Assembly (NCBI RefSeq): GCF_002813375.1
Contig: NZ_PHUJ01000003.1
Span: forward strand, 5,394,001 to 5,458,000
Origin: Pseudonocardia alni
GTDB lineage: Bacteria > Actinomycetota > Actinomycetes > Mycobacteriales > Pseudonocardiaceae
Length of the DNA stretch: 64,000 nt
Direction: 5' to 3'
A model generated the notes under the pieces. The model was given only the letters and a program-made list of their open reading frames with translations. It was not told the origin of the DNA and ran no database searches. The number at the start of each line of letters is the position of its first letter. Positions within the stretch are counted from its first letter, which is position 1. The position numbers and the translations under genes are program-made. Positions 1 to 64,000 of the stretch are shown here, one piece after another.

Positions 1-536
1 GGAGTTGGGGACGCCGTTGGTGAAGTCGGCGGGTATCGCGGCGGTGACCGCGGTGAAGGCGGCGCATCCGGACAAGTTGGTGTTCGCGGACCTGAAGACC
101 GCCGATGCCGGTGAGCTGGAGGCGGATCTGGCGTTCGGTGCGGGTGCGGATCTGGTGACGGTGATGGGGGTGGCCGACGACGACACGGTGCGGGGTGCGG
201 TCGCGGCCGGTGCCCGGCACGGGAAGCGGGTCGTGGCGGACATGATCGGGGTGGTGGACGGGCGGGTCGAGCGGATCCGTCAGGTCGCGGAGCTGGGTGT
301 GGCGTTCGTGGAGATCCATGCGGGTCTGGACGAGCAGGCGCGTCCGGGGTACTCGATCGACCGGTTGCTGGCCGACGGTCGGGCGGCCGGGGTGCCGTTC
401 TCGATCGCCGGTGGGGTGAAGGCGGACACCATCGGGTCGGTGCGTGAGGCCGGGGCGGTGGTCGCGGTGGCCGGTGGGGCGATCTACAACGCCGACGATC
501 CCGCCGCTGCCGCCGCCGAGCTCCAGAAGCGCATCG
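1..536 (+). repeat. Inverted repeat arm A (within hps copy 1)
   Basis: I compared this stretch by eye, line by line, with the reverse complement of 6094-6629 and found no mismatch over 536 bases (position p pairs with 6630-p). Identity ends at base 536, eight bases before the hps stop. The left boundary cannot be seen because the window starts inside the repeat. Confidence 0.95.
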
Positions 537-544
537 GCCGGTGA
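1..544 (+). CDS. hps: 3-hexulose-6-phosphate synthase, copy 1 (5' end outside window)
   Basis: Hexulose-6-phosphate synthase condenses formaldehyde with ribulose 5-phosphate, the entry step of the RuMP cycle; the family is a cytosolic TIM barrel of about 210 residues. The first complete codon is at base 2 and the reading frame was already open before the window, so roughly the first 28 residues are missing. Family motifs are visible: ADLKTAD with the active-site Asp and Lys, the VTVMGVAD strand, and the phosphate-binding SIAGGVK and AGGAIYNA segments. The stop codon overlaps the GTG of tkt (GTGA), so the two are translationally coupled. Bases 1-536 are identical to the inverted second copy at 6094-6629; only the last two codons differ. 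Confidence 0.95.
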   Translation, partial: ELGTPLVKSAGIAAVTAVKAAHPDKLVFADLKTADAGELEADLAFGAGADLVTVMGVADDDTVRGAVAAGARHGKRVVADMIGVVDGRVERIRQVAELGVAFVEIHAGLDEQARPGYSIDRLLADGRAAGVPFSIAGGVKADTIGSVREAGAVVAVAGGAIYNADDPAAAAAELQKRIGR

Positions 545-2676
545 CCGTCCGTACCGCGCCGCCGGGGGCGTCCGTGTCCCCGCCGCGCTCCGACGACGAG
601 CTGGCCCGGTTGACCGCCCCCCGGGTCCCCGCCGACTGGACCGACCTCGACCGGCGCGCCGTCGACACCGCACGCGTGCTGGCGGCCGACGCGGTCGAAC
701 GGTGCGGGAGCGGCCATCCCGGGACCGCGATGAGCCTCGCGCCGGTCGCCCACGCGCTGTTCCAGCGGGTCCTGCGGCACGACCCCACCGATCCGGACTG
801 GCTCGGCCGGGACCGGTTCGTGCTCTCCGCCGGTCATTCCAGCCTCACCCTCTACATCCAGCTCTACCTGTGCGGGTACGGCCTGGAGCTGGACGACCTG
901 AGGTCCCTGCGGACATGGGGCTCGCGGACGCCGGGCCACCCCGAGCACGGCCACACGGCCGGTGTCGAGACGACCACCGGCCCGCTCGGGCAGGGCCTGG
1001 CCAACGCGGTCGGGATGGCGATGGCCGCCCGGCGTGAACGCGGCCTCCTCGACCCGGACGCCGAGCCCGGCACCAGCGTGTTCGACCACCGGATCTACGT
1101 GATCGCCTCCGACGGCGACATCCAGGAGGGGGTGACCTCCGAGGCGTCGTCGCTGGCGGGGACCCAGCAGCTCGGAAACCTCACGGTGATCTACGACAGC
1201 AACGAGATCTCCATCGAGGACGACACCCGTATCGCGCTGTCCGAGGACACCGCGGCACGGTACGAGGCCTACGGGTGGCAGGTCCTGACCGTCGACGGCG
1301 GCGAGGACGTCGCGGCGTTCCTCGACGCCGTCGAGCACAGCAGGGCCGACAGCACCCGCCCGACGCTGATCGTGCTGCGCACGGTGATCGGCTATCCGGC
1401 CCCCGGGCTGATGAACACCGGCGCCGTCCACGGCGCCGCACTGGGCGGTGCGGAGCTCGCCGCGGTCAAGCGCAGCGTCGGTGCCGACCCGGAGCTCAGC
1501 TTCCAGGTCGACGACGACGTGCTGCGGCACACGCGGGAGGCGGCCGACCGCGGCCGTACCGCCCGCGCCGCGTGGCAGGTCGAGGCGGACGCGTGGGCCC
1601 GGGCGAACCCGGAACGTGCGGCGCTGCTGGACCGGCTCCGGCGACGCGAGCTGCCCCCCGGCTGGGCGGACGCCCTGCCGGTCTGGGAGCCCGGTGATGC
1701 CGGTGTCGCCACCCGCAAGGCATCGGGGACGGTGCTGGCGGCGCTCGGCGACAGGCTGCCCGAGCTGTGGGGTGGTTCGGCGGACCTGGCGGGGAGCAAC
1801 AACACGACGATCGCCGGCGCGGACTCCTTCGGCCCGGCCGGGATCTCGACGTCGAGCTGGAGCGCCCGGCCCCACGGACGGACGCTGCACTTCGGCGTCC
1901 GCGAGCACGCCATGGGGTCGATCCTCAACGGGATCGCGCTGCACGGGGGCACCCGGCCCTACGGCGGGACCTTCCTCGTCTTCAGCGACTACATGCGGCC
2001 CGCGGTGCGCCTGGCCGCGTTGATGGAGCTGCCCGTCGTCTTCGTGTGGACGCACGACTCCATCGGGCTCGGCGAGGACGGGCCGACCCACCAGCCCGTC
2101 GAGCAGCTGGCCTCGCTGCGCGCCGTCCCCGGCCTGTCCGTGGTGCGCCCCGCCGACGCGAACGAGACCGCGTACGCCTGGCGGACGGTGCTCGAGAACG
2201 CGGGCCCGGCCGGCCTGGCCCTGACCCGCCAGGCCGTGCCGACCCTGGAGGGCACCTCGCGGGAGGGCGTCGCACGGGGCGGGTACGTGCTCGCAGAGGC
2301 CTCGTCGGGACGTCCGGACGTCGTGCTCGTGGGCACCGGGTCGGAGGTCCAGCTCGCCCTCGGGGCGCGGCGGATGCTCGAGTCGGAGGGCGTCGCCACC
2401 CGGGTGGTCTCCCTGCCCTGCCTGGAGTGGTTCGACGGCCAGGACGAGGACTACCGGAACCGGGTACTGCCCCCGTCGGTCCGGGCGAGGGTCGTCGTGG
2501 AGGCCGGTGTGGCGCAGCCCTGGCACCGCATCGCGGGGGACGCCGGCGAGATCGTCTCGCTGGAGCACTTCGGGGCGTCGGCCGACGTCGCGACGCTGTT
2601 CGAGAAGTTCGGCATCACCGCCGCGGCCGTGGCCGAGGCCGCCCGGCGCAGCCTGGCATCGGTCGGCCGGGCATGA
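541..2676 (+). CDS. tkt: Transketolase
   Basis: Thiamine-diphosphate transketolase, 711 residues, a normal length. It moves two-carbon units between sugar phosphates and here regenerates ribulose 5-phosphate, the formaldehyde acceptor. Visible family features are GSGHPGTAMS near residue 60, the ThDP/metal motif SDGDIQEG followed by an Asn-containing loop around residue 180-220, and the pyrimidine-domain segment GVREHAMG near residue 455. The GTG start overlaps the hps stop by four bases, so the gene is part of the RuMP operon, which argues for a methylotrophy-dedicated isozyme rather than the housekeeping copy. The first 30 residues are Pro/Ala-rich and not conserved in the family. Confidence 0.96.
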   Translation: MTVRTAPPGASVSPPRSDDELARLTAPRVPADWTDLDRRAVDTARVLAADAVERCGSGHPGTAMSLAPVAHALFQRVLRHDPTDPDWLGRDRFVLSAGHSSLTLYIQLYLCGYGLELDDLRSLRTWGSRTPGHPEHGHTAGVETTTGPLGQGLANAVGMAMAARRERGLLDPDAEPGTSVFDHRIYVIASDGDIQEGVTSEASSLAGTQQLGNLTVIYDSNEISIEDDTRIALSEDTAARYEAYGWQVLTVDGGEDVAAFLDAVEHSRADSTRPTLIVLRTVIGYPAPGLMNTGAVHGAALGGAELAAVKRSVGADPELSFQVDDDVLRHTREAADRGRTARAAWQVEADAWARANPERAALLDRLRRRELPPGWADALPVWEPGDAGVATRKASGTVLAALGDRLPELWGGSADLAGSNNTTIAGADSFGPAGISTSSWSARPHGRTLHFGVREHAMGSILNGIALHGGTRPYGGTFLVFSDYMRPAVRLAALMELPVVFVWTHDSIGLGEDGPTHQPVEQLASLRAVPGLSVVRPADANETAYAWRTVLENAGPAGLALTRQAVPTLEGTSREGVARGGYVLAEASSGRPDVVLVGTGSEVQLALGARRMLESEGVATRVVSLPCLEWFDGQDEDYRNRVLPPSVRARVVVEAGVAQPWHRIAGDAGEIVSLEHFGASADVATLFEKFGITAAAVAEAARRSLASVGRA

Positions 2677-2704
2677 CCGGGACGACGACGAGAGGGAGAA
2701 CGCG

Positions 2705-3292
2705 ATGACCCGCCAGATGACCCACGACCTGACCCCGGGCGAGTTCTCGGTCGCCACCCGCGCCGTCGTCGACGAGGTGCAGCGGGTCAGCGCCAGGATC
2801 GAGCCCGAGGCATGGACCCGTGCGGGCGCCCTGCTGCTGCGCGCCCGCACGGTCTTCACCGTGGGGACCGGGCGCAGCGGTCTGGCGCTGAACATGGCCG
2901 CGATGCGCTTCATGCACCTCGGGCTGCCGACCCACGTCGTCGGGGAGGTCACCGCTCCGGCGATCGGAGCGGGCGACGTCCTGGTGGCGGCGTCGGGCTC
3001 GGGCACGACGGGACGTGTGGTCCGGGCGGCCGAGACGGCCCGGGCCCAGGACGCGGACGTGATCGCACTGACCACGGCGGCCGGCTCGCCGCTGGCCGAG
3101 ATCGCGACCGAGACCCTGGTGGTGCCGGCCGCCGACAAGCAGGACTTCGACGGCAGCGCCTCCGTCCAGTACGCGGGCAGCCTCTTCGAGCAGTCGGTGC
3201 TGCTGATCAGTGACGCGCTGTTCCACACGCTCTGGAAGTCCGGGGACAGCCAGGCCCGCGACCTCTGGCGGCTGCACGCCAACCTCGAGTGA
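2705..3292 (+). CDS. phi: 6-phospho-3-hexuloisomerase
   Basis: The second RuMP enzyme: it isomerises hexulose 6-phosphate to fructose 6-phosphate. At 195 residues it is a typical one-domain SIS protein. The sugar-phosphate-binding motifs VGTGRSG (residues about 58-64) and the Ser-rich ASGSGTTG segment (about 97-104) are present, and the C-terminal half carries the FEQSVLLISDAL helix seen in Phi proteins. The frame is open further upstream, but the ATG at 2705 follows a GAGAGGGAG ribosome-binding sequence and gives the family's length. It lies 28 bases after tkt and 42 bases before glpX. In many organisms hps and phi are adjacent or fused; here tkt sits between them. Confidence 0.95.
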   Translation: MTRQMTHDLTPGEFSVATRAVVDEVQRVSARIEPEAWTRAGALLLRARTVFTVGTGRSGLALNMAAMRFMHLGLPTHVVGEVTAPAIGAGDVLVAASGSGTTGRVVRAAETARAQDADVIALTTAAGSPLAEIATETLVVPAADKQDFDGSASVQYAGSLFEQSVLLISDALFHTLWKSGDSQARDLWRLHANLE

Positions 3293-3334
3293 GTCCGACC
3301 GCCGTGCCCGCCCGACCGACCCGAGGAGCCCGAC

Positions 3335-4306
3335 ATGTCGGCACCCGACATCAGCACACTGGAGGCGGTGGCCCTGGAGGCGACCCGCAGCGCCGCGGTG
3401 GCCGCCTACCCGTGGGCCGGCCGTGACGATCAGGATGCGGCCGACGCAGCGGCCACCGAGGCGATGCGCACAGCGCTGGCCCGCGCACCGGGGCGGGGGA
3501 CGGTGGTCATCGGGGAGGGGGAGAAGGACGACGCCCCCATGCTGTTCAACGGCGAGATCGTCGGGACCGGTGACGGGCCCGACTTCGACATCGCCGTCGA
3601 CCCCCTGGAGGGCACGTCGTTCTGTGCCCGGGACCTGCCCGGGGCGCTGGCGACGATCGCGTTCGGCCGGACGGGATCGTTCTGGTCGCCCGGCCCCGGC
3701 TTCTACATGGACAAGATCGTCGTTCCGCCTGCCGCGCGCGACGTCGTCGATCTGGACGACCCGCCCGAGCGCACCGTCGCCAAGGTGGCGGAGGCCGTGG
3801 GCAAGAAGGTCGGCGACCTGCGTGTGATGATCATGGACAAGCCACGCCACGCGGAGCTGATCGCCCGGGTGCTGCGGGCCGGTGCGGCGGTGCAGACCCC
3901 GGCCGGGGGCGACGTCGGCGGGAGCCTGGCGGTACTGACGCCGACCCTCGACGTCGATCTCCTGCTCGGCGTGGGGGGCACCCCGGAGGGTGTGCTGACG
4001 GCAGCCGCCGTCCGCGCGCTCGGCGGCGGGATGCTGGGCCGGCTCGCACCGCAGCGCGAGGCGGAGGCGGTGGCCCTGCGCGCCGCGGGCCGGTCGACCG
4101 ACCGCATCCTGCGCTGTGAGGAGCTGGTGGCGGACACGGCCTTCTTCGCCGCCTCCGGGGTGAACGGGGGCCCGTTGCTCGGCAGGCCCCGCAGCAGCGG
4201 CGGCACCACCGTCGTCGAGTCCCTGCTGATCACCGACGGGCAGATCCGCCATGTCACCCACACGACCTTCGACCGGGCCACCGGGACGAGGAGGGAGCAG
4301 CCGTGA
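3335..4306 (+). CDS. glpX: Class II fructose-1,6-/sedoheptulose-1,7-bisphosphatase
   Basis: GlpX-type bisphosphatase, 323 residues, normal length. The Li+-sensitive phosphatase signature is present: GEGEKDDAPML near residue 62 and the metal-binding DPLEGTSFC near residue 89, with the C-terminal GGTPEGVLTAAAVR segment. In a RuMP operon it most plausibly dephosphorylates sedoheptulose 1,7-bisphosphate or fructose 1,6-bisphosphate during the rearrangement that regenerates ribulose 5-phosphate; that preference is inferred from context. The ATG at 3335 has a GAGGAG sequence eight bases upstream. Its stop overlaps the next gene's GTG. Confidence 0.95.
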   Translation: MSAPDISTLEAVALEATRSAAVAAYPWAGRDDQDAADAAATEAMRTALARAPGRGTVVIGEGEKDDAPMLFNGEIVGTGDGPDFDIAVDPLEGTSFCARDLPGALATIAFGRTGSFWSPGPGFYMDKIVVPPAARDVVDLDDPPERTVAKVAEAVGKKVGDLRVMIMDKPRHAELIARVLRAGAAVQTPAGGDVGGSLAVLTPTLDVDLLLGVGGTPEGVLTAAAVRALGGGMLGRLAPQREAEAVALRAAGRSTDRILRCEELVADTAFFAASGVNGGPLLGRPRSSGGTTVVESLLITDGQIRHVTHTTFDRATGTRREQP

Positions 4307-5673
4307 CCCTGCACCGGGACGACCTCCGGGTCCGCGAACTGGGTGAGTGCCGCTACGACTCGCCGATGGCGGGCCTGCTCACCGCCAAACAGACCTCACC
4401 GCACTACGTGGCCGAGGGTGACCGGGTCCTCCTCGAGGACACCGTCTCGATGCTGGCCGAGCACGACCGGCCCTCCGTCGAGGCCGCGAGCTTCGAGGCG
4501 GCAGGTCCGCGTCGGCGGATCTACTTCCGGCCCGAGGGGGTCACCGCCGGGATCGTCACCTGCGGAGGGCTCTGCCCCGGCCTGAACAACGTGATCCGCG
4601 GCCTGGTGCAGGAGCTGACCGTGCACTACGGGGTCGAGCGCATCCTCGGCTTCCGCAACGGTCTGGAGGGACTGACGGCGGCCCGTGTCGACGACACGGT
4701 CGAGCTGACCCTCGACGACGTCCGCGACATCCAGAACTCCGGGGGCACGATCCTGGGCAGCTCGCGCGGCGGCCACGACCCGGACGAGATGGTCGACAGC
4801 CTCGTGTCCCGCGGTGTCGACATGCTGTTCGTGGTCGGGGGCGACGGGGGGATGCGCGCGGCCACCTGCATCAGCACGGCGATCCGGGCACGGGGCCTCG
4901 ACATCGCCGTCATCGGCGTCCCCAAGACGATCGACAACGACCTGCCCTTCACCGACCAGTCGTTCGGGTTCCAGAGCGCGTTCGCCCGGGCCACGGAGTT
5001 CATCACCGCGGTCGCGGTCGAGGCCGCCGCGAGCCGCGACGGTGTCGGCATCGTCAAGCTCATGGGCCGCCACTCGGGGTTCATCGCGAGCTACGCGGCG
5101 CTGGCCTCGAGTCTGGCCGACATCGTGCTGATCCCCGAGGTGCCGTTCGCCCTGGACGGTGACGACGGCCTCCTCGCGCACGTCGAGAGGCACGTGCGGA
5201 CCGCGGGACACGTCGTGATCGTCCTCGCCGAGGGGGCGGGTCAGGACCTGCTGGCGGAGCACCCGGTGGCCGGGTCGGCGACCGACGCCTCGGGGAACGT
5301 CCGGCTGGGCGACGTCGCCGAGCTCCTGCGGGAGCGCGTCGGCACGCACCTCACCGACGCGGGCCTCGCCCCCACGATCCGCTACATCGACCCCAGCTAC
5401 GCGATCCGCAGCGTGGCCGCGAACGCCTACGACAGCGTCTACTGCCTGCGCCTGGCGCACGCCGCGGTGCACGCGGCCATGGCGGGACGCACCGAGGCCG
5501 CGGTCGCGCGCTGGCGTCGCCGGTTCGTCCACGTCCCGCTGACCCTGATGACCAGCCGTCGCAACCAGGTCGACCCGAACGGCGACATGTGGCTGTCGGT
5601 GCTGGAGGCGACCTGCCAGCCCGCCGGGTTCGGCGCGGCCGGCGCACACCCCCTCCACGCGGGGTTCTGCTGA
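4303..5673 (+). CDS. 6-phosphofructokinase, plant/TP0108-like type
   Basis: 456 residues, clearly longer than the about 340-residue bacterial PfkA. The catalytic segment PKTIDND (residues about 205-211) and phosphate-binding GGDGG (about 178-182) are present. The Gly in GGDG is the ATP-type residue at the position where pyrophosphate-dependent enzymes carry Asp, while the Lys of PKTIDND is shared with plant PFKs and PPi enzymes. The Gly+Lys combination is that of plant-type ATP-PFKs, so ATP is the likelier phosphoryl donor, with PPi not excluded. The GTG start overlaps the glpX stop (GTGA). It ends the RuMP operon just before a perfect palindrome. Together with an aldolase not in the window it would open the glycolytic cleavage branch of the RuMP cycle. 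Confidence 0.9.
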   Translation: MTLHRDDLRVRELGECRYDSPMAGLLTAKQTSPHYVAEGDRVLLEDTVSMLAEHDRPSVEAASFEAAGPRRRIYFRPEGVTAGIVTCGGLCPGLNNVIRGLVQELTVHYGVERILGFRNGLEGLTAARVDDTVELTLDDVRDIQNSGGTILGSSRGGHDPDEMVDSLVSRGVDMLFVVGGDGGMRAATCISTAIRARGLDIAVIGVPKTIDNDLPFTDQSFGFQSAFARATEFITAVAVEAAASRDGVGIVKLMGRHSGFIASYAALASSLADIVLIPEVPFALDGDDGLLAHVERHVRTAGHVVIVLAEGAGQDLLAEHPVAGSATDASGNVRLGDVAELLRERVGTHLTDAGLAPTIRYIDPSYAIRSVAANAYDSVYCLRLAHAAVHAAMAGRTEAAVARWRRRFVHVPLTLMTSRRNQVDPNGDMWLSVLEATCQPAGFGAAGAHPLHAGFC

Positions 5674-5731
5674 GCCTGCCCGCCGCTGCGGGGACGGACC
5701 CGCCCGCGCCGGGGGAGGACATCGCACGACC

Positions 5732-5763
5732 GCGGCCCGGGACAGGTACCTGTCCCGGGCCGC
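5732..5763. terminator. Bidirectional hairpin between convergent pfk and the hps-2 operon
   Basis: A perfect 32-base palindrome with CCGGGACAGG as the core of the left arm lies between the stop of the plus-strand pfk gene (5673) and the stop of the minus-strand 97-residue gene (5796). No U-tract is visible, which is usual for actinobacterial terminators. Position and symmetry support a shared terminator. Confidence 0.75.
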
Positions 5764-5795
5764 CGTCGTCGCATCGGCCCACGGGCCGTCCGGGC

Positions 5796-6089
5796 TCAGG
5801 GGCGCCGTGGCCAGAGGCTCGAGAACTCCGGATTGTCGTCGTCGAGGATGCGGAACGCGAGACCGATGGCCTCGTTCGGATCGATCTGATCGACACCGGA
5901 GTCGCCCCGGGCGAGCCGCTCGAAGAGGTCCGCCAGCACGTCCGCCTCGGCGGGGGACAACCGCGGGTCACGGGCGCAGCGGACGTAGCGCATCCGCACC
6001 ACCCGTGCGGTCTGCAGCATCAGGTCGCCGTAGGCGTTCACCGGTGTCTCCGGACTCGTTCGTCGTATCTCCACGGGCGCTCCACTCAC
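5796..6089 (-). CDS. Small hypothetical protein coupled to hps copy 2
   Basis: 97 residues, acidic, no membrane segment, no Cys cluster, family not recognised. The GTG start overlaps the hps-2 stop by four bases (GTGA), so it should be translated by ribosomes finishing hps. A central stretch (SPAEADVLADLFERLARGD, about residues 43-61) looks like an amphipathic helix and the C-terminus ends in WPRRP. Codons use G or C at almost every third position, which supports a real gene. Context suggests a partner or modulator of formaldehyde fixation, but no function can be assigned. Confidence 0.75.
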   Translation of the reverse strand: MSGAPVEIRRTSPETPVNAYGDLMLQTARVVRMRYVRCARDPRLSPAEADVLADLFERLARGDSGVDQIDPNEAIGLAFRILDDDNPEFSSLWPRRP

Positions 6090-6715
6090 GAGACGATGCG
6101 CTTCTGGAGCTCGGCGGCGGCAGCGGCGGGATCGTCGGCGTTGTAGATCGCCCCACCGGCCACCGCGACCACCGCCCCGGCCTCACGCACCGACCCGATG
6201 GTGTCCGCCTTCACCCCACCGGCGATCGAGAACGGCACCCCGGCCGCCCGACCGTCGGCCAGCAACCGGTCGATCGAGTACCCCGGACGCGCCTGCTCGT
6301 CCAGACCCGCATGGATCTCCACGAACGCCACACCCAGCTCCGCGACCTGACGGATCCGCTCGACCCGCCCGTCCACCACCCCGATCATGTCCGCCACGAC
6401 CCGCTTCCCGTGCCGGGCACCGGCCGCGACCGCACCCCGCACCGTGTCGTCGTCGGCCACCCCCATCACCGTCACCAGATCCGCACCCGCACCGAACGCC
6501 AGATCCGCCTCCAGCTCACCGGCATCGGCGGTCTTCAGGTCCGCGAACACCAACTTGTCCGGATGCGCCGCCTTCACCGCGGTCACCGCCGCGATACCCG
6601 CCGACTTCACCAACGGCGTCCCCAACTCCAGAATGTCCACGAACTCCGACACCCGATTCGCCAGCGTCAACGCCGACGGAAGATCCAGAACATCCAAAGC
6701 CACCTGCAACTGCAC
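6086..6715 (-). CDS. hps: 3-hexulose-6-phosphate synthase, copy 2 (complete)
   Basis: The complete second copy, 209 residues, beginning with the conserved QLQVALDVL strand. I chose the GTG at 6715 because GAGGAG lies just upstream and the length matches the family; a longer open frame to 6814 would add a Cys/Trp-rich tail absent from Hps proteins. The protein equals copy 1 over all comparable residues except the last two (Val-Ser here, Gly-Arg there). It is divergent from rpe, with a 151-base shared upstream region, and its stop overlaps the GTG of the 97-residue gene. Two genes for one enzyme on separate promoters would allow high Hps dosage when formaldehyde is toxic. Confidence 0.96.
6094..6629 (-). 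repeat. Inverted repeat arm B (within hps copy 2)
   Basis: Perfect inverted partner of bases 1-536. The two arms face each other across about 5.6 kb containing tkt, phi, glpX and pfk. Identity stops at 6094, near the end of hps. Gene conversion or a recent inverted duplication would explain the lack of silent differences. Confidence 0.95.
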
Positions 6716-6857
6716 GACGAACTCCTCACCACGACAACAGGAAGAACAACACCCCCACCGTCGCCCCGCCGACACCCACCCACAACACCACCACACATCC
6801 GGAAAACCGATCACCCGATCCGCACCCCGAATACCCCCACAACCGGAACGGCCGCCC

Positions 6858-6863
6858 TACGAT
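6858..6863 (+). promoter_or_regulatory. -10 box TACGAT of a leaderless rpe promoter
   Basis: TACGAT fits the actinobacterial TANNNT -10 consensus and lies three bases before the ATG at 6867 and six before the in-frame GTG at 6870. A transcript starting about seven bases after the box would begin at or next to a start codon, leaving no room for a ribosome-binding site. Confidence 0.5.
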
Positions 6864-6866
6864 CGA

Positions 6867-7574
6867 ATGGTGTCGAGACATTCGTCGAGAAGAACGCTGT
6901 TCGCCCCGTCCATCCTCTCCGCCGATTTCGCCCGTCTCGCCGAGGAGGCGGACGCGGTGCGCGGTGTCGACGGCCGGGGCGCCGACTGGCTGCACGTGGA
7001 CGTCATGGACGCCCATTTCGTGCCGAACCTGACCCTGGGCCTACCGGTCGTCTCCTCGCTGCTCGCCGCGACCGACCTGCCGCTGGACTGCCACCTGATG
7101 ATCGAGGACCCGGACCGCTGGGCGACGGGCTACGCCGAGGCGGGTGCCCACAACGTCACGGTGCACGCCGAGGCCGCCGCCGATCCCGTGGCCCTGGCAC
7201 GGGACCTGCGCGCGGCAGGCGCCCGCGCGGGGCTCGCGATCCGGCCCAGCACCCCCCTGGATCCCTGGCTCGAGGTGCTCCGGCACTTCGACACCCTGCT
7301 GGTGATGTCGGTGGAGCCCGGGTTCGGCGGTCAGGCCTTCGACCCGGATGTCCTCGACACGGTCCGCCGGGCCCGCACACTGGTCGACACCGGACACCTG
7401 GACCTGGTCGTCGAGATCGACGGTGGCATCAACGCCGACACGATCGAGCAGGCGGCGGAGGCCGGCGTCGACTGCTTCGTGGCCGGATCCGCGGTCTACT
7501 CGGCCGCGGATCCGGCACGGGCGCTGGAGGGGCTGCGCCGCCAGGTCGACGCCGTCCGCGACCGGCGTCGGTGA
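6867..7574 (+). CDS. rpe: Ribulose-phosphate 3-epimerase
   Basis: 235-residue TIM-barrel epimerase interconverting ribulose and xylulose 5-phosphate, needed to regenerate the RuMP acceptor. Family motifs: [13 protein letters not shown] at the N-terminus, the metal-site [32 protein letters not shown] and the catalytic Asp in VEIDGGIN. The frame is open much further upstream, but homology starts here, just after a TACGAT -10 box; the GTG at 6870 may be the true leaderless start. It diverges from hps copy 2. Its stop (7572-7574) directly abuts the stop of the convergent regulator, with no space for a terminator. Confidence 0.95.
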
Positions 7575-9032
7575 TCAGATGCCGAACCTGCGCCGGACGT
7601 CCGGGGCATGGCGCCGGGAGACCGGCACGCCCTCGTGCGACCGGCCGTCGGTGATCAGGAACAGTTCACCGCGCGGACCCCGCTCGATCTCGGCCACACG
7701 GCGCAGGTTCACCAGGTAGCGCCGGTGGACCCGTCGGATCCCGAACGGGGCGAGAGCCTGTTCGACGTTGTCCAGCCCGCGGGTGGCGGACTGGATCCGG
7801 CCCCGCTCGGTGACCAGCCAGACGGTGTTGCGGTCGGCCTCGGCGTAGCGGATCTCCGACGGGGTCAGCAGGACCAGCCGGTCGTCACGCACGCCGATCA
7901 CCCGCCGCGGGAGCACCTCGGAGGCCTGGCCACCGGCGTCACCGGGGGAGTAGGCCTCCCCGTCCGCGACCCCGACGGCGCACAGCAGTCCCACCACGCC
8001 CTGGCCGTCGACGACCGGCCACAGGGTGAGCGGGACCTCCGCCTCGCCGGGACACACCGCCAGGCGGGCGTGTCCGCACCAGTCCGGGCCGCACCCGGAC
8101 CGTTCGATCGCCCAGCGGACCACCTCGGGCAGACCGGGGACGTCGGGCACCCGGCGCGCCGCGGTCGCGCTCGTCCCGACGACGGGTGCCGCGCCGGTGA
8201 GCCCCAGTGCCACGGCCGCCTCGTCGTCGGCGGCGATCACGCTGCCGCCCCGGTCCATCGCGACGAGTGCGCCCCGCGTCCGGGCCGCCCGCGCCTCGAA
8301 CGCGGTGACGACGACATCTGCCTCGTACGCGGCCCGCCGGCGGATCACCTGCTCGACACAGGCGACGGCCTCCGTCAGCCACGGCAGCACGAGAGGCGGG
8401 AGGGACGCGTTCCACCGCGAGATGTTGATGGAGGCGACGGGTGCGCCGGTCACCACGTCCCGCACCGAGATGCCCGCGCACGCCCAGTCGTGGAACCCCT
8501 GGCACCAGTGCTCCGGACCGGTCACGGTCACCGGACCGTCCACCTCGAGCGAGGTGCCCATCCCGTTGGTCCCGGTACACGCCTCGGACCACGACGACCA
8601 CGGAGCGAGGTTGTGCAGTTCGGCGCGGCGCCGCGCCGACGAGTCGCCCCAGGCGCCCAGCACCCGCCCCCGGCTGTCCGCGACGGTGACGACGCCCCCG
8701 TCGCGTTCGATCTCGCGGCCCGCCATCGCGCCCAGCCCACCGAGGGCGGTGAACACCACGCCGTCGTCCACCCGGGGGCTCTCCGCGCCGCTGCCGGCTC
8801 CGGGGGCGACGTCCAGGGTGCTGTCGACCCCGTAGCGGTCCCGGCACCGGTACCACGACGCGAGGATCTCGGGACGCACCCCGGTCCTGACCTCGTTGCC
8901 CGCGGCGAAGTCCTCCCAGGTCCGTGCGACCTCGCGGACCGACGACGCCGCGACGAGCGGACCCCGCGGGGCGACGTTCCGGCTCCCGCTCCGCTCCGGA
9001 GCCAGGACCAGCGGTGGGACTCTCCCCGTCAT
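7575..9032 (-). CDS. GAF-LytTR transcriptional regulator A
   Basis: 485 residues. The N-terminal half has the architecture of AcoR-like activators: a helical EILASWYRCRDRYGVD segment (residues about 53-68) followed by a GAF sensor region containing NGMGTSLE and the EHWCQGFHDWACAG segment. Instead of the usual sigma-54 AAA+ and Fis domains, the C-terminal about 105 residues form a LytTR DNA-binding domain (EIRYAEADRNTVWLVT, HRRYLVNL). The ATG at 9032 is chosen because AAGGAGGT lies just upstream. It is paralogous to regulator B at 9386, from which it diverges. Its position between the RuMP and PQQ-dehydrogenase genes suggests control of methanol metabolism; the ligand is unknown. Confidence 0.88.
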   Translation of the reverse strand: MTGRVPPLVLAPERSGSRNVAPRGPLVAASSVREVARTWEDFAAGNEVRTGVRPEILASWYRCRDRYGVDSTLDVAPGAGSGAESPRVDDGVVFTALGGLGAMAGREIERDGGVVTVADSRGRVLGAWGDSSARRRAELHNLAPWSSWSEACTGTNGMGTSLEVDGPVTVTGPEHWCQGFHDWACAGISVRDVVTGAPVASINISRWNASLPPLVLPWLTEAVACVEQVIRRRAAYEADVVVTAFEARAARTRGALVAMDRGGSVIAADDEAAVALGLTGAAPVVGTSATAARRVPDVPGLPEVVRWAIERSGCGPDWCGHARLAVCPGEAEVPLTLWPVVDGQGVVGLLCAVGVADGEAYSPGDAGGQASEVLPRRVIGVRDDRLVLLTPSEIRYAEADRNTVWLVTERGRIQSATRGLDNVEQALAPFGIRRVHRRYLVNLRRVAEIERGPRGELFLITDGRSHEGVPVSRRHAPDVRRRFGI

Positions 9033-9103
9033 CGCGACCTCCTTGTCGCCGGGCGCCGGGGTCAGTTCGCCCCGGCCACCCACATCCGTTCTGCATTTCC
9101 TCC

Positions 9104-9126
9104 CGCCGGCACGTACGGTGCCGGCG
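9104..9126. promoter_or_regulatory. Candidate operator, 9-bp inverted repeat
   Basis: CGCCGGCAC and GTGCCGGCG form perfect arms around a five-base spacer, 72-94 bases upstream of the regulator A start. Its location suggests an operator for auto- or cross-regulation. In such GC-rich DNA it could also be an RNA hairpin or chance. Confidence 0.4.
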
Positions 9127-9303
9127 CCATGTGCCGGATCCGCGGGAACGTCCGCGCCGGCACACTCAGCCGACGACGTCCGGCATGCGGGGGAAGCGTG
9201 TGCCGTTTCGACGGCGCAGTGATCGGACGCTTCTCCCGGAGAGCGCGCCGCGCCCGCCTGTCACGCATTCCCCGCCGTTCGTGATCTCCCGGCGCAGTCC
9301 GCT

Positions 9304-9332
9304 TGCCCTCGATTCGACCGTGCGTTTAGCGT
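9304..9332 (+). promoter_or_regulatory. Promoter of regulator B (TTGCCC-N17-TAGCGT)
   Basis: TTGCCC at 9304-9309 and TAGCGT at 9327-9332 are separated by 17 bases, a good SigA-type arrangement. It would give a leader of about 46 bases before the ATG at 9386, where a GGCGG sequence precedes the start. Confidence 0.5.
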
Positions 9333-9385
9333 GCGAGTCAGGTTGCATCACCGCGCTCGAGCGAGACAGACCAAAGGCGGTCGCC

Positions 9386-10783
9386 ATGCCACAGGTAGTG
9401 CGTCCCGGCACCGGCCCGGAGGACGCCGACGTGCGGCGGGCCTGGGAGCGGTTCGCCGCCGGTGACGACGCGCTCAGCGGGATCCGGCCCGAGATCGCGG
9501 TGTCGTGGCACCGGTGCCGGGACCAGTACGGGGTCGACCCGCTCATCTCCGAGGCCCCGGCCGCCGTGACCGAGGTCGTCCACACCCTGGAACACGACGT
9601 CGTCATCGCCGAGCTCGGGTTCCGGGCCGGCCCCATCGCCCACGAGCTGAGTGGAGAGGGCGGGATCGTCACCATCGCCGACGCCAACGGCCGGGTGCTC
9701 GCGCAGTGGGGCGACGAGGCGACCCGTGCACTCGCCGCCGAGGCCAACCTCGCGCAGTGGTACTGCTGGTCGGAGAGCTCGGTCGGCACCAACGGCATGG
9801 GGACCGCGCTCGCGTCGCACACCCCCGTCACGGTCCGCGGCGCCGAGCACTGGTGCGGGGCGTTCCAGGACTGGAACTGCACCGGGGTCTCGGTCCGCGA
9901 CGCGGTGAGCCGACAGCCGGTGGCGGTCCTGAACATCTCCTGCTGGCGGCGCGAGCTCCCCCGGTCGGCGCAGGGATGGCTCGGCACCGCGGCGTCCGCG
10001 ACGCAGCGCATCCTGCGCCAGCGCGCGCGGGGCGACGGCACCGAGCTGATCGCCGCGGTCAACCACGCGCGGTCGTTGACGACAGCTCCGCTCGCCGGCG
10101 TCGACCCGGCCGGGCGGGTCGTCGTCGCCGACGACACCGCCGGGGTGCTGCTCGGCATCCCCGGCTCCACACCGGCGCCGGACCCGGCGGTCCGGTGGAG
10201 GCCCGAGCTGCCCGAGTTCATCCGGGCCGCCCGGTACGCCGCGGGGCAGGCGGGCAGGGACGCCGGCTGGACCGGCTCGACGCAGATCCTCACCCGGCTC
10301 TCCCGCGAGCCGATGACGATCAGCTTCCGTCCCGTGTTCCTCGCCGGGCACCTGGTCGGCAACGTCGTCTCCTTCGGTGTCTCGGAGGGCGAGCCGCTTC
10401 CCGCGTCGACGGACGCCCCGGACGCGCCGGCCGCCCCGCAGACCCCGCCGCGCCGGCTCGTCGCGGCCCGCGAGAACAGGATGGTCCTGCTGCGCCTGGC
10501 GGAGGTCGCGTTCGCGCAGTCCGACGGCAACGACGTGTGGCTGACCACCGACGAGGGGCAGATGCGGTCCGCGTCGCTGGGGCTCGACCGGCTCGAGTCC
10601 GAGCTGAACGGCGCCGGCTTCCTACGGGTGCACCGCCAGTTCGTGGTGAACCTCAGCCGGATCCGGGAGGTCGAACGCCGGGAGAAGGGCGAGCTGGTGC
10701 TCGTCATGGACGACCCGGCCGAGACGGTCGTGCCGGTGTCCCGCCGCAACATCCCGACGGTCCGCCGCGCGCTCGAACTCTGA
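9386..10783 (+). CDS. GAF-LytTR transcriptional regulator B
   Basis: 465 residues with the same layout as regulator A: the AcoR-like EIAVSWHRCRDQYGVD segment (about residues 34-49), a GAF region with NGMGTALAS and EHWCGAFQDWNCTG, a variable centre, a Pro/Ala linker (about 335-353) and a C-terminal LytTR domain (EVAFAQSDGNDVWLTT, HRQFVVNLSRI). Conserved Cys and Trp residues shared by both proteins in the GAF region could take part in ligand sensing; this is inference. It is divergent from regulator A and convergent with the PQQ-dehydrogenase operon. Two such paralogues side by side may bind as hetero- or competing dimers. Confidence 0.88.
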   Translation: MPQVVRPGTGPEDADVRRAWERFAAGDDALSGIRPEIAVSWHRCRDQYGVDPLISEAPAAVTEVVHTLEHDVVIAELGFRAGPIAHELSGEGGIVTIADANGRVLAQWGDEATRALAAEANLAQWYCWSESSVGTNGMGTALASHTPVTVRGAEHWCGAFQDWNCTGVSVRDAVSRQPVAVLNISCWRRELPRSAQGWLGTAASATQRILRQRARGDGTELIAAVNHARSLTTAPLAGVDPAGRVVVADDTAGVLLGIPGSTPAPDPAVRWRPELPEFIRAARYAAGQAGRDAGWTGSTQILTRLSREPMTISFRPVFLAGHLVGNVVSFGVSEGEPLPASTDAPDAPAAPQTPPRRLVAARENRMVLLRLAEVAFAQSDGNDVWLTTDEGQMRSASLGLDRLESELNGAGFLRVHRQFVVNLSRIREVERREKGELVLVMDDPAETVVPVSRRNIPTVRRALEL

Positions 10784-10798
10784 CCCGGGCCGCGGCCT

Positions 10799-11002
10799 TC
10801 AGCCGCGGTAACGGTGCACGTCGCAGACGCAGTACATCAGCCGGCACTCGAAGCATTCGGGCTTCCCGACGCAGGTGATGCAGGGGCCGCACTCCACCGG
10901 CTCGGTGTGGCGGGCCATGTCCTCGGGCCCGAAGCGCTCGCCGCACAGCATGCACGGCAGGTTCTGCCGCGGTCGTGTGGCCGGGGTCTGGGTCATCGTC
11001 AT
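10799..11002 (-). CDS. Small Cys-rich protein downstream of the PQQ dehydrogenase
   Basis: 67 residues if started at the ATG at 11002; an in-frame ATG at 11071 would give 90, and neither has a strong ribosome-binding site. It contains nine Cys, arranged CxxC, CxxCxxC, CxxC and CxC, plus several His, a pattern typical of zinc-ribbon or other metal-binding proteins; the family is not recognised. No signal peptide. It is the last gene of the cupredoxin/PQQ-dehydrogenase operon, about 100 bases after it. It could hold metal for, or help assemble, the dehydrogenase; that is inference from context. Confidence 0.65.
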   Translation of the reverse strand: MTMTQTPATRPRQNLPCMLCGERFGPEDMARHTEPVECGPCITCVGKPECFECRLMYCVCDVHRYRG

Positions 11003-11099
11003 CACCGTCGGTTTCCGTGGTCGGGCCGGTACACCCGGCCGGTGGGGCCGCAGACGCGACCACGTCCCCACCGGCCGGGTGCTGGTCAGAGGACCGGTG

Positions 11100-12782
11100 T
11101 CACAGGGAGAACACGATCAGTGATGCCCCGTGTCCCTGTCCGGACAGACCCGGCACGATGCCCTCCAGCCAGCCGCCCCATCCGACCGGGACCGCGATGT
11201 ACTGCTTGCCGTCCACGGTGAAGGTGCTCGGGCTGCTGTGATGGCCGCTGCCGCACTGGAAGCTCCAGAGCTTCTCGCCGGTCTCGGCGTGCAGCCCCAG
11301 GAACTCGCCCGCCGGCGTGCCGGCGAACACCAGGTTCCCCGCGGTGCTCAGGGTCGAGGCGGCCATCGGCATGTCCTTGAGCCGGTAGCGCCACTTCTCC
11401 TCGCCGTGCGAGTCGAACGCGCTGACCGAACCGGCCATGTTGTCGATGTCGACCTCGACGGCGGCACCCCAGTAGGGCATGCCCTCCTTGAACTCACGGC
11501 GCCGGCGGGTGGCGGTGGCACCGACGTCGGCGACCGGGACGTAGAACAGGTCGTGGTCGGGGTTGTAGGACGCGTGGGTCCACTCCTTCGCGCCCGCCGG
11601 TCCCGGGAAGAAGTGGCAGGGCTCGCCCTCCTTGTCCGGGTACTTGCGCGGGGTGACCTTGCCGTCGCGCGTGATGACGCCCCAGTCGATCCGGTCCACG
11701 AACGGGGTGACGTGCTGCAGTTCGCCGTTCGTCCGGTCCAGGACGAACATGTACCCGTTCTTGTCGAAGTGGGCCAGGAGCTTCTTCCCGTCCCGCTCGA
11801 ACAGGGTCATCTCCATCGTGGAGTCGTAGTCCCAGAGGTCGTGCGGCGTGAACTGGTAGTGCCACTTGATCTCGCCGGTGTCCACGTCCAGCGCGACGAC
11901 GCTGTCGGTGTAGAGGTTGTCGCCGGGGCGCACCTCGCCGTCGAAGTCCGGGGCCGGGTTGCCGGTGCCCGCGTAGTACAGGTTCAGCTCGGGGTCGTAG
12001 GTGCCGGTGACCCAGTGGTTCGCGCCGCCGCGCTGCCACGCCTCACCGTCGTCGGGCCAGGTCTCGGACCCCGGCTCGCCCGGCTTCGGCACCGTGTAGG
12101 TGCGCCAGCGCTGCTCGCCCGTCTCCAGGTCCCAGGCGTCGATGTGGCCTCGGACGCCGTACTCACCGCCGGCGGAGCCGGTGATGAGGAAGTCCTTGAT
12201 GACCAGCGGCGCGATCGAGGCGCTCTCGCCGGCGCGGACGTCGCCGATGGTCTTCTGCCAGACCCTGCGCCCGGTGGTGGCGTCGAGTGCGACCAGCTGC
12301 GCGTTCTGGGTCACCATGTAGACCTTGCCGTTGGCGACCGCACAACCGCGGTTGACGTTGGCGCAGCACAGCGTCACGTCGATCGGGATGGCGTGCTTGT
12401 AGCGCCACAGCTGCTCGCCGGTCACGGCGTCGAGCGCCCAGATCTGGCCGTCCCAGCCCGTCACGAACATGACGCCGTCGACGACGATCGGGCACGCCTC
12501 GAAGGCGTAGGTGGAGGTCGAGGCCATCATGCCGGTGGCGCTCGCCTGGAAGATCCAGGCGACCTTCAGGTCCTTGACGTTCCCGGTGTTGATCTGGTCC
12601 AGCAGGCTGTGGCGCTTGCCGTCGTAGTCGCCGTAGTAGGTGATCCAGTTGTGCGACTCGCTGCGCGCCTGCAGGATCCGGTCGTAGTCCAGCCCGCGTG
12701 TCACGTCCGGTGCGCTGTGCGGGAGGTTCGAGAGCTTGCTGTGGTCGAACGCCTTGCCTGCGTCCACGTACTCGATGGTCAT
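11100..12782 (-). CDS. PQQ-dependent alcohol/methanol dehydrogenase, lanthanide-type active site
   Basis: 560-residue eight-bladed propeller quinoprotein of the methanol/ethanol dehydrogenase family. Visible features: vicinal Cys139-Cys140 followed by xNVNRG (the strained disulfide over PQQ), metal ligands Glu206 in GGEYGVRG and Asn275 in GTGNPAP, catalytic Asp318 in HDLWDYD, and Asp320 two residues later, the extra ligand that marks lanthanide-dependent XoxF-type enzymes (Ca enzymes have Ala there). It would oxidise methanol to the formaldehyde used by Hps. The family is normally periplasmic or exported, but the N-terminus is hydrophilic with no signal peptide; the start is firm, with AAGAAGGG just upstream and a neighbour's stop 15 bases away. 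No cytochrome c domain. No PQQ biosynthesis genes are in the window. Confidence 0.92.
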   Translation of the reverse strand: MTIEYVDAGKAFDHSKLSNLPHSAPDVTRGLDYDRILQARSESHNWITYYGDYDGKRHSLLDQINTGNVKDLKVAWIFQASATGMMASTSTYAFEACPIVVDGVMFVTGWDGQIWALDAVTGEQLWRYKHAIPIDVTLCCANVNRGCAVANGKVYMVTQNAQLVALDATTGRRVWQKTIGDVRAGESASIAPLVIKDFLITGSAGGEYGVRGHIDAWDLETGEQRWRTYTVPKPGEPGSETWPDDGEAWQRGGANHWVTGTYDPELNLYYAGTGNPAPDFDGEVRPGDNLYTDSVVALDVDTGEIKWHYQFTPHDLWDYDSTMEMTLFERDGKKLLAHFDKNGYMFVLDRTNGELQHVTPFVDRIDWGVITRDGKVTPRKYPDKEGEPCHFFPGPAGAKEWTHASYNPDHDLFYVPVADVGATATRRRREFKEGMPYWGAAVEVDIDNMAGSVSAFDSHGEEKWRYRLKDMPMAASTLSTAGNLVFAGTPAGEFLGLHAETGEKLWSFQCGSGHHSSPSTFTVDGKQYIAVPVGWGGWLEGIVPGLSGQGHGASLIVFSL

Positions 12783-12797
12783 GGTGATTCGCCCTTC

Positions 12798-13277
12798 TTA
12801 CGGTCGCGGCTGGGCAGGACGGTCGAGCTTCGCCTCCGGTGGTACCTCACCGGTCACCACGATCGCGGCGGTCAGACCACGGCCCTCGTCGTTACCCGCG
12901 GGTGAGCCGTACCAGTAGCAGCCGGGACCGTCGAGCTCGATCGTCGCGCTCCCCTTGGAGTGGTTCACCAGGCCGATGAACTGCCGGTCCCCGTTGCTGG
13001 GCAGCAGGCACGCGTGGGTGTTCTTGTCGTCGTTGATGATGGTCAGCTCGAGCGTGCCGCTGTGCGGCATGATCAAGATCGCCGGATCCCACGTCATGGC
13101 GTCCTCGGGGATCCTGATCGTCGCCTCCATCACGCCGTCGGGACGCTCGGTCGCCCGGGCGACCGAGCCGGTCCCGAGCACCGCGCCGATGGTCGCGCGG
13201 TTCTGCCCGCTGAGTTCGGCCAGGAGTTCCTCCCGGCTGTCCTGGGCCGAGTCCTCGCGGTCCTGAATGGATGTCAT
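12798..13277 (-). CDS. Cupredoxin-like protein, candidate electron acceptor of the PQQ dehydrogenase
   Basis: 159 residues. The C-terminal about 105 residues look like a cupredoxin beta-sandwich: the strand LELTIINDDKNTHACLLPS with a possible copper His, then IELDGPGCYWYGSP with the expected Cys. The usual Cys-x(2-4)-His-x(3-4)-Met end of a type 1 site is not evident, so the metal site is degenerate or different. No signal peptide is seen: the start at 13277, with GAGGAGG upstream, gives a hydrophilic N-terminus. It is the first gene of the operon, 15 bases before the dehydrogenase, and the likely redox or structural partner of it. Confidence 0.65.
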   Translation of the reverse strand: MTSIQDREDSAQDSREELLAELSGQNRATIGAVLGTGSVARATERPDGVMEATIRIPEDAMTWDPAILIMPHSGTLELTIINDDKNTHACLLPSNGDRQFIGLVNHSKGSATIELDGPGCYWYGSPAGNDEGRGLTAAIVVTGEVPPEAKLDRPAQPRP

Positions 13278-13415
13278 CGCTTCGCCTCCTCGTCGTTGAG
13301 AAAAAAGCAATTCGGCGGCGCCGGTGTGTGCGGAACACGCGCGTCCCGCGCGCCGGCCGACTGCGATACAACAGCCGCTGCGGGAATGGGACGATCATCC
13401 GGCCACCATTCCGGT

Positions 13416-13431
13416 GGTGATTGCCATCACC
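13416..13431. promoter_or_regulatory. Candidate operator GGTGAT-N4-ATCACC
   Basis: Perfect 6-bp inverted repeat about 140 bases upstream of the cupredoxin start. Position fits an activator or repressor site; the binding protein is unknown. Confidence 0.35.
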
Positions 13432-13436
13432 CGCCG

Positions 13437-13470
13437 CGCAACACACGTTACATCGCACGAGGGTGTTGCG
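13437..13470. promoter_or_regulatory. Candidate operator CGCAACAC-N18-GTGTTGCG
   Basis: Perfect 8-bp arms 26 bases apart centre to centre, about 160-195 bases upstream of the cupredoxin start, with further CAACA half-sites nearby. The adjacent LytTR regulators are the obvious candidate binders; this is inference. Confidence 0.4.
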
Positions 13471-13941
13471 GTATGGCTCGCCGTTGACGGGGCAACAGAC
13501 CCCGTTCGCCGGTCGCGGCCTACCGTTCGTACCCCTCGGAGCCCGCGGAGCAGTCCCGGGGCCGCTGCCCCGGCGGTGTCGCCGCGGCCCGGTCCGGAGC
13601 CGTGGACACGGACGAACCGCACGTCACGGGGGTACCGAGGCCGTCGCGACCACTCCGGCTGGTCCTGGGCGCAGCCGATCTCCGGTCCTGCCGGTCGCGC
13701 CGGTCCCCGCCCGTGCGGAGACGACGTCCACACGCTGGGAGCGGCCGGTCCGCCGCCGCGGCCGGCACCGCGCGGGACGGCCTCCGGCGGTGCCGGCGTC
13801 GTGTGCCGGGGCCGCGTCCCGTGCGTCCGGCGGCGCCGGCCGCCGGCCGGGCCTGATCTCCCACACGGAGATCGCCGGTCCCGCAGACGCGTTCGGACGC
13901 AATTTCCCGGACCGCCCACGATCGCTTGTCCGGGCGCAGGA

Positions 13942-16143
13942 TCAGATCAAGTCGAAACGGTCGAGCTCCATGACCTTGACCCATGCCGCGACGAAATCGC
14001 GGACGAAACGGTCAGCCGCGTCGTCCGCGGCGTACACCTCGCACAGCGCCCGCAGCTCCGAGCTGGACCCGAAGACCAGGTCGACCCGGCTCGCGGTCCA
14101 CCGCAGCTCACCGGTGTCCACGTCCCGGCCCTCGAACACGGACCCGTCGCCGTCGGGGCTCGCCGACCACCGGGTGCGACCGTCGAGGAGGTTCACGACG
14201 AAGTCGTTGGTCAGCGTCCCCGGGGACGTCGTCAGCACGCCCGTACGGGAACCGCGGTGGGTGGCTCCGAGTACACGGAGCCCGGAGACGAGGACGGTCA
14301 TCTCCGGTGGGGTCAGCGTCAGCAGCGCGGCCCGGTCCACCAGCAGGTGCTCGGGCGCGATGCCGGAGGTGTCCCCGACCCAGTTGCGGAACCCGTCGGC
14401 GCGCGGCTGCAGGGCCGCGAACGATCCGGTGTCGGTCCACTCCTGCGTCGCGTCGGTGCGCCCGGGCCGGAACGGCACCACGACCTCGTGCCCGGCGTCC
14501 GCGGCGGCGCGTTCCACCGCCGCGCACCCGCCGAGCACGACGAGGTCCGCCATCGTGATCCGCCTGCCGCCGGTGTGCGCCCCCTCGAACCGCTCCCGGA
14601 CCCCCTCCAGGACGGTGAGGACCTCGTCGAGCTGTTCCGGGTCGTTGACCGCCCAGTGACGCTGGGGCGAGAGCCGGATCCGTGCTCCGTTGGCGCCTCC
14701 GCGCTTGTCGGTGTCGCGGTAGGTCGAGGCCGACGCCCACGCGGTGCCGACGAGCTGGGCGACGGTCAGGCCGGACCCGAGGACCATCCGCTTGAGAGCG
14801 GCGACGTCGTCGTCGTCGACCAGCTCGTGGTCGACCTCGGGGACCGGGTCCTGCCAGAGGAACGGCTGCTCGGGGACGAGGGGACCCAGGTATCTGCGGG
14901 CCGGGCCCATGTCGAGGTGGGTGAGCTTGAACCAGGCCCGGGCGAAGGCGTCGGCGAACTCGTCCGGGTCGTCGAGGTAGCGACGCGCGATCGACTCGAA
15001 CCCGGGATCGGCCCGGAGCGCGAGGTCGGTGGTGAGCATGACCGGGTGCGAGCGGACCCCGGGGTCGAACGGGTCCGGCACGGTGTCCGCGCCGCCGCCG
15101 TCGCGGGGGACCCACTGCCACAGGCCGGCGGGGCTCAGCTCGACGTCCCACTCGTACTCGAAGAGCGTCTCGAGGTAGGTGTGGTCCCAGCGGGTCGGGG
15201 TGCGGGTCCACGCGCCGTGCAGCCCGGCGGTCACCGTGTCCGGGCCGAGGCCGGTGCCGTGACCACCGCTCCAGCCCATGCCCTGGGCGGTCAGCGGAGC
15301 TGCCTCGGGTTCCGGTCCCGCGGTGACCATCGGGTCCGCCGGGCCGTGCATCCGGCCGAACGTGTGACCCCCCGCGATCAGTGCGACGGTCTCGGCGTCG
15401 TCCAGGGCCATCCGGCGGAAGGTCTGACGGATGTCGCGCGCGGACAGCTTCGGGTCGGGGTTGGTGGCCGGACCCTGCGGGTCGACGTAGATCAGCCCCA
15501 TCTCGCTCGCACCCAGCGGCTCGTCGAGCTCGTGGAGACCGGTGTAGCGCCGCTCCGACAACCACTTGCGCTCGGGGCCCCAGTACGTGTCGTCCGGTTC
15601 CCACACCTCCGGGCGCCCGCCGGCGAACCCGAGCGTCGTGAGCCCCATCGACTCCAGTGCACGGTTGCCGGCGAAGATCATCAGGTCGGCCCAGGACAGG
15701 CACCGGCCGTACTTGCGCTTCACCGGCCAGAGCAGGCGCCGCGGCTTGTCGAGGTTGCGGTTGTCCGGCCAGCTGTTCAGCGGGGCGAAGCGCTGCATGC
15801 CGGCGGCGGCTCCGCCCCGGCCGTCACCGGCGCGGTAGGTGCCCGCCGCGTGCCAGGCCATGCGCAGCACCAGCGGTCCGTAGTGACCGGAGTCGGCGGG
15901 CCACCAGTCCTGCGAGGTGGTGAGCACCTCGTCGACGTCCCGGGCGAGCTCGTCGAGATCGACGGTCGCGAAGCGCGAGGGGTAGTCGTCGTCACGCGGG
16001 TGCGGTCTGCGCAGCGGTGCGAGATCGAGCCGTTGTGGCCACCAGTCCCGAGGGCGCAGGTGGGTGGCCTCGGCGCCGGACCCTGCGCCCGCCAGGATCT
16101 GGTCGTAGGTGCGGTAGACGTGGGTGTCGGGGTTCTCGGGCAT
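13942..16143 (-). CDS. katG: Catalase-peroxidase KatG
   Basis: 733 residues with the two-domain layout of bifunctional catalase-peroxidases. The distal haem triad Arg94-Trp97-His98 lies in [11 protein letters not shown]; the Tyr of the Met-Tyr-Trp adduct is expected in [11 protein letters not shown] and the proximal His in GGHTFGR. It removes hydrogen peroxide and peroxides. The ATG at 16143 has GGGGAGGA upstream; the frame is open another 64 codons but that part is low-complexity. No fur-like furA gene precedes it, unlike in mycobacteria, where furA-katG is the rule. Confidence 0.96.
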
Positions 16144-16431
16144 CGTCGTCCTCCCCGGGCGACCGTCCATCGTGCCCCGCCGCCCCCGGTCGGACAGGGG
16201 CGTCGACGCCCCGGCCGGTCCCCGTGGGCATCGCGCCGGCGATGTCGGACCCGCTCCTGGCGGCCCCGCCCGCCCGGGGCCGGTTCCCGGTCCGTGCGCG
16301 GGGCCCTTCGGAGCATCGCTGGCGCGACGGGGCATCGCAAGGGGGCCGGAACCAGCGGTCGCCGATCGGTGCCGAACGGGGTCGGGGCGAACGCGAACGG
16401 ATCAGCTGTGGGCCCCGTACGGCGCCGGGCG

Positions 16432-17496
16432 TCAGGCCAGGCGCCCGCCCGTCCCGCCGTCGAAGACGTGGATGCGCTGCGGGTCCGGGGCGAGCCGCAA
16501 CCGGTCGCCGCGCCCCGGGGGGACCCGCGCGTCGGTACGGGCGACGAGCGAGGTCCCGGAGCCGTCGGTGAGGGTGCCGTAGACGTAGGCGTCGGCCCCC
16601 AGCTCCTCGACGACGTCGACGGTCACCTCCAGCCCGTCCCCGGCCCCGGCCGGGCGCAGGTCCTCCGGACGGATCCCGACCGTGACCGTGTCCGACGCCC
16701 CGCCGGGCACGGGGATCCGCACCCCACCGAGGGACACCGACCCGTCGGTGGGGGAGGGCACCGTCACCAGGTTCATCGCCGGTGACCCCACGAACCCGGC
16801 GACGAAGGCGTTCACCGGCCGCTTGTAGAGCTCGCGCGGCGTGGCGCACTGCTGCAGCACCCCGCCCGAGAGCACCGCGACGCGGTCGCCCATCGTCATC
16901 GCCTCCACCTGGTCGTGGGTGACGTAGACGGTGGTGACGCCCAGGCGCCGCTGCAGCGACGCGATCTGGGTGCGGGTGGACACCCGCAGCTTCGCGTCCA
17001 GGTTGGACAGCGGCTCGTCCATGCAGAACACGGCGGGCTCGCGCACGATGGCCCGGCCCATCGCGACCCGCTGACGCTGCCCGCCCGACAGGGCACGCGG
17101 CTTGCGGTCCAGCAGCCCCTCCAGGTCGAGGATCGTCGCCGCCTCGGCGACGCGGCGGGCGATCTCGTCCTTCGGGCGGCCCGCGTTGGTCAGCGCGAAG
17201 CCCATGTTCGCCGCGACCGTCATGTGCGGGTAGAGCGCGTAGTTCTGGAACACCATCGCGATGTCGCGGTCCTTGGGCCGGACGTCGGTGACGTCGCGGT
17301 CGCCGATCCGGATGGCGCCGGCGTCGACGTCCTCCAGGCCCGCGAGCATCCGCAGCGACGTCGACTTCCCGCAGCCGGACGGCCCGACGAGCACGAGGAA
17401 CTCGCCGTCGGCGATCTCCAGGTCCAGCCCGTCGACGGCGGGGGTGTCCGACCCGGGGTAGATCCGCGTCGCCGAGTCGTAGGTGACCGTTGCCAT
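16432..17496 (-). CDS. Sugar ABC transporter ATP-binding protein (UgpC/MsmK type)
   Basis: 354-residue ATPase of CUT1 carbohydrate importers. Walker A GPSGCGKST (about residues 38-46), Q-loop FQNYALYP, signature LSGGQRQR, Walker B VFCMDEP and the H-loop THDQ are intact. The C-terminal about 110 residues form the MalK-like regulatory/OB domain (VGIRPEDL). It is last in the operon, 15 bases after the binding protein. Such ATPases can serve several sugar importers. Confidence 0.93.
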   Translation of the reverse strand: MATVTYDSATRIYPGSDTPAVDGLDLEIADGEFLVLVGPSGCGKSTSLRMLAGLEDVDAGAIRIGDRDVTDVRPKDRDIAMVFQNYALYPHMTVAANMGFALTNAGRPKDEIARRVAEAATILDLEGLLDRKPRALSGGQRQRVAMGRAIVREPAVFCMDEPLSNLDAKLRVSTRTQIASLQRRLGVTTVYVTHDQVEAMTMGDRVAVLSGGVLQQCATPRELYKRPVNAFVAGFVGSPAMNLVTVPSPTDGSVSLGGVRIPVPGGASDTVTVGIRPEDLRPAGAGDGLEVTVDVVEELGADAYVYGTLTDGSGTSLVARTDARVPPGRGDRLRLAPDPQRIHVFDGGTGGRLA

Positions 17497-17511
17497 GTCA
17501 GCGTCCCGCCA

Positions 17512-18843
17512 TCAGATGTTGGGCTTCACGTCGGTGTCGAAGATCCGGGTCAGCGTGCCCTTGAGGGTGGTGAGCTCGCCCTGCACGTCGGCCCGCTGGT
17601 TGAGGATGTTGGCACAGGTCCGCGCGATCTCCTGGTCGGCGCCCGGGAAGAACGCGCGCGCCCGGTCCTGGGTGCGGGTCCGGTCGAGCTGGTCGATGGC
17701 GATCTTGCGCAGCGGGGTCTCGGCGAGCAGCGGGCCGGTGTCGGCCGAGGTCCGCAGCGGCAGGTAGCCGGTGGCCTGGGAGAACAGCACGGTGTTCTCC
17801 GGGCTGGTCAGGAACTTCGCGAACGCCGCCGCGGCGAGCTGGCGCTCCGGCGGGACCCCGGCGGGGATCCCGAGCCCCGCGCCGCCGGTCGGGCACACCG
17901 GCCCGGCGACCGGGCCCGCGGGCAGGAAGCCGGCACCCACGTCGAACTGCGCCGCGTCGAGCACGGTGACCAGCGAGCCGGTGGAGCCGACCGTCGCCGA
18001 CACCGCCCCGGCACCCAGGTCGGTGGTGCCGTCGGTGGCGGCGACGCCCGCCCAGCCCGAGGTCACCGCGTTCTGCAGGGCCGAGACCGCGCGCACGGCC
18101 TCCGGGGAGTCGCAGGTGACGTCCCACTCGTCCGACCACGCGCCGCCCTCGCCCCAGAGGTTGTTCTGGAACGACCAGCCGGCGTAGTCGGCCAGCGCGG
18201 GGAGCTGGTACGCCTTCTGCGCACCGGTGCCGGCGGCCTGCAGCCTCGGGCCCCACTCGGCCATCTCGGCCCAGGTGGCGGGTGCGCGGTCGGGCAGACC
18301 GGCCTTCTGCCAGTGCGCCTTGTTGTAGTAGAAGATCGGCGTCGAGCGGGCCCAGGGCAGCGCCCAGAGCTTGCCGTCGTAGCGGTAGTCCTCGATCAGC
18401 TGCTGCCGGTAGTCGGCGGTGTCGATGCCGGTCGCGGCGATCAGCGGGTCCATCGGCACGATGGAGCGCTGCATGTAGTAGCGGAACCACCAGACGTCGG
18501 AGAGCACGACGAGGTCGGGCAGCTGGGAGCCGCCGCCCGCTTGCGCGGTCTGGAAGCGCTGCGCGATCTCCTCGTAGGTCGCGCCCGCGGTCACCAGGTT
18601 GACCTTCGTGCCCGGGTTGGCCCTCTGGTAGGCGTCGATGATCTGGCGCGACACCGTCTCCGAGCTGCCCGGGTTGTTCGTCCACCAGGTGATCTCCTTC
18701 GCCGGCTGCACACCGGAGTAGTCGACCTCCGGGACGGCGGCGGGCCCGCCGCCGCCGGTGGAGGGGCCACCGCAGGCGGCCAGCGCCGCGGCGGCGCCGG
18801 TGATGCCGGCGAACTTCAGGAATCCGCGACGGTCGAGATGCAT
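17512..18843 (-). CDS. Sugar ABC transporter substrate-binding lipoprotein (Tat-type signal)
   Basis: 443 residues, family 1 solute-binding protein for oligosaccharides or glycerol phosphate-like substrates. The N-terminus has a twin-arginine motif DRRGFLKFAG followed by a hydrophobic run and lipobox LAAC, so it should be exported folded and lipid-anchored. The ATG at 18843 is chosen because it puts the Arg pair at residues 5-6, with GAAAGGA upstream. The mature part has the ITWWTNNPGSSET start and the PLRTSADTG C-terminal region of the family. The substrate cannot be read from sequence; linked tre genes suggest a glucose oligomer or trehalose, weakly. Confidence 0.9.
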   Translation of the reverse strand: MHLDRRGFLKFAGITGAAAALAACGGPSTGGGGPAAVPEVDYSGVQPAKEITWWTNNPGSSETVSRQIIDAYQRANPGTKVNLVTAGATYEEIAQRFQTAQAGGGSQLPDLVVLSDVWWFRYYMQRSIVPMDPLIAATGIDTADYRQQLIEDYRYDGKLWALPWARSTPIFYYNKAHWQKAGLPDRAPATWAEMAEWGPRLQAAGTGAQKAYQLPALADYAGWSFQNNLWGEGGAWSDEWDVTCDSPEAVRAVSALQNAVTSGWAGVAATDGTTDLGAGAVSATVGSTGSLVTVLDAAQFDVGAGFLPAGPVAGPVCPTGGAGLGIPAGVPPERQLAAAAFAKFLTSPENTVLFSQATGYLPLRTSADTGPLLAETPLRKIAIDQLDRTRTQDRARAFFPGADQEIARTCANILNQRADVQGELTTLKGTLTRIFDTDVKPNI

Positions 18844-18892
18844 GGCAGCTGGGGTCCTTTCGGGGTGAGGGCAGGAGGAGCGGGGAGCGGTC

Positions 18893-19768
18893 TCAGTCCT
18901 TGACCGCACCCTGGGTCAGCCCGGCGATGATGTGGCGCTGGAGCGCGATGAAGACGATCAGGACCGGCACGATGACGGCGACCGACCCGGCCATGAGCTG
19001 GCCGTAGGCCGCGGCCCGGTTGTCCACGTTGGCCAGCAGGGTGAGCCCGACCGGCAACGTCATCATCTCCGGCTTCGAAATGATCACCAGCGGCCAGAGG
19101 TAGTCGTTCCACTCGTAGACGATGGTGATCAGCGCGACGGTGGCGACGGTCGGCGCGGACACCGGCAGGACGACCCGGGTGAGCCGGCGCCAGTGCCCGG
19201 CGCCGTCGAGCTCCGCGGCCTCGAGCAGGCTCGGCGGCAGCGTGCGGAAGTGCTGGCGCAGCAGGAACGTGCCGAACGCCGTCCCGAGACCGGGCAGGAT
19301 GATGCCCCAGTAGGTGTCCGCGCCACCGAGCGCGGTGATCAGCGTGTAGTTCGGCAGCAGCGCCACCTGCGGCGGCACCATCAGAGTCACCAGCAGACCG
19401 GCGAAGATCCAGTTCTTGAACGGGAAGCGGACGAACACCAGCCCGTAGGCGGTGAACACGGCCAGCGCCACCTTGAGCGCGGCACCGACCGCGGTGACCA
19501 GTACCGAGTTGAGGAACACCCGGCCGAACGGCAGGCGCTCGGCGACGGTGGAGTAGTTCTCCGTCGTCGGCGCGGCGGGCAGCAGCGCCGGGGTCTGGGT
19601 GATGATCTCGGTCAGCGGCTTGAACGACGACAGCGTCATCCACAGCAGCGGGAACAACACGACGAGCACGGCGACCAGCAGCGGGACGTAGGCGCTGGTC
19701 ACGACCTCGAACAGGGCCCGCGGCGACAGCGCGCGGGACGACCGGGGCTCCGGAGCGGTGGTGGTCAC
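18893..19768 (-). CDS. Sugar ABC transporter permease (MalG type)
   Basis: 291 residues with about six membrane helices and the EAA loop EAAELDGAGHWRRLTRVVLP that contacts the ATPase. The GTG at 19768 overlaps the stop of the upstream permease (GTGA), which decides the start over the much longer open frame. It forms the inner-membrane channel with the 19765-20727 permease. Confidence 0.92.
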   Translation of the reverse strand: MTTTAPEPRSSRALSPRALFEVVTSAYVPLLVAVLVVLFPLLWMTLSSFKPLTEIITQTPALLPAAPTTENYSTVAERLPFGRVFLNSVLVTAVGAALKVALAVFTAYGLVFVRFPFKNWIFAGLLVTLMVPPQVALLPNYTLITALGGADTYWGIILPGLGTAFGTFLLRQHFRTLPPSLLEAAELDGAGHWRRLTRVVLPVSAPTVATVALITIVYEWNDYLWPLVIISKPEMMTLPVGLTLLANVDNRAAAYGQLMAGSVAVIVPVLIVFIALQRHIIAGLTQGAVKD

Positions 19769-20727
19769 GCGTAGTGCACCCGCCGTTCCATCCACCGCAG
19801 CTGGACCAGGGTGAAGACCACCAGCACCACGAACAGGACCGTCGACACCGCCGCCGAGTAGCCGGCCCGGTTGCTCGACCCGAACGCCTGCAGGTAGGCC
19901 TCGTAGATCAGCGTGGTCGTGCCCTGCCCGAGCGGGGTCATGATCCGGATCAGGTCGAAGGCCTGCAGTGAGTTCAGCGCGCTGGTCACGACCAGGAAGA
20001 ACGTGACCGGTGAGAGCAGCGGCAGCGTCACCCGGAAGAACGTCCGCGTCGACGACGCCCCGTCCAGCGCCGCGGCCTCCAGCAGGTCCTTCGGGATCGA
20101 CTGCAGGCCCGCCAGGTAGATCACCGCGGCGTAGCCCATGTTCTTCCAGACGTAGACGATGCAGATCATCGTCAGCGACATCGACGGGTCGTTGAAGAAG
20201 TCCGGTGCGGTCCCGCCGAAGGCGCGGACGACCGCGCCGAGCACCCCGATCGACGGGTCGAACACGAACAGCCACACCAGCCCGACACCGACCCCGGACA
20301 GCACGTACGGGGAGAACACCGCGGCCCGCGCGACGCCGGTCCCCGGCACCCGCCGGTTGAGCGCCAGCGCGATCAGCAGACCCAGCACCATCGACCCGCC
20401 GACGGTAACGACGGTGAACACCAACGTCGTCCAGACGATCTCCGCCGACGACGGCGAGGTCAGGAACGTGACGTAGTTCCCGAGCCCCACGAACGTCGCC
20501 GACGGTGACCCGAGGGTCCAGTTCAGCAGCGAGTACCGGACGTTCTCGATGACCGGGCGATAGGCGAAGGCGACGATCAGCGCGGCGTTGGGCAGCACCA
20601 GGGCGAGGAACACCCAGAAGTCGTGCCGGTCCCGGGCGGTGAAGCGTCGCCGTCGCCGCGGCGGGGGGTGCGAGGTCGTACCCGGCGCCGTCGGCGTCGA
20701 GGCGGACCGGGTGGGGGTGGACGTCAC
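19765..20727 (-). CDS. Sugar ABC transporter permease (MalF type)
   Basis: 320 residues, a 30-residue Pro/Arg-rich cytoplasmic tail then about six membrane helices, with the EAA loop EAAALDGASSTRTFFRVTLP. First gene of the four-gene importer operon (two permeases, lipoprotein, ATPase). GTG start at 20727 preceded by GAGG. The intergenic space to treZ is 147 bases. Confidence 0.92.
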   Translation of the reverse strand: MTSTPTRSASTPTAPGTTSHPPPRRRRRFTARDRHDFWVFLALVLPNAALIVAFAYRPVIENVRYSLLNWTLGSPSATFVGLGNYVTFLTSPSSAEIVWTTLVFTVVTVGGSMVLGLLIALALNRRVPGTGVARAAVFSPYVLSGVGVGLVWLFVFDPSIGVLGAVVRAFGGTAPDFFNDPSMSLTMICIVYVWKNMGYAAVIYLAGLQSIPKDLLEAAALDGASSTRTFFRVTLPLLSPVTFFLVVTSALNSLQAFDLIRIMTPLGQGTTTLIYEAYLQAFGSSNRAGYSAAVSTVLFVVLVVFTLVQLRWMERRVHYA

Positions 20728-20874
20728 GTGACCTCACGTCTGTCGCAGGGGCGAACGCGGGATCGCACCGTCGCGACCTCGCAGACCCTCGCAGTCTCGT
20801 GTGGCCCGGCCGTGTCACGTGTCCGGCGAACAGGTGAACGACGACACTCGGACGGGTGACGCGAGAGGCTCTCG

Positions 20875-22620
20875 CTACTCCGCCACGCGGCAGATGGCGA
20901 AGGCCTCCGCCGGAACGGTGAACGAGGAGCCGTCACTCGTCGTCGGCTCGGACGCCAGCAGGATCCGGGTGATCTCCGACCCGAGCGACAGCGTCACCGG
21001 CTCCGGACCGAGGTTCACCACCACCCGCATCCGCCCGCGGGCGACGACGAGCGTGCGCGCCTGCTCGTGGACGTCGACCCCGATCCGGTCCAGCCACGGG
21101 TCCGACAGCTCCGGCCAGGCGCGGCGCAGCGCGATGAGCTCGCGGTGCATCCGCAGCAGCGTCGCGTGCGGCTCCTGCTCGGGCTCGGACCAGTCGAGCC
21201 GGGAGTCGGTGAAGGTGGACTCGGCGTTCGGGTCGGGCACCTCGGCGGTGTCGTCCCAGCCGTGGTCGGCGAACTCGGCGCGACGGCCGTCGCGGACGGC
21301 CTTCTGCAGGCCCGGGTCGCCGAAACGGGAGAAGAACTGCCACGGCGTCCGCGCGCCCCACTCCTCGCCCATGAACAGCATCGGGGTGAACCCGGAGGTG
21401 AACAGCAGCGCCGCGCCGCAGGCCAGCAGGCCGGGGGGCAGCGTGTGGGTGAGCCGGTCGCCGGTGGCGCGGTTGCCGATCTGGTCGTGGTTCTGCAGGT
21501 AGGTGACCAGCCGCGAGCCGGGGATGCGGGCGGTGTCGATCGGGGCGCCGTGGCTGCGCCGCCGGAACGAGGACCAGGTGCCCTCGTGCAGGAACCCGCG
21601 GGTGAGCACGTGCGCGAGCCCGTCGAGGCCCGCCTCGGCGAAGTCGCCGTAGTAGCCCTGGGACTCGCCGGTGAGCACGGTGTGCAGGCAGTGATGGACG
21701 TCGTCGGCCCACTGGGCGTCGAGGCCGTGGCCGCCGCCCTCCCGGGCGGTGATCATCCTCGGGTCGTTGAGGTCGGACTCGGCGATCAGTGACAGCGGGC
21801 GGCCGACGTGTGCCTCCAGCGCGGTCACCTCGACGGCGAGCTGCTCCAGCACGTGCTGGGCCCGGGTGTCGCGCAGCGCGTGGACGGCGTCGATGCGCAG
21901 CCCGTCGACGTGGAAGTCGCGCAGCCACATCAGCGCGTTGTCGATCATGTAGCGGCGGACCTCGTCGGAGCCCGCGGCATCGAGGTTCAGCGACGGGCCC
22001 CAGATGTTGGAGCCGGCGAAGTACGGCCCGAACCGGTCGAGGTAGGCCCCGGACGGCCCGAGGTGGTTGTAGACGACGTCCAGGACCACGCCCAGGCCGC
22101 GCGCGTGGCAGGCGTCGACAAAGCGTTTGAAGGCGTCGGGGCCGCCGTAGTTCTCGGTGACGGCGTACCAGCCGACGCCGTCGTAGCCCCAGTTCACCGG
22201 GCCGTCGACGGCGTTGACCGGCAGCACCTCGACCAGGTCGATCCCGAGCGAGACCAGGTGGTCGAGCCGGCCGATCGCGGAGTCGAACGTGCCGCCGTCG
22301 GTGAAGGTGCCGATGTGGCACTCGTAGAGCACCGACCCGGCCAGCGCGCGGCCGGTCCAGGTGTCGTCGGTCCACCAGAACGCGTCGTGGTCGTAGACGC
22401 GGGAGCGCTGGTGCACCCCCTTCGGCTGCCAGCGGGAGCGGGGGTCGGGCAGCGGCGTGGCGTCGTCGTCGAGCAGGAACGCGTAGTCGGTCCCGTGCCC
22501 GTGGTCGGGCTGGTCCGTGTGCCACCATCCCCCCGGGGCGGGGTCGAGCGCGATCCGCTGCTCACCCACCAGCACACTGACGCGGTTCCTGTCGGGGGCC
22601 CACACGGCGAACTCCGTCAC
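20875..22620 (-). CDS. treZ: Malto-oligosyltrehalose trehalohydrolase
   Basis: 581-residue GH13 enzyme that releases trehalose from maltooligosyl-trehalose. Visible: N-terminal FAVWAPDRN module, DVVYNHLGPSG, nucleophile Asp in DGLRIDAVHAL, acid Glu in IAESDLND and NHDQIGNR. GTG start with GGAAGGA upstream. It is the last step of the TreX-TreY-TreZ pathway, but an antisense gene separates it from treY and glgX, so it probably has its own promoter. Confidence 0.95.
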   Translation of the reverse strand: MTEFAVWAPDRNRVSVLVGEQRIALDPAPGGWWHTDQPDHGHGTDYAFLLDDDATPLPDPRSRWQPKGVHQRSRVYDHDAFWWTDDTWTGRALAGSVLYECHIGTFTDGGTFDSAIGRLDHLVSLGIDLVEVLPVNAVDGPVNWGYDGVGWYAVTENYGGPDAFKRFVDACHARGLGVVLDVVYNHLGPSGAYLDRFGPYFAGSNIWGPSLNLDAAGSDEVRRYMIDNALMWLRDFHVDGLRIDAVHALRDTRAQHVLEQLAVEVTALEAHVGRPLSLIAESDLNDPRMITAREGGGHGLDAQWADDVHHCLHTVLTGESQGYYGDFAEAGLDGLAHVLTRGFLHEGTWSSFRRRSHGAPIDTARIPGSRLVTYLQNHDQIGNRATGDRLTHTLPPGLLACGAALLFTSGFTPMLFMGEEWGARTPWQFFSRFGDPGLQKAVRDGRRAEFADHGWDDTAEVPDPNAESTFTDSRLDWSEPEQEPHATLLRMHRELIALRRAWPELSDPWLDRIGVDVHEQARTLVVARGRMRVVVNLGPEPVTLSLGSEITRILLASEPTTSDGSSFTVPAEAFAICRVAE

Positions 22621-22689
22621 GGACGCCGATCCTTCCGCACCTTGCGGCGCGTGGCGCGTCCGGCGGGGGTGGGTCGGCTCACGCGTCGC

Positions 22690-22695
22690 TACGCT
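22690..22695 (+). promoter_or_regulatory. -10 box TACGCT of a leaderless promoter
   Basis: TACGCT ends six bases before the ATG at 22702 and no ribosome-binding site is present, so a leaderless transcript is likely. Confidence 0.5.
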
Positions 22696-22701
22696 GCTGT
22701 G

Positions 22702-23214
22702 ATGAGCGACCCCGACTCCGGTGACGACCTCGACTCCGACGCGCAGCTGCAGCCCGAGGACACCCTCGAGTACGGCGGCGTCACCGACGTGCTCGACGAG
22801 GGCTACTCACCGCCCGAGCGCCCGTGGAACGACCGCGACGACGAGACCCTCGACGAGCGCCTCGCCGACGAGGAGCCCGACACCTGGGCGGCCGAGCTCG
22901 ACGCGACCGCCGACGCGGAGGGCCGCGACGACGCCCGGGCGGCCGGGGTGGTCGGTGACCCGGACTCCCGGGAGGACTTCTCCGACGTCGACGACGCCAC
23001 CGGCGACCTGCTCGGGGACGCCCCGGGTACCGACGGCGAGCTGCTCGCCGACGACGAGGTGGGCGACCGCCGCGCCGGGCGCCTCACGATCGACGACGCG
23101 AGCGTCGACGGCAGCGACGGCGGCGAGAAGGAGCTGGTGGCGGGCGACGCCGGGATCGACGGGGCGGGTGCGTCGGCCGAGGAGGCCGCCGTGCACGTCG
23201 TCGACGAGCCCTGA
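22702..23214 (+). CDS. DUF5709 family protein
   Basis: 170 residues, extremely acidic (Asp/Glu-rich throughout), no membrane segment or Cys. The N-terminal LQPEDTLEYGGVTDVLDEGY and SPPERPW segment is the signature of the actinobacterial DUF5709 family, whose function is unknown. The start is the ATG at 22702, just after a -10 box. It is on the strand opposite to treZ and treY and ends at a strong hairpin shared with treY. Confidence 0.85.
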   Translation: MSDPDSGDDLDSDAQLQPEDTLEYGGVTDVLDEGYSPPERPWNDRDDETLDERLADEEPDTWAAELDATADAEGRDDARAAGVVGDPDSREDFSDVDDATGDLLGDAPGTDGELLADDEVGDRRAGRLTIDDASVDGSDGGEKELVAGDAGIDGAGASAEEAAVHVVDEP

Positions 23215-23230
23215 CCCCCGCCACGGGTGC

Positions 23231-23279
23231 CCCCAGGGGAACCTTCGTGGCGTAGAGCGCTACGAGGGTTCCCCTGGGG
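23231..23279. terminator. Strong hairpin between convergent DUF5709 gene and treY
   Basis: CCCCAGGGGAACC pairs with GGTTCCCCTGGGG; inside, a further nine or so pairs form if G-U is allowed. It sits between the stop codons of two convergent genes, so it probably terminates both. Confidence 0.8.
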
Positions 23280-23307
23280 ACCGCCCGGAGGGTGGGGCGG
23301 TGCCGGG

Positions 23308-25674
23308 TCAGGCCGGGCGCACCAGCAGCGCGACCGGGTAGCGCGAGAGCAGGTCCGACAGGGCGGGCGCGGGACCGTCCACCGGACGGTTCGCGATCAT
23401 GTCGTGCCAGTCGTCGAAGCCGCCGGGCAGCGGCAGCCGGGTGTCGCCCCACCCGCCGCGGAGGGCCAGCCCCTCGGGCAGCCGGGTCGCGACGGCGACG
23501 AGCGCGCCCCCGCCGCGGGAGAACGCGACGGCGTGCTCCGCCGCGGTGCCCTGGGCGTCGACCCGGCCGTAGCCGCTGAACAGCTCCGGGCGGAACCGCC
23601 GCAGCCGCGCCGTCGCCGAGGTGACCAGCAGCTTCGCCGCACCGCCTCCGTCGACCGGTGGCTGCTCGCCGGCGTCGAGACGCTCCAGGATCGCGCGCCG
23701 CGCGTCCCAGTCGACCGGGCGCCGGTTGTCCGGGTCGACCAGCGAGTACTCGAACAGCTCGGTGCCCTGGTAGACGTCCGGCACGCCGGGCCCGGCCATC
23801 TGCAGCAGCTTCTGGGCCAGCGAGTTCGACCAGCCGGGCTCGGCGATCTCCGCGACGAACGCCTCGATCTCGGCGACGAGCTCGATGTCGGCGAGGATCT
23901 GCTCCGGCCAGGCCGCGACCGCCTCGTCGACCTCGGAGACGGCGTCGATGTGCGAGGTCACCAGCTTGGCCTCCTTGGAGGCCTTGCCGAGGTAGCCCGC
24001 GAGCCGGTCGGCCGGGATCGGCCACGCCCCGACCAGCGACTGCCAGGCCAGCAGCTCCAGCGACCGGTCCGGCAGCGGGTGGCGCACCGACCACTCGCGG
24101 ACCTTCGCCGCCCACGACGCGGGACGCTCGGCGAGTACGGCGAGCCGCGCCCGGACGTCCTCGGAGCGCTTCGTGTCGTGCGTGGACAGCGAGGTCATGG
24201 TGCGCGACCGCCCGGCCTCCCGGCGGGCGAGTCCGGCGTGGAACTCCGCGGGCGTCACCCCGAAGCGGGCCGGGTCGCCCCCGACCTCGTTCAGCGCGAC
24301 GAGCCGGTTGTACCGGTAGAAGGCGGTGTCCTCGACGCCCTTCGCGGTGACCATCCCGGAGGTCTGCTGCAGCCGGGTCGCGTAGTCCGACCCGGGCTCG
24401 CGGACCAGCCCGGAGTGCAGCGCACCCAGCACCGCGGCCAGGTCGGGGCGACGGGTGCGCGCCACCGCGACCGCGGTGTCGGCGGCCGCCCGGCCCTCGG
24501 TGATCTCCGGGGTGAGGTAGGAGCGGTAGACCGGGAACCCGCACAGCAGCTCGGCGACCGCGTCGTGCAGGTCCCCGGCGGCGACGTCGGCCAGGTCGAG
24601 CCCGGTGGTGCCGGAGTCGGCGCCGGGTCCCGCGCGGAAGGCGTCGGCGATCCGGCGCACCTCCGCGACCAGGATCTCCCGGACCACGAGGTGGCGGCCG
24701 TCGTCCTCGACGGCGTGCGCGGAGCGCTTCTCCCCGGTGTGCTCGGCGGCGAACTGGGTGAGCAGCCCCGCCCCGTCCGGGTCGACGAGCACCCCGCAGA
24801 CCTCGCGCAGCGCCTCGTAGCCGGTGGTGCCGTCGACCGGCCAGGAGATCGGGAGCTCCTCGCCGACCGCGAGGATCTTCTCGACGAGCAGCCACCGGCC
24901 CGGGCCGAGCTCGGCGCGCAGCCGGCGCGCGTAGCCGCCCGGGTCGGACAGGCCGTCGGGGTGGTCCACCCGCAGCCCGACGACGGTGTCGTCGGAGCGC
25001 ACGATGTCGAGCACCGTGCGGTGGGCGTCGGCGAACACCGCCGGGTCCTCGACCCGGACCGCGGCGAGGTCGCTGACGTCGAAGAACCGCCGGTAGGTCA
25101 GCTCCGCGGCGCCGCGCCGCCAGGACACGAGCCGGTAGTGCTGGCGGTCGTGCACCTCCTGCGCGGTCCCCTCGCCGGTCCCGGGCGCGACCGGGAAGCG
25201 GTGCTCGTAGTAGCGCAGCTCGCCGTCGGTCACCGAGAGCTCGGTGAGCGCCTTCTCCTCGTCGGCGTCGAGCACCGGCAGCAGGATCGGCCCGGCGCCC
25301 CAGTCGACGTCGAAGTGCCCCGCCCACCGCGACGCCTCGCCGTGCGTGAGCACGTCCCACCACCACGGGTTCTCCGCGGGCTTCGCGACGCCGACGTGGT
25401 TGGGGACGATGTCGATCAGCATCGTCAGCCCGTGCTCGCGCAGCGTCGCGAGCAACGACCGCAGCCCCTGCTCACCACCGCGCTCACCCGACACCCGGGT
25501 CGGGTCGGTCACGTCGTAGCCGTGGGTGGACCCGGCCGTGGACTCCAGCAGCGGCGAGGCGTAGAGCGCCCCGATCCCCAGCCGGTCCAGGTAGCCGGTC
25601 AGCGCGGCGGCGTCGGCGAAGGTCTGGTCGGCCGACAGCTGCAGCCGGTAGGTCGATCCCGGAAGGCGGGTCAC
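23308..25674 (-). CDS. treY: Malto-oligosyltrehalose synthase
   Basis: 788-residue GH13 enzyme that turns the reducing-end alpha-1,4 bond of a maltodextrin into the alpha,alpha-1,1 bond of trehalose. Visible: STYRLQL start, DIVPNHVGV, the nucleophile Asp in GLRVDHPDGL, acid Glu in LLVEKIL and STHDTKRSED. GTG start three bases after the glgX stop, so the two are one operon. Length is normal. Confidence 0.95.
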   Translation of the reverse strand: MTRLPGSTYRLQLSADQTFADAAALTGYLDRLGIGALYASPLLESTAGSTHGYDVTDPTRVSGERGGEQGLRSLLATLREHGLTMLIDIVPNHVGVAKPAENPWWWDVLTHGEASRWAGHFDVDWGAGPILLPVLDADEEKALTELSVTDGELRYYEHRFPVAPGTGEGTAQEVHDRQHYRLVSWRRGAAELTYRRFFDVSDLAAVRVEDPAVFADAHRTVLDIVRSDDTVVGLRVDHPDGLSDPGGYARRLRAELGPGRWLLVEKILAVGEELPISWPVDGTTGYEALREVCGVLVDPDGAGLLTQFAAEHTGEKRSAHAVEDDGRHLVVREILVAEVRRIADAFRAGPGADSGTTGLDLADVAAGDLHDAVAELLCGFPVYRSYLTPEITEGRAAADTAVAVARTRRPDLAAVLGALHSGLVREPGSDYATRLQQTSGMVTAKGVEDTAFYRYNRLVALNEVGGDPARFGVTPAEFHAGLARREAGRSRTMTSLSTHDTKRSEDVRARLAVLAERPASWAAKVREWSVRHPLPDRSLELLAWQSLVGAWPIPADRLAGYLGKASKEAKLVTSHIDAVSEVDEAVAAWPEQILADIELVAEIEAFVAEIAEPGWSNSLAQKLLQMAGPGVPDVYQGTELFEYSLVDPDNRRPVDWDARRAILERLDAGEQPPVDGGGAAKLLVTSATARLRRFRPELFSGYGRVDAQGTAAEHAVAFSRGGGALVAVATRLPEGLALRGGWGDTRLPLPGGFDDWHDMIANRPVDGPAPALSDLLSRYPVALLVRPA

Positions 25675-25677
25675 GCC

Positions 25678-27846
<2,169 letters not shown>

Positions 27847-28016
27847 GGTCTGCGTCCTCTCGTCGCGCGCCCCGGCCGCAGACCGGGGGCACGCTCACAC
27901 TGTGTCGGGCGGGCACCGTTGCCGCATGGTGGGCGGGGCCGTCAGCGGTCCACGCCACATCACCCCCGCGTCCCGCAGCAGCTGCGGACGGGGGCGGTCG
28001 ATCGTCCCAGGAACGG

Positions 28017-28484
28017 TCAGGAGTCGGCGAGCCGGGCGGGGAAGCCGCCGGTGGCGACCGGGCTCCACCGGGCCGGGGTGATGCGGATCAGGGCCTTCCC
28101 CTGGTCGGACATGGCGCGGCGGTACTCGTCCCAATCCGGGTGCTCGCCGGAGACGGCACGGAAGTAGTCGACCAGCGGCTCGAGCGCGTCCGGCAGCGTG
28201 AGGAGCTCGGCGTCGCCCTCGACCTGCACCCAGGCGCCGTCGAACTCCTCGCTCAGCACGACGACCGCGGCCCGGCCGGCCTTCGCGACGTTGGCCGACT
28301 TGGCGCGCTCGGGGTAGGTGGCGATCACGATGCGTCCGTCGTCGTCGACGCCGCCGGTGACCGGGGAGGCCTGCACACCGCCGTCGGAACGGGTGGTCAT
28401 CAGCACCATGTGGTGCCGGGGACGGATGAACTCGAGCAGCTCGTCCCGGTCGACGCGGTCGTTGCGGGCGATGGTGCGGGGCAT
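28017..28484 (-). CDS. PPOX-class (pyridoxamine oxidase-like) F420/FMN-binding protein
   Basis: 155-residue split-barrel protein of the actinobacterial F420-dependent oxidoreductase branch. The RPRHHMVLMTTRSDGGVQASPV strand pattern (residues about 21-42), YPERAKSANV and the C-terminal ALIRITPARW are family features. The ATG at 28484 is used; a longer frame overlaps the divergent HIT gene. Substrate unknown. Confidence 0.85.
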   Translation of the reverse strand: MPRTIARNDRVDRDELLEFIRPRHHMVLMTTRSDGGVQASPVTGGVDDDGRIVIATYPERAKSANVAKAGRAAVVVLSEEFDGAWVQVEGDAELLTLPDALEPLVDYFRAVSGEHPDWDEYRRAMSDQGKALIRITPARWSPVATGGFPARLADS

Positions 28485-28549
28485 GCCCGAAATCCTAGGG
28501 CGGCCGGGGGCCCCGCGCCCGCCGTTCCTCACCCCGCGCCGCGGGCCAC

Positions 28550-28555
28550 TAAGGT
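28550..28555 (+). promoter_or_regulatory. -10 box TAAGGT of the HIT gene
   Basis: TAAGGT ends eight bases before the GTG at 28564 with no ribosome-binding site between, pointing to a leaderless or nearly leaderless transcript. Confidence 0.45.
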
Positions 28556-28563
28556 CCGGCTCC

Positions 28564-28989
28564 GTGGCCACCGTCTTCACGAAGATCATCAACGGCGAGA
28601 TCCCGGGCCGGTTCGTCTGGGCCGACGAGCAGTGCGTCGGGTTCCTGTCGATCAACCCGCTCGGCCCGGGGCACACGCTCGTCGTACCGCGGGCGGAGAT
28701 CGACCAGTGGGTCGACGCCGACGCCGGGCTCGTCGCCCACCTGACCGAGGTGTCGCGGACGGTCGGGCTCGCGGTGCGCGAGATCTGGTCGCCGCCCCGG
28801 GTCGGTCTGCTGGTCGCCGGGTTCGAGGTGCCCCATCTGCACGTCCACGTGTTCCCGGCCTGGGACATGCGGGCCTTCGACTTCGCGAACGCGGCCGCCA
28901 CCGTCGACGGCGCCGAGCAGGACGGGCACGCCGAGGCCCTGCGCACGGCGCTGCGGGCCGCCGGGCACGACGCGCACGTCCCGGGCTGA
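28564..28989 (+). CDS. HIT family nucleotide hydrolase
   Basis: 141 residues. The His-triad HLHVHVFP is intact (about residues 95-102), and the FTKIINGEIPGRFVW start is typical of HIT/Hint-like phosphoramidases that act on AMP conjugates. GTG start at 28564, placed by homology and the -10 box. Divergent from the PPOX gene and four bases upstream of the phosphatase gene, with which it is likely co-transcribed. Confidence 0.93.
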   Translation: MATVFTKIINGEIPGRFVWADEQCVGFLSINPLGPGHTLVVPRAEIDQWVDADAGLVAHLTEVSRTVGLAVREIWSPPRVGLLVAGFEVPHLHVHVFPAWDMRAFDFANAAATVDGAEQDGHAEALRTALRAAGHDAHVPG

Positions 28990-28993
28990 GCGG

Positions 28994-29590
28994 GTGCACC
29001 TGCTGCTCGTCCGGCACGCGCTGCCCGAGGCCGTCGAGCACGACGACGGCACCCACGCCGACCCGGGCCTCGCGCCGCAGGGCCGTGACCAGGCGGCCCA
29101 GCTGGTCGACGCGCTGGCCGGCACCCCGGTCGACGCGCTGCACACCAGCACGATGCTCCGCGCGGTCCAGACCGCCGAGCCGCTCGCGCGCGAGCGCGGT
29201 CTCACCCCGCACACCCGCTCCGACCTGCGCGAGTACGACGCCGAACGCTCCCTCTACGTGCCGGTCGCCCGGATGGCGCAGGCCGACCCGGCGGCGTGGG
29301 AGCGGATGCGGGCCGGGTACCTGCCCGAGCACGTCGACGGCGCCGCGTTCCGGGCCCGGGTGTGTGCCGGGATCGAGGAGGTCGTCGCGGCGCACCCGGG
29401 GCGGGCGACGGTGGTCGTCGTCGCGCACGCGGGCGTGGTCAACGCCTATCTCGCCGAGGTGCTGGGTATCGGCCGGGACCTGCCCTTCCCGCTGGACTAC
29501 GTCGGGATCTCGCGGGTGGTGTGCGCCCGCGACGGGATGCGCAAGGTCCGGACGGTGAACGAGACGGCCCACGTCGCGGACCTGCTCTGA
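28994..29590 (+). CDS. Histidine phosphatase family protein (phosphoglycerate mutase-like)
   Basis: 198 residues. The phosphorylated His is in LLVRHALPE (residue 8), with the second His in VVAHAGVVNA. Middle region TSTMLRAVQTAEPLA is typical. GTG start five bases after the HIT stop. Specific substrate not evident. Confidence 0.9.
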   Translation: MHLLLVRHALPEAVEHDDGTHADPGLAPQGRDQAAQLVDALAGTPVDALHTSTMLRAVQTAEPLARERGLTPHTRSDLREYDAERSLYVPVARMAQADPAAWERMRAGYLPEHVDGAAFRARVCAGIEEVVAAHPGRATVVVVAHAGVVNAYLAEVLGIGRDLPFPLDYVGISRVVCARDGMRKVRTVNETAHVADLL

Positions 29591-29620
29591 TCCCGGTGCG
29601 GACCGTTGTGTGACGGTCGC

Positions 29621-29654
29621 GTCGACCGCTTGCCGTCGACCGTTTGCCGTCGAC
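29621..29654. repeat. 14-bp tandem repeat, about 2.4 copies
   Basis: GTCGACCGCTTGCC, GTCGACCGTTTGCC and a partial GTCGAC follow one another in the 292-base gap before the MFS gene. Purpose unknown; possibly a protein-binding site or slippage product. Confidence 0.6.
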
Positions 29655-29882
29655 GATGGCGCACGTGGCGGGCCTGTGACGCCGCTCATACGCCGTTCGC
29701 CGCCGTCGTTGCGCCGCCCGGCTTCACGCGCATCATCCGGGGCGACGGCCGGGCGGGGTGTACCTAGGCTCGACGGGAACTCCTGCCCGCCACCGACGCC
29801 GAGGCGGTAGGCCCCGTGCCGAGGTCGGGTGCCGGGTCCGCAGCGGGCCACCCACGCCGGACTCCGAAGGGACCCCACGCCG

Positions 29883-31211
29883 ATGGTCGAGCGCGGCGGC
29901 TCCGGGACGGGAGGCGACGAGCCTCGCGACCCCGATCCCGCCGCCGGCGTCCGCGGCCCCTTCTCCGTCCCGGACTTCCGCGCGCTGTGGACCGCGGAGA
30001 TCCTGTCGGTCGCCGGCGACCAGGTCGCGCGGGTCGCGCTGACCGTCCTGGTCCTGAGCGAGACCGGCTCGGTCGCGTGGTCGGCGGGGGTCTACGCGCT
30101 GACCTTCCTGCCCGCGCTGCTCGGCGGGCTGCTGCTCGGCCACCTCGCCGACCGGTGGCCGCGTCGCCGGCTGCTGATCGGGACCGACCTGGTCCGGGCC
30201 GGTCTCGTCGTCGCCATGGCCGTGCCCGGTCCCGGGCTGCCGGTCCTGGGGACGCTGCTGGTGCTGGTCGTCCTGCTGGGCGGCCCGCACACCGCGGCCC
30301 GCTCGGCCCTGTTGCCCGACCTGCTGTCCGGAGACCTGCTCGCCCGAGGCCTGGCGCTGCGCCAGGTCTCGGTGCAGGTGGCGCAGGTGGCGGGCTTCGC
30401 GGGGGGCGGTCTGCTCGTCGCGACGCTGACCCCGCGCGGCGCACTGCTGGTCGACGCCGCGACGTTCGTCGGCTCGGCGGTGCTCGTCGCCCTCGGTGTC
30501 CGGTCCCGGCACGCGGCGGTCGCGGCCGGACCGTCGGCGGCGACCGCCGCGGAGACCGCGGCGGCGTCGGAGCCCGGGTCTGCGACGCGGTGGGCGGCCC
30601 GGTCCGGCGCCTGGTGGCGGTCGGCGCTGGCCGGCCTGCCGGTCGTGTTCGGCCACCCCCGGCGGCGCTCGCTGGCCCTCATGGCCTGGATGCTCGGCAT
30701 CTTCGTGCTGCCCGAGGCGCTGGCGGCGGCCTACGCCGTCGCGATCGGGGCGGGCCCGGCGGCGACCGGGCTCCTGATGGCGGCCGACCCGGCGGGCAGC
30801 GCGGTCGGGGCCCTGCTCGTCGCCTACGTGTTGCCGGCCCGGCTGCGCGAGCGCGGCCTGGTGCCGTTGGCCGTCGGGGCGGCGCTACCGCTCGCACTGA
30901 CGCCGCTGGCGGCCGGCCTGTGGCAGGCGGTCGCACTCTGGGCGGTGTCGGGAGCCTGCGCCACGGCCTGCCTGATCGCCGCCCAGTCGGGCTTCGCGCG
31001 GGCCACGCCGAGCGCGGTGCGCGGGAGCGCCGTGGGCGTCGCCGCGTCGGGTCTCGTGGCGACCCAGGGGGTCGCGGTCCTCGCCGGCGGGATGCTGGCC
31101 GAGTGGACCGCTCCGGCGACGGCGCTCGGTGTGTTCGGTGCGGTGGGGATCGTGCTCGCCCTCGGCGCGGTCCGGATGCTCCGGTCGGCCGGTCCGGGGG
31201 CGGTCGCATGA
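29883..31211 (+). CDS. MFS transporter
   Basis: 442 residues, 12 predicted membrane segments, with the DHA3-like loop motif GHLADRWPRRRLL between helices 2 and 3. Pattern PFSVPDFRALWTAEILS at the N-terminus is typical of actinobacterial drug/efflux MFS proteins. ATG at 29883 preceded by GAAGGGA. A Ala-rich cytoplasmic linker (about residues 200-250) separates the halves. Substrate unknown. Confidence 0.88.
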   Translation: MVERGGSGTGGDEPRDPDPAAGVRGPFSVPDFRALWTAEILSVAGDQVARVALTVLVLSETGSVAWSAGVYALTFLPALLGGLLLGHLADRWPRRRLLIGTDLVRAGLVVAMAVPGPGLPVLGTLLVLVVLLGGPHTAARSALLPDLLSGDLLARGLALRQVSVQVAQVAGFAGGGLLVATLTPRGALLVDAATFVGSAVLVALGVRSRHAAVAAGPSAATAAETAAASEPGSATRWAARSGAWWRSALAGLPVVFGHPRRRSLALMAWMLGIFVLPEALAAAYAVAIGAGPAATGLLMAADPAGSAVGALLVAYVLPARLRERGLVPLAVGAALPLALTPLAAGLWQAVALWAVSGACATACLIAAQSGFARATPSAVRGSAVGVAASGLVATQGVAVLAGGMLAEWTAPATALGVFGAVGIVLALGAVRMLRSAGPGAVA

Positions 31212-31335
31212 CCCCGCCACGCGTGGTTCCCGGTGATCACCAGCCTCGGTTGCGCACGATGTCACCTCCTGTCGTCCGGTACGACGGCACCGCCGCCATT
31301 CGTGTCACTCAACGTGACGAATCGACGTCCATTAT

Positions 31336-31347
31336 ACCCGTTCGGGT
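31336..31347. promoter_or_regulatory. Dyad ACCCG-TT-CGGGT upstream of the diguanylate cyclase
   Basis: Short perfect inverted repeat about 65 bases before the cyclase start; a second CCGTTCGGGTA lies at about 31393-31403. Could be a regulator site; weak evidence. Confidence 0.25.
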
Positions 31348-31410
31348 GACATCGACGGTGTCGGACGAACGCGGTGTGCCGATCGGTCCCGTCCGTTCGG
31401 GTAGGTGCTC

Positions 31411-32730
31411 GTGACCGGGATCCGGAGTGGTGAGCCCGAACGTCCCCGCTGGCCCTTCCGCGGCCTGCCGGCGCGGGTGCTCGCCGTGCTGGTGCTCGTC
31501 GAGCTCACCGCCGTGGTGCTCGTCGTGACCGATGTGGCCCGGCTGCCGTGGGACCGCGACACCGGCCTGCTGGCACTGGGCGCACTCGGTCTCGCGGCGC
31601 TCGGCGCGGTGCACACCGAGCTGGCGACCGGCATCGAGCGGGTGCGCCGGCGGGTCGCACACGTCTCCTACTTCGACCTGTCGACGGTCTGGACCTTCGC
31701 GGCCGCGCTGCTGCTGTCGCCGGGGATGGCGGGCCTGGTGGTCGTGGCCGTCTACGGCCACCTGTGGTGGCGGGTCTGGCGTCCCGCCGGGGCGCACTTG
31801 TACCGGCACGCCTACACCACCGCGACCGTCGTGCTCGCCGCGATGGCCGCCTCGGTCCTCGTCCCGTCCGAGTCGCTCACCGCGGCCGCGGGGGTCGGCG
31901 GCGGGAGCCGGGTGGTCGGCTACCTGTCGCTGCTGCTGGCCATGGCGGTCTACGGACTGGTCAACCAGCTGCTCGTCGCGACCGCGCTGGCGCTGTCCTC
32001 GCCGCACCGCCCCCAGTGGCGACGGCTGGTGGGGGACTGGGACGACCACGTGCTGGAGGGCGCGACGCTGTGTCTGGCGGTACTGGCCGCGCTCGCCGTG
32101 CAGCGCCAGGTGCTGCTCGTGCTTCTGGTCCTCCCTCCGCTGCTGGTGCTGCACCGGGCGGTACTGATCCGGCAGCTGGAGGAGCGGGCGAACACCGACG
32201 CCAAGACCAACCTGCTGACCGCCGTCGCGTGGCGGGGCCGCGCGCACCGGGCGCTCGCCCGGGCGCGGCGCCAGCGCGGTGCCGTCGCGGTGCTGATCCT
32301 CGACCTGGACCACTTCAAGGCCGTCAACGACGGCTACGGCCACCTCGCCGGGGACGAGGTGCTCTCCGCCGTCGCCGGGACGCTGAAGGCCCAGGTCCGC
32401 GAGGTCGACCCGGTCGGGCGGTTCGGCGGGGAGGAGTTCGTCGTCCTCCTGGCCGGGCTGCCGGTGGGGCCGGAGGGACGCGAGCTCGCCCACAACGCGG
32501 CCGAGCGCATCCGGCGGACCGTCCGGTCGCTGGCTGTGCACGTCGACGGCCCGGGCGGCGGCATCACCATCTGCGACCTGTCGGTGTCGGTCGGGGTCGC
32601 GGTGACCGGCGGCGACGGCGAGTCCCTCGACGAGCTGCTGCAGGTCGCCGACCACGCCCTCTACGCGGCCAAGCGGGCCGGGCGCGACCAGGTCCGGACC
32701 GGGCGCGACGGGAGCGTCCCCGGCCGCTGA
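31411..32730 (+). CDS. Membrane diguanylate cyclase 1
   Basis: 439 residues: about seven N-terminal membrane helices (to residue about 250), then a GGDEF domain with the active-site variant FGGEEF. The inhibitory I-site REVD lies five residues before FGGEEF motif, so product feedback is expected. It makes cyclic di-GMP at the inner membrane. The start is GTG at 31411 or 31405; no clear ribosome-binding site. Paralogous and convergent to the cyclase at 32962. Confidence 0.9.
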   Translation: MTGIRSGEPERPRWPFRGLPARVLAVLVLVELTAVVLVVTDVARLPWDRDTGLLALGALGLAALGAVHTELATGIERVRRRVAHVSYFDLSTVWTFAAALLLSPGMAGLVVVAVYGHLWWRVWRPAGAHLYRHAYTTATVVLAAMAASVLVPSESLTAAAGVGGGSRVVGYLSLLLAMAVYGLVNQLLVATALALSSPHRPQWRRLVGDWDDHVLEGATLCLAVLAALAVQRQVLLVLLVLPPLLVLHRAVLIRQLEERANTDAKTNLLTAVAWRGRAHRALARARRQRGAVAVLILDLDHFKAVNDGYGHLAGDEVLSAVAGTLKAQVREVDPVGRFGGEEFVVLLAGLPVGPEGRELAHNAAERIRRTVRSLAVHVDGPGGGITICDLSVSVGVAVTGGDGESLDELLQVADHALYAAKRAGRDQVRTGRDGSVPGR

Positions 32731-32810
32731 CCCCCGCGCGACCGGGTCCGCCGCACCGGGCACCGGGGCCGCCCCACGACGACGTGGGCGACGGGACGAC
32801 GGGGCATACG

Positions 32811-32921
32811 CCACCGGGTCGCCGGGCTCCGGGCCGCCGGGCCGCCGGGCCTCCGGGGGCGCCGGGCCGCCGGGGGCGCCGGGCCGCCGGGCCGCCGGGG
32901 GCGCCGGGCCGCGGCGGCTGA
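32811..32921. repeat. GC-only tandem repeat between the two cyclases
   Basis: Repeated units built from GGGCCGCCG and GGGGGCGCCG fill about 100 bases between the two convergent cyclase genes. The stretch is nearly free of A and T. It may be a slippage-prone terminator or simple repeat. Confidence 0.7.
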
Positions 32922-32961
32922 TCGGCTCCGTCCCGAAGGGGGCGGCGTCGGCGCGGGAGCG

Positions 32962-34341
32962 TCAGGCGTGTTCGGGTTCGGCCGGGAAGGTGTGGCGCCC
33001 GATCCGCACGGCGTCGCGCCCGGCCCGCTTGGCCGCGTAGAGCGCGGAGTCGGCGACCTCGAGCAGGCCGGTCAGGGCGTGGCCGTCGTCGGGGAACAGC
33101 GCCCCGCCGATCGAGACGGTGATCCCGGCGCCGGCCCGGGGCGACGGACGGCCGTCGGTCCGGGCGGCGCCCGGGGACGGTGCGGGCAGCCGCTGGGCCG
33201 GGACCCCGTCCGGCGGTGCCACCGGGCCGGAGCCGCCCGCGATCCGCCTGCGCAGACGCTCGGCGATCTGCCGGACCTCCTCGCGCCCGTCGTTCCCGGA
33301 GAGCCGGGGGAGCAGCACGACGAACTCCTCCCCGCCGAACCGGCCGACGAGGTCGTGGTCGCGCAGCTCCTCGCGCAGCATCTGGGCGGTGGCGGCGAGG
33401 ACCTGGTCGCCGTAGAGGTGGCCGTGGGTGTCGTTGATCTCCTTGAAGTGGTCCAGGTCGAGGATCAGCAGCGCCGCGGGCCGCCGTTCGCGTTCGGCGA
33501 GGGTCAGCTCGTGGGTCCCGCGCAGGTGCCAGGCCGCGTGGTTGAGCAGCCCGGTCTTGGCGTCGGTGTCGGCCCGCTCGCGCAGCTGGCGGACCAGGAT
33601 CGTGCGGTGCAGGGCCAGGATGGGCGGTACCGCGAGCAGCGCGACGAACGGCCCGCTCGCGGCCAGCGCCCCCGCCGTCAGCGCCCCCAGGCAGAGGGTC
33701 GCCAGCTCCAGGGTGAGCTCGTCGCCGCCGAACAGGATGCGCACCACCCGGGTGTCCGGGCTGGCCACCGCGACCACGCCGAGGACCAGGCAGGTGTTGA
33801 CGACGGTGTAGGTCAGCAGCGCGAGCAGCAGTGCGAGGGTGCCGGGCAGGCTGCCGTAGAGCTCGCCGGGCCGGGTCGCGGCGAGCACCCCGGCCGCCGC
33901 GTGCACGGACAGGATGACCGTCGCGGTGCTGTAGACCTCGCGGTAGACCGGCCTGCGGTCCGGGGGCGGCACCGGCCGCAGCACCCGGACGTAGAGGTGG
34001 GTGTAGACCACCACCACCACGAACGCGCCCAGTACCGGTGGCAGCAGCAGGGCCGAGGCGAAGGTCCAGACCGAGGTCAGGTTCACGTGGTGGGTCTCGG
34101 CGGTGTAGCGCCGGATGCGTTCGACGCCGGCCACGACCTCGGTGTGCAGGATCCCGGCCACGGTCAGCGTGGCGAGCAGCACCAGGGTCGCGTGGTCGAG
34201 CCGGGGCGGGTTCAGCAGACCGGCGAGCACCAGGCAGACCGCCAGCAGTTCCACGGCGAGGACCGGGCCGAGCAGCCGTCCCGGGATGGACCAGATCGGC
34301 CAGCGGGTGACCTGGTGCAGCCGGACCGGTTCCCGGGCCAT
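32962..34341 (-). CDS. Membrane diguanylate cyclase 2
   Basis: 459 residues with the same plan as cyclase 1: about seven membrane helices and a C-terminal GGDEF domain with FGGEEF and I-site RDHD. A Pro/Ala-rich insertion of about 40 residues (about 370-410) interrupts the GGDEF domain after the active site. ATG at 34341 preceded by GAGGGAGGGA. Likely arose by duplication with the neighbour. Confidence 0.9.
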   Translation of the reverse strand: MAREPVRLHQVTRWPIWSIPGRLLGPVLAVELLAVCLVLAGLLNPPRLDHATLVLLATLTVAGILHTEVVAGVERIRRYTAETHHVNLTSVWTFASALLLPPVLGAFVVVVVYTHLYVRVLRPVPPPDRRPVYREVYSTATVILSVHAAAGVLAATRPGELYGSLPGTLALLLALLTYTVVNTCLVLGVVAVASPDTRVVRILFGGDELTLELATLCLGALTAGALAASGPFVALLAVPPILALHRTILVRQLRERADTDAKTGLLNHAAWHLRGTHELTLAERERRPAALLILDLDHFKEINDTHGHLYGDQVLAATAQMLREELRDHDLVGRFGGEEFVVLLPRLSGNDGREEVRQIAERLRRRIAGGSGPVAPPDGVPAQRLPAPSPGAARTDGRPSPRAGAGITVSIGGALFPDDGHALTGLLEVADSALYAAKRAGRDAVRIGRHTFPAEPEHA

Positions 34342-34709
34342 ACGTCCCTCCCTCGCCGGCGTCGTCCCACCCGATCCTGCCCGTCCACAGCAGCGACCGG
34401 CGTGCCGCCCCTCCGTGATCCTAACCGCACTCGTCGCCGTCAGTGATCGATACGGCTTCGTGATCGCGTCGTAGCTGCTCGGACGAGTGGCGTGATCACG
34501 CTGAGTGCCCGGCCGCACGGCCGGGCCGGTGATTGTTGATATCGCAATGGTGCTCCCTGGTTTGTTCGCGGGGCGGCGGCGGGTCACCCTTTCCGGCGGC
34601 GGCACCGATGAATGCGTGAGAGACGATGTCGGTATGCCGGTAATTGCTGTCCCGTGATGTCACGGCGGCGCCGCGACGTGCGGGATGTCGATCAGGAAAG
34701 GGGTGTCCG

Positions 34710-34730
34710 ATGCGCAACTGGGGTTGGTGA
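34710..34730 (+). CDS. Tiny ORF 1 encoding hexapeptide MRNWGW
   Basis: ATG to TGA in 21 bases, encoding Met-Arg-Asn-Trp-Gly-Trp. GGAAAGGGG lies six bases upstream, an excellent ribosome-binding site at ideal spacing. The same 21 bases recur at 34802 with a different but equally good site, and TGTCGATCA precedes both copies (34686 and 34761). Too short for any family; could be a leader peptide, a signalling peptide or a minimal RiPP precursor. Translation is not proven. Confidence 0.5.
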   Translation: MRNWGW

Positions 34731-34736
34731 AGGCGT

Positions 34737-34754
34737 CCGCGGTAAGGGCCGCGG
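34737..34754 (+). other. Stem-loop between the two tiny ORFs
   Basis: CCGCGG, a six-base loop and CCGCGG form a perfect short hairpin six bases after the first hexapeptide stop. It could be part of an attenuator. Confidence 0.4.
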
Positions 34755-34801
34755 TCATTGTGTCGATCAACTGTGGGTCCGAGTGCGAAAGGAGATCGAC
34801 A

Positions 34802-34822
34802 ATGCGCAACTGGGGTTGGTGA
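34802..34822 (+). CDS. Tiny ORF 2 encoding hexapeptide MRNWGW
   Basis: Exact nucleotide copy of the 34710 ORF from ATG to TGA. AAAGGAG lies seven bases upstream. The flanks differ from the first copy outside the ORF, apart from the shared TGTCGATCA farther upstream, so conservation is centred on the coding unit. A strong hairpin starts 34 bases downstream. Confidence 0.5.
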   Translation: MRNWGW

Positions 34823-34855
34823 GAACAGTGGACGTACCGCGTCGCAGCACGGGAC

Positions 34856-34894
34856 GCGGCGGGCACCGTCCGGGTGACGGACGACGCCCGCCGC
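34856..34894 (+). terminator. Nested hairpin after the tiny ORFs
   Basis: GCGGCGGGC pairs with GCCCGCCGC, and inside it CGTCC pairs with GGACG around GGGTGAC-like loop bases. It resembles an intrinsic actinobacterial terminator without U-tract and would end a short transcript carrying the two ORFs, or act as an attenuator for dxs. Confidence 0.6.
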
Positions 34895-34933
34895 GCCCGG
34901 CAGCGCCATCGGGTCGCCTCGGCTACCGGTCCG

Positions 34934-34939
34934 TAGAGT
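34934..34939 (+). promoter_or_regulatory. -10 box TAGAGT of dxs
   Basis: TAGAGT fits TANNNT and lies about 85 bases before the dxs GTG. If used, dxs is transcribed from downstream of the hairpin, independent of the tiny ORFs. No clear -35. Confidence 0.35.
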
Positions 34940-35024
34940 GGGACCACGAGTCGATGCCGGTCCTCCCTGCGGTCCCTCCGCCGTGGAGGACACCCGAACG
35001 GGACCGGCGGCGAGGAGGCAGTAC

Positions 35025-36965
35025 GTGACGACGAACCGGGGACTCTCGGCGATCCGGCGCCCGGCCGATCTGCGAGGGCTCGGGCCCGACGAGCTGACCT
35101 CGCTCGCGGCCGAGATCCGTGGGTTCCTGATCAAGGCCGTGTCCCGCACCGGGGGCCACCTGGGGCCCAACCTGGGTGTGGTGGAGCTGAGTATCGCCCT
35201 GCACCGGGTCTTCGAGTCCCCGCAGGACACCCTGATCTGGGACACCGGGCACCAGGCGTACGTGCACAAGCTGCTGACCGGCCGTCAGGAGGGCTGGGAC
35301 CGGCTGAAGAAGACCGGTGGGCTGTCGGGCTACCCGAGCCGCGCCGAGTCCGAGCACGACCACGTCGAGTCCAGCCACGCGTCGTCGTCGCTGTCCTGGG
35401 CCGACGGGATCGCCCGCGCGCACGCCCTGACCGGGGTCGACCGGCACGTCGTCGCCGTGATCGGCGACGGGGCGCTGACCGGCGGCATGGCCTGGGAGGC
35501 GCTCAACAACATCGCGGCCGGCGAGGACCGCAACGTCGTGGTCGTCGTGAACGACAACGGCCGCTCCTACTCGCCGACCATCGGCGGGCTGGCCGACCGG
35601 CTCGCGTCGCTGCGGCTGCAGCCCGGCTACGAGCGGGTGCTCGAGGCCGGCAAGCGCACCGTCCGCGGCACCCCCGTGGTCGGGCCCGCGCTCTACGCCG
35701 GCCTGCACGCGTTCAAGGCCGGGGTGAAGGATGCGCTCTCCCCCCAGGAGCTGTTCTCCGACCTGGGGCTCAAGTACTTCGGCCCGGTCGACGGCCACGA
35801 CATCGGCCAGCTCGAGTCCGCGCTGCGCCGGGCGAAGCGCTTCGGCGGGCCGGTCATCGTGCACACGGTCACCCGCAAGGGCAACGGCTACCCGCCCGCG
35901 GAGAACGACGAGGCCGAGCAGATGCACAGCCCGGCCGCGTTCGACCCGGAGACCGGTCTGCCCACCGGTACCCCGGTCACCGGCTGGACCGACGTGTTCG
36001 CCGAGGAGATGGTGGCGCTCGGGTCGCGGCGCACCGACGTCGTCGCGATCACCGCGGCGATGCTCGGCCCGACCGGCCTGGCGCCGTTCGCGGCCGCCCA
36101 CCCGGACCGCATCGTCGACGTCGGGATCGCCGAGCAGCACGCGCTGACCACCGCCGCCGGGCTGGCCCGGGCCGGGCGGCACCCCGTCGTCGCGCTGTAC
36201 TCGACGTTCCTCAACCGTGGCTTCGACCAGCTGCTGATGGACGTGGGCCTGCACCGCGAGCGCGTCACGCTGGTGCTGGACCGCTCCGGGGTCACCGGCA
36301 GCGACGGCCCGTCGCACAACGGGATGTGGGACCTGTCGCTGCTGGGCATCGTGCCCGGCATGCGGGTCGCGGCCCCCCGCGACGAGGAGACGCTGCGCGA
36401 GGAGTTCCGGGAGGCCACCGCGGTCACCGACGGCCCGACCGCCCTGCGCTACCCCAAGGGCTCGGTGGTCGGCTCGGTGCCCGCGCTGCGCCGCCTCGAC
36501 GGCCCGGCCGGGGTCGACGTGCTGCACGAGCCGTCCGACGGGCGCTCCCAGGTGCTGCTCGTCTGCGTCGGGGCGTTCGCGACGGCCGGTGTGGCCGTCG
36601 CCCGGCGGCTCGCCGACCAGGGCGTCGACGTGACCGTCGTCGACCCGCGGTGGGTATTGCCGGTCCCGCGGGAGCTGCTCACGCTGGCCGCCGACCACCA
36701 GCTCGTGGTCACCGTCTCCGACTGCGGCACGCACGGCGGGTTCGGTTCCGCGCTGTCCGACGCGCTGCGCGCCGCCGAGCTCGACGTGCGCCAGCGCGAC
36801 CTCGCGCTGCCCCAGGAGTACCTGGAGCACGGCAGCCGCGACGACGTGCTCGCCGCGACCGGGCTGACCGAGCAGGACATGGCCCGCCGGATCACCGAGT
36901 GGGCGGCCGCGGCGGTCCCCTCGACCCCCGAGGGTGCCGTTCCCGGGCGGGAGCGCACCCGCTGA
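35025..36965 (+). CDS. dxs: 1-deoxy-D-xylulose-5-phosphate synthase
   Basis: 646 residues, normal length. ThDP enzyme joining pyruvate and glyceraldehyde 3-phosphate, the first step of the MEP isoprenoid pathway. Visible: [10 protein letters not shown], ThDP motif [16 protein letters not shown], catalytic Glu in DVGIAEQHA and [15 protein letters not shown]. The GTG at 35025 has GAGGAGG upstream and matches the family start. Its stop overlaps the ATG of a response regulator, an unusual neighbour for dxs. Confidence 0.96.
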
Positions 36966-37642
36966 TGCGCGTCATCGTCGTCGAGGACGAGCCGGCGATG
37001 GCCGACGCCGTCGTGCGCGGCCTGCGCCGGGACGGGATGGCCGTCGACGTGGCCTACGACGGCGACGAGGGCTCGGAGAAGCTGTCGGTGACCCGCTACG
37101 ACGTCGCCGTCCTCGACCGGGACCTGCCCGGCCGCAGCGGCGACGACCTGTGCGACGAGCTCGTCGCGGCGGGCGGCCTGACCCGGGTTCTGATGCTCAC
37201 CGCGTCGGGCACCCCGGCGGACAAGGTCGAGGGACTGTCCCGCGGCGCCGACGACTACCTGGTCAAGCCGTTCGACTTCCCCGAGCTGGTCGCCCGGGTC
37301 CGGGCGCTCGGTCGCCGGGCGACCCCGGCGGTGCCACCCACGCTGCGGGCCGGCGACGTCGTGCTGGACCCGGCCCGGCGCACCGTGCTGCGCTCCGGGC
37401 GGCCGGTCGAGCTGACCCGCAAGGAGTTCGGCGTGCTGGAGGTCCTGCTCGCCGCGGGCGGGGCCGTGGTGTCCTCGGAGGAGCTGCTCGAACGCGTCTG
37501 GGACGAGAACGCCGACCCGTTCACCACCACGGTGCGGGTCACCGTCATGACCCTGCGCAAGAAGCTCGGCGCGCCGGGGCCGATCGACACCGTCGTCGGT
37601 GCCGGGTACCGGGTGCCCGCCGACGGGACCCCCACGGCGTGA
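36965..37642 (+). CDS. OmpR-family response regulator
   Basis: 225 residues: receiver domain with acidic pair EDE (residues 7-9), phospho-acceptor Asp in VAVLDRDLPG (about 51) and Lys in LVKPFD, then a winged-helix DNA-binding domain (LTRKEFGVLEVLL, VTVMTLRKKL). The ATG shares one base with the dxs stop (TGATG), so it is co-translated with dxs. Partner kinase follows. Confidence 0.94.
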   Translation: MRVIVVEDEPAMADAVVRGLRRDGMAVDVAYDGDEGSEKLSVTRYDVAVLDRDLPGRSGDDLCDELVAAGGLTRVLMLTASGTPADKVEGLSRGADDYLVKPFDFPELVARVRALGRRATPAVPPTLRAGDVVLDPARRTVLRSGRPVELTRKEFGVLEVLLAAGGAVVSSEELLERVWDENADPFTTTVRVTVMTLRKKLGAPGPIDTVVGAGYRVPADGTPTA

Positions 37643-37646
37643 CGGC

Positions 37647-38813
37647 GTGGGCGCCCTCCGGCCGCGGCTGACGCTGCTCGCGACGGCGCTCGTCGCCGCG
37701 GTCGCCGCGCTGCTGCTCTGGCTCGGTTGGATGCTGGTCGGCGCGGTGGTCGCGGGCACCCCGGCGCTGCCCGGGACGGTGTTCGTCGGCGGGGTCGCCG
37801 TGCCTGCCGAGACCGCCCGCGACGCGGTCGCCGCCGCGGCCCGCGCCGAGGTGCTGCGGGCCGGGCTGATCGCGTTCCCGCTGGTCGTCGCGGCCGGGGC
37901 GGTCACGTCCTGGGTGCTGGTCGGGCGGGTGCTGTACCCGCTGCGCCGGGTCGTCGAGACCACCTCGCGGCTCTCGGCGAGCTCGCTCGACGAGCGGGTC
38001 GCGCTCGCCGGTGCCCGTGGCGAGGTCGCCGAGCTGGCCGCCGCCGTCGACGCGATGCTCGACCGGCTGCAGGCCGCGTTCGACGCGCAGTCCCGGTTCG
38101 TCGCCAACGCCGGGCACGAGCTGCGCACCCCGCTCGCGGTGCTGCGCACCGAGATCGACGTGACGCTCCAGGACCCCGACGCCGACGCCGAGGAGCTGCG
38201 CCGGATGGCCGGGGTCGTCCGGGAGGCGGGCCGCCGCTGCGACGAGCTGGTCAGCGGGCTGCTGCTGCTCGCCCGCACCGAGGCCGGGGGAGCGATGCCG
38301 GGCTCCGACCGGGTGCCGGTGGACCTGGCCGCGCTCGTCGCCGCGGAGCTCGCGGCCGTGACCGGGGACGTCGCCGTCCGCGGCCTGGTCGTGCGCACCG
38401 ACCCCCGGCCGGCGACGACCCGGGGGAACGAGCCGCTGCTGCGCCGGATGGTGGCGAACCTGCTGGAGAACGCGGTGCGGCACAACCGCGACGGCGGCTG
38501 GATCGAGGTCGGCTGCGGGACCGGCACGCCCGGGCCGGGGGTCGTGCTGCGGGTCGCGTCGTCCGGGCCGGAGCTGGCCCCGGACAGGGTGGCCGAGCTG
38601 TTCGAGCCGTTCCGGCGGGGCCCGGTGGCCCGTACCGCCCACACCCGCGGCTCCGGGCTGGGGCTGTCGATCGTGCGGTCGGTGGCCACCGCGCACGGCG
38701 GGGCCGTGCACGCCGAGGCGGTGCCCGGTGGGGGACTGGAGGTGCACGTCGCGCTGCCCGACGACAGCACGGCCCCGGAGCCCTCGGGCGGGGCCCCGGT
38801 CCTCGCCCGCTGA
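37647..38813 (+). CDS. Sensor histidine kinase
   Basis: 388 residues: two membrane helices (about 9-33 and 70-95) flanking a short extracytoplasmic loop of about 35 residues, HAMP, a DHp domain with the phosphorylated His in NAGHELRTPLAV, and a HATPase_c domain with N-box NLLENAVRHN and GSGLGLSIV. GTG start at 37647, four bases after the regulator stop. The small sensor loop suggests membrane or envelope sensing. Confidence 0.93.
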   Translation: MGALRPRLTLLATALVAAVAALLLWLGWMLVGAVVAGTPALPGTVFVGGVAVPAETARDAVAAAARAEVLRAGLIAFPLVVAAGAVTSWVLVGRVLYPLRRVVETTSRLSASSLDERVALAGARGEVAELAAAVDAMLDRLQAAFDAQSRFVANAGHELRTPLAVLRTEIDVTLQDPDADAEELRRMAGVVREAGRRCDELVSGLLLLARTEAGGAMPGSDRVPVDLAALVAAELAAVTGDVAVRGLVVRTDPRPATTRGNEPLLRRMVANLLENAVRHNRDGGWIEVGCGTGTPGPGVVLRVASSGPELAPDRVAELFEPFRRGPVARTAHTRGSGLGLSIVRSVATAHGGAVHAEAVPGGGLEVHVALPDDSTAPEPSGGAPVLAR

Positions 38814-38865
38814 CCGGACGCCGACCCGGTCCGGGTGCCTCACCCGGGACGCGGCCCGGGGCGGC

Positions 38866-40137
38866 TCAGCGGGCGCGGGTGGCCAGAGCCGGTTCGAGCA
38901 GCGGGGCGAGCAGCTCGACCTGCCACGGACGGGCGCCGCCGGCGGCCAGGGCGGCCGGGAGGTCGCCGTCGGTGGGCGGGGTCCAGCAGACCCGGCGCAG
39001 CAGGTCGGGCTGCAGCAGGTTCTCCACCGGCACGTCGTGCCGCTCGGAGACCGTGGCCAGTGCCGCGCGGGCGGCGGCGAGCCGGGCCGCGGCGTCGGGG
39101 TCCCGGTCGGCCCAGCGCGACACCGGCGGCGGGCCGTCGGTGGTGGCGGCGCCGCGCGGCAGCTCGGTCTCGGGGAGGTCGGCGGCCCGGCGGAGCGCGT
39201 CGAACCAGTAGCGGGCCAGCCTGCGCTGGGAGCGTCCGCGGAACACCGGCAGCTCGGCCAGTGCCTGCGGGGAGTCGGGGTTGCGCACCGCGGCGTCGAC
39301 GATCGCGGCGTCGGGCAGGACCCGGCCGGGGGCGATGTCGCGCTCGGCGGCGAGGGAGTCACGGGCCTGCCACAGCTCCCGGACCGCGGCGAGCGGGCGG
39401 GGGCGGCGGACCTTGTGGATGCCCGAGGTGCGCCGCCAGGGCTCCGCACGCGGCGGGGACGGCGGGGCGGTGCGGACCGCCTCGAACTCCTGGCGGGCCC
39501 AGTCGAGCTTGCCCTGCTCGTCGAGCATCCGGGTCAGGACCGTGCGCAGGTCGACGAGCACCTCGACGTCGAGCGCGGCGTAGACCAGCCAGTCCTCGGG
39601 GAGCGGGCGGCGCGACCAGTCGGCGGCGCCGTGCCCCTTCTCCAGGCCGAGGCCGAGCAGGTTCTCCACCATCGGCCCGAGCCCGACCCGGGGCAGTCCG
39701 GCCAGCCGGCCGGCGAGCTCGGTGTCGAACAACGACGCCGGGCGCAGGTCCAGCTCGGCCAGGCACGGGAGGTCCTGCGAGGCCGCGTGGAGCACCCACT
39801 CCGGCCCGTCGAGGGCCTCGGCGAGCGGACCCAGCTCGCCGCGCAGCGGGATCGGGTCCACCAGCGCGGACCCGGCCCCGGCACGCCGCAGCTGCACGAG
39901 GTAGGCACGCTGGGAGTACCGGAAGCCGGAGGCGCGCTCCGCGTCGACGGCGACCGGGCCGCTGCCCCCGGCGATCGCCGCCGCCACGCGGGCGAGGTCG
40001 TCGGGGGTCGCGGTGACCGGGGGGAGGCCGTCGGCGGGACGGAGCAGCGGTACCGGATCGGGTGAACCGTCCGGAGTCGCCGAGGCCGGCGGCCGGGTCG
40101 TGTCCGTACCGCCGGCGGCGCCGGTCCCGGGAGTCAG
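38866..40137 (-). CDS. rnd: Ribonuclease D (HRDC domain), probable CTG start
   Basis: 423 residues from the CTG at 40137. DEDD exonuclease: Asp-Glu in VAVDAERASGFRY, Asp in HAASQDLPCL, Tyr/Asp in YAALDVEVL; C-terminal HRDC-like region. Processes tRNA and stable RNA 3' ends. The frame has no ATG, GTG or TTG between the upstream gene's stop and GTG 39987, yet conserved N-terminal family sequence (LLRPADGLPPV) lies upstream of that GTG. The only candidate giving full length is CTG overlapping the upstream TGA as CTGA, the same four-base overlap style used elsewhere here. The fallback is GTG at 39987 (373 residues). Confidence 0.88.
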   Translation of the reverse strand: MTPGTGAAGGTDTTRPPASATPDGSPDPVPLLRPADGLPPVTATPDDLARVAAAIAGGSGPVAVDAERASGFRYSQRAYLVQLRRAGAGSALVDPIPLRGELGPLAEALDGPEWVLHAASQDLPCLAELDLRPASLFDTELAGRLAGLPRVGLGPMVENLLGLGLEKGHGAADWSRRPLPEDWLVYAALDVEVLVDLRTVLTRMLDEQGKLDWARQEFEAVRTAPPSPPRAEPWRRTSGIHKVRRPRPLAAVRELWQARDSLAAERDIAPGRVLPDAAIVDAAVRNPDSPQALAELPVFRGRSQRRLARYWFDALRRAADLPETELPRGAATTDGPPPVSRWADRDPDAAARLAAARAALATVSERHDVPVENLLQPDLLRRVCWTPPTDGDLPAALAAGGARPWQVELLAPLLEPALATRAR

Positions 40138-40880
40138 CGAATGACCCCCGCGCGCATGGCGAGCGCGACCATCTGGGCGCGGTCGCCGGTGCCGAGCTTG
40201 CGGCCGATCCGGGAGAGGTGGCTCTTCACCGTGAGGGCGGAGAGGTTCAGGGCCTCACCGATCTCCTTGTTGGACTGGCCGTCCGCGACGAGCTGCAGCA
40301 CCTCGACCTCGCGGGCCGAGAGCTCGCGCGGGGTGTTGTCGGTGCCCGGCACGCGGGACCCGGTGGCGAGCAGCGGGGCGACCGTCGGGTCGGCGTAGAC
40401 GCCGCCGTCGAGCACCCGCTTGACGCCGTCGGTCACGACCGAGGGCGACGCCGACTTGAGCAGGTAGGCCTGCGCGCCGGCCTGGAACGCCGAGCGGACC
40501 GCGTACGGGTCGTCGGAGGAGGCGAGCACGACCAGTCGGTTCCAGCCGAGCGAGCGGAGCTCGCTGACCAGGTCCAGCCCGCTGCCGTCCGGCAGGGTCA
40601 GGTCGAGGATCGCGAGGTCGCAGGGACCCGCGGCGTGGGCGCGTGCCCGCGCCTCGGTGACCGAGGCGGCCTCGTGCACGGTGCCCGCTCCCATGGAGCG
40701 CAGCCGTCCGGCGATCGCCTCCCGGAGCAGCGGGTGGTCGTCCACGACGAGAACCGAGAACAGCTCCTCCCGCGGCTGCGGGACGATCCCCGGCGAGAGC
40801 ACTGCTCCACCGATCGGAGCGCCACCTGCGGTGGTGCTGCCGGAGCTCTGCGCCGGCACTTGCTGGCCAAGTACAGCCAC
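40134..40880 (-). CDS. LuxR/NarL-family response regulator
   Basis: 248 residues: a Ser/Gly-rich 45-residue N-terminal tail, receiver domain with VVDDHPLLRE and phospho-Asp in LAILDLTLPDGSG, then a LuxR helix-turn-helix (LSAREVEVLQLVADGQSNKEIG, LTVKSHLSRIG). The GTG at 40880 has AGGAAGG nine bases upstream. No kinase is adjacent. It precedes RNase D, whose start overlaps its stop. Confidence 0.9.
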   Translation of the reverse strand: MAVLGQQVPAQSSGSTTAGGAPIGGAVLSPGIVPQPREELFSVLVVDDHPLLREAIAGRLRSMGAGTVHEAASVTEARARAHAAGPCDLAILDLTLPDGSGLDLVSELRSLGWNRLVVLASSDDPYAVRSAFQAGAQAYLLKSASPSVVTDGVKRVLDGGVYADPTVAPLLATGSRVPGTDNTPRELSAREVEVLQLVADGQSNKEIGEALNLSALTVKSHLSRIGRKLGTGDRAQMVALAMRAGVIR

Positions 40881-41112
40881 GTCGTCAACCTTCCTGGAGT
40901 CGGTCGTACGCCCCCGACCAACACCGGAACCCGAGGGACGGAGAGTGGCGCTCGGCCGCCCGGGCGGGTGCCATGGAAGAGATGGTATCCCTCCATGCGG
41001 CCTAACGTCTGGTGTGCATTCGTCTTTCCGGCCTGGAAAGTTACATGCATGTGGGCGCGGTCCCACCCCTCCGGGTGAAAGATTTCCGACGCATGCCGTT
41101 GACCTGCGACGT

Positions 41113-41733
41113 TCAGCCGGGTGATCGGCTCAACGGCACTGCGCCGACCGGCGGCAGACCCGCAGCGGTCGACACCAGGGACGCGAACGCGACGGCGTGT
41201 CGGGACAGATCACCGTCGCTCTCCGTGGGCGACCAGGAGGCGCGCAGCTCGACGTCGTCCTCCCGCGGCGGCCCCTCGCCGGGGCCGACACCGCCGCCGC
41301 TGAGCCCGCCGAAGCGGACCGACGAGGTCTGGGTGACGGTCCCGCCGAGCGCGGTGAACCCGGCGCCGGCGTGCTCGAGCGCGTCGGTCAGCCAGGACCA
41401 GCCGATCCGCGGCAGCATGTCGTCGCCGAGCTGGCCGGGCTCCAGCCGGGCCTGCACGAAGCAGACCAGCCGGAACGTGCCCTCCCAGCGTTCCTGGCCG
41501 TCGGGGTCGTGGAGCAGGATCAACCGGCCGGAGGTGTCCGGCTCGTCGAGGTCGTCGGTCCCGTCGCCGCGGTGCCCGATGTCGGCCTCGACGCTGGTCG
41601 CCCAGCTGTACGGCGCGAGCCGGGGCGGGGCCTCGAGCGGCCGCACCACGAGCTCGGGGCGCGGTCGGACCGACGCGAGCGAGCGGACCGCGCTGCGGAA
41701 CGCTGCTGGTGGTGGTGAGTTCGGGTCCGGCAC
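41113..41733 (-). CDS. DUF3000 family protein
   Basis: 206 residues, no membrane segment. Matches the actinobacterial DUF3000 family in the [30 protein letters not shown] and [16 protein letters not shown] segments; function unknown. The family's gene often sits beside hemE and RNase D, as here. GTG start eight bases after a TAGAGT -10 box, so probably leaderless. Confidence 0.88.
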
Positions 41734-41828
41734 GGCGTCGGACTCTAGGGTGCGACACCCGTCGTCCCTGGCAGGCGCGCCGGGGCGCCCGAGCACCGGC
41801 CCGGTCCGCGTGGGATCATCAGGAGGTC

Positions 41829-42923
41829 ATGACTGCAGGCATCGTCTCCGCACCCCCCGCCCGCCGCGACCTCGCGGGAGCACCGTTCCTCGACGCAGTG
41901 CGCGGTGCGACGCCGTCGCGGCTGCCGGTCTGGTTCATGCGCCAGGCGGGTCGCTCGTTGCCGGAGTACCGGGCTCTGCGCCGGGACAACGCGATGCTCG
42001 AGGCGTGCCTCACCCCGGACCTGACCTGCGAGATCACCCTGCAGCCGGTCCGCCGCCACGACATGGACGCGGCCATCCTGTTCTCCGACATCGTGGTGCC
42101 GCTGTACCTGGCGGGTATCGGGGTGGACATCGTGCCGGGCACCGGCCCCGTCGTGGACTCGCCGGTCCGCACCGCCGCCGACGTCGCGGCGCTGCCCGAG
42201 CTCGCGCCCGAGCAGGTGGCGCGCGTCACCGAGGCGATCGGCCTGCTGCTGCCCGAGCTGGGCCGCGTCCCGCTGATCGGGTTCGCGGGCGCCCCGTTCA
42301 CCCTCGCCTCCTATCTCATCGAGGGCGGCCCGAGCCGCAACCACGAGCGGACCAAGTCCCTCATGCGCTCCGCCCCCGACGTGTGGCACGCCCTGCTCGG
42401 CAAGCTCGCCGTGCTGACCGGCACGTTCCTGCAGCAGCAGGTCGCCGCCGGGGTGGACGCGGTCCAGCTGTTCGACTCCTGGGCGGGCGCGCTGTCCGAG
42501 CGCGACTACCGCGAGTTCGTGCTGCCGCACTCCGCCGCCGTGCTCGGCGCGCTCGCCGGGGCCGGCGTGCCGCGGATCCACTTCGGGGTCGGCACGGCCG
42601 AGCTCCTGGGCGCGATGACCGACGCCGGCGCCGACGTGATCGGCGTCGACTGGCGGACCCCGCTCGACGTCGCGGCCCGACGGGCCGGTGGCGCGGTGCC
42701 CGTGCAGGGCAACCTGGACCCGGCGGTGCTGTTCGCCGGTCAGGAGGCCGTCGACGCCGAGGTCGTGCGGATCGCCGCCGAGGGGGCCCGCACCCGCGGG
42801 CACGTGTTCAACCTCGGCCACGGTGTCCTGCCCCCCACCGACCCGGACGTGATCACCCGGACCGTCGAGACGGTGCACGCCCAGCCCGTGGCCGGGCCGA
42901 CGGGCGACCGTCCGTCGCGATGA
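41829..42923 (+). CDS. hemE: Uroporphyrinogen decarboxylase
   Basis: 364 residues. Converts uroporphyrinogen III to coproporphyrinogen III. Signature [13 protein letters not shown] near residue 36 with catalytic Arg, and [24 protein letters not shown] immediately precedes the ATG at 41829. Stop overlaps the next start (ATGA). Confidence 0.97.
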
Positions 42924-44458
42924 CCCGGGTCGCCGTCGTCGGCGGCGGTGTCTCCGGTCTGGCCTGCGCGCACCGGCTGCGCGCGCTGCTCGGCCCGGCC
43001 GCCGAGATCGTCGTCCTCGAGCAGCGTGACCGGCTCGGCGGTGTGCTGCGCACGGTCGACCTCGCGGGGACGCCCTTCGACGTCGGCGCCGAGGCCTTCC
43101 TCGTCCGCCGCCCCGAGGTCCCCGCGCTGCTCACCGAGATCGGGCTGGCCGACGCGCTCACCCACCCCGCCGCGGCGACGGCGACGATCCGCGCCGGCGG
43201 GCGGACCGTCGGCCTGCCCCGCGGCACCCTGATGGGCGTGCCCGGCCGTGACGCCGACCTCGGGGGAGTGTTGTCCGACGCCGGACGGGCCGCGGTCGCC
43301 GCCGAGCCGACCACGCCGCTGGACTGGGAGCCGGGCACCGACGTCGCGCTCGGAGCGCTGCTGCGCCGCCGGTTCGGCCCCGAGGTCGTCGACCGGATCG
43401 CCGACCCGCTCCTGGGCGGTGTCTACGCCGGGCGGGTCGACCGGCTCGGCCTGCGCGCCACCGTTCCGGCGCTGGCCGCCGCGCTCGACGCCGGGGCCGG
43501 GTCGCTCACCGAGGCGGCCAGTACCGGGATGGCCGCGTCCGGCCAGCGCAGCGGCACCCTCGCCGCCGGGACACCGGCGGCGGGGGGCGGCGCCACCACA
43601 CCGCCGGTCGCCGGGAGCCGGGCCGCCGTGCCGACTGCCGCCGGGGGCTCCGGGGCCGGCCCCTCCGCGGTGCCGCAGCCGGTGGCCGTCGGACCGGTCT
43701 TCGGCGCCGTGCGCGGCGGCTACCGCGAGATGATCGCCGCACTCGTCGCCGCGTCCGGGGCCCGGGTGCGCACCGGCGTCACCGTGCGGGAGCTGCACCG
43801 TCGCCCCGACGGCTGGCGGCTCGTCCTCGGACCGGTCCCGCAGCCGGAGGCGCTCGACGTCGACGCCGTCGTCCTCGCCGTCCCCGCACCCGCCGCCCGC
43901 CGGCTGCTGGAGCCGGTCGCACCGGCCGCGGCCGCCGCGGCCGGGCGGATCGAACTCGCCTCCTCCGCGGTCGTCGCGCTCGCCTTCCGGGCCGCCGACG
44001 TCACCGGCATGCCCGGCACCTCCGGCTGTCTGGTCGCCGCGGACGAGCCCCTGTCGGTCAAGGGCGTCACCCACGCGTCGACGAAGTGGGCCCACCTCGG
44101 TGAGGACGGCCTGGTCCGGCTCCGGGCCTCGATCGGCCGTTTCGGCGAGGAGGCGAGCCTGCAGGTCGACGACGCCGAGCTCGTCGCCCGTGTCCGTGCC
44201 GACCTGGCCGTGCTCGACGGCGTCGACGCCGTCCCGGTCGCGTCGTTCGTGCAGCGCTGGGGCGGCGGTCTGCCGCAGTACGGCGTGGGGCACGGAGCGG
44301 TCGTCGACGCGCTGGAGGCCGCCGTGGCCGCTGTCGGGGGGCTGGAGGTCGCCGGGTCGATGCTGCACGGGGTCGGCGTCCCCGCCTGTGTCGCGACCGC
44401 CCGGGCCGCCGCCGAGCGGCTCGCCCCGGCCCTGCTCGCCGCACGGACCGGTCGCTGA
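42920..44458 (+). CDS. hemY: Coproporphyrinogen III oxidase / protoporphyrinogen oxidase-like (HemY/CgoX)
   Basis: 512-residue FAD enzyme with N-terminal [13 protein letters not shown]. Linked to hemQ, it most likely makes coproporphyrin III in the coproporphyrin-dependent haem pathway of Gram-positives. A low-complexity Ala/Gly/Pro insertion of about 55 residues (about 203-257) makes it longer than relatives (about 450-470). ATG overlaps the hemE stop. Confidence 0.93.
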
Positions 44459-44478
44459 GGGCACCCTCACCGGCCGCG

Positions 44479-44484
44479 TACCAT
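44479..44484 (+). promoter_or_regulatory. -10 box TACCAT upstream of hemQ
   Basis: TACCAT ends seven bases before the ATG at 44492. It implies a leaderless hemQ transcript and rules out the upstream in-frame ATG at 44483, which lies inside the box. Confidence 0.5.
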
Positions 44485-44491
44485 GCCGGAC

Positions 44492-45187
44492 ATGGCCCGC
44501 GTGGACGTCAAAGCGATCAACGACACCATCCGCTACACCATGTGGTCGGTCTTCCGGGTCGAGCCCGGCCGCCTCGGCGACGACCGCTCGGCCGCCGCCC
44601 GCGAGGCGACCGAGTACCTCGACTCGCTCGCCAACAAGGACGTCACCGTCCGCGGCGTCTACGACCTTGCCGGTGTGCGGCACGACGCCGACTACATGAT
44701 CTGGTGGCACGCCTCGGAGATCGAGTCGCTGCAGGCCGCCTACTCCGACCTGCGCCGCACCACCGCGCTCGGCCGGGCGAGCGTGCCGGTCTGGAGCCAG
44801 ACCGCGCTGCACCGCCCGGCGGAGTTCAACAAGAGCCACGTCCCGGCGTTCATGGCCGGTGAGGACCCGAAGCGCTACGTCTGCGTCTACCCGTTCGTCC
44901 GGTCCTACGAGTGGTACCTGCTGCCCGACGCCGAGCGTCGGACGATGCTCGCCGACCACGGCAAGGAGGCCCGGGACTACGCCGACGTGCGCGCCAACAC
45001 CGTCCCGGCCTTCGCCCTCGGCGACTACGAGTGGATCCTGGCCTTCGAGGCCGATGAGCTGTACCGCATCGTCGACCTCATGCGGCACCTGCGCGGCACC
45101 GAGGCCCGTCGCCACGTCCGCGAGGAGATCCCGTTCTACACCGGCCCGCGGGTCGAGGTCGGCGACCTCGTCGCGTCCCTGCCCTGA
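44492..45187 (+). CDS. hemQ: Coproheme decarboxylase HemQ (ChdC)
   Basis: 231 residues, chlorite dismutase-like fold. Last haem step: converts coproheme to haem b using peroxide. The [13 protein letters not shown] segment contains the family's active-site Tyr and the [12 protein letters not shown] strand is typical. Start at 44492 set by the -10 box. Follows hemE-hemY by 33 bases; together they indicate the coproporphyrin route. Ferrochelatase is elsewhere. Confidence 0.95.
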
Positions 45188-45196
45188 CCGGCGGTG

Positions 45197-45218
45197 GGGG
45201 CCGCCGGCCGGCGGCCCC
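45197..45218. terminator. Palindrome between convergent hemQ and msrB
   Basis: A perfect 22-base GC palindrome (GGGGCCGCC... on both strands) in the 30-base gap between convergent stops, reaching the msrB stop codon. Likely shared terminator. Confidence 0.7.
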
Positions 45219-45670
45219 TACTCCGCGGCGGGCTCGAGGGTCAGCGACACCGAGTTGATGCAGTAGCGCAGGTCGGTCGGCGTGCCGTAGCCCTCCCCGG
45301 CGAACACGTGGCCCAGGTGGCCGTGGCAGGTCGCGCACAGCACCTCGGTGCGCGTCATGCCGAGGCTGGAGTCGGTGCGCTCGATGACGGCCTCACCCGC
45401 GAGCGGGGTGAAGAACGACGGCCACCCGCAGTGCGACTCGAACTTGGAGTCGCTGCGGAACAGCTCCGCCCCGCAGGCCCGGCAGCGGTAGACGCCGGTG
45501 GTGGTCGTGTCGGTGTACTCACCGGTGAACGGGCGCTCGGTCCCGGCCTTGCGGAGCACCTCGTACTCGTCCGGGCTGAGCTGGGCCCGCCACTCGTCGT
45601 CGGTCTTCTGCACCGGCGCCGCCGGGAGCTCGGCGTCGGAGGTGGTGGTGTTGCGGCTGAACAGACCCAT
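45218..45670 (-). CDS. msrB: Peptide-methionine (R)-S-oxide reductase
   Basis: 150 residues. Zinc Cys pairs CRAC and CATC, substrate region [17 protein letters not shown] and the catalytic Cys in RYCINSVSL are intact. Repairs oxidised methionine. ATG start; N-terminal 20 residues not conserved. Confidence 0.95.
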
Positions 45671-45712
45671 GCATCCACGGTAACCCGTTGATCGGTCGTG
45701 TGCCGCCGGTCG

Positions 45713-45994
45713 TCAGACCCAGGTGGCGACGACGAACCCGGCCGCGTTCGCGATGACCCAGGCCGCGACGAGCAACAGCAGCACCGTCACCCCGACGGCG
45801 GCGGCGCGCTGCGGCCCCCGGAGCCGGTTCGCCGACTCCGCGAAGTCCCCGACGCCGCGGATGTAGCCCTCCACCGAGCACGACGGCACGCGCTGCATGC
45901 GGTCCAGGTGCGCGGCGAACGCCCGCGCCTCCGGGTCCTCCGGGTCGAGGCCCAGCAGGTCGTCGTCGAACCGGGGGGACCGGTCGGAACTCAT
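45713..45994 (-). CDS. Small membrane protein
   Basis: 93 residues: acidic N-terminal half (DDDLLGLDPEDPEARAF) and one C-terminal membrane helix (about 66-90). Family not recognised; resembles short actinobacterial proteins with a tail anchor. ATG at 45994 follows a TATCGT -10 box by six bases (leaderless). Confidence 0.7.
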   Translation of the reverse strand: MSSDRSPRFDDDLLGLDPEDPEARAFAAHLDRMQRVPSCSVEGYIRGVGDFAESANRLRGPQRAAAVGVTVLLLLVAAWVIANAAGFVVATWV

Positions 45995-46000
45995 GGGCAC

Positions 46001-46023
46001 ACGATAGATGCCGGGGGTAGGTT
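46001..46023. promoter_or_regulatory. Back-to-back divergent -10 boxes
   Basis: TATCGT on the minus strand (46006-46001) and TAGGTT on the plus strand (46018-46023), each six bases from a start codon, with 11 bases between them. Both promoters are leaderless type and their -35 regions would lie in the opposite gene. Confidence 0.45.
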
Positions 46024-46029
46024 CGCCGG

Positions 46030-47055
46030 GTGGCGAGCCGTGAGGTCGTGATGCTGCAGGTGGACGGGCCCGACGGGCCGCGTGACGTCCGCCTGACCAG
46101 CCCGGACAAGGTCGTGTTCGGCGAGCTCGGCATCACCAAGCGCGAGGTGGTCGAGTACTACGTCGCGGTGGGGGAGCCCATGACCGCCGCGCTGCGCGAC
46201 CGCCCCACCAACCTGAAGCGGTTCAACTCCGGGGTGGCCGGCGAGCCGTTCTTCGTCAAACGCGTCCCGAAGGGCGCGCCGGACTGGGTGCGGACCTGCA
46301 CGGTGACCTTCCCCAGCGGCCGTACCGCCGAGTCGGTGTCGGTCACCGAGCCCGCGACGATCGCCTGGGCGGCGAACCTCAACACCCTCGACTTCCACCC
46401 GTGGCCGGTCCGCTGCGCCGACACCGAGCACCCCGACGAGCTGCGCATCGACCTCGACCCGCAGCCGGGCACCGACTTCGGCGACGCCGTCGTCGTCGCG
46501 CAGACGCTGCGCGAGGTCCTCGCCGAGGCCGGGCTGACCGGGTGGGCCAAGACCTCCGGCGGGCGGGGCGTGCACGTCGCCTGCCCGATCCGGCCCGAGT
46601 GGGATTTCGTCGAGGTCCGGCACGCGGTGATCGCGATCGCCCGCCGCGTCTGCCGGCGCATCCCGGAGCTGGCCACCGTGGACTGGTGGAAGGAGGAGCG
46701 TGGCGAGCGGGTCTTCCTCGACTACAACCAGGCCGCCCGCGACCGCACCATCGCCTCGGCCTGGTCGGTGCGCGGGCTGCCCGCCGCGACCGTCTCCATG
46801 CCGGTCACCTGGGACGACCTCGGCGAGGTCGACCCCGCCGAGTTCACCCTGCGCACCGTGCCCGGTCTGCTGGGGCGCCACGGCGACCCGCACGCCGGCG
46901 CGGGTGAGGAGCGGGGGAGCTGCGCGACCGCGCTGGAGTGGTACGCCGAGGACGAGGCCGAACGGGGGCTGGGGGACCTGCCGTACCCGCCGGAGTACCC
47001 GAAGATGCCCGGCGAGCCGCTGCGGGTGCAGCCGAGCCGGGCGCGCAAGCAGTGA
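46030..47055 (+). CDS. Stand-alone LigD-like primase-polymerase 1
   Basis: 341 residues of the archaeo-eukaryotic primase-type polymerase domain of LigD. Catalytic Asp pair in LRIDLDPQPG (about 139-141), SGGRGVHV and ERVFLDYNQAARDRT are visible. Extends DNA/RNA ends in NHEJ or repair. No ligase or nuclease domain fused and no Ku next to it. GTG start after TAGGTT. Confidence 0.93.
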   Translation: MASREVVMLQVDGPDGPRDVRLTSPDKVVFGELGITKREVVEYYVAVGEPMTAALRDRPTNLKRFNSGVAGEPFFVKRVPKGAPDWVRTCTVTFPSGRTAESVSVTEPATIAWAANLNTLDFHPWPVRCADTEHPDELRIDLDPQPGTDFGDAVVVAQTLREVLAEAGLTGWAKTSGGRGVHVACPIRPEWDFVEVRHAVIAIARRVCRRIPELATVDWWKEERGERVFLDYNQAARDRTIASAWSVRGLPAATVSMPVTWDDLGEVDPAEFTLRTVPGLLGRHGDPHAGAGEERGSCATALEWYAEDEAERGLGDLPYPPEYPKMPGEPLRVQPSRARKQ

Positions 47056-47294
47056 GGCGGGCGGGCGAGGACGGGCCCGTCGACGGTGTCCGGCACTCGA
47101 AGTGGTACGAGTACAGGACCAACACGCTGCTCTCCGGTGAGCAGAGCGCCCTCGCCGATCTGGTGCAGGGTGACCTCTTCCGCGCCGAGGTGGTCGTCGG
47201 GCAGCCCTACACCCACGGCAACACGATGGGCGGCTCGACCACCGCGCCCACCCTGGCGATCACCACGATCACCAGGACCGGGTCGGCGAACTGA
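47052..47294 (+). CDS. Small hypothetical protein coupled to LigD-like polymerase 1
   Basis: 80 residues. GTG overlaps the polymerase stop (GTGA). Third codon positions are almost all G/C, which supports coding. Contains HSKWYEYRTNTLL and a Thr-rich C-terminus ending TTAPTLAITTITRTGSAN. Family not recognised; might be an accessory factor. Confidence 0.6.
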   Translation: MRRAGEDGPVDGVRHSKWYEYRTNTLLSGEQSALADLVQGDLFRAEVVVGQPYTHGNTMGGSTTAPTLAITTITRTGSAN

Positions 47295-47370
47295 CCTGGG
47301 TCCACGCCCCGCCCGGCCCCCTCGTCCGACGGGGCCGGGCGGGGCGCCCGGGGTGGCACAATCGTCTGCC

Positions 47371-47565
47371 ATGTACGCGGTCATCGACGACGGCCCCTAC
47401 GCCGGCGAGCAGGTGCGCATCGACCCCGACGCCACGGGCCGTCCGCCGCGGACGATCGAGCTGTCCGACCCCGGTGGGGACCCGAGGGGCTACGTCCTGA
47501 TCGGTCCGCACGCCGACGCCGACCGGTGGATCTACCGGCGCGCCCGGGGCGACATCGACGAGTGA
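47371..47565 (+). CDS. Small conserved-looking protein
   Basis: 64 residues, acidic, starts MYAVIDDGPYAGEQV and contains a GYVLIGPHADADRWIY segment; no membrane helix. Codon bias supports coding. Not recognised. Confidence 0.65.
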   Translation: MYAVIDDGPYAGEQVRIDPDATGRPPRTIELSDPGGDPRGYVLIGPHADADRWIYRRARGDIDE

Positions 47566-47626
47566 TCACCGGTGGTGGAGCGCAGCGTCCGTGGGGCGGG
47601 CCGGATCCTCCACGACGGGTGATCAC
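47562..47626. terminator. Inverted repeat between convergent genes
   Basis: GTGATCACC pairs with GGTGATCAC, and inner GTGGTGGAG nearly pairs with CTCCACGAC. It spans the two stop codons and likely terminates both transcripts. Confidence 0.55.
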
Positions 47627-48585
47627 TCACCGCGTTCGCGGGCGCGCTTGCGGCGCTTCCCCTCGTGCATGGCCGCGACCCGCGGCACCGGGATCGCCCT
47701 GCCCTCGGTGAGCAGGACCTCCGGCAGCGGGGCCGGCCCGGGCCGCAGCTCCGCCCAGGTCGGACGGCCCGCGAGCAGCCCGGCCACCGTGCCCACCGTG
47801 AAGTCGGCGGGCGTGACCCGGTCCAGCTCGTCCCAGGTGAGGGGGAACGACACCGGCAGGCCGGGGCGGGCCCGCGGGCTGTAGGGCGCGGCGAGGGTGG
47901 CCCCGCCCACGCGCGTCGGGTCGAGGAAGACCCGGCCGCCGCGGTCGTCCCGGATGAACGCGGTCGTCGCGACGTCGGGGGCCAGTGTCGCGGCACGGGC
48001 GCACACCGCGCGGGTCGCGGCGAACGCGTCCTCGACCGGGAGCGGCTCCGACAGCGGGACCACCAGGTGCAGGCCGGTCGCGCCGCTGGTCTTCACCGCG
48101 GCGGCGAGGCCCAGCTCGGCCAGCGCCGCCCGGACCGGGTGCGCGGCGGCGACGACCCGATCGAAGCCGGCGCCGTCGGGCGGGTCGAGGTCGACGACGA
48201 GCTCGCCGGTGGTCGTCGCACCGTGCGGCACGAGGGTCGGGTGGAACTCGACGGCGCGCTGGTTGCCGAACCACAGCAGCGTGCGGCGGTCGTGGCAGAG
48301 CGGGTAGTGCACGGTGCGCTGCGACGAGTCCGCCCACACGTCCACGGTCGGGATCCAGCCGGGCGCCCCGCGCGGGAGGTTCTTCTGCATGAACGGCGCC
48401 TGGCCGGGACGGGCCCGCACCACCGACAGGGGCCGGTCGGCCAGCGCGGGCAGCAGCAGCGCGGCGACGGCGTCGAGGTGGTCGAGCAGGGCCCGTTTGG
48501 TGACGCCGGCGCCGTCGAAGGCCTCGGCGTCGAGACTGGTGAGCTCCACGCCGTCGCGGACCTCGTCGACCTGCCGGCGCGCCAC
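47623..48585 (-). CDS. Stand-alone LigD-like primase-polymerase 2
   Basis: 320 residues. Same fold as polymerase 1 but divergent in sequence: catalytic Asp pair in LVVDLDPPDG, KTSGATGLHLVVP and GGRVFLDPTR. GTG start. Convergent with the small genes behind polymerase 1 and four bases upstream, on the same strand side, of the binding-protein stop. Two types in one locus suggest separate roles. Confidence 0.92.
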   Translation of the reverse strand: MARRQVDEVRDGVELTSLDAEAFDGAGVTKRALLDHLDAVAALLLPALADRPLSVVRARPGQAPFMQKNLPRGAPGWIPTVDVWADSSQRTVHYPLCHDRRTLLWFGNQRAVEFHPTLVPHGATTTGELVVDLDPPDGAGFDRVVAAAHPVRAALAELGLAAAVKTSGATGLHLVVPLSEPLPVEDAFAATRAVCARAATLAPDVATTAFIRDDRGGRVFLDPTRVGGATLAAPYSPRARPGLPVSFPLTWDELDRVTPADFTVGTVAGLLAGRPTWAELRPGPAPLPEVLLTEGRAIPVPRVAAMHEGKRRKRARERGE

Positions 48586-48588
48586 GGC

Positions 48589-49563
48589 TCAGCTCCCGAT
48601 GAACCCGCGCTCGGCCAGCCAGGCCCGCGCGACGTCCCGGGGGCTCTGCCCGCCTGCCGAGACCCGGCCGTTGAGCTGCTGCATGGTCTGCTGGTCCAGG
48701 GCCGCGGTGATCGGGGCGAACAGGTCGGCGACCTGCGGGGCCCGGTCGAACACGTCGGCCCGGAAGACCGGGACCGCGCTGTAGGTGATGTGGTAGCCGC
48801 GGTCGTCGGTGAGGACCTTCAGGCCCAGCGCCGGGATGCGCCCGTCGGTGGCGGCGACCTCGCCGAACAGGCAGACACCGTCGGCGGTGGACTGGAAGAT
48901 CAGACCCTGTTCGAGGGTCTCGCGGCGGTCGCGGGGGAGCTCGAAGCCGTAGGCGCGCTGGAGCCCGGCGAGGCCGTCGGCGCGGGAGGCGTACTCGGTC
49001 TCGACGCAGACGTCGCCGGGCTGCCCGGAGCGGACGTAGGCGGCCATGTCGCTGATCGTGTTCAGGTTCAGCCGCGCCGCGGTCGCCCCGTCGACGACGA
49101 AGGAGTACGTGTTGTCGAACCCGGCGCGGTCCAGCCACACCACGCCGTTCTGCGCACGGTCGCGGGTGCGCAGCTCGGCGAGGACCTGGTCGTCGGGGAG
49201 GGTGCGGGTCTCGCGCAGGTACGACGCCCACGCCGTGCCGGTGTACTCCCAGTAGGTGGAGATGTCCCCCGACAGCAGCGCCTGCCGGGTCACGTCGGAG
49301 CCCCCGACGTTGCACCGGTCGGTCACCGACGCCCCGGCGGACTCCAGTGCCGCGATCGAGATCTGGCAGAGGATCTGCTGCTCGTCGAAGTTCTTCGACC
49401 CGACGACGTAGGTCCGGCCGGACAGGTCGACCCGCGGGGCGAGTGACCCGGCGGAGGCCCGCGGCCCGCCTCCGGCGAGCCCGGTGCAGCCGCCCGCCAG
49501 CAGCGCGAGGGCGAGCAGGGCCGGGACCAGTGTCCGCAGCCTGCGGCCGGGGAAGGGGCTCAC
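48589..49563 (-). CDS. Osmoprotectant (glycine betaine/choline) binding lipoprotein 1
   Basis: 324 residues, OpuBC/ProX family. Signal peptide with lipobox LAGGC (Cys about 26). Binding-fold motifs KNFDEQ, YWEYTGTAWASY and CVETEYASR. GTG start at 49563. A tandem paralogue lies upstream. The last gene of the cluster, 160 bases after the other binding protein. Confidence 0.9.
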   Translation of the reverse strand: MSPFPGRRLRTLVPALLALALLAGGCTGLAGGGPRASAGSLAPRVDLSGRTYVVGSKNFDEQQILCQISIAALESAGASVTDRCNVGGSDVTRQALLSGDISTYWEYTGTAWASYLRETRTLPDDQVLAELRTRDRAQNGVVWLDRAGFDNTYSFVVDGATAARLNLNTISDMAAYVRSGQPGDVCVETEYASRADGLAGLQRAYGFELPRDRRETLEQGLIFQSTADGVCLFGEVAATDGRIPALGLKVLTDDRGYHITYSAVPVFRADVFDRAPQVADLFAPITAALDQQTMQQLNGRVSAGGQSPRDVARAWLAERGFIGS

Positions 49564-49724
49564 GGGATCGTCCTGGTTCGCGGGGATGAGGATGGTCCGG
49601 CCAGCCGACCACGATCCGTCCGTCGGCGCAACGCCCACGCACACACGGTGATCGACCCGGAACACACCGCGTCCCCGCACCCGGTGGAGCGGGGGCGGGG
49701 ACGCGGTGGGCGTACCGGGGCACC

Positions 49725-50696
49725 TCAGCCGATGAAGCCCTGCTGGGTCAGCCACTCACGGGCGACGTCGCGCTCGTTCTGGCCGAAGGAGGACACCTTG
49801 CCGTTCAGGTCGAGGATGGTGTTGTAGTCCAGGGCCTGGGCGATCGGCGCCAGCACCTGCCGGACGGCGGGGTTGGCGTTGTAGACGTCGGCCTTGATCG
49901 TCGGCGCCGCGTTGTAGGTGACGTGGTACTTCTTGTCGTCGTCGAGGACCTTGAGCTTCAGGCCCGGGATGCGGCCGTCGGTGGTGAAGACCTCGCCGAA
50001 CAGGCATTTGTTGTCGGCGGTCGCCTGGTAGATCACGCCGGTGGCGAGGACCTGCGGGTTCGGTGCGGTGAAGCCGTAGGTCTTCTCCAGGCCGCGCAGG
50101 CCGTCGTCACGCGAGTTGTACTCGGTCTCCACGCACACCGAGCCGGCCGGTGCCTTGCCCGACTTGATGTAGTCCGCCATCTGCGACAGCGTCGTGATGC
50201 CGAGCTCCTGTGACTTCGCCTCGGTCATGGCGAAGGCATAGGTGTTGTTGAAGTTGGCCTTGTCCAGCCACTGGATCTGGTTCTGCTGCAGGTCCCGCTG
50301 GGCGACGAGGTCGTAGAGCTCGTTGTCGTCGGTGATCCGGCGGGTCTCCTTGAAGAAGGACGCCCAGGCGGTACCGGTGTACTCCCAGTAGATGTTGATG
50401 TCCCCGGCCAGCAGTGCCTGGCGGGTGACGTCGGTGCCACCGGTGTTGCAGCGGTCGGTGACGTTGCCGCCTGCCGACTCGAGCGCGGCGACGGTGATCT
50501 GGCAGAGCACCAGCTGCTCGTCGAAGTTCTTGCCGCCGACGACGTAGTTCTGTCCGCTCAGGTCGCCGGCCTGGGCCAGGGAGCCGCCGGAGGCCGAGGG
50601 GCCGCTGCCGCTCAGGCCGCCACAGCCCGCCAGGGCGAGCGCCGCGGCGGCGGCCATCGCCGTCAGGGCGAGACGCCGGGATCGTCCGAACTTCAC
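49725..50696 (-). CDS. Osmoprotectant binding lipoprotein 2
   Basis: 323 residues, OpuBC/ProX family, with lipobox LAGC (Cys about 25). Shares KNFDEQ, the YWEYTGTAWASF aromatic segment and the C-terminal NGKVSSFGQNERDVAREWL with copy 1. More Lys/Asn than copy 1. ATG start with GGAGG upstream. Directly after the permease. Confidence 0.92.
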   Translation of the reverse strand: MKFGRSRRLALTAMAAAAALALAGCGGLSGSGPSASGGSLAQAGDLSGQNYVVGGKNFDEQLVLCQITVAALESAGGNVTDRCNTGGTDVTRQALLAGDINIYWEYTGTAWASFFKETRRITDDNELYDLVAQRDLQQNQIQWLDKANFNNTYAFAMTEAKSQELGITTLSQMADYIKSGKAPAGSVCVETEYNSRDDGLRGLEKTYGFTAPNPQVLATGVIYQATADNKCLFGEVFTTDGRIPGLKLKVLDDDKKYHVTYNAAPTIKADVYNANPAVRQVLAPIAQALDYNTILDLNGKVSSFGQNERDVAREWLTQQGFIG

Positions 50697-50750
50697 GTGT
50701 CCTCCAGGGAATGCGGTACTGCGGGGATTCGGGGGCGAGCGGGGCCCGCG

Positions 50751-51557
50751 TCAGCCGGCGTTGCGGCGGACGGCGTACTCGGCGAGACCGGCGAGCCAGT
50801 CCACGATCAGGGCCAGCGCGGCGACGATGGTCGCCGCGACGAGGGTTCCGGTGGGGCGGCCGAGCTCGAGCATGCCCTTGATCGGCTCGCCGAGACCGCC
50901 GGCGCCGACGTAGGTGGCCAGGGCCGCGGTGCCGACGTTCAGTACGAGCGCGACGCGGACACCGGCGACCATGACCGGCGTCGCCAGCGGCAGCTCGACG
51001 CGCAGCAGGGTCTGCCGCGCCGACATCCCGATGCCGCGGGAGGCCTCGATCAGCGCCTTGTCGACCTGCTGGAGCCCGACGACGGTGTTGGTGAGCACCG
51101 GCAGCAGCGCGGCCAGCGCGAGCGCGACGACGGCCGTCGGCAGGCCGAGACCGAGCGGGGAGAACGCGAGCAGCACGATCACACCGAACGCGGGCAGCGC
51201 CTGCATGAACCCGGTGAAGGCCAGGATCGGACGCTGGATACGACGCGCGGACGGGCGGCTGATCGCGATGCCGGCCGGGATCGCCACGATGATCACGACG
51301 AGGGTGGACAGCCCGGTCAGGATCAGGTGCTCGCCGAGCCGCTGCCCGAGCGAGGACGCGTTGATGACCGAGGCCTCGACGCCGTCGAGCCCCTGGGACG
51401 CGGCGTAGACCAGCACCAGCACCACGCCGGCGACGGCGATGAGCGGGTTGACGACGAGCGACCGGTCCAGCCGGCGGGTCCGGCGGACGACCGGCTCGGC
51501 CGAGGGCGACCCGGACGGCTCGGCCGCGCCGGTCTCCTCGGCGGCGGGGGCGCTCAT
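50751..51557 (-). CDS. Osmoprotectant ABC transporter permease
   Basis: 268 residues, OpuBB-like, about six membrane helices, EAA-like loop EASRGIGMSARQTLLRVELP. ATG at 51557 overlaps the ATPase stop (ATGA). Confidence 0.93.
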   Translation of the reverse strand: MSAPAAEETGAAEPSGSPSAEPVVRRTRRLDRSLVVNPLIAVAGVVLVLVYAASQGLDGVEASVINASSLGQRLGEHLILTGLSTLVVIIVAIPAGIAISRPSARRIQRPILAFTGFMQALPAFGVIVLLAFSPLGLGLPTAVVALALAALLPVLTNTVVGLQQVDKALIEASRGIGMSARQTLLRVELPLATPVMVAGVRVALVLNVGTAALATYVGAGGLGEPIKGMLELGRPTGTLVAATIVAALALIVDWLAGLAEYAVRRNAG

Positions 51558-52627
51558 GAACCGGCCTTGGTCTTGAGGCCCTCGACCAGGTCGCGCCACC
51601 AGAGCGCGCCCTGCAGCCGCTGCTGCTCGTCGACCACACCGACCAGCTCGGTCTGGGAGTCGAGCATGACGTCGACGGCGTCGTAGACGGTGCCGGTGCG
51701 CGGCACCGTCACCAGTTTCGGCAGGTCGGCGGTGCCCGGCAGGTACGCCCAGCGCACCGGGCGGCCCTCGGCGTCGGCCTCGTAGGTGGGGGAGCCGTTA
51801 CGGGCGGCGGTCCCGTCGAGGTCGACCGACTGCAGCTCCAGGCGGGACAGCTCCAGCAGCGACAGCCGTCGCACCGCGGCACCGGAACCGACGAACTCGG
51901 CGACGAAGTCGTTGGCCGGGTGGGTCAGGATCATGTCGGGCGTGTCGTACTGCTGCAGCGCGCCGCCGGGCCCGAACACCGCGATCCGGTCGCCGAGCTT
52001 GACCGCCTCGGTGAGGTCGTGGGTGACGAAGCAGATGGTCTTGGCGATCTGCTGCTGCAGCTCCAGGAACTCGTCCTGGATGCGTTCGCGGGTGATCGGG
52101 TCGATGGCGCCGAACGGCTCGTCCATCAGCATCACCGACGGGTCCGCGGCGAGCCCGCGGGCGACGCCGACGCGCTGCTGCTGGCCGCCGGAGAGCTGGC
52201 GGGGGTAGCGGTCGCGGTAGGTCTTCGGCTCGAGCCCGACCAGGTGGAGCAGCTCGTCGATCCGGGCGGTGATCCGGTTGCGGTCCCAGCCGAGGATCCG
52301 CGGGACGACGGCGATGTTGTCGCCGATCGTGAAGTGCGGGAACAGGCCGACCTGCTGGATGACGTAGCCGATGCGGCGGCGCAGCTCGTCGGCGTTGACG
52401 TCGGTGACGTCGTCGCCGTCGAGCAGGATGCGGCCGGTGCTGGGCTCGATGAGCCGGTTCATCATCTTCAGCGTGGTCGTCTTGCCGCAGCCGGACGGCC
52501 CGATGAACATCGAGATGGTGCCCTCGGGTACGTGCAGGTCGAGTTCCTGCACGGCCGGGGTGGTGGACTTCGGATAGGTCTTGCTGATGCCTTCGAGGGC
52601 GATCATCGGCTTGCCGGAATCAGACAC
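51554..52627 (-). CDS. Osmoprotectant ABC transporter ATP-binding protein
   Basis: 357 residues, OpuCA/ProV-like. Walker A GPSGCGKTT, signature LSGGQQQR, Walker B VMLMDEP. C-terminal 100 residues contain one CBS-like half (TVYDAVDVMLDSQTELVGVV), shorter than the paired CBS of OpuCA. Those CBS modules sense ionic strength or c-di-AMP in relatives. GTG start overlaps the upstream permease by eight bases. Confidence 0.93.
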   Translation of the reverse strand: MSDSGKPMIALEGISKTYPKSTTPAVQELDLHVPEGTISMFIGPSGCGKTTTLKMMNRLIEPSTGRILLDGDDVTDVNADELRRRIGYVIQQVGLFPHFTIGDNIAVVPRILGWDRNRITARIDELLHLVGLEPKTYRDRYPRQLSGGQQQRVGVARGLAADPSVMLMDEPFGAIDPITRERIQDEFLELQQQIAKTICFVTHDLTEAVKLGDRIAVFGPGGALQQYDTPDMILTHPANDFVAEFVGSGAAVRRLSLLELSRLELQSVDLDGTAARNGSPTYEADAEGRPVRWAYLPGTADLPKLVTVPRTGTVYDAVDVMLDSQTELVGVVDEQQRLQGALWWRDLVEGLKTKAGS

Positions 52628-53303
52628 GGATCCCCCTCGGGGTGGTGAAACGCTGCACGATCCAGAAGACGAGCTCGTAGACCGCAGCCACGACGAGGCA
52701 GCCGAGTGTGGCCGCCAGAACCTGGTTGAACGAGTTGACCGATCCCAGCCGTTGCAGGCCGAGGAAGAGCGAGGAGCCGAAGCCCGGGCCGTTGATGGCG
52801 CCGGCGACGACCGCGATACCGATGATGATCAGAACGGCGACCCGGATGCCGGACAGGATCACCGGCCAGGCCAGCGGCAGCTGGATGGTGAACATCCGCC
52901 GGACCGAACCCATCCCCATCCCGCGGGCGGACTCGAGGACGGCGTCGTCCACCGAGGAGAGCCCGGCCACGACGTTACGCAGCACCGGGTAGATCGCGTA
53001 GATCGTCAGCGCCGTCAGCGACGGCGTGACGCCGAGCCCCAGGATCGGCTGCAGCAGACCGAACAGCGCCAGCGACGGGATCGTCAGCGCGGCGGAGAAC
53101 ATGATCAGCAACGCCTCACGGGAGCCCGCCCGGACCGGCCGGCTCCACGACTCGGGAGTCAGCCGATTGGTGTGCAGCAGGGTGCCCGCCACCAACGAGA
53201 TCACGACCGCGATTCCGACCGAGATCGCGACCAGCAGGAAATGCTGCTGGCCGTAGAACACCAACTGGTTCAGCTGGCTGCCGACATAGGTGAAGAAATC
53301 CAC
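52620..53303 (-). CDS. Osmoprotectant ABC transporter permease
   Basis: 227 residues, about five to six membrane helices, loop ESARGMGMGSVRRMFTIQLP. First gene of the five-gene operon. GTG start at 53303 with GGAAGGAG upstream. Confidence 0.93.
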   Translation of the reverse strand: MDFFTYVGSQLNQLVFYGQQHFLLVAISVGIAVVISLVAGTLLHTNRLTPESWSRPVRAGSREALLIMFSAALTIPSLALFGLLQPILGLGVTPSLTALTIYAIYPVLRNVVAGLSSVDDAVLESARGMGMGSVRRMFTIQLPLAWPVILSGIRVAVLIIIGIAVVAGAINGPGFGSSLFLGLQRLGSVNSFNQVLAATLGCLVVAAVYELVFWIVQRFTTPRGIRV

Positions 53304-53713
53304 CGTGCTCCTTCCGCCCGGGGTCCGTGCCCGCCGCTCGGGGCAGGGGCACGGTCCTTCCGCACCACTCGTCGTCGGGTCCGTTCGGCGTTACACCCAC
53401 CCGAACGACGTGACCGGGAGTTCGCGTACGCCCACCGGTGCGGTGGGCACGACCTGCGGTCTCCCGCTCGCCGGACGGAGCCTAGCCGCAGAACGGCGGC
53501 ACCGGTAAGCCGAACGGACCGTTCCGCGACGATGGCGTAGCCATTCCGGAAACGTTTCGTACGCCCGTTGTCGCAGGTGAGGATGGCCGACAACGCTGTT
53601 CCCGCAACCGCCCCGGAAAACGGCGGATACGCAATCGTGACCTTCTGCGCCGGTTTCGTCGCATCCCGACCATGGTCTGGACCTACCCAGGGTGAGCCGC
53701 CCGGAGCACGGGG
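53304..53713. other. Leader/promoter region of the osmoprotectant operon
   Basis: 410 bases without a gene. On the minus strand TAGGCT (53484-53479) is a good -10 and would give a leader of about 170 bases containing GCCCACC/GGTGGGC stem (53430-53448) and a CGTTCGG/CCGAACG stem (about 53378-53407). A structured leader is likely; no known riboswitch matched by eye. Nothing evident at 53520-53713. Confidence 0.5.
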
Positions 53714-55300
53714 TTACGGAGGGCAGACCACGGGCTGGGAGGGCGCCCGGCCGGTCAGCAACGCCCGGTCGACGACGTCGGTGACGCACGGGGTGCGCGG
53801 GTAGGCCCCGGTCCCGCTGCCCTGCCAGCGCACCAGCCGCCCCGTCGCGAGCTGCTGGGCGGTCCGCTCGGCACCGCTCTGCGGCGACTGCGGGTCCTGC
53901 GCGGTCCCGATCACGACGACCGGGGGCGGGGGAGCGCCCCGCGGCGCCGCCGGGGTGACCGGTCCACCCGACGGCCACGGCCCGCAGGCCACGAGCTCCT
54001 GCGCCGCCGCGACCCCGAACAGCGGGAAGCGCTGCGCCCACTGCCCGGCCAGGTCCGCGGCCTCACCGGGGGTGACCCGCACCCGGCTGTCGTTGCAGCG
54101 GGTGGCCAGGGTGGCGTCGAAACGGCCCTGCGGACCCCCGAGCGGGGCGAGGATGCGGACCAGCCCCGCCGGGTCGCCGTCGCCGGCCGCGACCAGCGCG
54201 GACTGCAGCTCAGGCCAGCGCGCGGGCTGGGACATGACCGACCGGACCGCGCGCAGCGTCGCGCCCGCGGTGACCGCGTCGCCGTCGCCGACGGGCAGCG
54301 CGGTGCGGGACAGGCGGAACACGAGCTCGTCGACGTAGCCGCGCGGGTCGGGACCCAGCGGGCAGGTCGGCGACGCGGTGCAGGCCCCGGCGAAGGCGTC
54401 GAAGGCCTTCTCCGCCGCCGCGGTCGTGGTCTCGGTCCGGGCCGGCTCGTCGAGGGTGGGGTCACCGGGCCCGTCGAGCACGACCCGCCCGACGGAGCCC
54501 GGGTGGGCGCCGATCCAGGCGGCCGCCGCGTCGGCACCGTCGCCGACGGCGAGCAGGTCCAGCCGGGCCGCGCCCAGCACGGACCGCAGCGACTCCAGGT
54601 CGTCGGCACCGCTCGCGGCGCGGTAGCTGGTCAACGTGCCCGACAGCAGCAGGTTGCAGTCCTGCACGACCTCACGGGCCCGCTCCAGCAGTGCCGTCAT
54701 GGCGGCCTCGTCGCGGCGGTCCGGTCCGGCGTCGAGCAGGGCGGCGCGGGCGTCGACCGGGGCGCAGTCGAGAAGGTCCTCGCCGGTGCCGCGGCGGTCC
54801 ACGCCGATCACCTGGTAGCGGTCGAGGACGGCGGCGGGGAGCCGGGCGGCGAGGCTCACCGCCGCCCGTGCGGACCCGTCGGTGCCGGTGTCACCCAGCA
54901 CGACCAGCGCCGGGCGCCCGTCCGCCGCGCCGGGTGTCGTGACCCGGGTCAGGCCGAGCCGGGCCGGGCCCAGCTCGGGACGGTCCCGGTCGGCGGGCAC
55001 GGTGAGCCGGGCGCAGCCGACGGACAGCACGCGCCCGGCGGGCAGCGGGGTGCCCGCCGTGGTCAGGGCCGCGGCCGTGCCGGCGGTGCAGTCGGTGAAC
55101 CCGGTGGTGCGGACCGGGTCGGAGTCGGGCAGCAGGTCCGGGTCGGCGGGCGGGCCCGCGGCCGACGTCGGGGGAGCGGCAGGCAGCTGTTCGCCCCGCA
55201 CGGCCACCGGCGGCCGCTGCGACGGCCCGACGGCGCACCCGGCGAGCAGCAGTACGGCGAGCAGCAGGACCCCGAGCACACTCCACCGCCGCACGAGCAC
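53714..55300 (-). CDS. Lipoprotein with tripeptidyl-aminopeptidase-like fold, catalytic Ser and His missing
   Basis: 528 residues. Signal peptide with lipobox LLAGC (Cys22). The rest follows SlpD/SlpE-type alpha/beta-hydrolases: YQVIGVDRRGTGED, nucleophile-elbow region LLAVGDGADAAAAW (about 249-262), C-terminal domain with GTAQDPQSP and a paired C-terminal Cys. In active relatives the elbow reads GxSYG and the final motif GHG; here they read GDGAD and GTG, so Ser and His are lost while the Asp remains. Probably a non-catalytic binding or structural protein on the cell surface. Confidence 0.8.
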   Translation of the reverse strand: MLVRRWSVLGVLLLAVLLLAGCAVGPSQRPPVAVRGEQLPAAPPTSAAGPPADPDLLPDSDPVRTTGFTDCTAGTAAALTTAGTPLPAGRVLSVGCARLTVPADRDRPELGPARLGLTRVTTPGAADGRPALVVLGDTGTDGSARAAVSLAARLPAAVLDRYQVIGVDRRGTGEDLLDCAPVDARAALLDAGPDRRDEAAMTALLERAREVVQDCNLLLSGTLTSYRAASGADDLESLRSVLGAARLDLLAVGDGADAAAAWIGAHPGSVGRVVLDGPGDPTLDEPARTETTTAAAEKAFDAFAGACTASPTCPLGPDPRGYVDELVFRLSRTALPVGDGDAVTAGATLRAVRSVMSQPARWPELQSALVAAGDGDPAGLVRILAPLGGPQGRFDATLATRCNDSRVRVTPGEAADLAGQWAQRFPLFGVAAAQELVACGPWPSGGPVTPAAPRGAPPPPVVVIGTAQDPQSPQSGAERTAQQLATGRLVRWQGSGTGAYPRTPCVTDVVDRALLTGRAPSQPVVCPP

Positions 55301-55345
55301 CGATCATGCCGGTACCGGGGTGTGGCCGCGGTGAGCGCCGCACCC

Positions 55346-56098
55346 CTACCGGGCGGTCCAGCCGCCGTCCTGGGACAGCGACGTGCCGGTGATCGACGCC
55401 GACGCCGGCCCCCACAGCAGCGCGGCCAGCTCCGCGGTCTCGGCGGGCTCGATCAGCCGCTTCACCGCCACCGGGGTGAGCATGATCCTCGTGACGACCT
55501 CGTCCTCGGAGATCCCGTGCGTGCGGGCCTGGTCGGCGATCTGCGCCTCGACCAGCGGCGTGCGCACGTAGGCGGGGTTGATGCAGTTGCTGGTCACGCC
55601 GTGCTCGGCGCCCTCCAGCGCGGTGACCTTCGACAGGCCCTCCAGGCCGTGCTTGGCCGAGACGTAGGCGGACTTGTACGGCGAGGCCCGCAGGCCGTGC
55701 GCGGAGGAGATGTTCACGACCCGTCCCCAGCCACGGGCGTACATGTGCGGCAGCGACCGGCGGATCAGCCGGAACGGCGACTCCAGCATCAGGCGCAGGA
55801 TGTTCGAGAACATCTCCGGGTCGAACTCCTCCAGCCGCGAGACGTGCTGGCGGCCGGCGTTGTTGACCAGGATGTCGACGTCGGTGGGCAGCTGTTCCAC
55901 GGCGTCGAGGTCGGACAGGTCGCAGCCCAGCGGCGTGACCAGGTCGCTCTGGGCGGCCAGTAGGGCCACCCGGTCCTCGGCGAGGTCCACCGCGTACACC
56001 TTCGCCCCGTCGGCGACGAGCCTGCGGGCCACGGCGGCCCCGATCCCGCTGCCCGCCCCGGTGACGAGGGCCGTCCTGCCGTCCAGCACTGCGCTCAT
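55346..56098 (-). CDS. 3-hydroxybutyrate dehydrogenase-type SDR
   Basis: 250 residues, classical short-chain dehydrogenase: cofactor site TGAGSGIG, NNAG, catalytic Ser in VNISSAHG and YVSAK. The HGLRASPYKSAYVSAKHG and final SLSQDGGWTAR match D-3-hydroxybutyrate dehydrogenases. ATG at 56098 seven bases after a TACGGT -10 box; leaderless. Confidence 0.88.
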   Translation of the reverse strand: MSAVLDGRTALVTGAGSGIGAAVARRLVADGAKVYAVDLAEDRVALLAAQSDLVTPLGCDLSDLDAVEQLPTDVDILVNNAGRQHVSRLEEFDPEMFSNILRLMLESPFRLIRRSLPHMYARGWGRVVNISSAHGLRASPYKSAYVSAKHGLEGLSKVTALEGAEHGVTSNCINPAYVRTPLVEAQIADQARTHGISEDEVVTRIMLTPVAVKRLIEPAETAELAALLWGPASASITGTSLSQDGGWTAR

Positions 56099-56165
56099 GC
56101 CGACGACCGTACGGTCGCCGACCGGCCCGGCCCCTGTGAGCCGGGTCACGGACCCGGCCGGTGGG

Positions 56166-56843
56166 TCAGGAGACCCGCGGGCGGTCGTCGCGGCGGGCCG
56201 CGTCCAGCTCCAGACGGACCGCGACGGGGAGGTCCGCCATCCCCAGCGCGTCGCGGATCCCGGGCAGGATCTCGGCGTCGAGGCGGCGGCAGATCTCGGC
56301 GACCTCCCCGTCGGCGACGTCCTCGCCGACCCACACGGTGGCGCGCACCGCGGGCGCGGAGGTGCTGCCGACCATCCGGGCGCGGGCCCGGGTCACCCCG
56401 GGCAGCGTGGCGGCCCCGTCGGCGACGGCGTCGGCCGCGGCGGAGGCGCCGATCCGGATCTCGGTGTCCGGGCCGCCGTCCAGGACCAGGTCCGGCCGGC
56501 TCTCCGGGCGCAGCGACCGCGCGGTCCACCAGAGCCCGAGCAGCACCAGCACGAGACCGGCCAGGATCGCGACCAGGCGGGCGGCGGTGCCGTTGGCCAG
56601 CAGGAACTGCTCGACCAGCGGGTCCAGCAGCGGGCGCTGCGGGCGGCCCTGCCCGAAGACCCCGGTCACCAGCAGCACGGTGAGCACACCGACGGCGAGC
56701 AGCACCACGCCGAGCAGGACGAGCCCGCCGCGGGCGCCGCCCGCGGAGCGGTACTGGGCGCGTCGCGCGGTCCGGGCGGCGCGGCGCGGGTTCGGGCCGG
56801 AGGTCCCCGGCGTGCTCCCCGTCGAGGTCACGGCGTCGGCCAT
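56166..56843 (-). CDS. amaP: Alkaline-shock membrane anchor AmaP-like protein
   Basis: 225 residues with two membrane helices (about 41-63 and 88-110) and a C-terminal cytoplasmic domain, matching the AmaP family that tethers Asp23 to the membrane. Last gene of a seven-gene operon; ATG shares a base with the upstream stop. Confidence 0.85.
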   Translation of the reverse strand: MADAVTSTGSTPGTSGPNPRRAARTARRAQYRSAGGARGGLVLLGVVLLAVGVLTVLLVTGVFGQGRPQRPLLDPLVEQFLLANGTAARLVAILAGLVLVLLGLWWTARSLRPESRPDLVLDGGPDTEIRIGASAAADAVADGAATLPGVTRARARMVGSTSAPAVRATVWVGEDVADGEVAEICRRLDAEILPGIRDALGMADLPVAVRLELDAARRDDRPRVS

Positions 56844-57391
56844 CACTGCACTCCCTTCGAGCCCGGCTGCTCCGGGGTGGCGCGCACGGTCAGGCGCGGG
56901 CGCCGCGCGAGGGGCAGCGCGTCGAGGACGCCGGAGGCGGCACCGCGGGCCGCCTCGCGCAGCGCGTCGGTGTCGCCGCGGCCGCGGGCGTTCACCACGA
57001 CCGACCGGGCCGACGCGGTCACCGACGCCGCGGTCACCGGGTCCGCGGCCCGGACCCGGGTGCCGACCAGCCGGGCCAGCACCCGCGGCGCGGTGGCGAC
57101 GGTGAGCCCGGGCGACGGCGCGTCGAGGGCGACGTCGTGGCGGCGGGCGAGCAACCCGACGAGCAGCAGCACGGCCCCGACGACGATCAGCCCCACGGCG
57201 ATCCAGAGCACCGGCTCGGCGGTCCACAGGGTGTTCTGGACGGTGGTGCGCCAGTCCCGCCAGGGGACGAGCAGCCCGGCGCCGGAGACCCGGCCGACCC
57301 AGGCGGCCACCACCTCGACGACGACGAGCGCGCCGATCGCGGCCACCACCAGGCTCAGCAGCGGCGCGAGAACGCGGAGCAGGACACGCAC
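56843..57391 (-). CDS. DUF6286 family membrane protein
   Basis: 182 residues with two N-terminal membrane helices (about 8-35 and 60-83) and a C-terminal soluble region. Matches the actinobacterial DUF6286 family normally beside Asp23 and AmaP. Function unknown. GTG start. Confidence 0.82.
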   Translation of the reverse strand: MRVLLRVLAPLLSLVVAAIGALVVVEVVAAWVGRVSGAGLLVPWRDWRTTVQNTLWTAEPVLWIAVGLIVVGAVLLLVGLLARRHDVALDAPSPGLTVATAPRVLARLVGTRVRAADPVTAASVTASARSVVVNARGRGDTDALREAARGAASGVLDALPLARRPRLTVRATPEQPGSKGVQ

Positions 57392-57435
57392 GGGGCCCGG
57401 CCTCCTTCTTCCGACTCGTTCAGGATCCGACGGTT

Positions 57436-57864
57436 CTACTGCACGCGCGGGGCGTCCGGGCGCGGCCGGGCGTCCTCCGGCCGGAGGGCCTCGACCTCGA
57501 CGGTCAGGCCGCGCAGCCGGTGCCCGGTGGTGCGACGCAGGTCGGCGTCGATCCGCTCCCGGACGTCGGCGACGGCGGCCCGCACCGACCCGGGGTGGGC
57601 CAGGGTGAGCCGCAGCCGGACGTCGACCTCACCGGCGTCGCCGGTCGCCGCGCCGACGGCGGCCCCGACCGTGCCCCGTGCCGGACCGGGCCGCCGGGTC
57701 ACCCGGGCGGTCGGCCCGGACTCGCCGACGTCGAGCCCGGCGACCCGCCGGGCGCGGTGCCGGGTAGCCGGGGCGGTGTCCGCGGCGTACTCGACGATCG
57801 TGCGCAGCACCGCCGGGTCGATCTCCAGGACACCGCGCTCGGCGGGGTCGGGGAGGGTGCTCAC
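57436..57864 (-). CDS. Asp23/Gls24 family protein 2
   Basis: 142 residues, envelope-stress Asp23-like, with the VDVRLRLTLAHPGSVRAAVADVRERI strand-helix pattern; no membrane helix. GTG start overlaps the upstream stop (GTGA). Confidence 0.8.
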   Translation of the reverse strand: MSTLPDPAERGVLEIDPAVLRTIVEYAADTAPATRHRARRVAGLDVGESGPTARVTRRPGPARGTVGAAVGAATGDAGEVDVRLRLTLAHPGSVRAAVADVRERIDADLRRTTGHRLRGLTVEVEALRPEDARPRPDAPRVQ

Positions 57865-58037
57865 CGGTCGCGGCCCCGGCCGAGGCCGGACAGGTCCAGC
57901 TCGCCGTCGAGGAGCCGGCCGACGACCAGGCCGATGATGCCGAGCACCAGGGTGATGACGAAGGCGAGGAAGCCGCCGGTGGCACCGGCGACTCCGAGCA
58001 GGAGGCCGGCGAGCAGGCCGGTCTGGGTGGCGTTCAT
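57861..58037 (-). CDS. DUF2273-like small membrane protein
   Basis: 58 residues, too short for many gene finders. Two hydrophobic segments (about 7-20 and 23-43) and a charged tail ending GRGRDR, as in the DUF2273 proteins of Asp23 operons. ATG overlaps the stop of the J-domain gene and its stop overlaps the next GTG. Confidence 0.85.
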   Translation of the reverse strand: MNATQTGLLAGLLLGVAGATGGFLAFVITLVLGIIGLVVGRLLDGELDLSGLGRGRDR

Positions 58038-58381
58038 GGAATGTCCTCTCCGGGACGGGTGGAGCGGTGGGCGTGCCGGCCGGGCCGGTCGACCCGGGGG
58101 TGCGTGCGACGTCGGATGGTGCGGATCAGGGCCACCAGGACCCGGGTCGGCAGCGGCAGGTCGGGCACGATCTCGATCGGTGCGTCGTAGCGGCGGTCGT
58201 CCGGGTCGGGCGTCCGGCCGGCGTGCGGGTCGGCCGCGAGCGCGCGGAAGCGGGCCAGCCCGGCGCGGAAGACCTCCGGGTCACCGCCGCGGTCGGGGTG
58301 GTGGGTTCGGACGAACGAGCGGTAGGCCGACCGCTGCGCGGGGGTCAGGCCCCCGTGCCCGCCGGGATCCGGCTCGTCCAT
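58034..58381 (-). CDS. J-domain-like protein
   Basis: 115 residues. Contains a HPDRGGD motif within a helical pair resembling a DnaJ J-domain (about residues 13-50), then a basic C-terminal tail (RRRTHPRVDRPGRHAHR). May recruit DnaK to the envelope-stress complex; inference. ATG start. Confidence 0.75.
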   Translation of the reverse strand: MDEPDPGGHGGLTPAQRSAYRSFVRTHHPDRGGDPEVFRAGLARFRALAADPHAGRTPDPDDRRYDAPIEIVPDLPLPTRVLVALIRTIRRRTHPRVDRPGRHAHRSTRPGEDIP

Positions 58382-58399
58382 CCCGTACCCACCTCCACC

Positions 58400-58786
58400 T
58401 CAGGGGACCTCCACGTCCGCGACCGTCACGTCGACGGGGACCCCGTCGACCAACGGCGCGAGGGACGCCCGCAGCGCCGCGACGGTAGCCGGGATCGGCC
58501 GGTCCAGGCGCAGCACCACCCCGATCTCGACCGGTTCGTCGGTACTGCCGACGAGCACGCCGACCAACCGCCGCCCGGACAGCCAGGTCGCGACGGTCCC
58601 GAAGGTGCCGCCGTCGAGCCGCACCACCGACGGGTGCGCGACGACGGCCTCGGCGACCAGCTCGGCCAGCGTGGCCGGTGCCGGTTCCCGGCGCCGCTGC
58701 GCGGCGACCTCCGCCGCACCGGGCGGACCGGTGACCACGGCGGCGGGGGACCGGGCGTCGGGCGGGGTCGGCTCGGACACCGTCAC
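58400..58786 (-). CDS. Asp23-associated hypothetical protein
   Basis: 128 residues, no membrane helix. Ends with a VPVDVTVADVEVP strand similar to the Asp23 fold. GTG start overlaps the upstream Asp23 stop. Probably an Asp23-like accessory protein. Confidence 0.7.
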   Translation of the reverse strand: MTVSEPTPPDARSPAAVVTGPPGAAEVAAQRRREPAPATLAELVAEAVVAHPSVVRLDGGTFGTVATWLSGRRLVGVLVGSTDEPVEIGVVLRLDRPIPATVAALRASLAPLVDGVPVDVTVADVEVP

Positions 58787-59277
58787 TCCACGACGCGGCC
58801 GGTCGGGGCCGGAGCCACCGGGGCCTCGTCGCGGTTGTCGTCCTCGCCGGCCAGGTGGATGTCGTTCACCGAGATGTTGACCTCGATGACCTCCAGTCCG
58901 GTCATCCGCTCGACGGCGCCGACGACGTTGCGGCGGACCGCGGAGGCCAGGTCGGCGATGGCGACGCCGTACTCGACGACGACGTCCAGGTCGACCGCGG
59001 CCTGCTTCTCGCCGACCTCGACGGCCACGCCGGCGACGGTGGAGGCGCCGCTGGTGCCGCCGCCGGGGATGCGCTCGCGCAGCGCACCGAAGGCGCGGGA
59101 TGCGCCGGAGCCCATGGAGTACACGCCGGAGACCTCGCGCGCGGCGATGCCGGCGATCTTCTGGACGACGGACGCGGCGATGGTGGTGCGGCCCTGGCCG
59201 GTGCCGTCGGCGAGGCGTCCCGCGGGGGGCGCGGCCGGGGTCGTGGCGGGGGTGGTGGTCGGGGTGCCGGAGGTCAT
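58783..59277 (-). CDS. Asp23/Gls24 family protein 1
   Basis: 164 residues. N-terminal Thr/Pro-rich tail, then the Asp23 fold: TTIAASVVQKIAGIAAREVSGV, VDLDVVVEYG and LEVIEVNISVNDIHL. First gene of the operon; ATG with GAGAGGAG upstream. Cytosolic coat protein bound to the membrane via AmaP in relatives. Confidence 0.9.
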   Translation of the reverse strand: MTSGTPTTTPATTPAAPPAGRLADGTGQGRTTIAASVVQKIAGIAAREVSGVYSMGSGASRAFGALRERIPGGGTSGASTVAGVAVEVGEKQAAVDLDVVVEYGVAIADLASAVRRNVVGAVERMTGLEVIEVNISVNDIHLAGEDDNRDEAPVAPAPTGRVVE

Positions 59278-59375
59278 CGGTGCTCCTCTCACGGGCCGGC
59301 CCCGGGTGGGGGCCCGCCGCGGTGCGTGTGGTGTCCCCCGTGGGATGCCCGTCCGTGGCCCTCCCTCACGGTGGT

Positions 59376-60098
59376 TCACTCGTTCGGAGGAGCCGGGGTC
59401 CCGGGGGCGGCGCGGACGTAGTGCAGCAGCAGGGTCCCGTCGGCGGCCGCCTCGTGGCCGGCCAGGCGCAGCGCGCGCGGTACGGGCAGGGGCCGCGGCC
59501 CGGTCGCGATCCGTCCCTCCGGGCCCCCGACCAGCACCGGAACCAGGGTGAGGCGCAGCTCGTCGACGACGTCGGCCCCGACCAGCGCGCCGAGCAGGGT
59601 CGGCCCGCCCTCGCACAGCACGGAGGTGTGGCCGCGGCGGGCGAGCGCGGCGAGCAGTGCGGCGGGGGAGAGGTCGTCGAGCAGCACGACCTCGGCACCC
59701 GCGGCGCGCAGCGCGGCGCGCCGGTCCGCGGGGGCGGCGGCCGTGGTCAGCACGACCGGCGCCGTGACGGTGTCGGTGAACAGCCGCGCACCCGGGTCCA
59801 GTCCGGCCGACCCGCTCACGACGACGACCGGCGGGGGCGGCCCGGGCGGCCGCCCGTCCGGCCCGGGGCGGCGTGGCCGGACGCCCCGGTAGTCCTCGTC
59901 CCGCGCGGTGCCCGCCCCGACGAGCACGCAGTCGGCCGACCGTCGCAGGGCGCGGAACAGGTCGCGGTCGGCCGGGGTGGACAGGCCACCGGACCCCGCT
60001 CCGCCTGCCGTCACGGCCCCGTCGGCGGAGCTGACCATGACCGCGGTGACCCGCGGCCGGACGGGCGGGGGACCGGACGCGGAGGGTTCGATGGGCAC
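59376..60098 (-). CDS. RibD C-terminal-type pyrimidine reductase family protein
   Basis: 240 residues, dihydrofolate-reductase-like fold of the RibD reductase domain: MVSSADGAVT, VLVGAGTARDEDY and CEGGPTLLGALV. No deaminase domain. GTG start at 60098, the residue from which conserved sequence begins. Divergent from the iron importer; the exact substrate is uncertain. Confidence 0.88.
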   Translation of the reverse strand: MPIEPSASGPPPVRPRVTAVMVSSADGAVTAGGAGSGGLSTPADRDLFRALRRSADCVLVGAGTARDEDYRGVRPRRPGPDGRPPGPPPPVVVVSGSAGLDPGARLFTDTVTAPVVLTTAAAPADRRAALRAAGAEVVLLDDLSPAALLAALARRGHTSVLCEGGPTLLGALVGADVVDELRLTLVPVLVGGPEGRIATGPRPLPVPRALRLAGHEAAADGTLLLHYVRAAPGTPAPPNE

Positions 60099-60149
60099 CG
60101 CCCGAGCATCCCGCCGTGCGGGCGGCGTGACGCACGGGGGTGTTCTGTC

Positions 60150-60168
60150 GTAGGGCAGCCTCACTTAT
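60150..60168 (+). promoter_or_regulatory. Iron box (IdeR/DmdR-type), overlapping a TATGGT -10
   Basis: The 19-base site matches the IdeR/DmdR consensus at about 13 positions, including the TAGG start and CTCACTTA-like second half. TATGGT at 60166-60171 is a -10 box, with TTCTGT 17 bases upstream. An iron-loaded repressor bound here would block RNA polymerase. Confidence 0.65.
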
Positions 60169-60228
60169 GGTGAGCGGAGCCGCACCGGACGGGTGGGGCA
60201 TCCGGTCGAGCAGGGGGCCACGAGCAAG

Positions 60229-61284
60229 GTGAACGCGATCCGCGTCCGACCACCGTCGGTGGAACAACCGGCGCCCCCACGGCGGTCGCTCCGGCGCAGG
60301 CGGTTGCTCGGCCTCGCCGCCCTGACCACGGCGCTGCTGCTCGCGGTACTCGCCAGCATCGCGATCGGGACCAAGGTCATCCCGGTGAACGAGGTGTTCT
60401 CCGCGCTGGTCGCCCCGACCGGCAGCGAGAACGACGTGGTCATCCGTTCCCTGCGGATCCCGCGCACCCTGCTCGGGGTACTGGTCGGGATCGCGCTCGG
60501 CCTGGCCGGCGCGCTCGTGCAGGGCTTCACCCGCAACCCGCTCGGCGACCCCGGCCTGCTGGGCGTCAACGCGGGTGCGGCGTTCTTCGTCGTCCTCGGC
60601 ATCTACGTCTTCGGTGTCAGCACGCTGTTCGGCTACGTCTGGTTCGCCTTCGCCGGGGCGCTGGTCGCCAGCGTCGTGGTGTTCGTGATCGGCACCCGGG
60701 CACCCGGCGGCGCCACCCCTGTGTCGCTGGCCCTGGCCGGTGCGGCGGTCAGCTTCCTGCTGCAGGCGGGTACGTCCTCGGTGGTGCTGCTGGACGAGAC
60801 CAGCCTCGACGCCTACCGGTTCTGGGTGGTCGGCTCGCTCGCCGGGCGCGACGCCGCGGTCGGTGGCCAGGTGGTGTGGTTCATCCTCGCGGGCACGGCG
60901 CTGGCGCTGGCCAGCGCGCCCGCCCTCAACGCGCTCTCCCTCGGCGACGACGTCGCCACCTCGCTGGGGCACTCGGTCCGCCGGACCCGGGTGGTCGGCG
61001 TCGTCGCGATCACGCTGCTCGCGGGGGCGGCCACCGCCGCCTGCGGGCCGATCGTGTTCCTCGGACTGATCGTCCCGCACGTCGTCCGGGTGTTCACCGG
61101 GCCCGACCACCGCTGGCTGCTGCCCGCCTCCGGGCTCGCCGGGGCGGTGCTGCTGCTGCTCGCCGACGTCGTCGGACGGGTGGTGGCCCGCCCCGGTGAG
61201 CTGCAGGTCGGCATCGTGGTCGCGTTGATCGGCGGGCCGTTCTTCATCGCGCTCGTGCGCCGTCGCAAGCTGGGGGCCGTGTGA
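60229..61284 (+). CDS. FecCD-family siderophore ABC permease 1
   Basis: 351 residues, about ten membrane helices, with NPLGDPGLLGVNAGA and the FLGLIVPHVVR coupling-helix motif. GTG at 60229 is preferred over 60193 because it follows GAGCAAG and lies right before the basic stretch. Operon overlaps next gene. Confidence 0.93.
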   Translation: MNAIRVRPPSVEQPAPPRRSLRRRRLLGLAALTTALLLAVLASIAIGTKVIPVNEVFSALVAPTGSENDVVIRSLRIPRTLLGVLVGIALGLAGALVQGFTRNPLGDPGLLGVNAGAAFFVVLGIYVFGVSTLFGYVWFAFAGALVASVVVFVIGTRAPGGATPVSLALAGAAVSFLLQAGTSSVVLLDETSLDAYRFWVVGSLAGRDAAVGGQVVWFILAGTALALASAPALNALSLGDDVATSLGHSVRRTRVVGVVAITLLAGAATAACGPIVFLGLIVPHVVRVFTGPDHRWLLPASGLAGAVLLLLADVVGRVVARPGELQVGIVVALIGGPFFIALVRRRKLGAV

Positions 61285-62381
61285 GCACCGTGACCGAACC
61301 CGGCCCGCCGAGCACGGTGGCCGTCCCCGGCCGTCGCGCCGTCCGCGCGGGCCGCTTCTCCGGCGTGCTGCGCATCCGCACCGCGGTCGTGCTGCTCGCC
61401 TGTGCCGTCGCGCTGGTGCTCGCCGCCGCGGTCAACATGGGCCGCGGCGACTACCCGATCGCGATCACCGACGTGCTGGCGACGCTGTTCGGCGGCGGTG
61501 ACGCCGGTCAGCAGCTCGTCGTGCTCGAGCTGCGGCTCCCGCGCACCCTGGTCGGTGCGCTGGTCGGCGGCGCGCTGGCCGTCTCGGGCGCGATCCTGCA
61601 GTCGGTCGCCCGCAACCCCCTCGCGAGCCCGGACATCATCGGCGTCCAGTGGGGCGCCAGTGCGGCAGCGGTGTTCGTCATCGTGCTCGGGGGTGGCGTG
61701 GCCGGGGTCGGCGGCGCCTTCGCCTCGCTCGGCATCCCGCTCGCCGCCCTGATCGGCGGGCTCGTGTCGTCGGCCGCGGTGTACGTCCTGGCCTGGCGCA
61801 AGGGCATCCAGGGCTTCCGGCTCGTGCTGATCGGCATCGGGATCCAGGCCGTGCTCGTCGCCGCGGTGCAGTGGCTGCTGACCGTCGCCCAGATCTACCA
61901 GGCCGCCCAGGCCCAGGTCTGGCTCAACGGCAGCCTGAACGCGCGCAGCTGGAACGAGGTCGTCCCGCTGTCGATCTCCATGCTGGTGCTCGTGCCCGCG
62001 GCGCTGGCCCTGGTGCACCTGCTCGGCGCCCTGCGCTTCGACGACGACACCGCCCGCGGCCTCGGCGTGCGGGTGAACGGCGCCCGCACCGCGCTGCTGC
62101 TCGTCTCCGTCGGGCTCGCCTCGGTCGCGACCGCGGCCGCCGGCCCGATCGCCTTCGTCGCACTGGTCACCCCGCAGATCGCGCGCCGGCTCTGCCGGGT
62201 CGGGACCCCGCCGATCGGGGTCTCCCTCGTGCTGGGCGCGGCACTGACCGTGCTGTCCGACCTGATCGCCCGCACCGCACTGGGGTCCGTCGAGCTCCCG
62301 GTCGGCATCGTGACCGCGGTGCTCGGCGCCCCGTTCCTGCTGTACCTGCTCGCCCGCACCCGCCAGGAGGCCCGTCGATGA
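61281..62381 (+). CDS. FecCD-family siderophore ABC permease 2
   Basis: 366 residues, about ten membrane helices, [15 protein letters not shown] and [13 protein letters not shown] motifs. Starts at GTG overlapping the previous stop. Pairs with permease 1. Confidence 0.94.
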
Positions 62382-63274
62382 GCACCGTCGAGGACATCAG
62401 CGTCGCGGAGGCCACCACCTCCCGGACGACGACGGCGGGCGACCCCGTCCGTCCCGGTGTGGTCCGGCTGTCGGCCGAGCAGGTCACGCTCGGCTACGGC
62501 GACCGCACCATCGTCGACGGGCTCGACCTGGAGGTGCAGCCCGGCGCGGTCACCACCGTCATCGGCCCGAACGGCTGCGGCAAGTCCACCGTGCTGCGGG
62601 CGCTGGGGCGGCTGCTGCCCGCCCGGACCGGTCAGGTGCTGCTCGACGGCAAGCGGATCGACCGCACCCCGACCAGGGAGGTCGCCCGGGTGCTGGGGAT
62701 CCTGCCGCAGTCGCCGCTGGCGCCCGAGGGGCTGACCGTCGGCGACCTCGTCGCCCGCGGGCGGCACCCGCACCAGGCCTGGTACCGGCAGTGGTCCTCG
62801 GACGACGAGCGCGCCGTCGCCGAGGCGCTGACCTGGACGGGCCTGTCCGACCTCGCCGAGCGTCCGGTCGACGAGCTGTCCGGTGGCCAGCGCCAGCGGG
62901 CCTGGATCTCGATGGCCCTGGCGCAGCAGACCGACCTGCTGCTGCTCGACGAGCCGACCACCTTCCTCGACCTGGCCCACCAGGTCGACGTGCTGGAGCT
63001 GGTGCGGCGGTTGCAGTCCGAGGCGGGCCGCACCGTGGTGATGGTGCTGCACGACCTGAATCTCGCCGCCCGCTACGCCGACCGGCTCGTCGCGATGAAG
63101 GACGGCCGGATCGTCGCGGCGGGGTCGCCGGCCGAGATCGTCACCGAGGAGCTGCTGGCCGAGGTGTTCGGGCTGCGGGCGCGGGTGCTGCCCGACCCGG
63201 TGACCGGCACCCCGCTGGTCGTGCCGGACGCGGGCCCGTCGCTGCGTGCCCCGGAGCCGATCGCCGAGGCATGA
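62378..63274 (+). CDS. FecE-family siderophore ABC ATPase
   Basis: 298 residues. Walker [10 protein letters not shown], signature LSGGQRQR, Walker [10 protein letters not shown]-loop HDLN. N-terminal 28 residues are variable. ATG overlaps the permease stop. No binding protein gene is adjacent, so it is encoded elsewhere. Confidence 0.94.
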
Positions 63275-64000
63275 TCTCCGGCGTGACCTCCGGCGACCGA
63301 CCGCCCTTCCTCGCCACCCGCGCGGTGCACGCGGGCAACGACGTCGATCCCGGGACCGGTGCGATCCGCCGCCCGATCGTCGCGGCCAACTCCTACGCGC
63401 TGCCCGAGGACCCCTCCGAGCTGGACTGGTCGGGCACCGCGACCCGGCTCTACACCCGCAACGGCGGGGCGAACCAGGGCTGGCTGGAGGACAAGCTCGT
63501 GGCCCTGGAGGATCCCTCCGGGGTGTCGCCGGGCGGCTGTGCCGCGGTCGCGCTCGCCTCGGGCGTCGCCGCGCTGCACGCGGTGTTCTTCACGTTCCTG
63601 CGGTCCGGGGACCACGTCGTCAGCTCCGACGTCACCTACGTCGCCACCCATCGGCTGCTCACCGAGCTGCTGCCGGCCCGGTGGGGGATCACCGCCACCC
63701 TGGTCGACTCCTCCGACCCGGACGCGGTGCGCGCCGCGATCCGTCCGGAGACCCGGCTGGTACACGTCGAGACCCCGGCGAACCCGACGACCCGGATCAC
63801 CGACGTCGACGCCGTCGCCGCCGTCGCACACGAGGCGGGTGCCCTGCTCAGCGTGGACGCCACGTTCGCGACCCCGGTGCTGCAACGGCCGCTGGAGCGG
63901 GGCGCGGACCTCGTCGTGCACTCGCTGACCAAGTACGTCAACGGCCACGGCGACGCGATGGGCGGTGCCGTGCTGGGCCGCCGCGAGCTGGTCGAGCGGA
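63271..64000 (+). CDS. Cys/Met metabolism PLP-dependent enzyme (3' end outside window)
   Basis: 243 residues visible, running off the window. PLP-Lys in [12 protein letters not shown] (about residue 219), and [18 protein letters not shown] typical of cystathionine gamma-lyase/synthase or methionine gamma-lyase. Start ATG overlaps the FecE stop, so it may be cotranscribed with iron uptake genes. Specific reaction unclear. Confidence 0.88.

Follow-up and report, generated by a model that had tools for sequence, protein, structure and literature searches.

A PQQ alcohol dehydrogenase without signal peptide and its partner protein of predicted cupredoxin fold in Pseudonocardia alni and relatives

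The locus and its genome

The window, i.e. the whole stretch of DNA that was analysed, comprises 64,000 nucleotides of a Pseudonocardia alni contig (NZ_PHUJ01000003.1). It carries the genes of a PQQ-dependent alcohol dehydrogenase and of a small partner protein, transcribed on the minus strand in the order katG, partner, dehydrogenase (Table 1). The genes hps, tkl, glpX, pfk and rpe adjoin the pair, and fba is found further upstream. In profile searches the dehydrogenase was assigned to TIGR03075 (618.8 bits, cut-off 480.05) and the partner both to TIGR04339, 'MSMEG_3727 family PQQ-associated protein' (258.6 bits, cut-off 75), and to PF23509 (248.3, cut-off 27), i.e. to a named but functionally uncharacterised family. 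KatG likewise exceeded its family cut-off (994.5 compared to 770.25 bits), and the small Cys-rich protein had no match in Pfam or NCBIfam. The two LytTR-domain regulators, located at 7575-10783 and weakly similar to DhaR in their N-terminal part, are convergent or divergent around the locus, and one kind of them goes with katG in most relatives.

Table 1 Genes at the dehydrogenase locus, with positions in the window
Gene product	Position	Strand	Remarks
3-Hexulose-6-phosphate synthase-like gene (hps; OMPdecase/HUMPS family)	1..544	+	begins ~90 bases before the window
Transketolase (tkl)	541..2676	+	
GlpX fructose-1,6-bisphosphatase	3335..4306	+	
Phosphofructokinase (pfk)	4303..5673	+	
Ribulose-phosphate 3-epimerase (rpe; RuMP rearrangement)	6729..7574	+	ORF opens at 6387; start 6729 assumed
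LytTR-domain regulator	7575..9083	-	
LytTR-domain regulator	9386..10783	+	nearest to the regulator adjoining katG in relatives
Small Cys-rich protein, several CxxC pairs	10799..11071	-	present in 35/79 related loci
PQQ-dependent alcohol dehydrogenase, without signal	11100..12782	-	560 aa; TIGR03075
MSMEG_3727-family partner (TIGR04339/PF23509)	12798..13277	-	159 aa; predicted cupredoxin fold, type-1 copper ligands absent, no signal peptide
katG catalase-peroxidase	13942..16335	-	true start likely near 16143

The genome to which the window belongs contains pqqB, pqqC and pqqE (369.9, 311 and 528.8 bits, each above its cut-off), a search for which had been proposed in the first-pass annotation. 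They lie ~240 kb from the pair, with a Na/Ca-exchanger gene close to them, and their presence led us to reject a lack of PQQ supply. TIGR04339 occurs as a single copy in this genome, and a second katG is present elsewhere in it. Two methanol:NDMA-type dehydrogenase genes were also found (862 and 686 bits, cut-off 625). Methanol oxidation thus need not rest on the PQQ dehydrogenase, and the idea of this enzyme as the sole methanol enzyme was rejected.

Signal peptides and conserved residues of the pair

The first-pass annotation, made from the sequence of the window, held that the start of the dehydrogenase is fixed, that its N-terminus is hydrophilic and that the partner has no signal either, and on all three points it proved right. 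Five codons ahead of the dehydrogenase ATG, and in frame with it, stands the stop codon (TAA) of the partner gene, the intervening sequence being AAGAAGGGC. This makes a longer dehydrogenase start impossible. Simple hydropathy and motif tests were applied to the N-termini. In the window dehydrogenase they revealed neither a hydrophobic core nor a twin-Arg motif, and a conserved short extension, MTxEYVDAGxA..., stands in place of a signal peptide. No signal peptide was seen in the window partner.

The same was found in the relatives. The comparison covered 90 related loci, namely L010-L019 and L026 from the phylum scan and 79 from genome contigs, the latter being the distinct ones among 80 kept of 183 confirmed related stretches. 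The dehydrogenase follows directly after the partner in 88 of the 90, the two misses (L019 and L103) ending at contig edges. Alignment to the window dehydrogenase begins at residue 1 in 78 of 88 relatives and at residues 2-5 in the other ten. In 31/89 dehydrogenases and 64/91 partners the start is preceded by an in-frame stop at a distance of at most 12 codons, and none of the upstream start codons in the 89 dehydrogenases or 91 partners would yield a strongly hydrophobic N-terminus. Clear upstream signal peptides in relatives, named in the first-pass annotation as an outcome that would refute it, were not encountered in the family. Together with the in-frame stop in the window, this rules out a mis-annotated start.

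With a loose hydropathy filter, positives were obtained for 12 of the 91 partners, at a conserved segment (ATIGAVLGTGSIA) covering a helix in the model of the window partner, and for two of the 89 dehydrogenases. The same filter picked up 8 of 13 aligned control quinoproteins; the five it missed were one with a twin-Arg motif, three with short or uncertain starts, and a Natrinema protein without signal. A twin-Arg pattern occurs in three of the 91 partners (L060, L097 and L105), where the following residues are not signal-like by eye. Among other quinoproteins of the phylum (TIGR03075 matches, n=11; L117, L120, L122, L124 and L131-L136 were left out of this reading), nine have a strong hydrophobic N-terminus and the remaining two a twin-Arg motif (L119) or a lipobox (L127). 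When family members were read as these controls were, 9/9 were without hydrophobic N-terminus, twin-Arg motif or lipobox. By such sequence tests, the missing signal is a property of the family in both the dehydrogenase and the partner, and it extends across two classes.

The ligand residues of the dehydrogenase are equally constant. The complete set of catalytic ligands and the Asp318-x-Asp320 pair, already recognised in the first-pass annotation, hold throughout: E207, N275, D318, D320 and the vicinal pair C139-C140 are unchanged in 79/79 full-length family members (dehydrogenases below 540 aa, 10/89, were left out of residue counts) and in 6/6 members of the second class. The 13 controls of the dehydrogenase alignment comprised 11 from plasmid records of other phyla and two of the same phylum. 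Lys341 stands where XoxF5 and most of these controls have Arg, the position of the catalytic active-site Arg of MxaF/XoxF. Asp at the position of D320 has been tied to lanthanides (excerpts of PMC5487730). It is also found in XoxF5 and in 11/13 control quinoproteins, the other two having Ser or Thr, and it therefore does not set the dehydrogenase family apart. Cys510, His514 and His515 are unchanged in all 85 family members (79 + 6), and the two His residues are missing from all 13 controls. It is possible that these three residues form a putative second metal or acceptor site.

The best sequence matches of the dehydrogenase in the PDB were 6zcv and 6zcw (quinoprotein ethanol dehydrogenase, 366 and 365 bits), presumably PedE/PedH, followed by quinohaemoprotein alcohol dehydrogenases (334 and 316 bits) and the XoxF structures 6dam and 4mae (290 and 282 bits). 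Of the 13 controls in the dehydrogenase tree, a single one was annotated as XoxF; the closest dehydrogenase to that of the window in this tree was from Pseudonocardia sp. MH-G8. The PDB scores favour PedE/PedH, and by score the dehydrogenase is nearer to these and to quinohaemoprotein alcohol dehydrogenases than to XoxF/MxaF. It is therefore safer to speak of a PQQ alcohol dehydrogenase that has a lanthanide-type site than of a XoxF. The structure model of the dehydrogenase was only fair (pLDDT 69.8).

PedH/PedE are thus the best solved relatives. The window dehydrogenase has Asp at the PedH lanthanide position and differs from them in Lys341 and in His514-His515. PedH/PedE are periplasmic (excerpts of PMC5487730), whereas the window dehydrogenase has no signal. 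With XoxF it has the fold family, the ligands and Asp320 in common. However, XoxF systems possess a signal and typically a XoxG cytochrome and XoxJ (excerpts of PMC10875860), and the window pair has neither a signal nor a nearby c-type cytochrome.

A haloarchaeal PQQ propeller protein with the CC, Glu, Asn and Asp-x-Asp ligands is encoded on a Natrinema plasmid (L156 7887-9599). It has no evident signal peptide and is the control nearest to the family in the tree, so that the lack of a signal may predate the dehydrogenase family. The gene adjoining it is uncharacterised and does not resemble the partner.

The partner sequence had no informative match in the PDB (best E 0.36), and its fold was assigned from a predicted AlphaFold2 model (pLDDT 80.3, pTM 0.75, 57 sequences). 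The model matched auracyanin (Foldseek, E 2.3e-7) and, with VIA-align, CopA/CupA domains, nitrosocyanin and CuA domains (Z 13.3 to ~10; for 4f2f Z 13.3, rmsd 2.5 and 98 aligned). The partner was described at first as cupredoxin-like, which agrees with the predicted fold but not with the copper site. Partners shorter than 130 aa (1/91) were left out of the residue counts, and five weak family-profile matches from other genomes served in the alignment of copper ligands. Those five, when read, had full copper motifs and mostly an N-terminal hydrophobic segment or a lipobox. In the partners the first copper His (H88) is retained in 90/90, but the Cys is replaced in 90/90 by Gly or Ser (40 and 50), the second His in 90/90 by Thr, Ala, Gly, Val, Leu or Ser, and the Met in 89/90 by Leu. 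The replaced loop reads GNDEGRGL. The partner thus has the fold of type-1 copper proteins (auracyanin, nitrosocyanin) and of CopA/CupA cupredoxin domains, but differs from them in its Cys, second His and Met positions and in having no signal or lipobox. These losses make a role in copper electron transfer unlikely; we rejected the blue-copper electron carrier as a candidate, and the partner is probably not a protein of this kind. That its Asn129-Asp130-Glu131 loop binds a hard metal is a guess.

Gene neighbourhood in relatives and in a second class

Neighbouring genes in the 79 loci were counted by tblastn. A katG gene is present in 72 of them, from 19 of 21 genus labels, and a LytTR regulator in 68, the two regulators being homologous so that their counts overlap. 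The PQQ genes pqqE, pqqC and pqqB were found in 38, 37 and 33 loci, respectively, and at least one of the three in 41/79. An MntP-like transporter occurs in 42/79 loci, a Na/Ca-exchanger-like one in 13/79 and both in 0/79, a lack of overlap with P ~1e-5 under independence of the loci, an assumption that does not hold here. The two transporters are unrelated (Na/Ca exchanger PF01699, L009 6581-7687; MntP PF02659, L065 1943-2491). They appear to be alternatives at the locus, and are candidates for the handling of lanthanide, calcium or manganese.

Of the 73 loci for which more than 2.5 kb of upstream sequence was available, 55 have katG on the same strand no more than 1.5 kb upstream. Four of the seven loci without katG (L044, L055, L057 and L080) have less than 1.4 kb of upstream sequence. 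By our own estimate, fewer than 1 % of random 20-kb stretches would contain katG. The Trp-Tyr-Met and the distal and proximal active-site residues of KatG are intact in 63/63 sequences, i.e. those of the 72 loci and the window that remained after sequences of 600 aa or less were dropped.

In a second class (family f19) the arrangement partner-dehydrogenase-pqqBCE was found in six loci, with mntP in five of them and with no katG or regulator near the pair in any of the six. KatG was absent from the whole genome in 8/8 searched second-class genomes carrying the pair. KatG as an obligatory part was accordingly rejected. It appears as an addition in actinomycete loci to a core of the pair, PQQ genes and a cation transporter. 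PqqC chemistry yields peroxide, but the idea that KatG is present merely for this reason was also rejected, as katG is present in 34 loci whose available sequence contains no pqq gene. A sample of 396 genomes from the phylum included nine with a TIGR03075 match above cut-off, and each of the nine exceeded the cut-off of TIGR04339 as well.

The called genes of the 79 loci were scanned for CxxCH within 8 kb of the pair, skipping loci in which the partner gene call was missed. The motif occurred in three gene calls, none of them cytochrome-like by eye. Within this range neither a XoxG cytochrome gene nor any other electron acceptor gene was found.

Many copies from Amycolatopsis, Prauserella and Pseudonocardia (L027-L051) are located on contigs of ~14-27 kb together with RuMP genes. 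This arrangement may represent a repeat-flanked or mobile methylotrophy island.

Cellular location and possible role of the pair

We consider it rather probable, judging from the genes and their neighbours, that the pair is a cytosolic quinoprotein alcohol dehydrogenase with a dedicated small subunit or chaperone. The first-pass annotation had offered, as one of two possibilities, a cytosolic PQQ methanol oxidation system coupled directly to RuMP. Its cytosolic part is favoured by the signal-less pair in two classes, by the signals of the phylum controls and by the fact that no c-type cytochrome is encoded close by. For the coupling, the RuMP genes beside the window copy speak in favour, and hps, rpe or fba are near the pair in 33/79 related loci. 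That such genes are found near in these 33 loci only, and that katG is missing in the second class, weighs against the full mechanism as set out below.

In the best reading the dehydrogenase is probably a lanthanide-dependent alcohol or methanol dehydrogenase feeding RuMP. The beta-propeller enzyme with its lanthanide-type Asp320 would remain in the cytoplasm, the site of PQQ synthesis. In the window organism it would oxidise methanol, its most likely substrate, and perhaps other small alcohols, and the formaldehyde would arise within reach of hexulose-phosphate synthase for fixation. The partner, with a loop of Asn, Asp, Glu and Gly in place of the copper site, is likelier to be a structural subunit or a loading factor for metal or PQQ than a copper electron carrier. 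The MntP- or Na/Ca-exchanger-type cation transporter linked to the pair probably regulates how much metal is supplied, or else disposes of metals that compete. A parallel is known in NRAMP, which is reported with XoxF3 (excerpts of PMC10875860). In actinomycetes KatG may remove peroxide connected to the pathway. The complete chain in a Gram-positive lineage, i.e. a cytosolic lanthanide-dependent quinoprotein alcohol dehydrogenase, a formerly copper-binding partner as metal or PQQ subunit, a dedicated cation transporter, reoxidation by O2 with KatG in actinomycetes and formaldehyde passing directly to RuMP, we regard as doubtful.

The main argument against a cytosolic location is the invariant Cys139-Cys140, as the cytosol is reducing. 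In exported relatives this vicinal pair forms a disulfide. Like the vicinal cysteines, the family-specific Cys510 is invariant, and PQQ alcohol dehydrogenases have been described as periplasmic oxidation systems (excerpts of PMC5487730). The pair might thus be exported without a signal of its own, as a Tat passenger or by specialised secretion, and act at the cell wall with a membrane-bound cytochrome c as acceptor. However, no exported carrier is apparent among the identified recurrent neighbours (KatG, PqqB, PqqC, PqqE, LytTR, the Cys-rich protein and MntP or Na/Ca-exchanger), no c-type cytochrome gene is near, and the core is without signal in the second class too. Export by a route without classical signal we consider unlikely, if somewhat less so than the complete chain.

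A cytosolic PQQ alcohol oxidase, reoxidised by O2 and with KatG destroying the H2O2, would be a bacterial counterpart of the alcohol oxidase and catalase pair of yeast. It would account for the presence of katG in 72/79 loci and 19/21 genus labels, also with rearranged gene order and in the 34 loci without pqq gene, as well as for the intact KatG active sites, the second katG elsewhere in the window genome and the lack of another electron acceptor nearby. Quinoprotein dehydrogenases are poor oxidases, however, and the 8/8 second-class genomes with the pair but without KatG also speak against such an enzyme, which we find less credible than export and than the complete chain. Least credible to us is a relic locus, or one serving some other purpose, with a propeller protein that is regulatory or does not bind PQQ: the ethanol growth of Mycobacterium smegmatis, dependent on mycofactocin (excerpts of PMC6529628), would fit, but all ligand residues are invariant in 79/79 members, and pqqB, C or E accompanies the pair in 41/79 loci and in 6/6 second-class loci.

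By family profile, one of the closest known systems is the MSMEG_3726/MSMEG_3727 locus of M. smegmatis (TIGR03075 and TIGR04339/PF23509); the window partner exceeds the cut-off of the family that bears the name of MSMEG_3727. MSMEG_3726 has been described as the lone PQQ alcohol dehydrogenase in a PQQ cassette (Haft 2011, PMC3023750, and PMC6529628, both in excerpt), and MSMEG_3721-3727 are mentioned in the latter. Its authors found that growth on ethanol needs mycofactocin, from which they concluded that the PQQ locus has no overlapping role in the conditions used. The excerpts of the two papers that concern the MSMEG locus do not discuss the missing signal, the copper loss or the linkage to katG and a transporter. 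Among the papers listed in searches of the open-licence PMC literature, none had a title or opening lines dealing with the location, the copper loss or the katG link of the dehydrogenase-partner family. XoxF was not found in Gram-positive MAGs, which did not surprise the authors, the enzyme being periplasmic (excerpts of PMC10875860).

A cytosolic pair would contradict the rule that quinoprotein alcohol dehydrogenases act outside the inner membrane; lanthanides would have to be handled in the cytosol, and the acceptor would have to be something else than periplasmic cytochrome c. The partner clearly invites structural work, as a cupredoxin whose copper site is gone from all members examined. 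An NAD-linked PQQ methanol dehydrogenase complex was reportedly described in Nocardia sp. 239 in 1984. PQQ synthesis on methanol by Actinobacteria, reported for this RuMP actinomycete (Hazeu 1983), has been taken to suggest a PQQ methanol dehydrogenase there (excerpts of PMC5606694), and for this observation a candidate gene family is now available. A cytosolic location of the pair would explain the use of PQQ by Gram-positive methylotrophs.

Follow-up and report, generated by a model that had tools for sequence, protein, structure and literature searches.

The region upstream of dxs in the window, the 64,000-nucleotide stretch of Pseudonocardia alni DNA analysed here, raises the question whether open reading frames (ORFs) of only 21 bases can be genes and, if so, what their hexapeptide product might serve. 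According to the preliminary description, two identical MRNWGW frames with Shine-Dalgarno (SD) sites start at 34710 and 34802, and the sequence bears this out. Both read ATGCGCAACTGGGGTTGGTGA, their starts are 92 bases apart, and TGTCGATCA precedes each copy. The region is composed of the following elements:

34342 to 34694, no strand assigned: intergenic region from the GGDEF gene to the array, with putative back-to-back promoters (coordinates)
34695 to 34703, + strand: SD GGAAAGGGG of copy 1 (sequence; family-wide SD count)
34710 to 34730, + strand: mini-gene copy 1, MRNWGW and stop (sequence; orthologous pairs in 5 other genomes)
34788 to 34794, + strand: SD AAAGGAG of copy 2 (sequence; family-wide SD count)
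34802 to 34822, + strand: mini-gene copy 2, MRNWGW and stop (sequence; orthologous pairs in 5 other genomes)
34852 to 34897, + strand: strong, terminator-like hairpin 3′ of the last mini-gene, without a U-tract (fold z -3.3)

A degenerate hexapeptide pattern matched two sites in the whole genome of the window, namely these two copies, and the reversed control pattern matched none; Rfam gave no match in the window at the gathering threshold. Six of 62 Pseudonocardia genomes (that of the window and five other species) contain the MRNWGW pattern, always as a pair with copies 89-95 nt apart and always directly upstream of dxs. The changes among these orthologues (CGC/CGT, GGT/GGC/GGG, ATG/GTG) leave the peptide intact. 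When the region upstream of dxs was inspected in 40 more genomes, MRNWEW (2 copies), MRNWGF (2), MRNWGI (2) and MRNWTW (3) came to light, one species each and every variant with its own SD. The copies at this locus agree within a genome and differ between genomes, and their flanks indicate that the duplication predates the species split. No exact MRNWGW was found outside Pseudonocardia in a collection of 84,980 species, from which records near the window's genome were possibly left out. With the same tandem pair in six genomes and variants in four more, the ORFs are far beyond chance. A search of other genomes, which the preliminary description had proposed, recovered hexapeptide ORFs with an upstream SD in relatives, not a loss of the 21 bases or their retention without SD or start codon.

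To see how far such arrays extend, two detectors were employed. A partner-blind pair pattern, in which nothing but the MRNW codons, the start and the stop is specified, was run on 390 genomes of the family and found arrays in 14 of them, all Pseudonocardia, at 18 loci in total; its reversed control gave zero in all 390 genomes. Loci other than dxs have arrays of three to seven copies encoding MRNWNW, MRNWHW or MRNWTW. The second detector is sequence-agnostic, requiring same-length peptides that are at least 60% alike, with SD and on the same strand, and was applied to 60 regions upstream of the cyclase gene described below. It returned arrays of 2-13 copies in 25 of the 60 regions, none when all 60 were dinucleotide-shuffled 20 times, and none outside known arrays in 221 kb of background. 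The peptide types found from the cyclase side include MRNKSW, MRNHNW, MRNRSW, MRNKNW, MRNRTWI, MRNRHW, MSKDWN and MAKNWGW, among others. Further genera of the family have MxNRDN, MRSRDN, MRTREH, MREKIW, MRDKIW and MTNKDW. In a second family of the class (f22), nearly all copies of the cyclase gene are accompanied by arrays, with MRDNTWT, MRDTTWS (13 copies), MRDNNWN, MRGNSWD, MRANSWD and more. From the cyclase side, about 75 arrays of 2-13 copies of 6-8 codons were obtained, which represent some 40 peptide types in several genera and two families; single copies (e.g. MGNKDW in four orthologues, MRNWDW) were rated as weaker evidence than arrays.

Some arrays are not uniform. The mixed array at L086 (8636-8956) encodes MRNWVWN and MRNWIWN and then MRNWTW three times, and may record a switch of peptide in progress. 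Two peptides each also occur at L172 (g41; MANRDN and MTNRDN) and L192 (f22; MRDSNWT and MRDTNWNG), which may gauge the variation that a receptor tolerates. At L087 (G007:C1:1583000-1602900), a seven-copy array of six MRNWHW and one MRNWRW neighbours a cyclase relative reduced to the membrane domain (a 267-residue open frame), with transposase-like genes close by; the pair may be decaying, or the membrane domain may work without GGDEF. Upstream of the cyclase gene at L267 (f22), tandem MGCGVGSSGLEV repeats replace the usual short peptides and may be a plain DNA repeat.

Coding selection was computed for 322 ORFs from 66 arrays, among which one locus figures twice, and copy pairs were compared only if their downstream flanks were under 60% identical. 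Within arrays the ORFs are 95% identical as opposed to 36% for the 21 nt downstream, and the earlier remark that the flanks are unlike just outside the ORFs holds family-wide. Codon differences are synonymous in 357 cases and non-synonymous in 142, though Met and Trp codons have no synonyms, and differences among copies concentrate at the third codon position. ATG and GTG starts interchange, the stop is kept, and conservation is limited to SD and ORF. Among 296 copies that encode the modal peptide of their array, 293 have an SD, versus 17% at random positions; the count was made without requiring an SD, but on arrays that had first been detected with an SD required. TGA is the stop codon in 318 of 322 mini-ORFs compared with 93 of 105 ordinary genes here. 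The two 21-base ORFs of the window are real genes that are under coding selection and belong to a large family, and this supports the initial idea of a peptide-encoding mini-transcript, possibly a signal.

The gene on the other side of the intergenic region proved to be the constant companion of the arrays. Its features are:

32962 to 34341, - strand: partner gene, membrane diguanylate cyclase of 459 aa with 8 predicted membrane helices and GGDEF (shared neighbourhood family; AlphaFold2)
33007 to 33573, - strand: GGDEF catalytic domain, residues about 257-445 (PF00990, E 9.6e-36)
33646 to 34209, - strand: sensor core, residues 45-232, predicted fold of ECF transporter S components (VIA-align Z 13.4 to TmRibU)

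The GGDEF membrane family is the only protein family common to all nine array neighbourhoods (19-64 kb each); the MFS transporter family is common to three. Each of the 18 partner-blind loci lies within about 2.8 kb of a cyclase homologue and is divergent from it, distance and orientation having been read off coordinate tables rather than scripted; at L090 the array and the cyclase are more than 2 kb apart with a transposase-like gene in between. In the oriented set, 24 of 24 arrays are divergent from the cyclase. The membrane domain is present in 61 of 62 Pseudonocardia, 331 of 390 family genomes and 64 of 395 genomes sampled across the class. The conserved partner of the arrays is the divergent membrane GGDEF gene, not dxs, and arrays and cyclase together appear to be a previously undescribed, widespread actinobacterial arrangement. 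The GGEEF site and the metal and substrate residues are conserved (G336-F340, D295, N303 and D312 are invariant in 60 sequences), as is the RxxD product-inhibition site, with R327 invariant and D330 in at least 90% of the 60 sequences. The partner cyclase is accordingly of the type expected to make c-di-GMP.

The window contains a second member of the cyclase family (31405-32730, + strand), without a recognisable array and tail-to-tail with the partner gene. It is preceded by an MFS transporter gene (29883-31211, + strand), homologues of which occur near arrays L089 and L090. A third member in the window's genome (C3:223202-223939) has a single divergent mini-gene, VRNWDW (G000:C3:224297; L134 position 418, + strand), which is kept in two relatives (L135, L136).

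From these neighbourhoods, attenuation of dxs was rejected, as the arrays track the GGDEF gene and not dxs. The proposal of an attenuator upstream of dxs was withdrawn for the same reason: adjacency to dxs is confined to one subset of loci, most arrays are not beside dxs, and the conserved partner lies on the other side. A second dxs-like gene and a probable ispH were noted at L086 (15101-18971), about 7 kb from the G003 array; this proximity is probably a coincidence, though dxs neighbours recur. The reading as a Trp-rich stalling leader fared no better, since Trp codons are missing in part or altogether from types such as MRNWGF, MRNWGI, MxNRDN and MRTREH, and copies number up to 13. The secondary structures that had been described stood only in part: the stem-loop between the copies is no better than shuffled sequence (z 0.23), and spacer folds likewise are no more stable than shuffled sequence, whereas the hairpin after copy 2 was confirmed, with z -3.3 for the 75 nt downstream. 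At nine orthologous loci the downstream hairpin scores z from -0.2 to -4.7. A scan for consensus U-tract terminators found none because there is no T run; the hairpin likely marks the transcript end and sets the array apart from dxs.

A sigma-70 consensus scan of the divergent intergenic region found no match. Two BldD-like inverted repeats lie in this region (34492-34499 and 34654-34663; GTGATCAC and GTGATGTCAC). Such sites (GTGA-N0-9-TCAC) occur in three of 25 divergent promoter regions versus 0.58 expected, but, with the window's own region accounting for two of these three, they are not a family feature. Repression by BldD depends on c-di-GMP, so a BldD feedback loop at the window promoter is conceivable, with sites that are not general to the family.

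If the peptide acts on the cyclase, both should vary together. On the membrane-domain tree, 42 peptide types in 81 rows require 42 changes (minimum 41) versus 69 with shuffled labels, and the Pseudonocardia rows (20 types, 48 rows) require 20 versus 38. Much of this congruence is explicable by linkage, because peptide gene and receptor are neighbours and co-inherited. At equal GGDEF identity, however, the membrane domains of a pair are clearly more alike when the peptides match than when they differ; at 70-75% GGDEF identity, for instance, membrane-domain identity is 0.70 versus 0.56. The excess change that accompanies a peptide switch is greatest in residues 86-130 and 176-190, and the ratios for GGDEF are close to 1. 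Only this excess membrane-domain divergence speaks for peptide contact. The nearest thing to a natural swap illustrates the point. The MRNWEW genome G029 shares with the window 97% identity in dxs and 95% in GGDEF (63 residues compared), but 82% in the membrane domain; for the MRNWGW genome G043 the values are 97%, 93% and 92%. Changes specific to G029 fall into residues 6-170 in 22 of 26 cases, and G043 has two in all. The G029 case could be one recombination swapping the whole cassette, in which event array and membrane domain still move as a unit.

The sensor domain has no Pfam match. AlphaFold2 with 60 homologues predicted the structure with a pLDDT of 89.3 for the whole protein and 91.1 for the membrane part. 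Foldseek ranked RibU chains highest for the membrane part, with weak E-values of 0.04 or more. VIA-align placed it next to TmRibU (Z 13.4), BioY (12.0), CbiM (10.9) and ThiT (10.1), and also PanT. All of the best fifteen rows are ECF S components or CbiM, with Z 8.7-13.4 and an rmsd of 3.0-4.5 across 151-184 residues, and the next row has 7.2; yet helical bundles can reach Z 13 by arrangement alone. The case that the sensor core has the predicted vitamin-binding S-component fold is good but not final. In 60 sequences, positive charges mark the N-terminus (+1.9) and the loops 70-89 (+2.5), 119-134 (+3.4), 191-206 (+1.5) and 245-262 (+1.4), the remaining loops being neutral or negative. By the positive-inside rule the positive loops are therefore predicted to be cytosolic, a topology based on charge bias only. 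In structurally characterised S components, the equivalent loops lie over the ligand pocket at the outer face. Thus, the sensor core seems to be inverted relative to these proteins, with its pocket facing the cytosol. EcfT/EcfA genes are not among the families common to the nine array neighbourhoods.

It is reasonable to propose that the peptide is a specific ligand of the divergently encoded membrane cyclase and that both form a private peptide/c-di-GMP switch, which we regard as fairly probable. Each copy of the two-copy hexapeptide array would be translated in vivo from its own SD site, and the short transcript would end at the hairpin before dxs. We infer that the peptide binds the ECF-S-like membrane domain and thereby alters, with one sign or the other, how much c-di-GMP the attached GGDEF domain makes. 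Repetition of the identical gene may serve dosage, the product being too small for abundant supply from one start site. The positive charge of the pocket loops makes a cytosolic position probable, so the peptide may not need to leave the cell to be sensed and may act as a direct read-out of the translation of its own transcript. Two observations count against a ligand: some cyclase-family members, including the paralog in the window, have no recognisable array, and a peptide of 6-8 residues is larger than the vitamins bound by ECF S components. A bolder version, in which leaderless, never-exported peptides of 6-8 residues from tandem arrays of the smallest known genes bind an inverted ECF-S-like domain on the cytosolic side and set c-di-GMP in dozens of mutually private pairs across Actinomycetes, is a possibility that we hold tentatively.

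Alternatively, the hexapeptide could be a pheromone that leaves the cell, perhaps through an MFS transporter (that at 29883-31211 is one candidate), and is sensed outside by the cyclase as a quorum or kin signal. Peptide diversity and locus-specific identity do resemble pheromone specificity groups, the receptor co-varies, and three of the nine loci have an MFS transporter nearby. Yet the peptides have no leader, the nine loci share neither exporter nor protease, and the charged pocket loops suggest a cytosolic pocket, so that secretion appears unlikely. For minimal RiPP precursors, with modifying enzymes elsewhere in the genome and the GGDEF neighbour as a regulator only, one could invoke the multiple identical cores, which are commonly known from RiPPs. 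Short precursors starting with MR and containing aromatic residues also recall the biarylitides (PMC8708641, PMC13417212). Neither a P450 nor another modifying enzyme is common to the nine neighbourhoods, however, and some peptides have no aromatic residue at all (MxNRDN, MRTREH). With the GGDEF family alone being shared, a P450-type minimal RiPP finds no support, and we deem the RiPP explanation in general very improbable.

The peptide might also matter only to the ribosome, with tRNA sequestration, peptidyl-tRNA drop-off or stalling controlling the divergent gene or dxs. Such a translation-level regulator would be in keeping with the separate SD sites, the extreme shortness of the ORFs, the use of TGA as stop codon in 99% of them and the strong downstream hairpin. 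On the other hand, the partner is divergent and not downstream, codons vary synonymously while the peptide is kept, and peptide changes track changes in the receptor domain; we give this mechanism little credence. Finally, copies spaced regularly (median 67 nt) and kept alike within each array are what a DNA or RNA repeat, i.e. protein-binding sites or a structural RNA open by accident, would display, but conservation of SD and ORF alone, the third-position bias, interchangeable ATG/GTG starts, the kept stop and spacer folds not above chance render it extremely improbable. The ligand reading is the simplest and stays the preferred one.

c-di-GMP governs development and antibiotic production in filamentous actinobacteria, and for most of their membrane cyclases we know of no input. 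In a 2022 census of c-di-GMP inputs, the quorum signals for which a receptor is directly documented are AI-2 and BDSF; no peptide signal was found in it (PMC8846402). A literature search for MRNWGW and five of six other array peptides gave no match; MRNKSW matched a T-cell receptor paper only, and combined-term searches returned nothing relevant. If the proposal is true, arrays of 21-27-base coding units invisible to annotation would be a new gene class, the peptide would probably be the first peptide ligand for a diguanylate cyclase, and the vitamin-transporter S-component fold would gain a role as peptide sensor. The idea is directly testable, as it predicts a synthesisable ligand for each of dozens of cyclases, and the peptide families could provide a ready-made set of possibly orthogonal switches.

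Several known systems share single traits with this arrangement. Attenuation peptides of the trp-leader type likewise are encoded by very short ORFs that contain Trp codons and precede a gene, with a hairpin behind them. They lie in line upstream of the regulated gene, whereas the arrays here are divergent from their partner, and they keep the regulating codons, whereas Trp is replaced at position 6 in MRNWGF and MRNWGI and absent in MxNRDN and MRTREH. MASE-type membrane diguanylate cyclases also join a multi-helix membrane sensor to an active-type GGDEF domain, but the sensor here has no Pfam family and an ECF-S-like predicted fold. ECF S components (RibU, BioY, ThiT, PanT, CbiM) resemble residues 45-232 in predicted fold; the sensor differs in being fused to GGDEF, with extra helices at both ends, a predicted inverted orientation and about 5-18% identity. 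RRNPP, ComX-ComP and AIP-AgrC are Gram-positive pairs of peptide pheromone and receptor, in which a short peptide gene also stands beside its own receptor and peptide and sensor domain vary together. Here, in contrast, no leader, processing or export gene is common to the loci, the arrays consist of separately started units of 6-8 codons, and the output would be c-di-GMP. Biarylitide-type minimal RiPPs have the smallest known actinobacterial peptide genes (pentapeptide precursor genes, 18 bp), some starting with MR and missed by annotation. Their single precursor of five residues, two of them cross-linkable aromatic residues or His, is encoded beside a cross-linking P450; the present peptides have 6-8 residues, MRNRDN and MRTREH lack a suitable pair, and 2-13 tandem copies stand next to a membrane GGDEF partner and no P450. 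Biarylitide genes are the closest known genes in size, and differ in partner, copy number and sequence.
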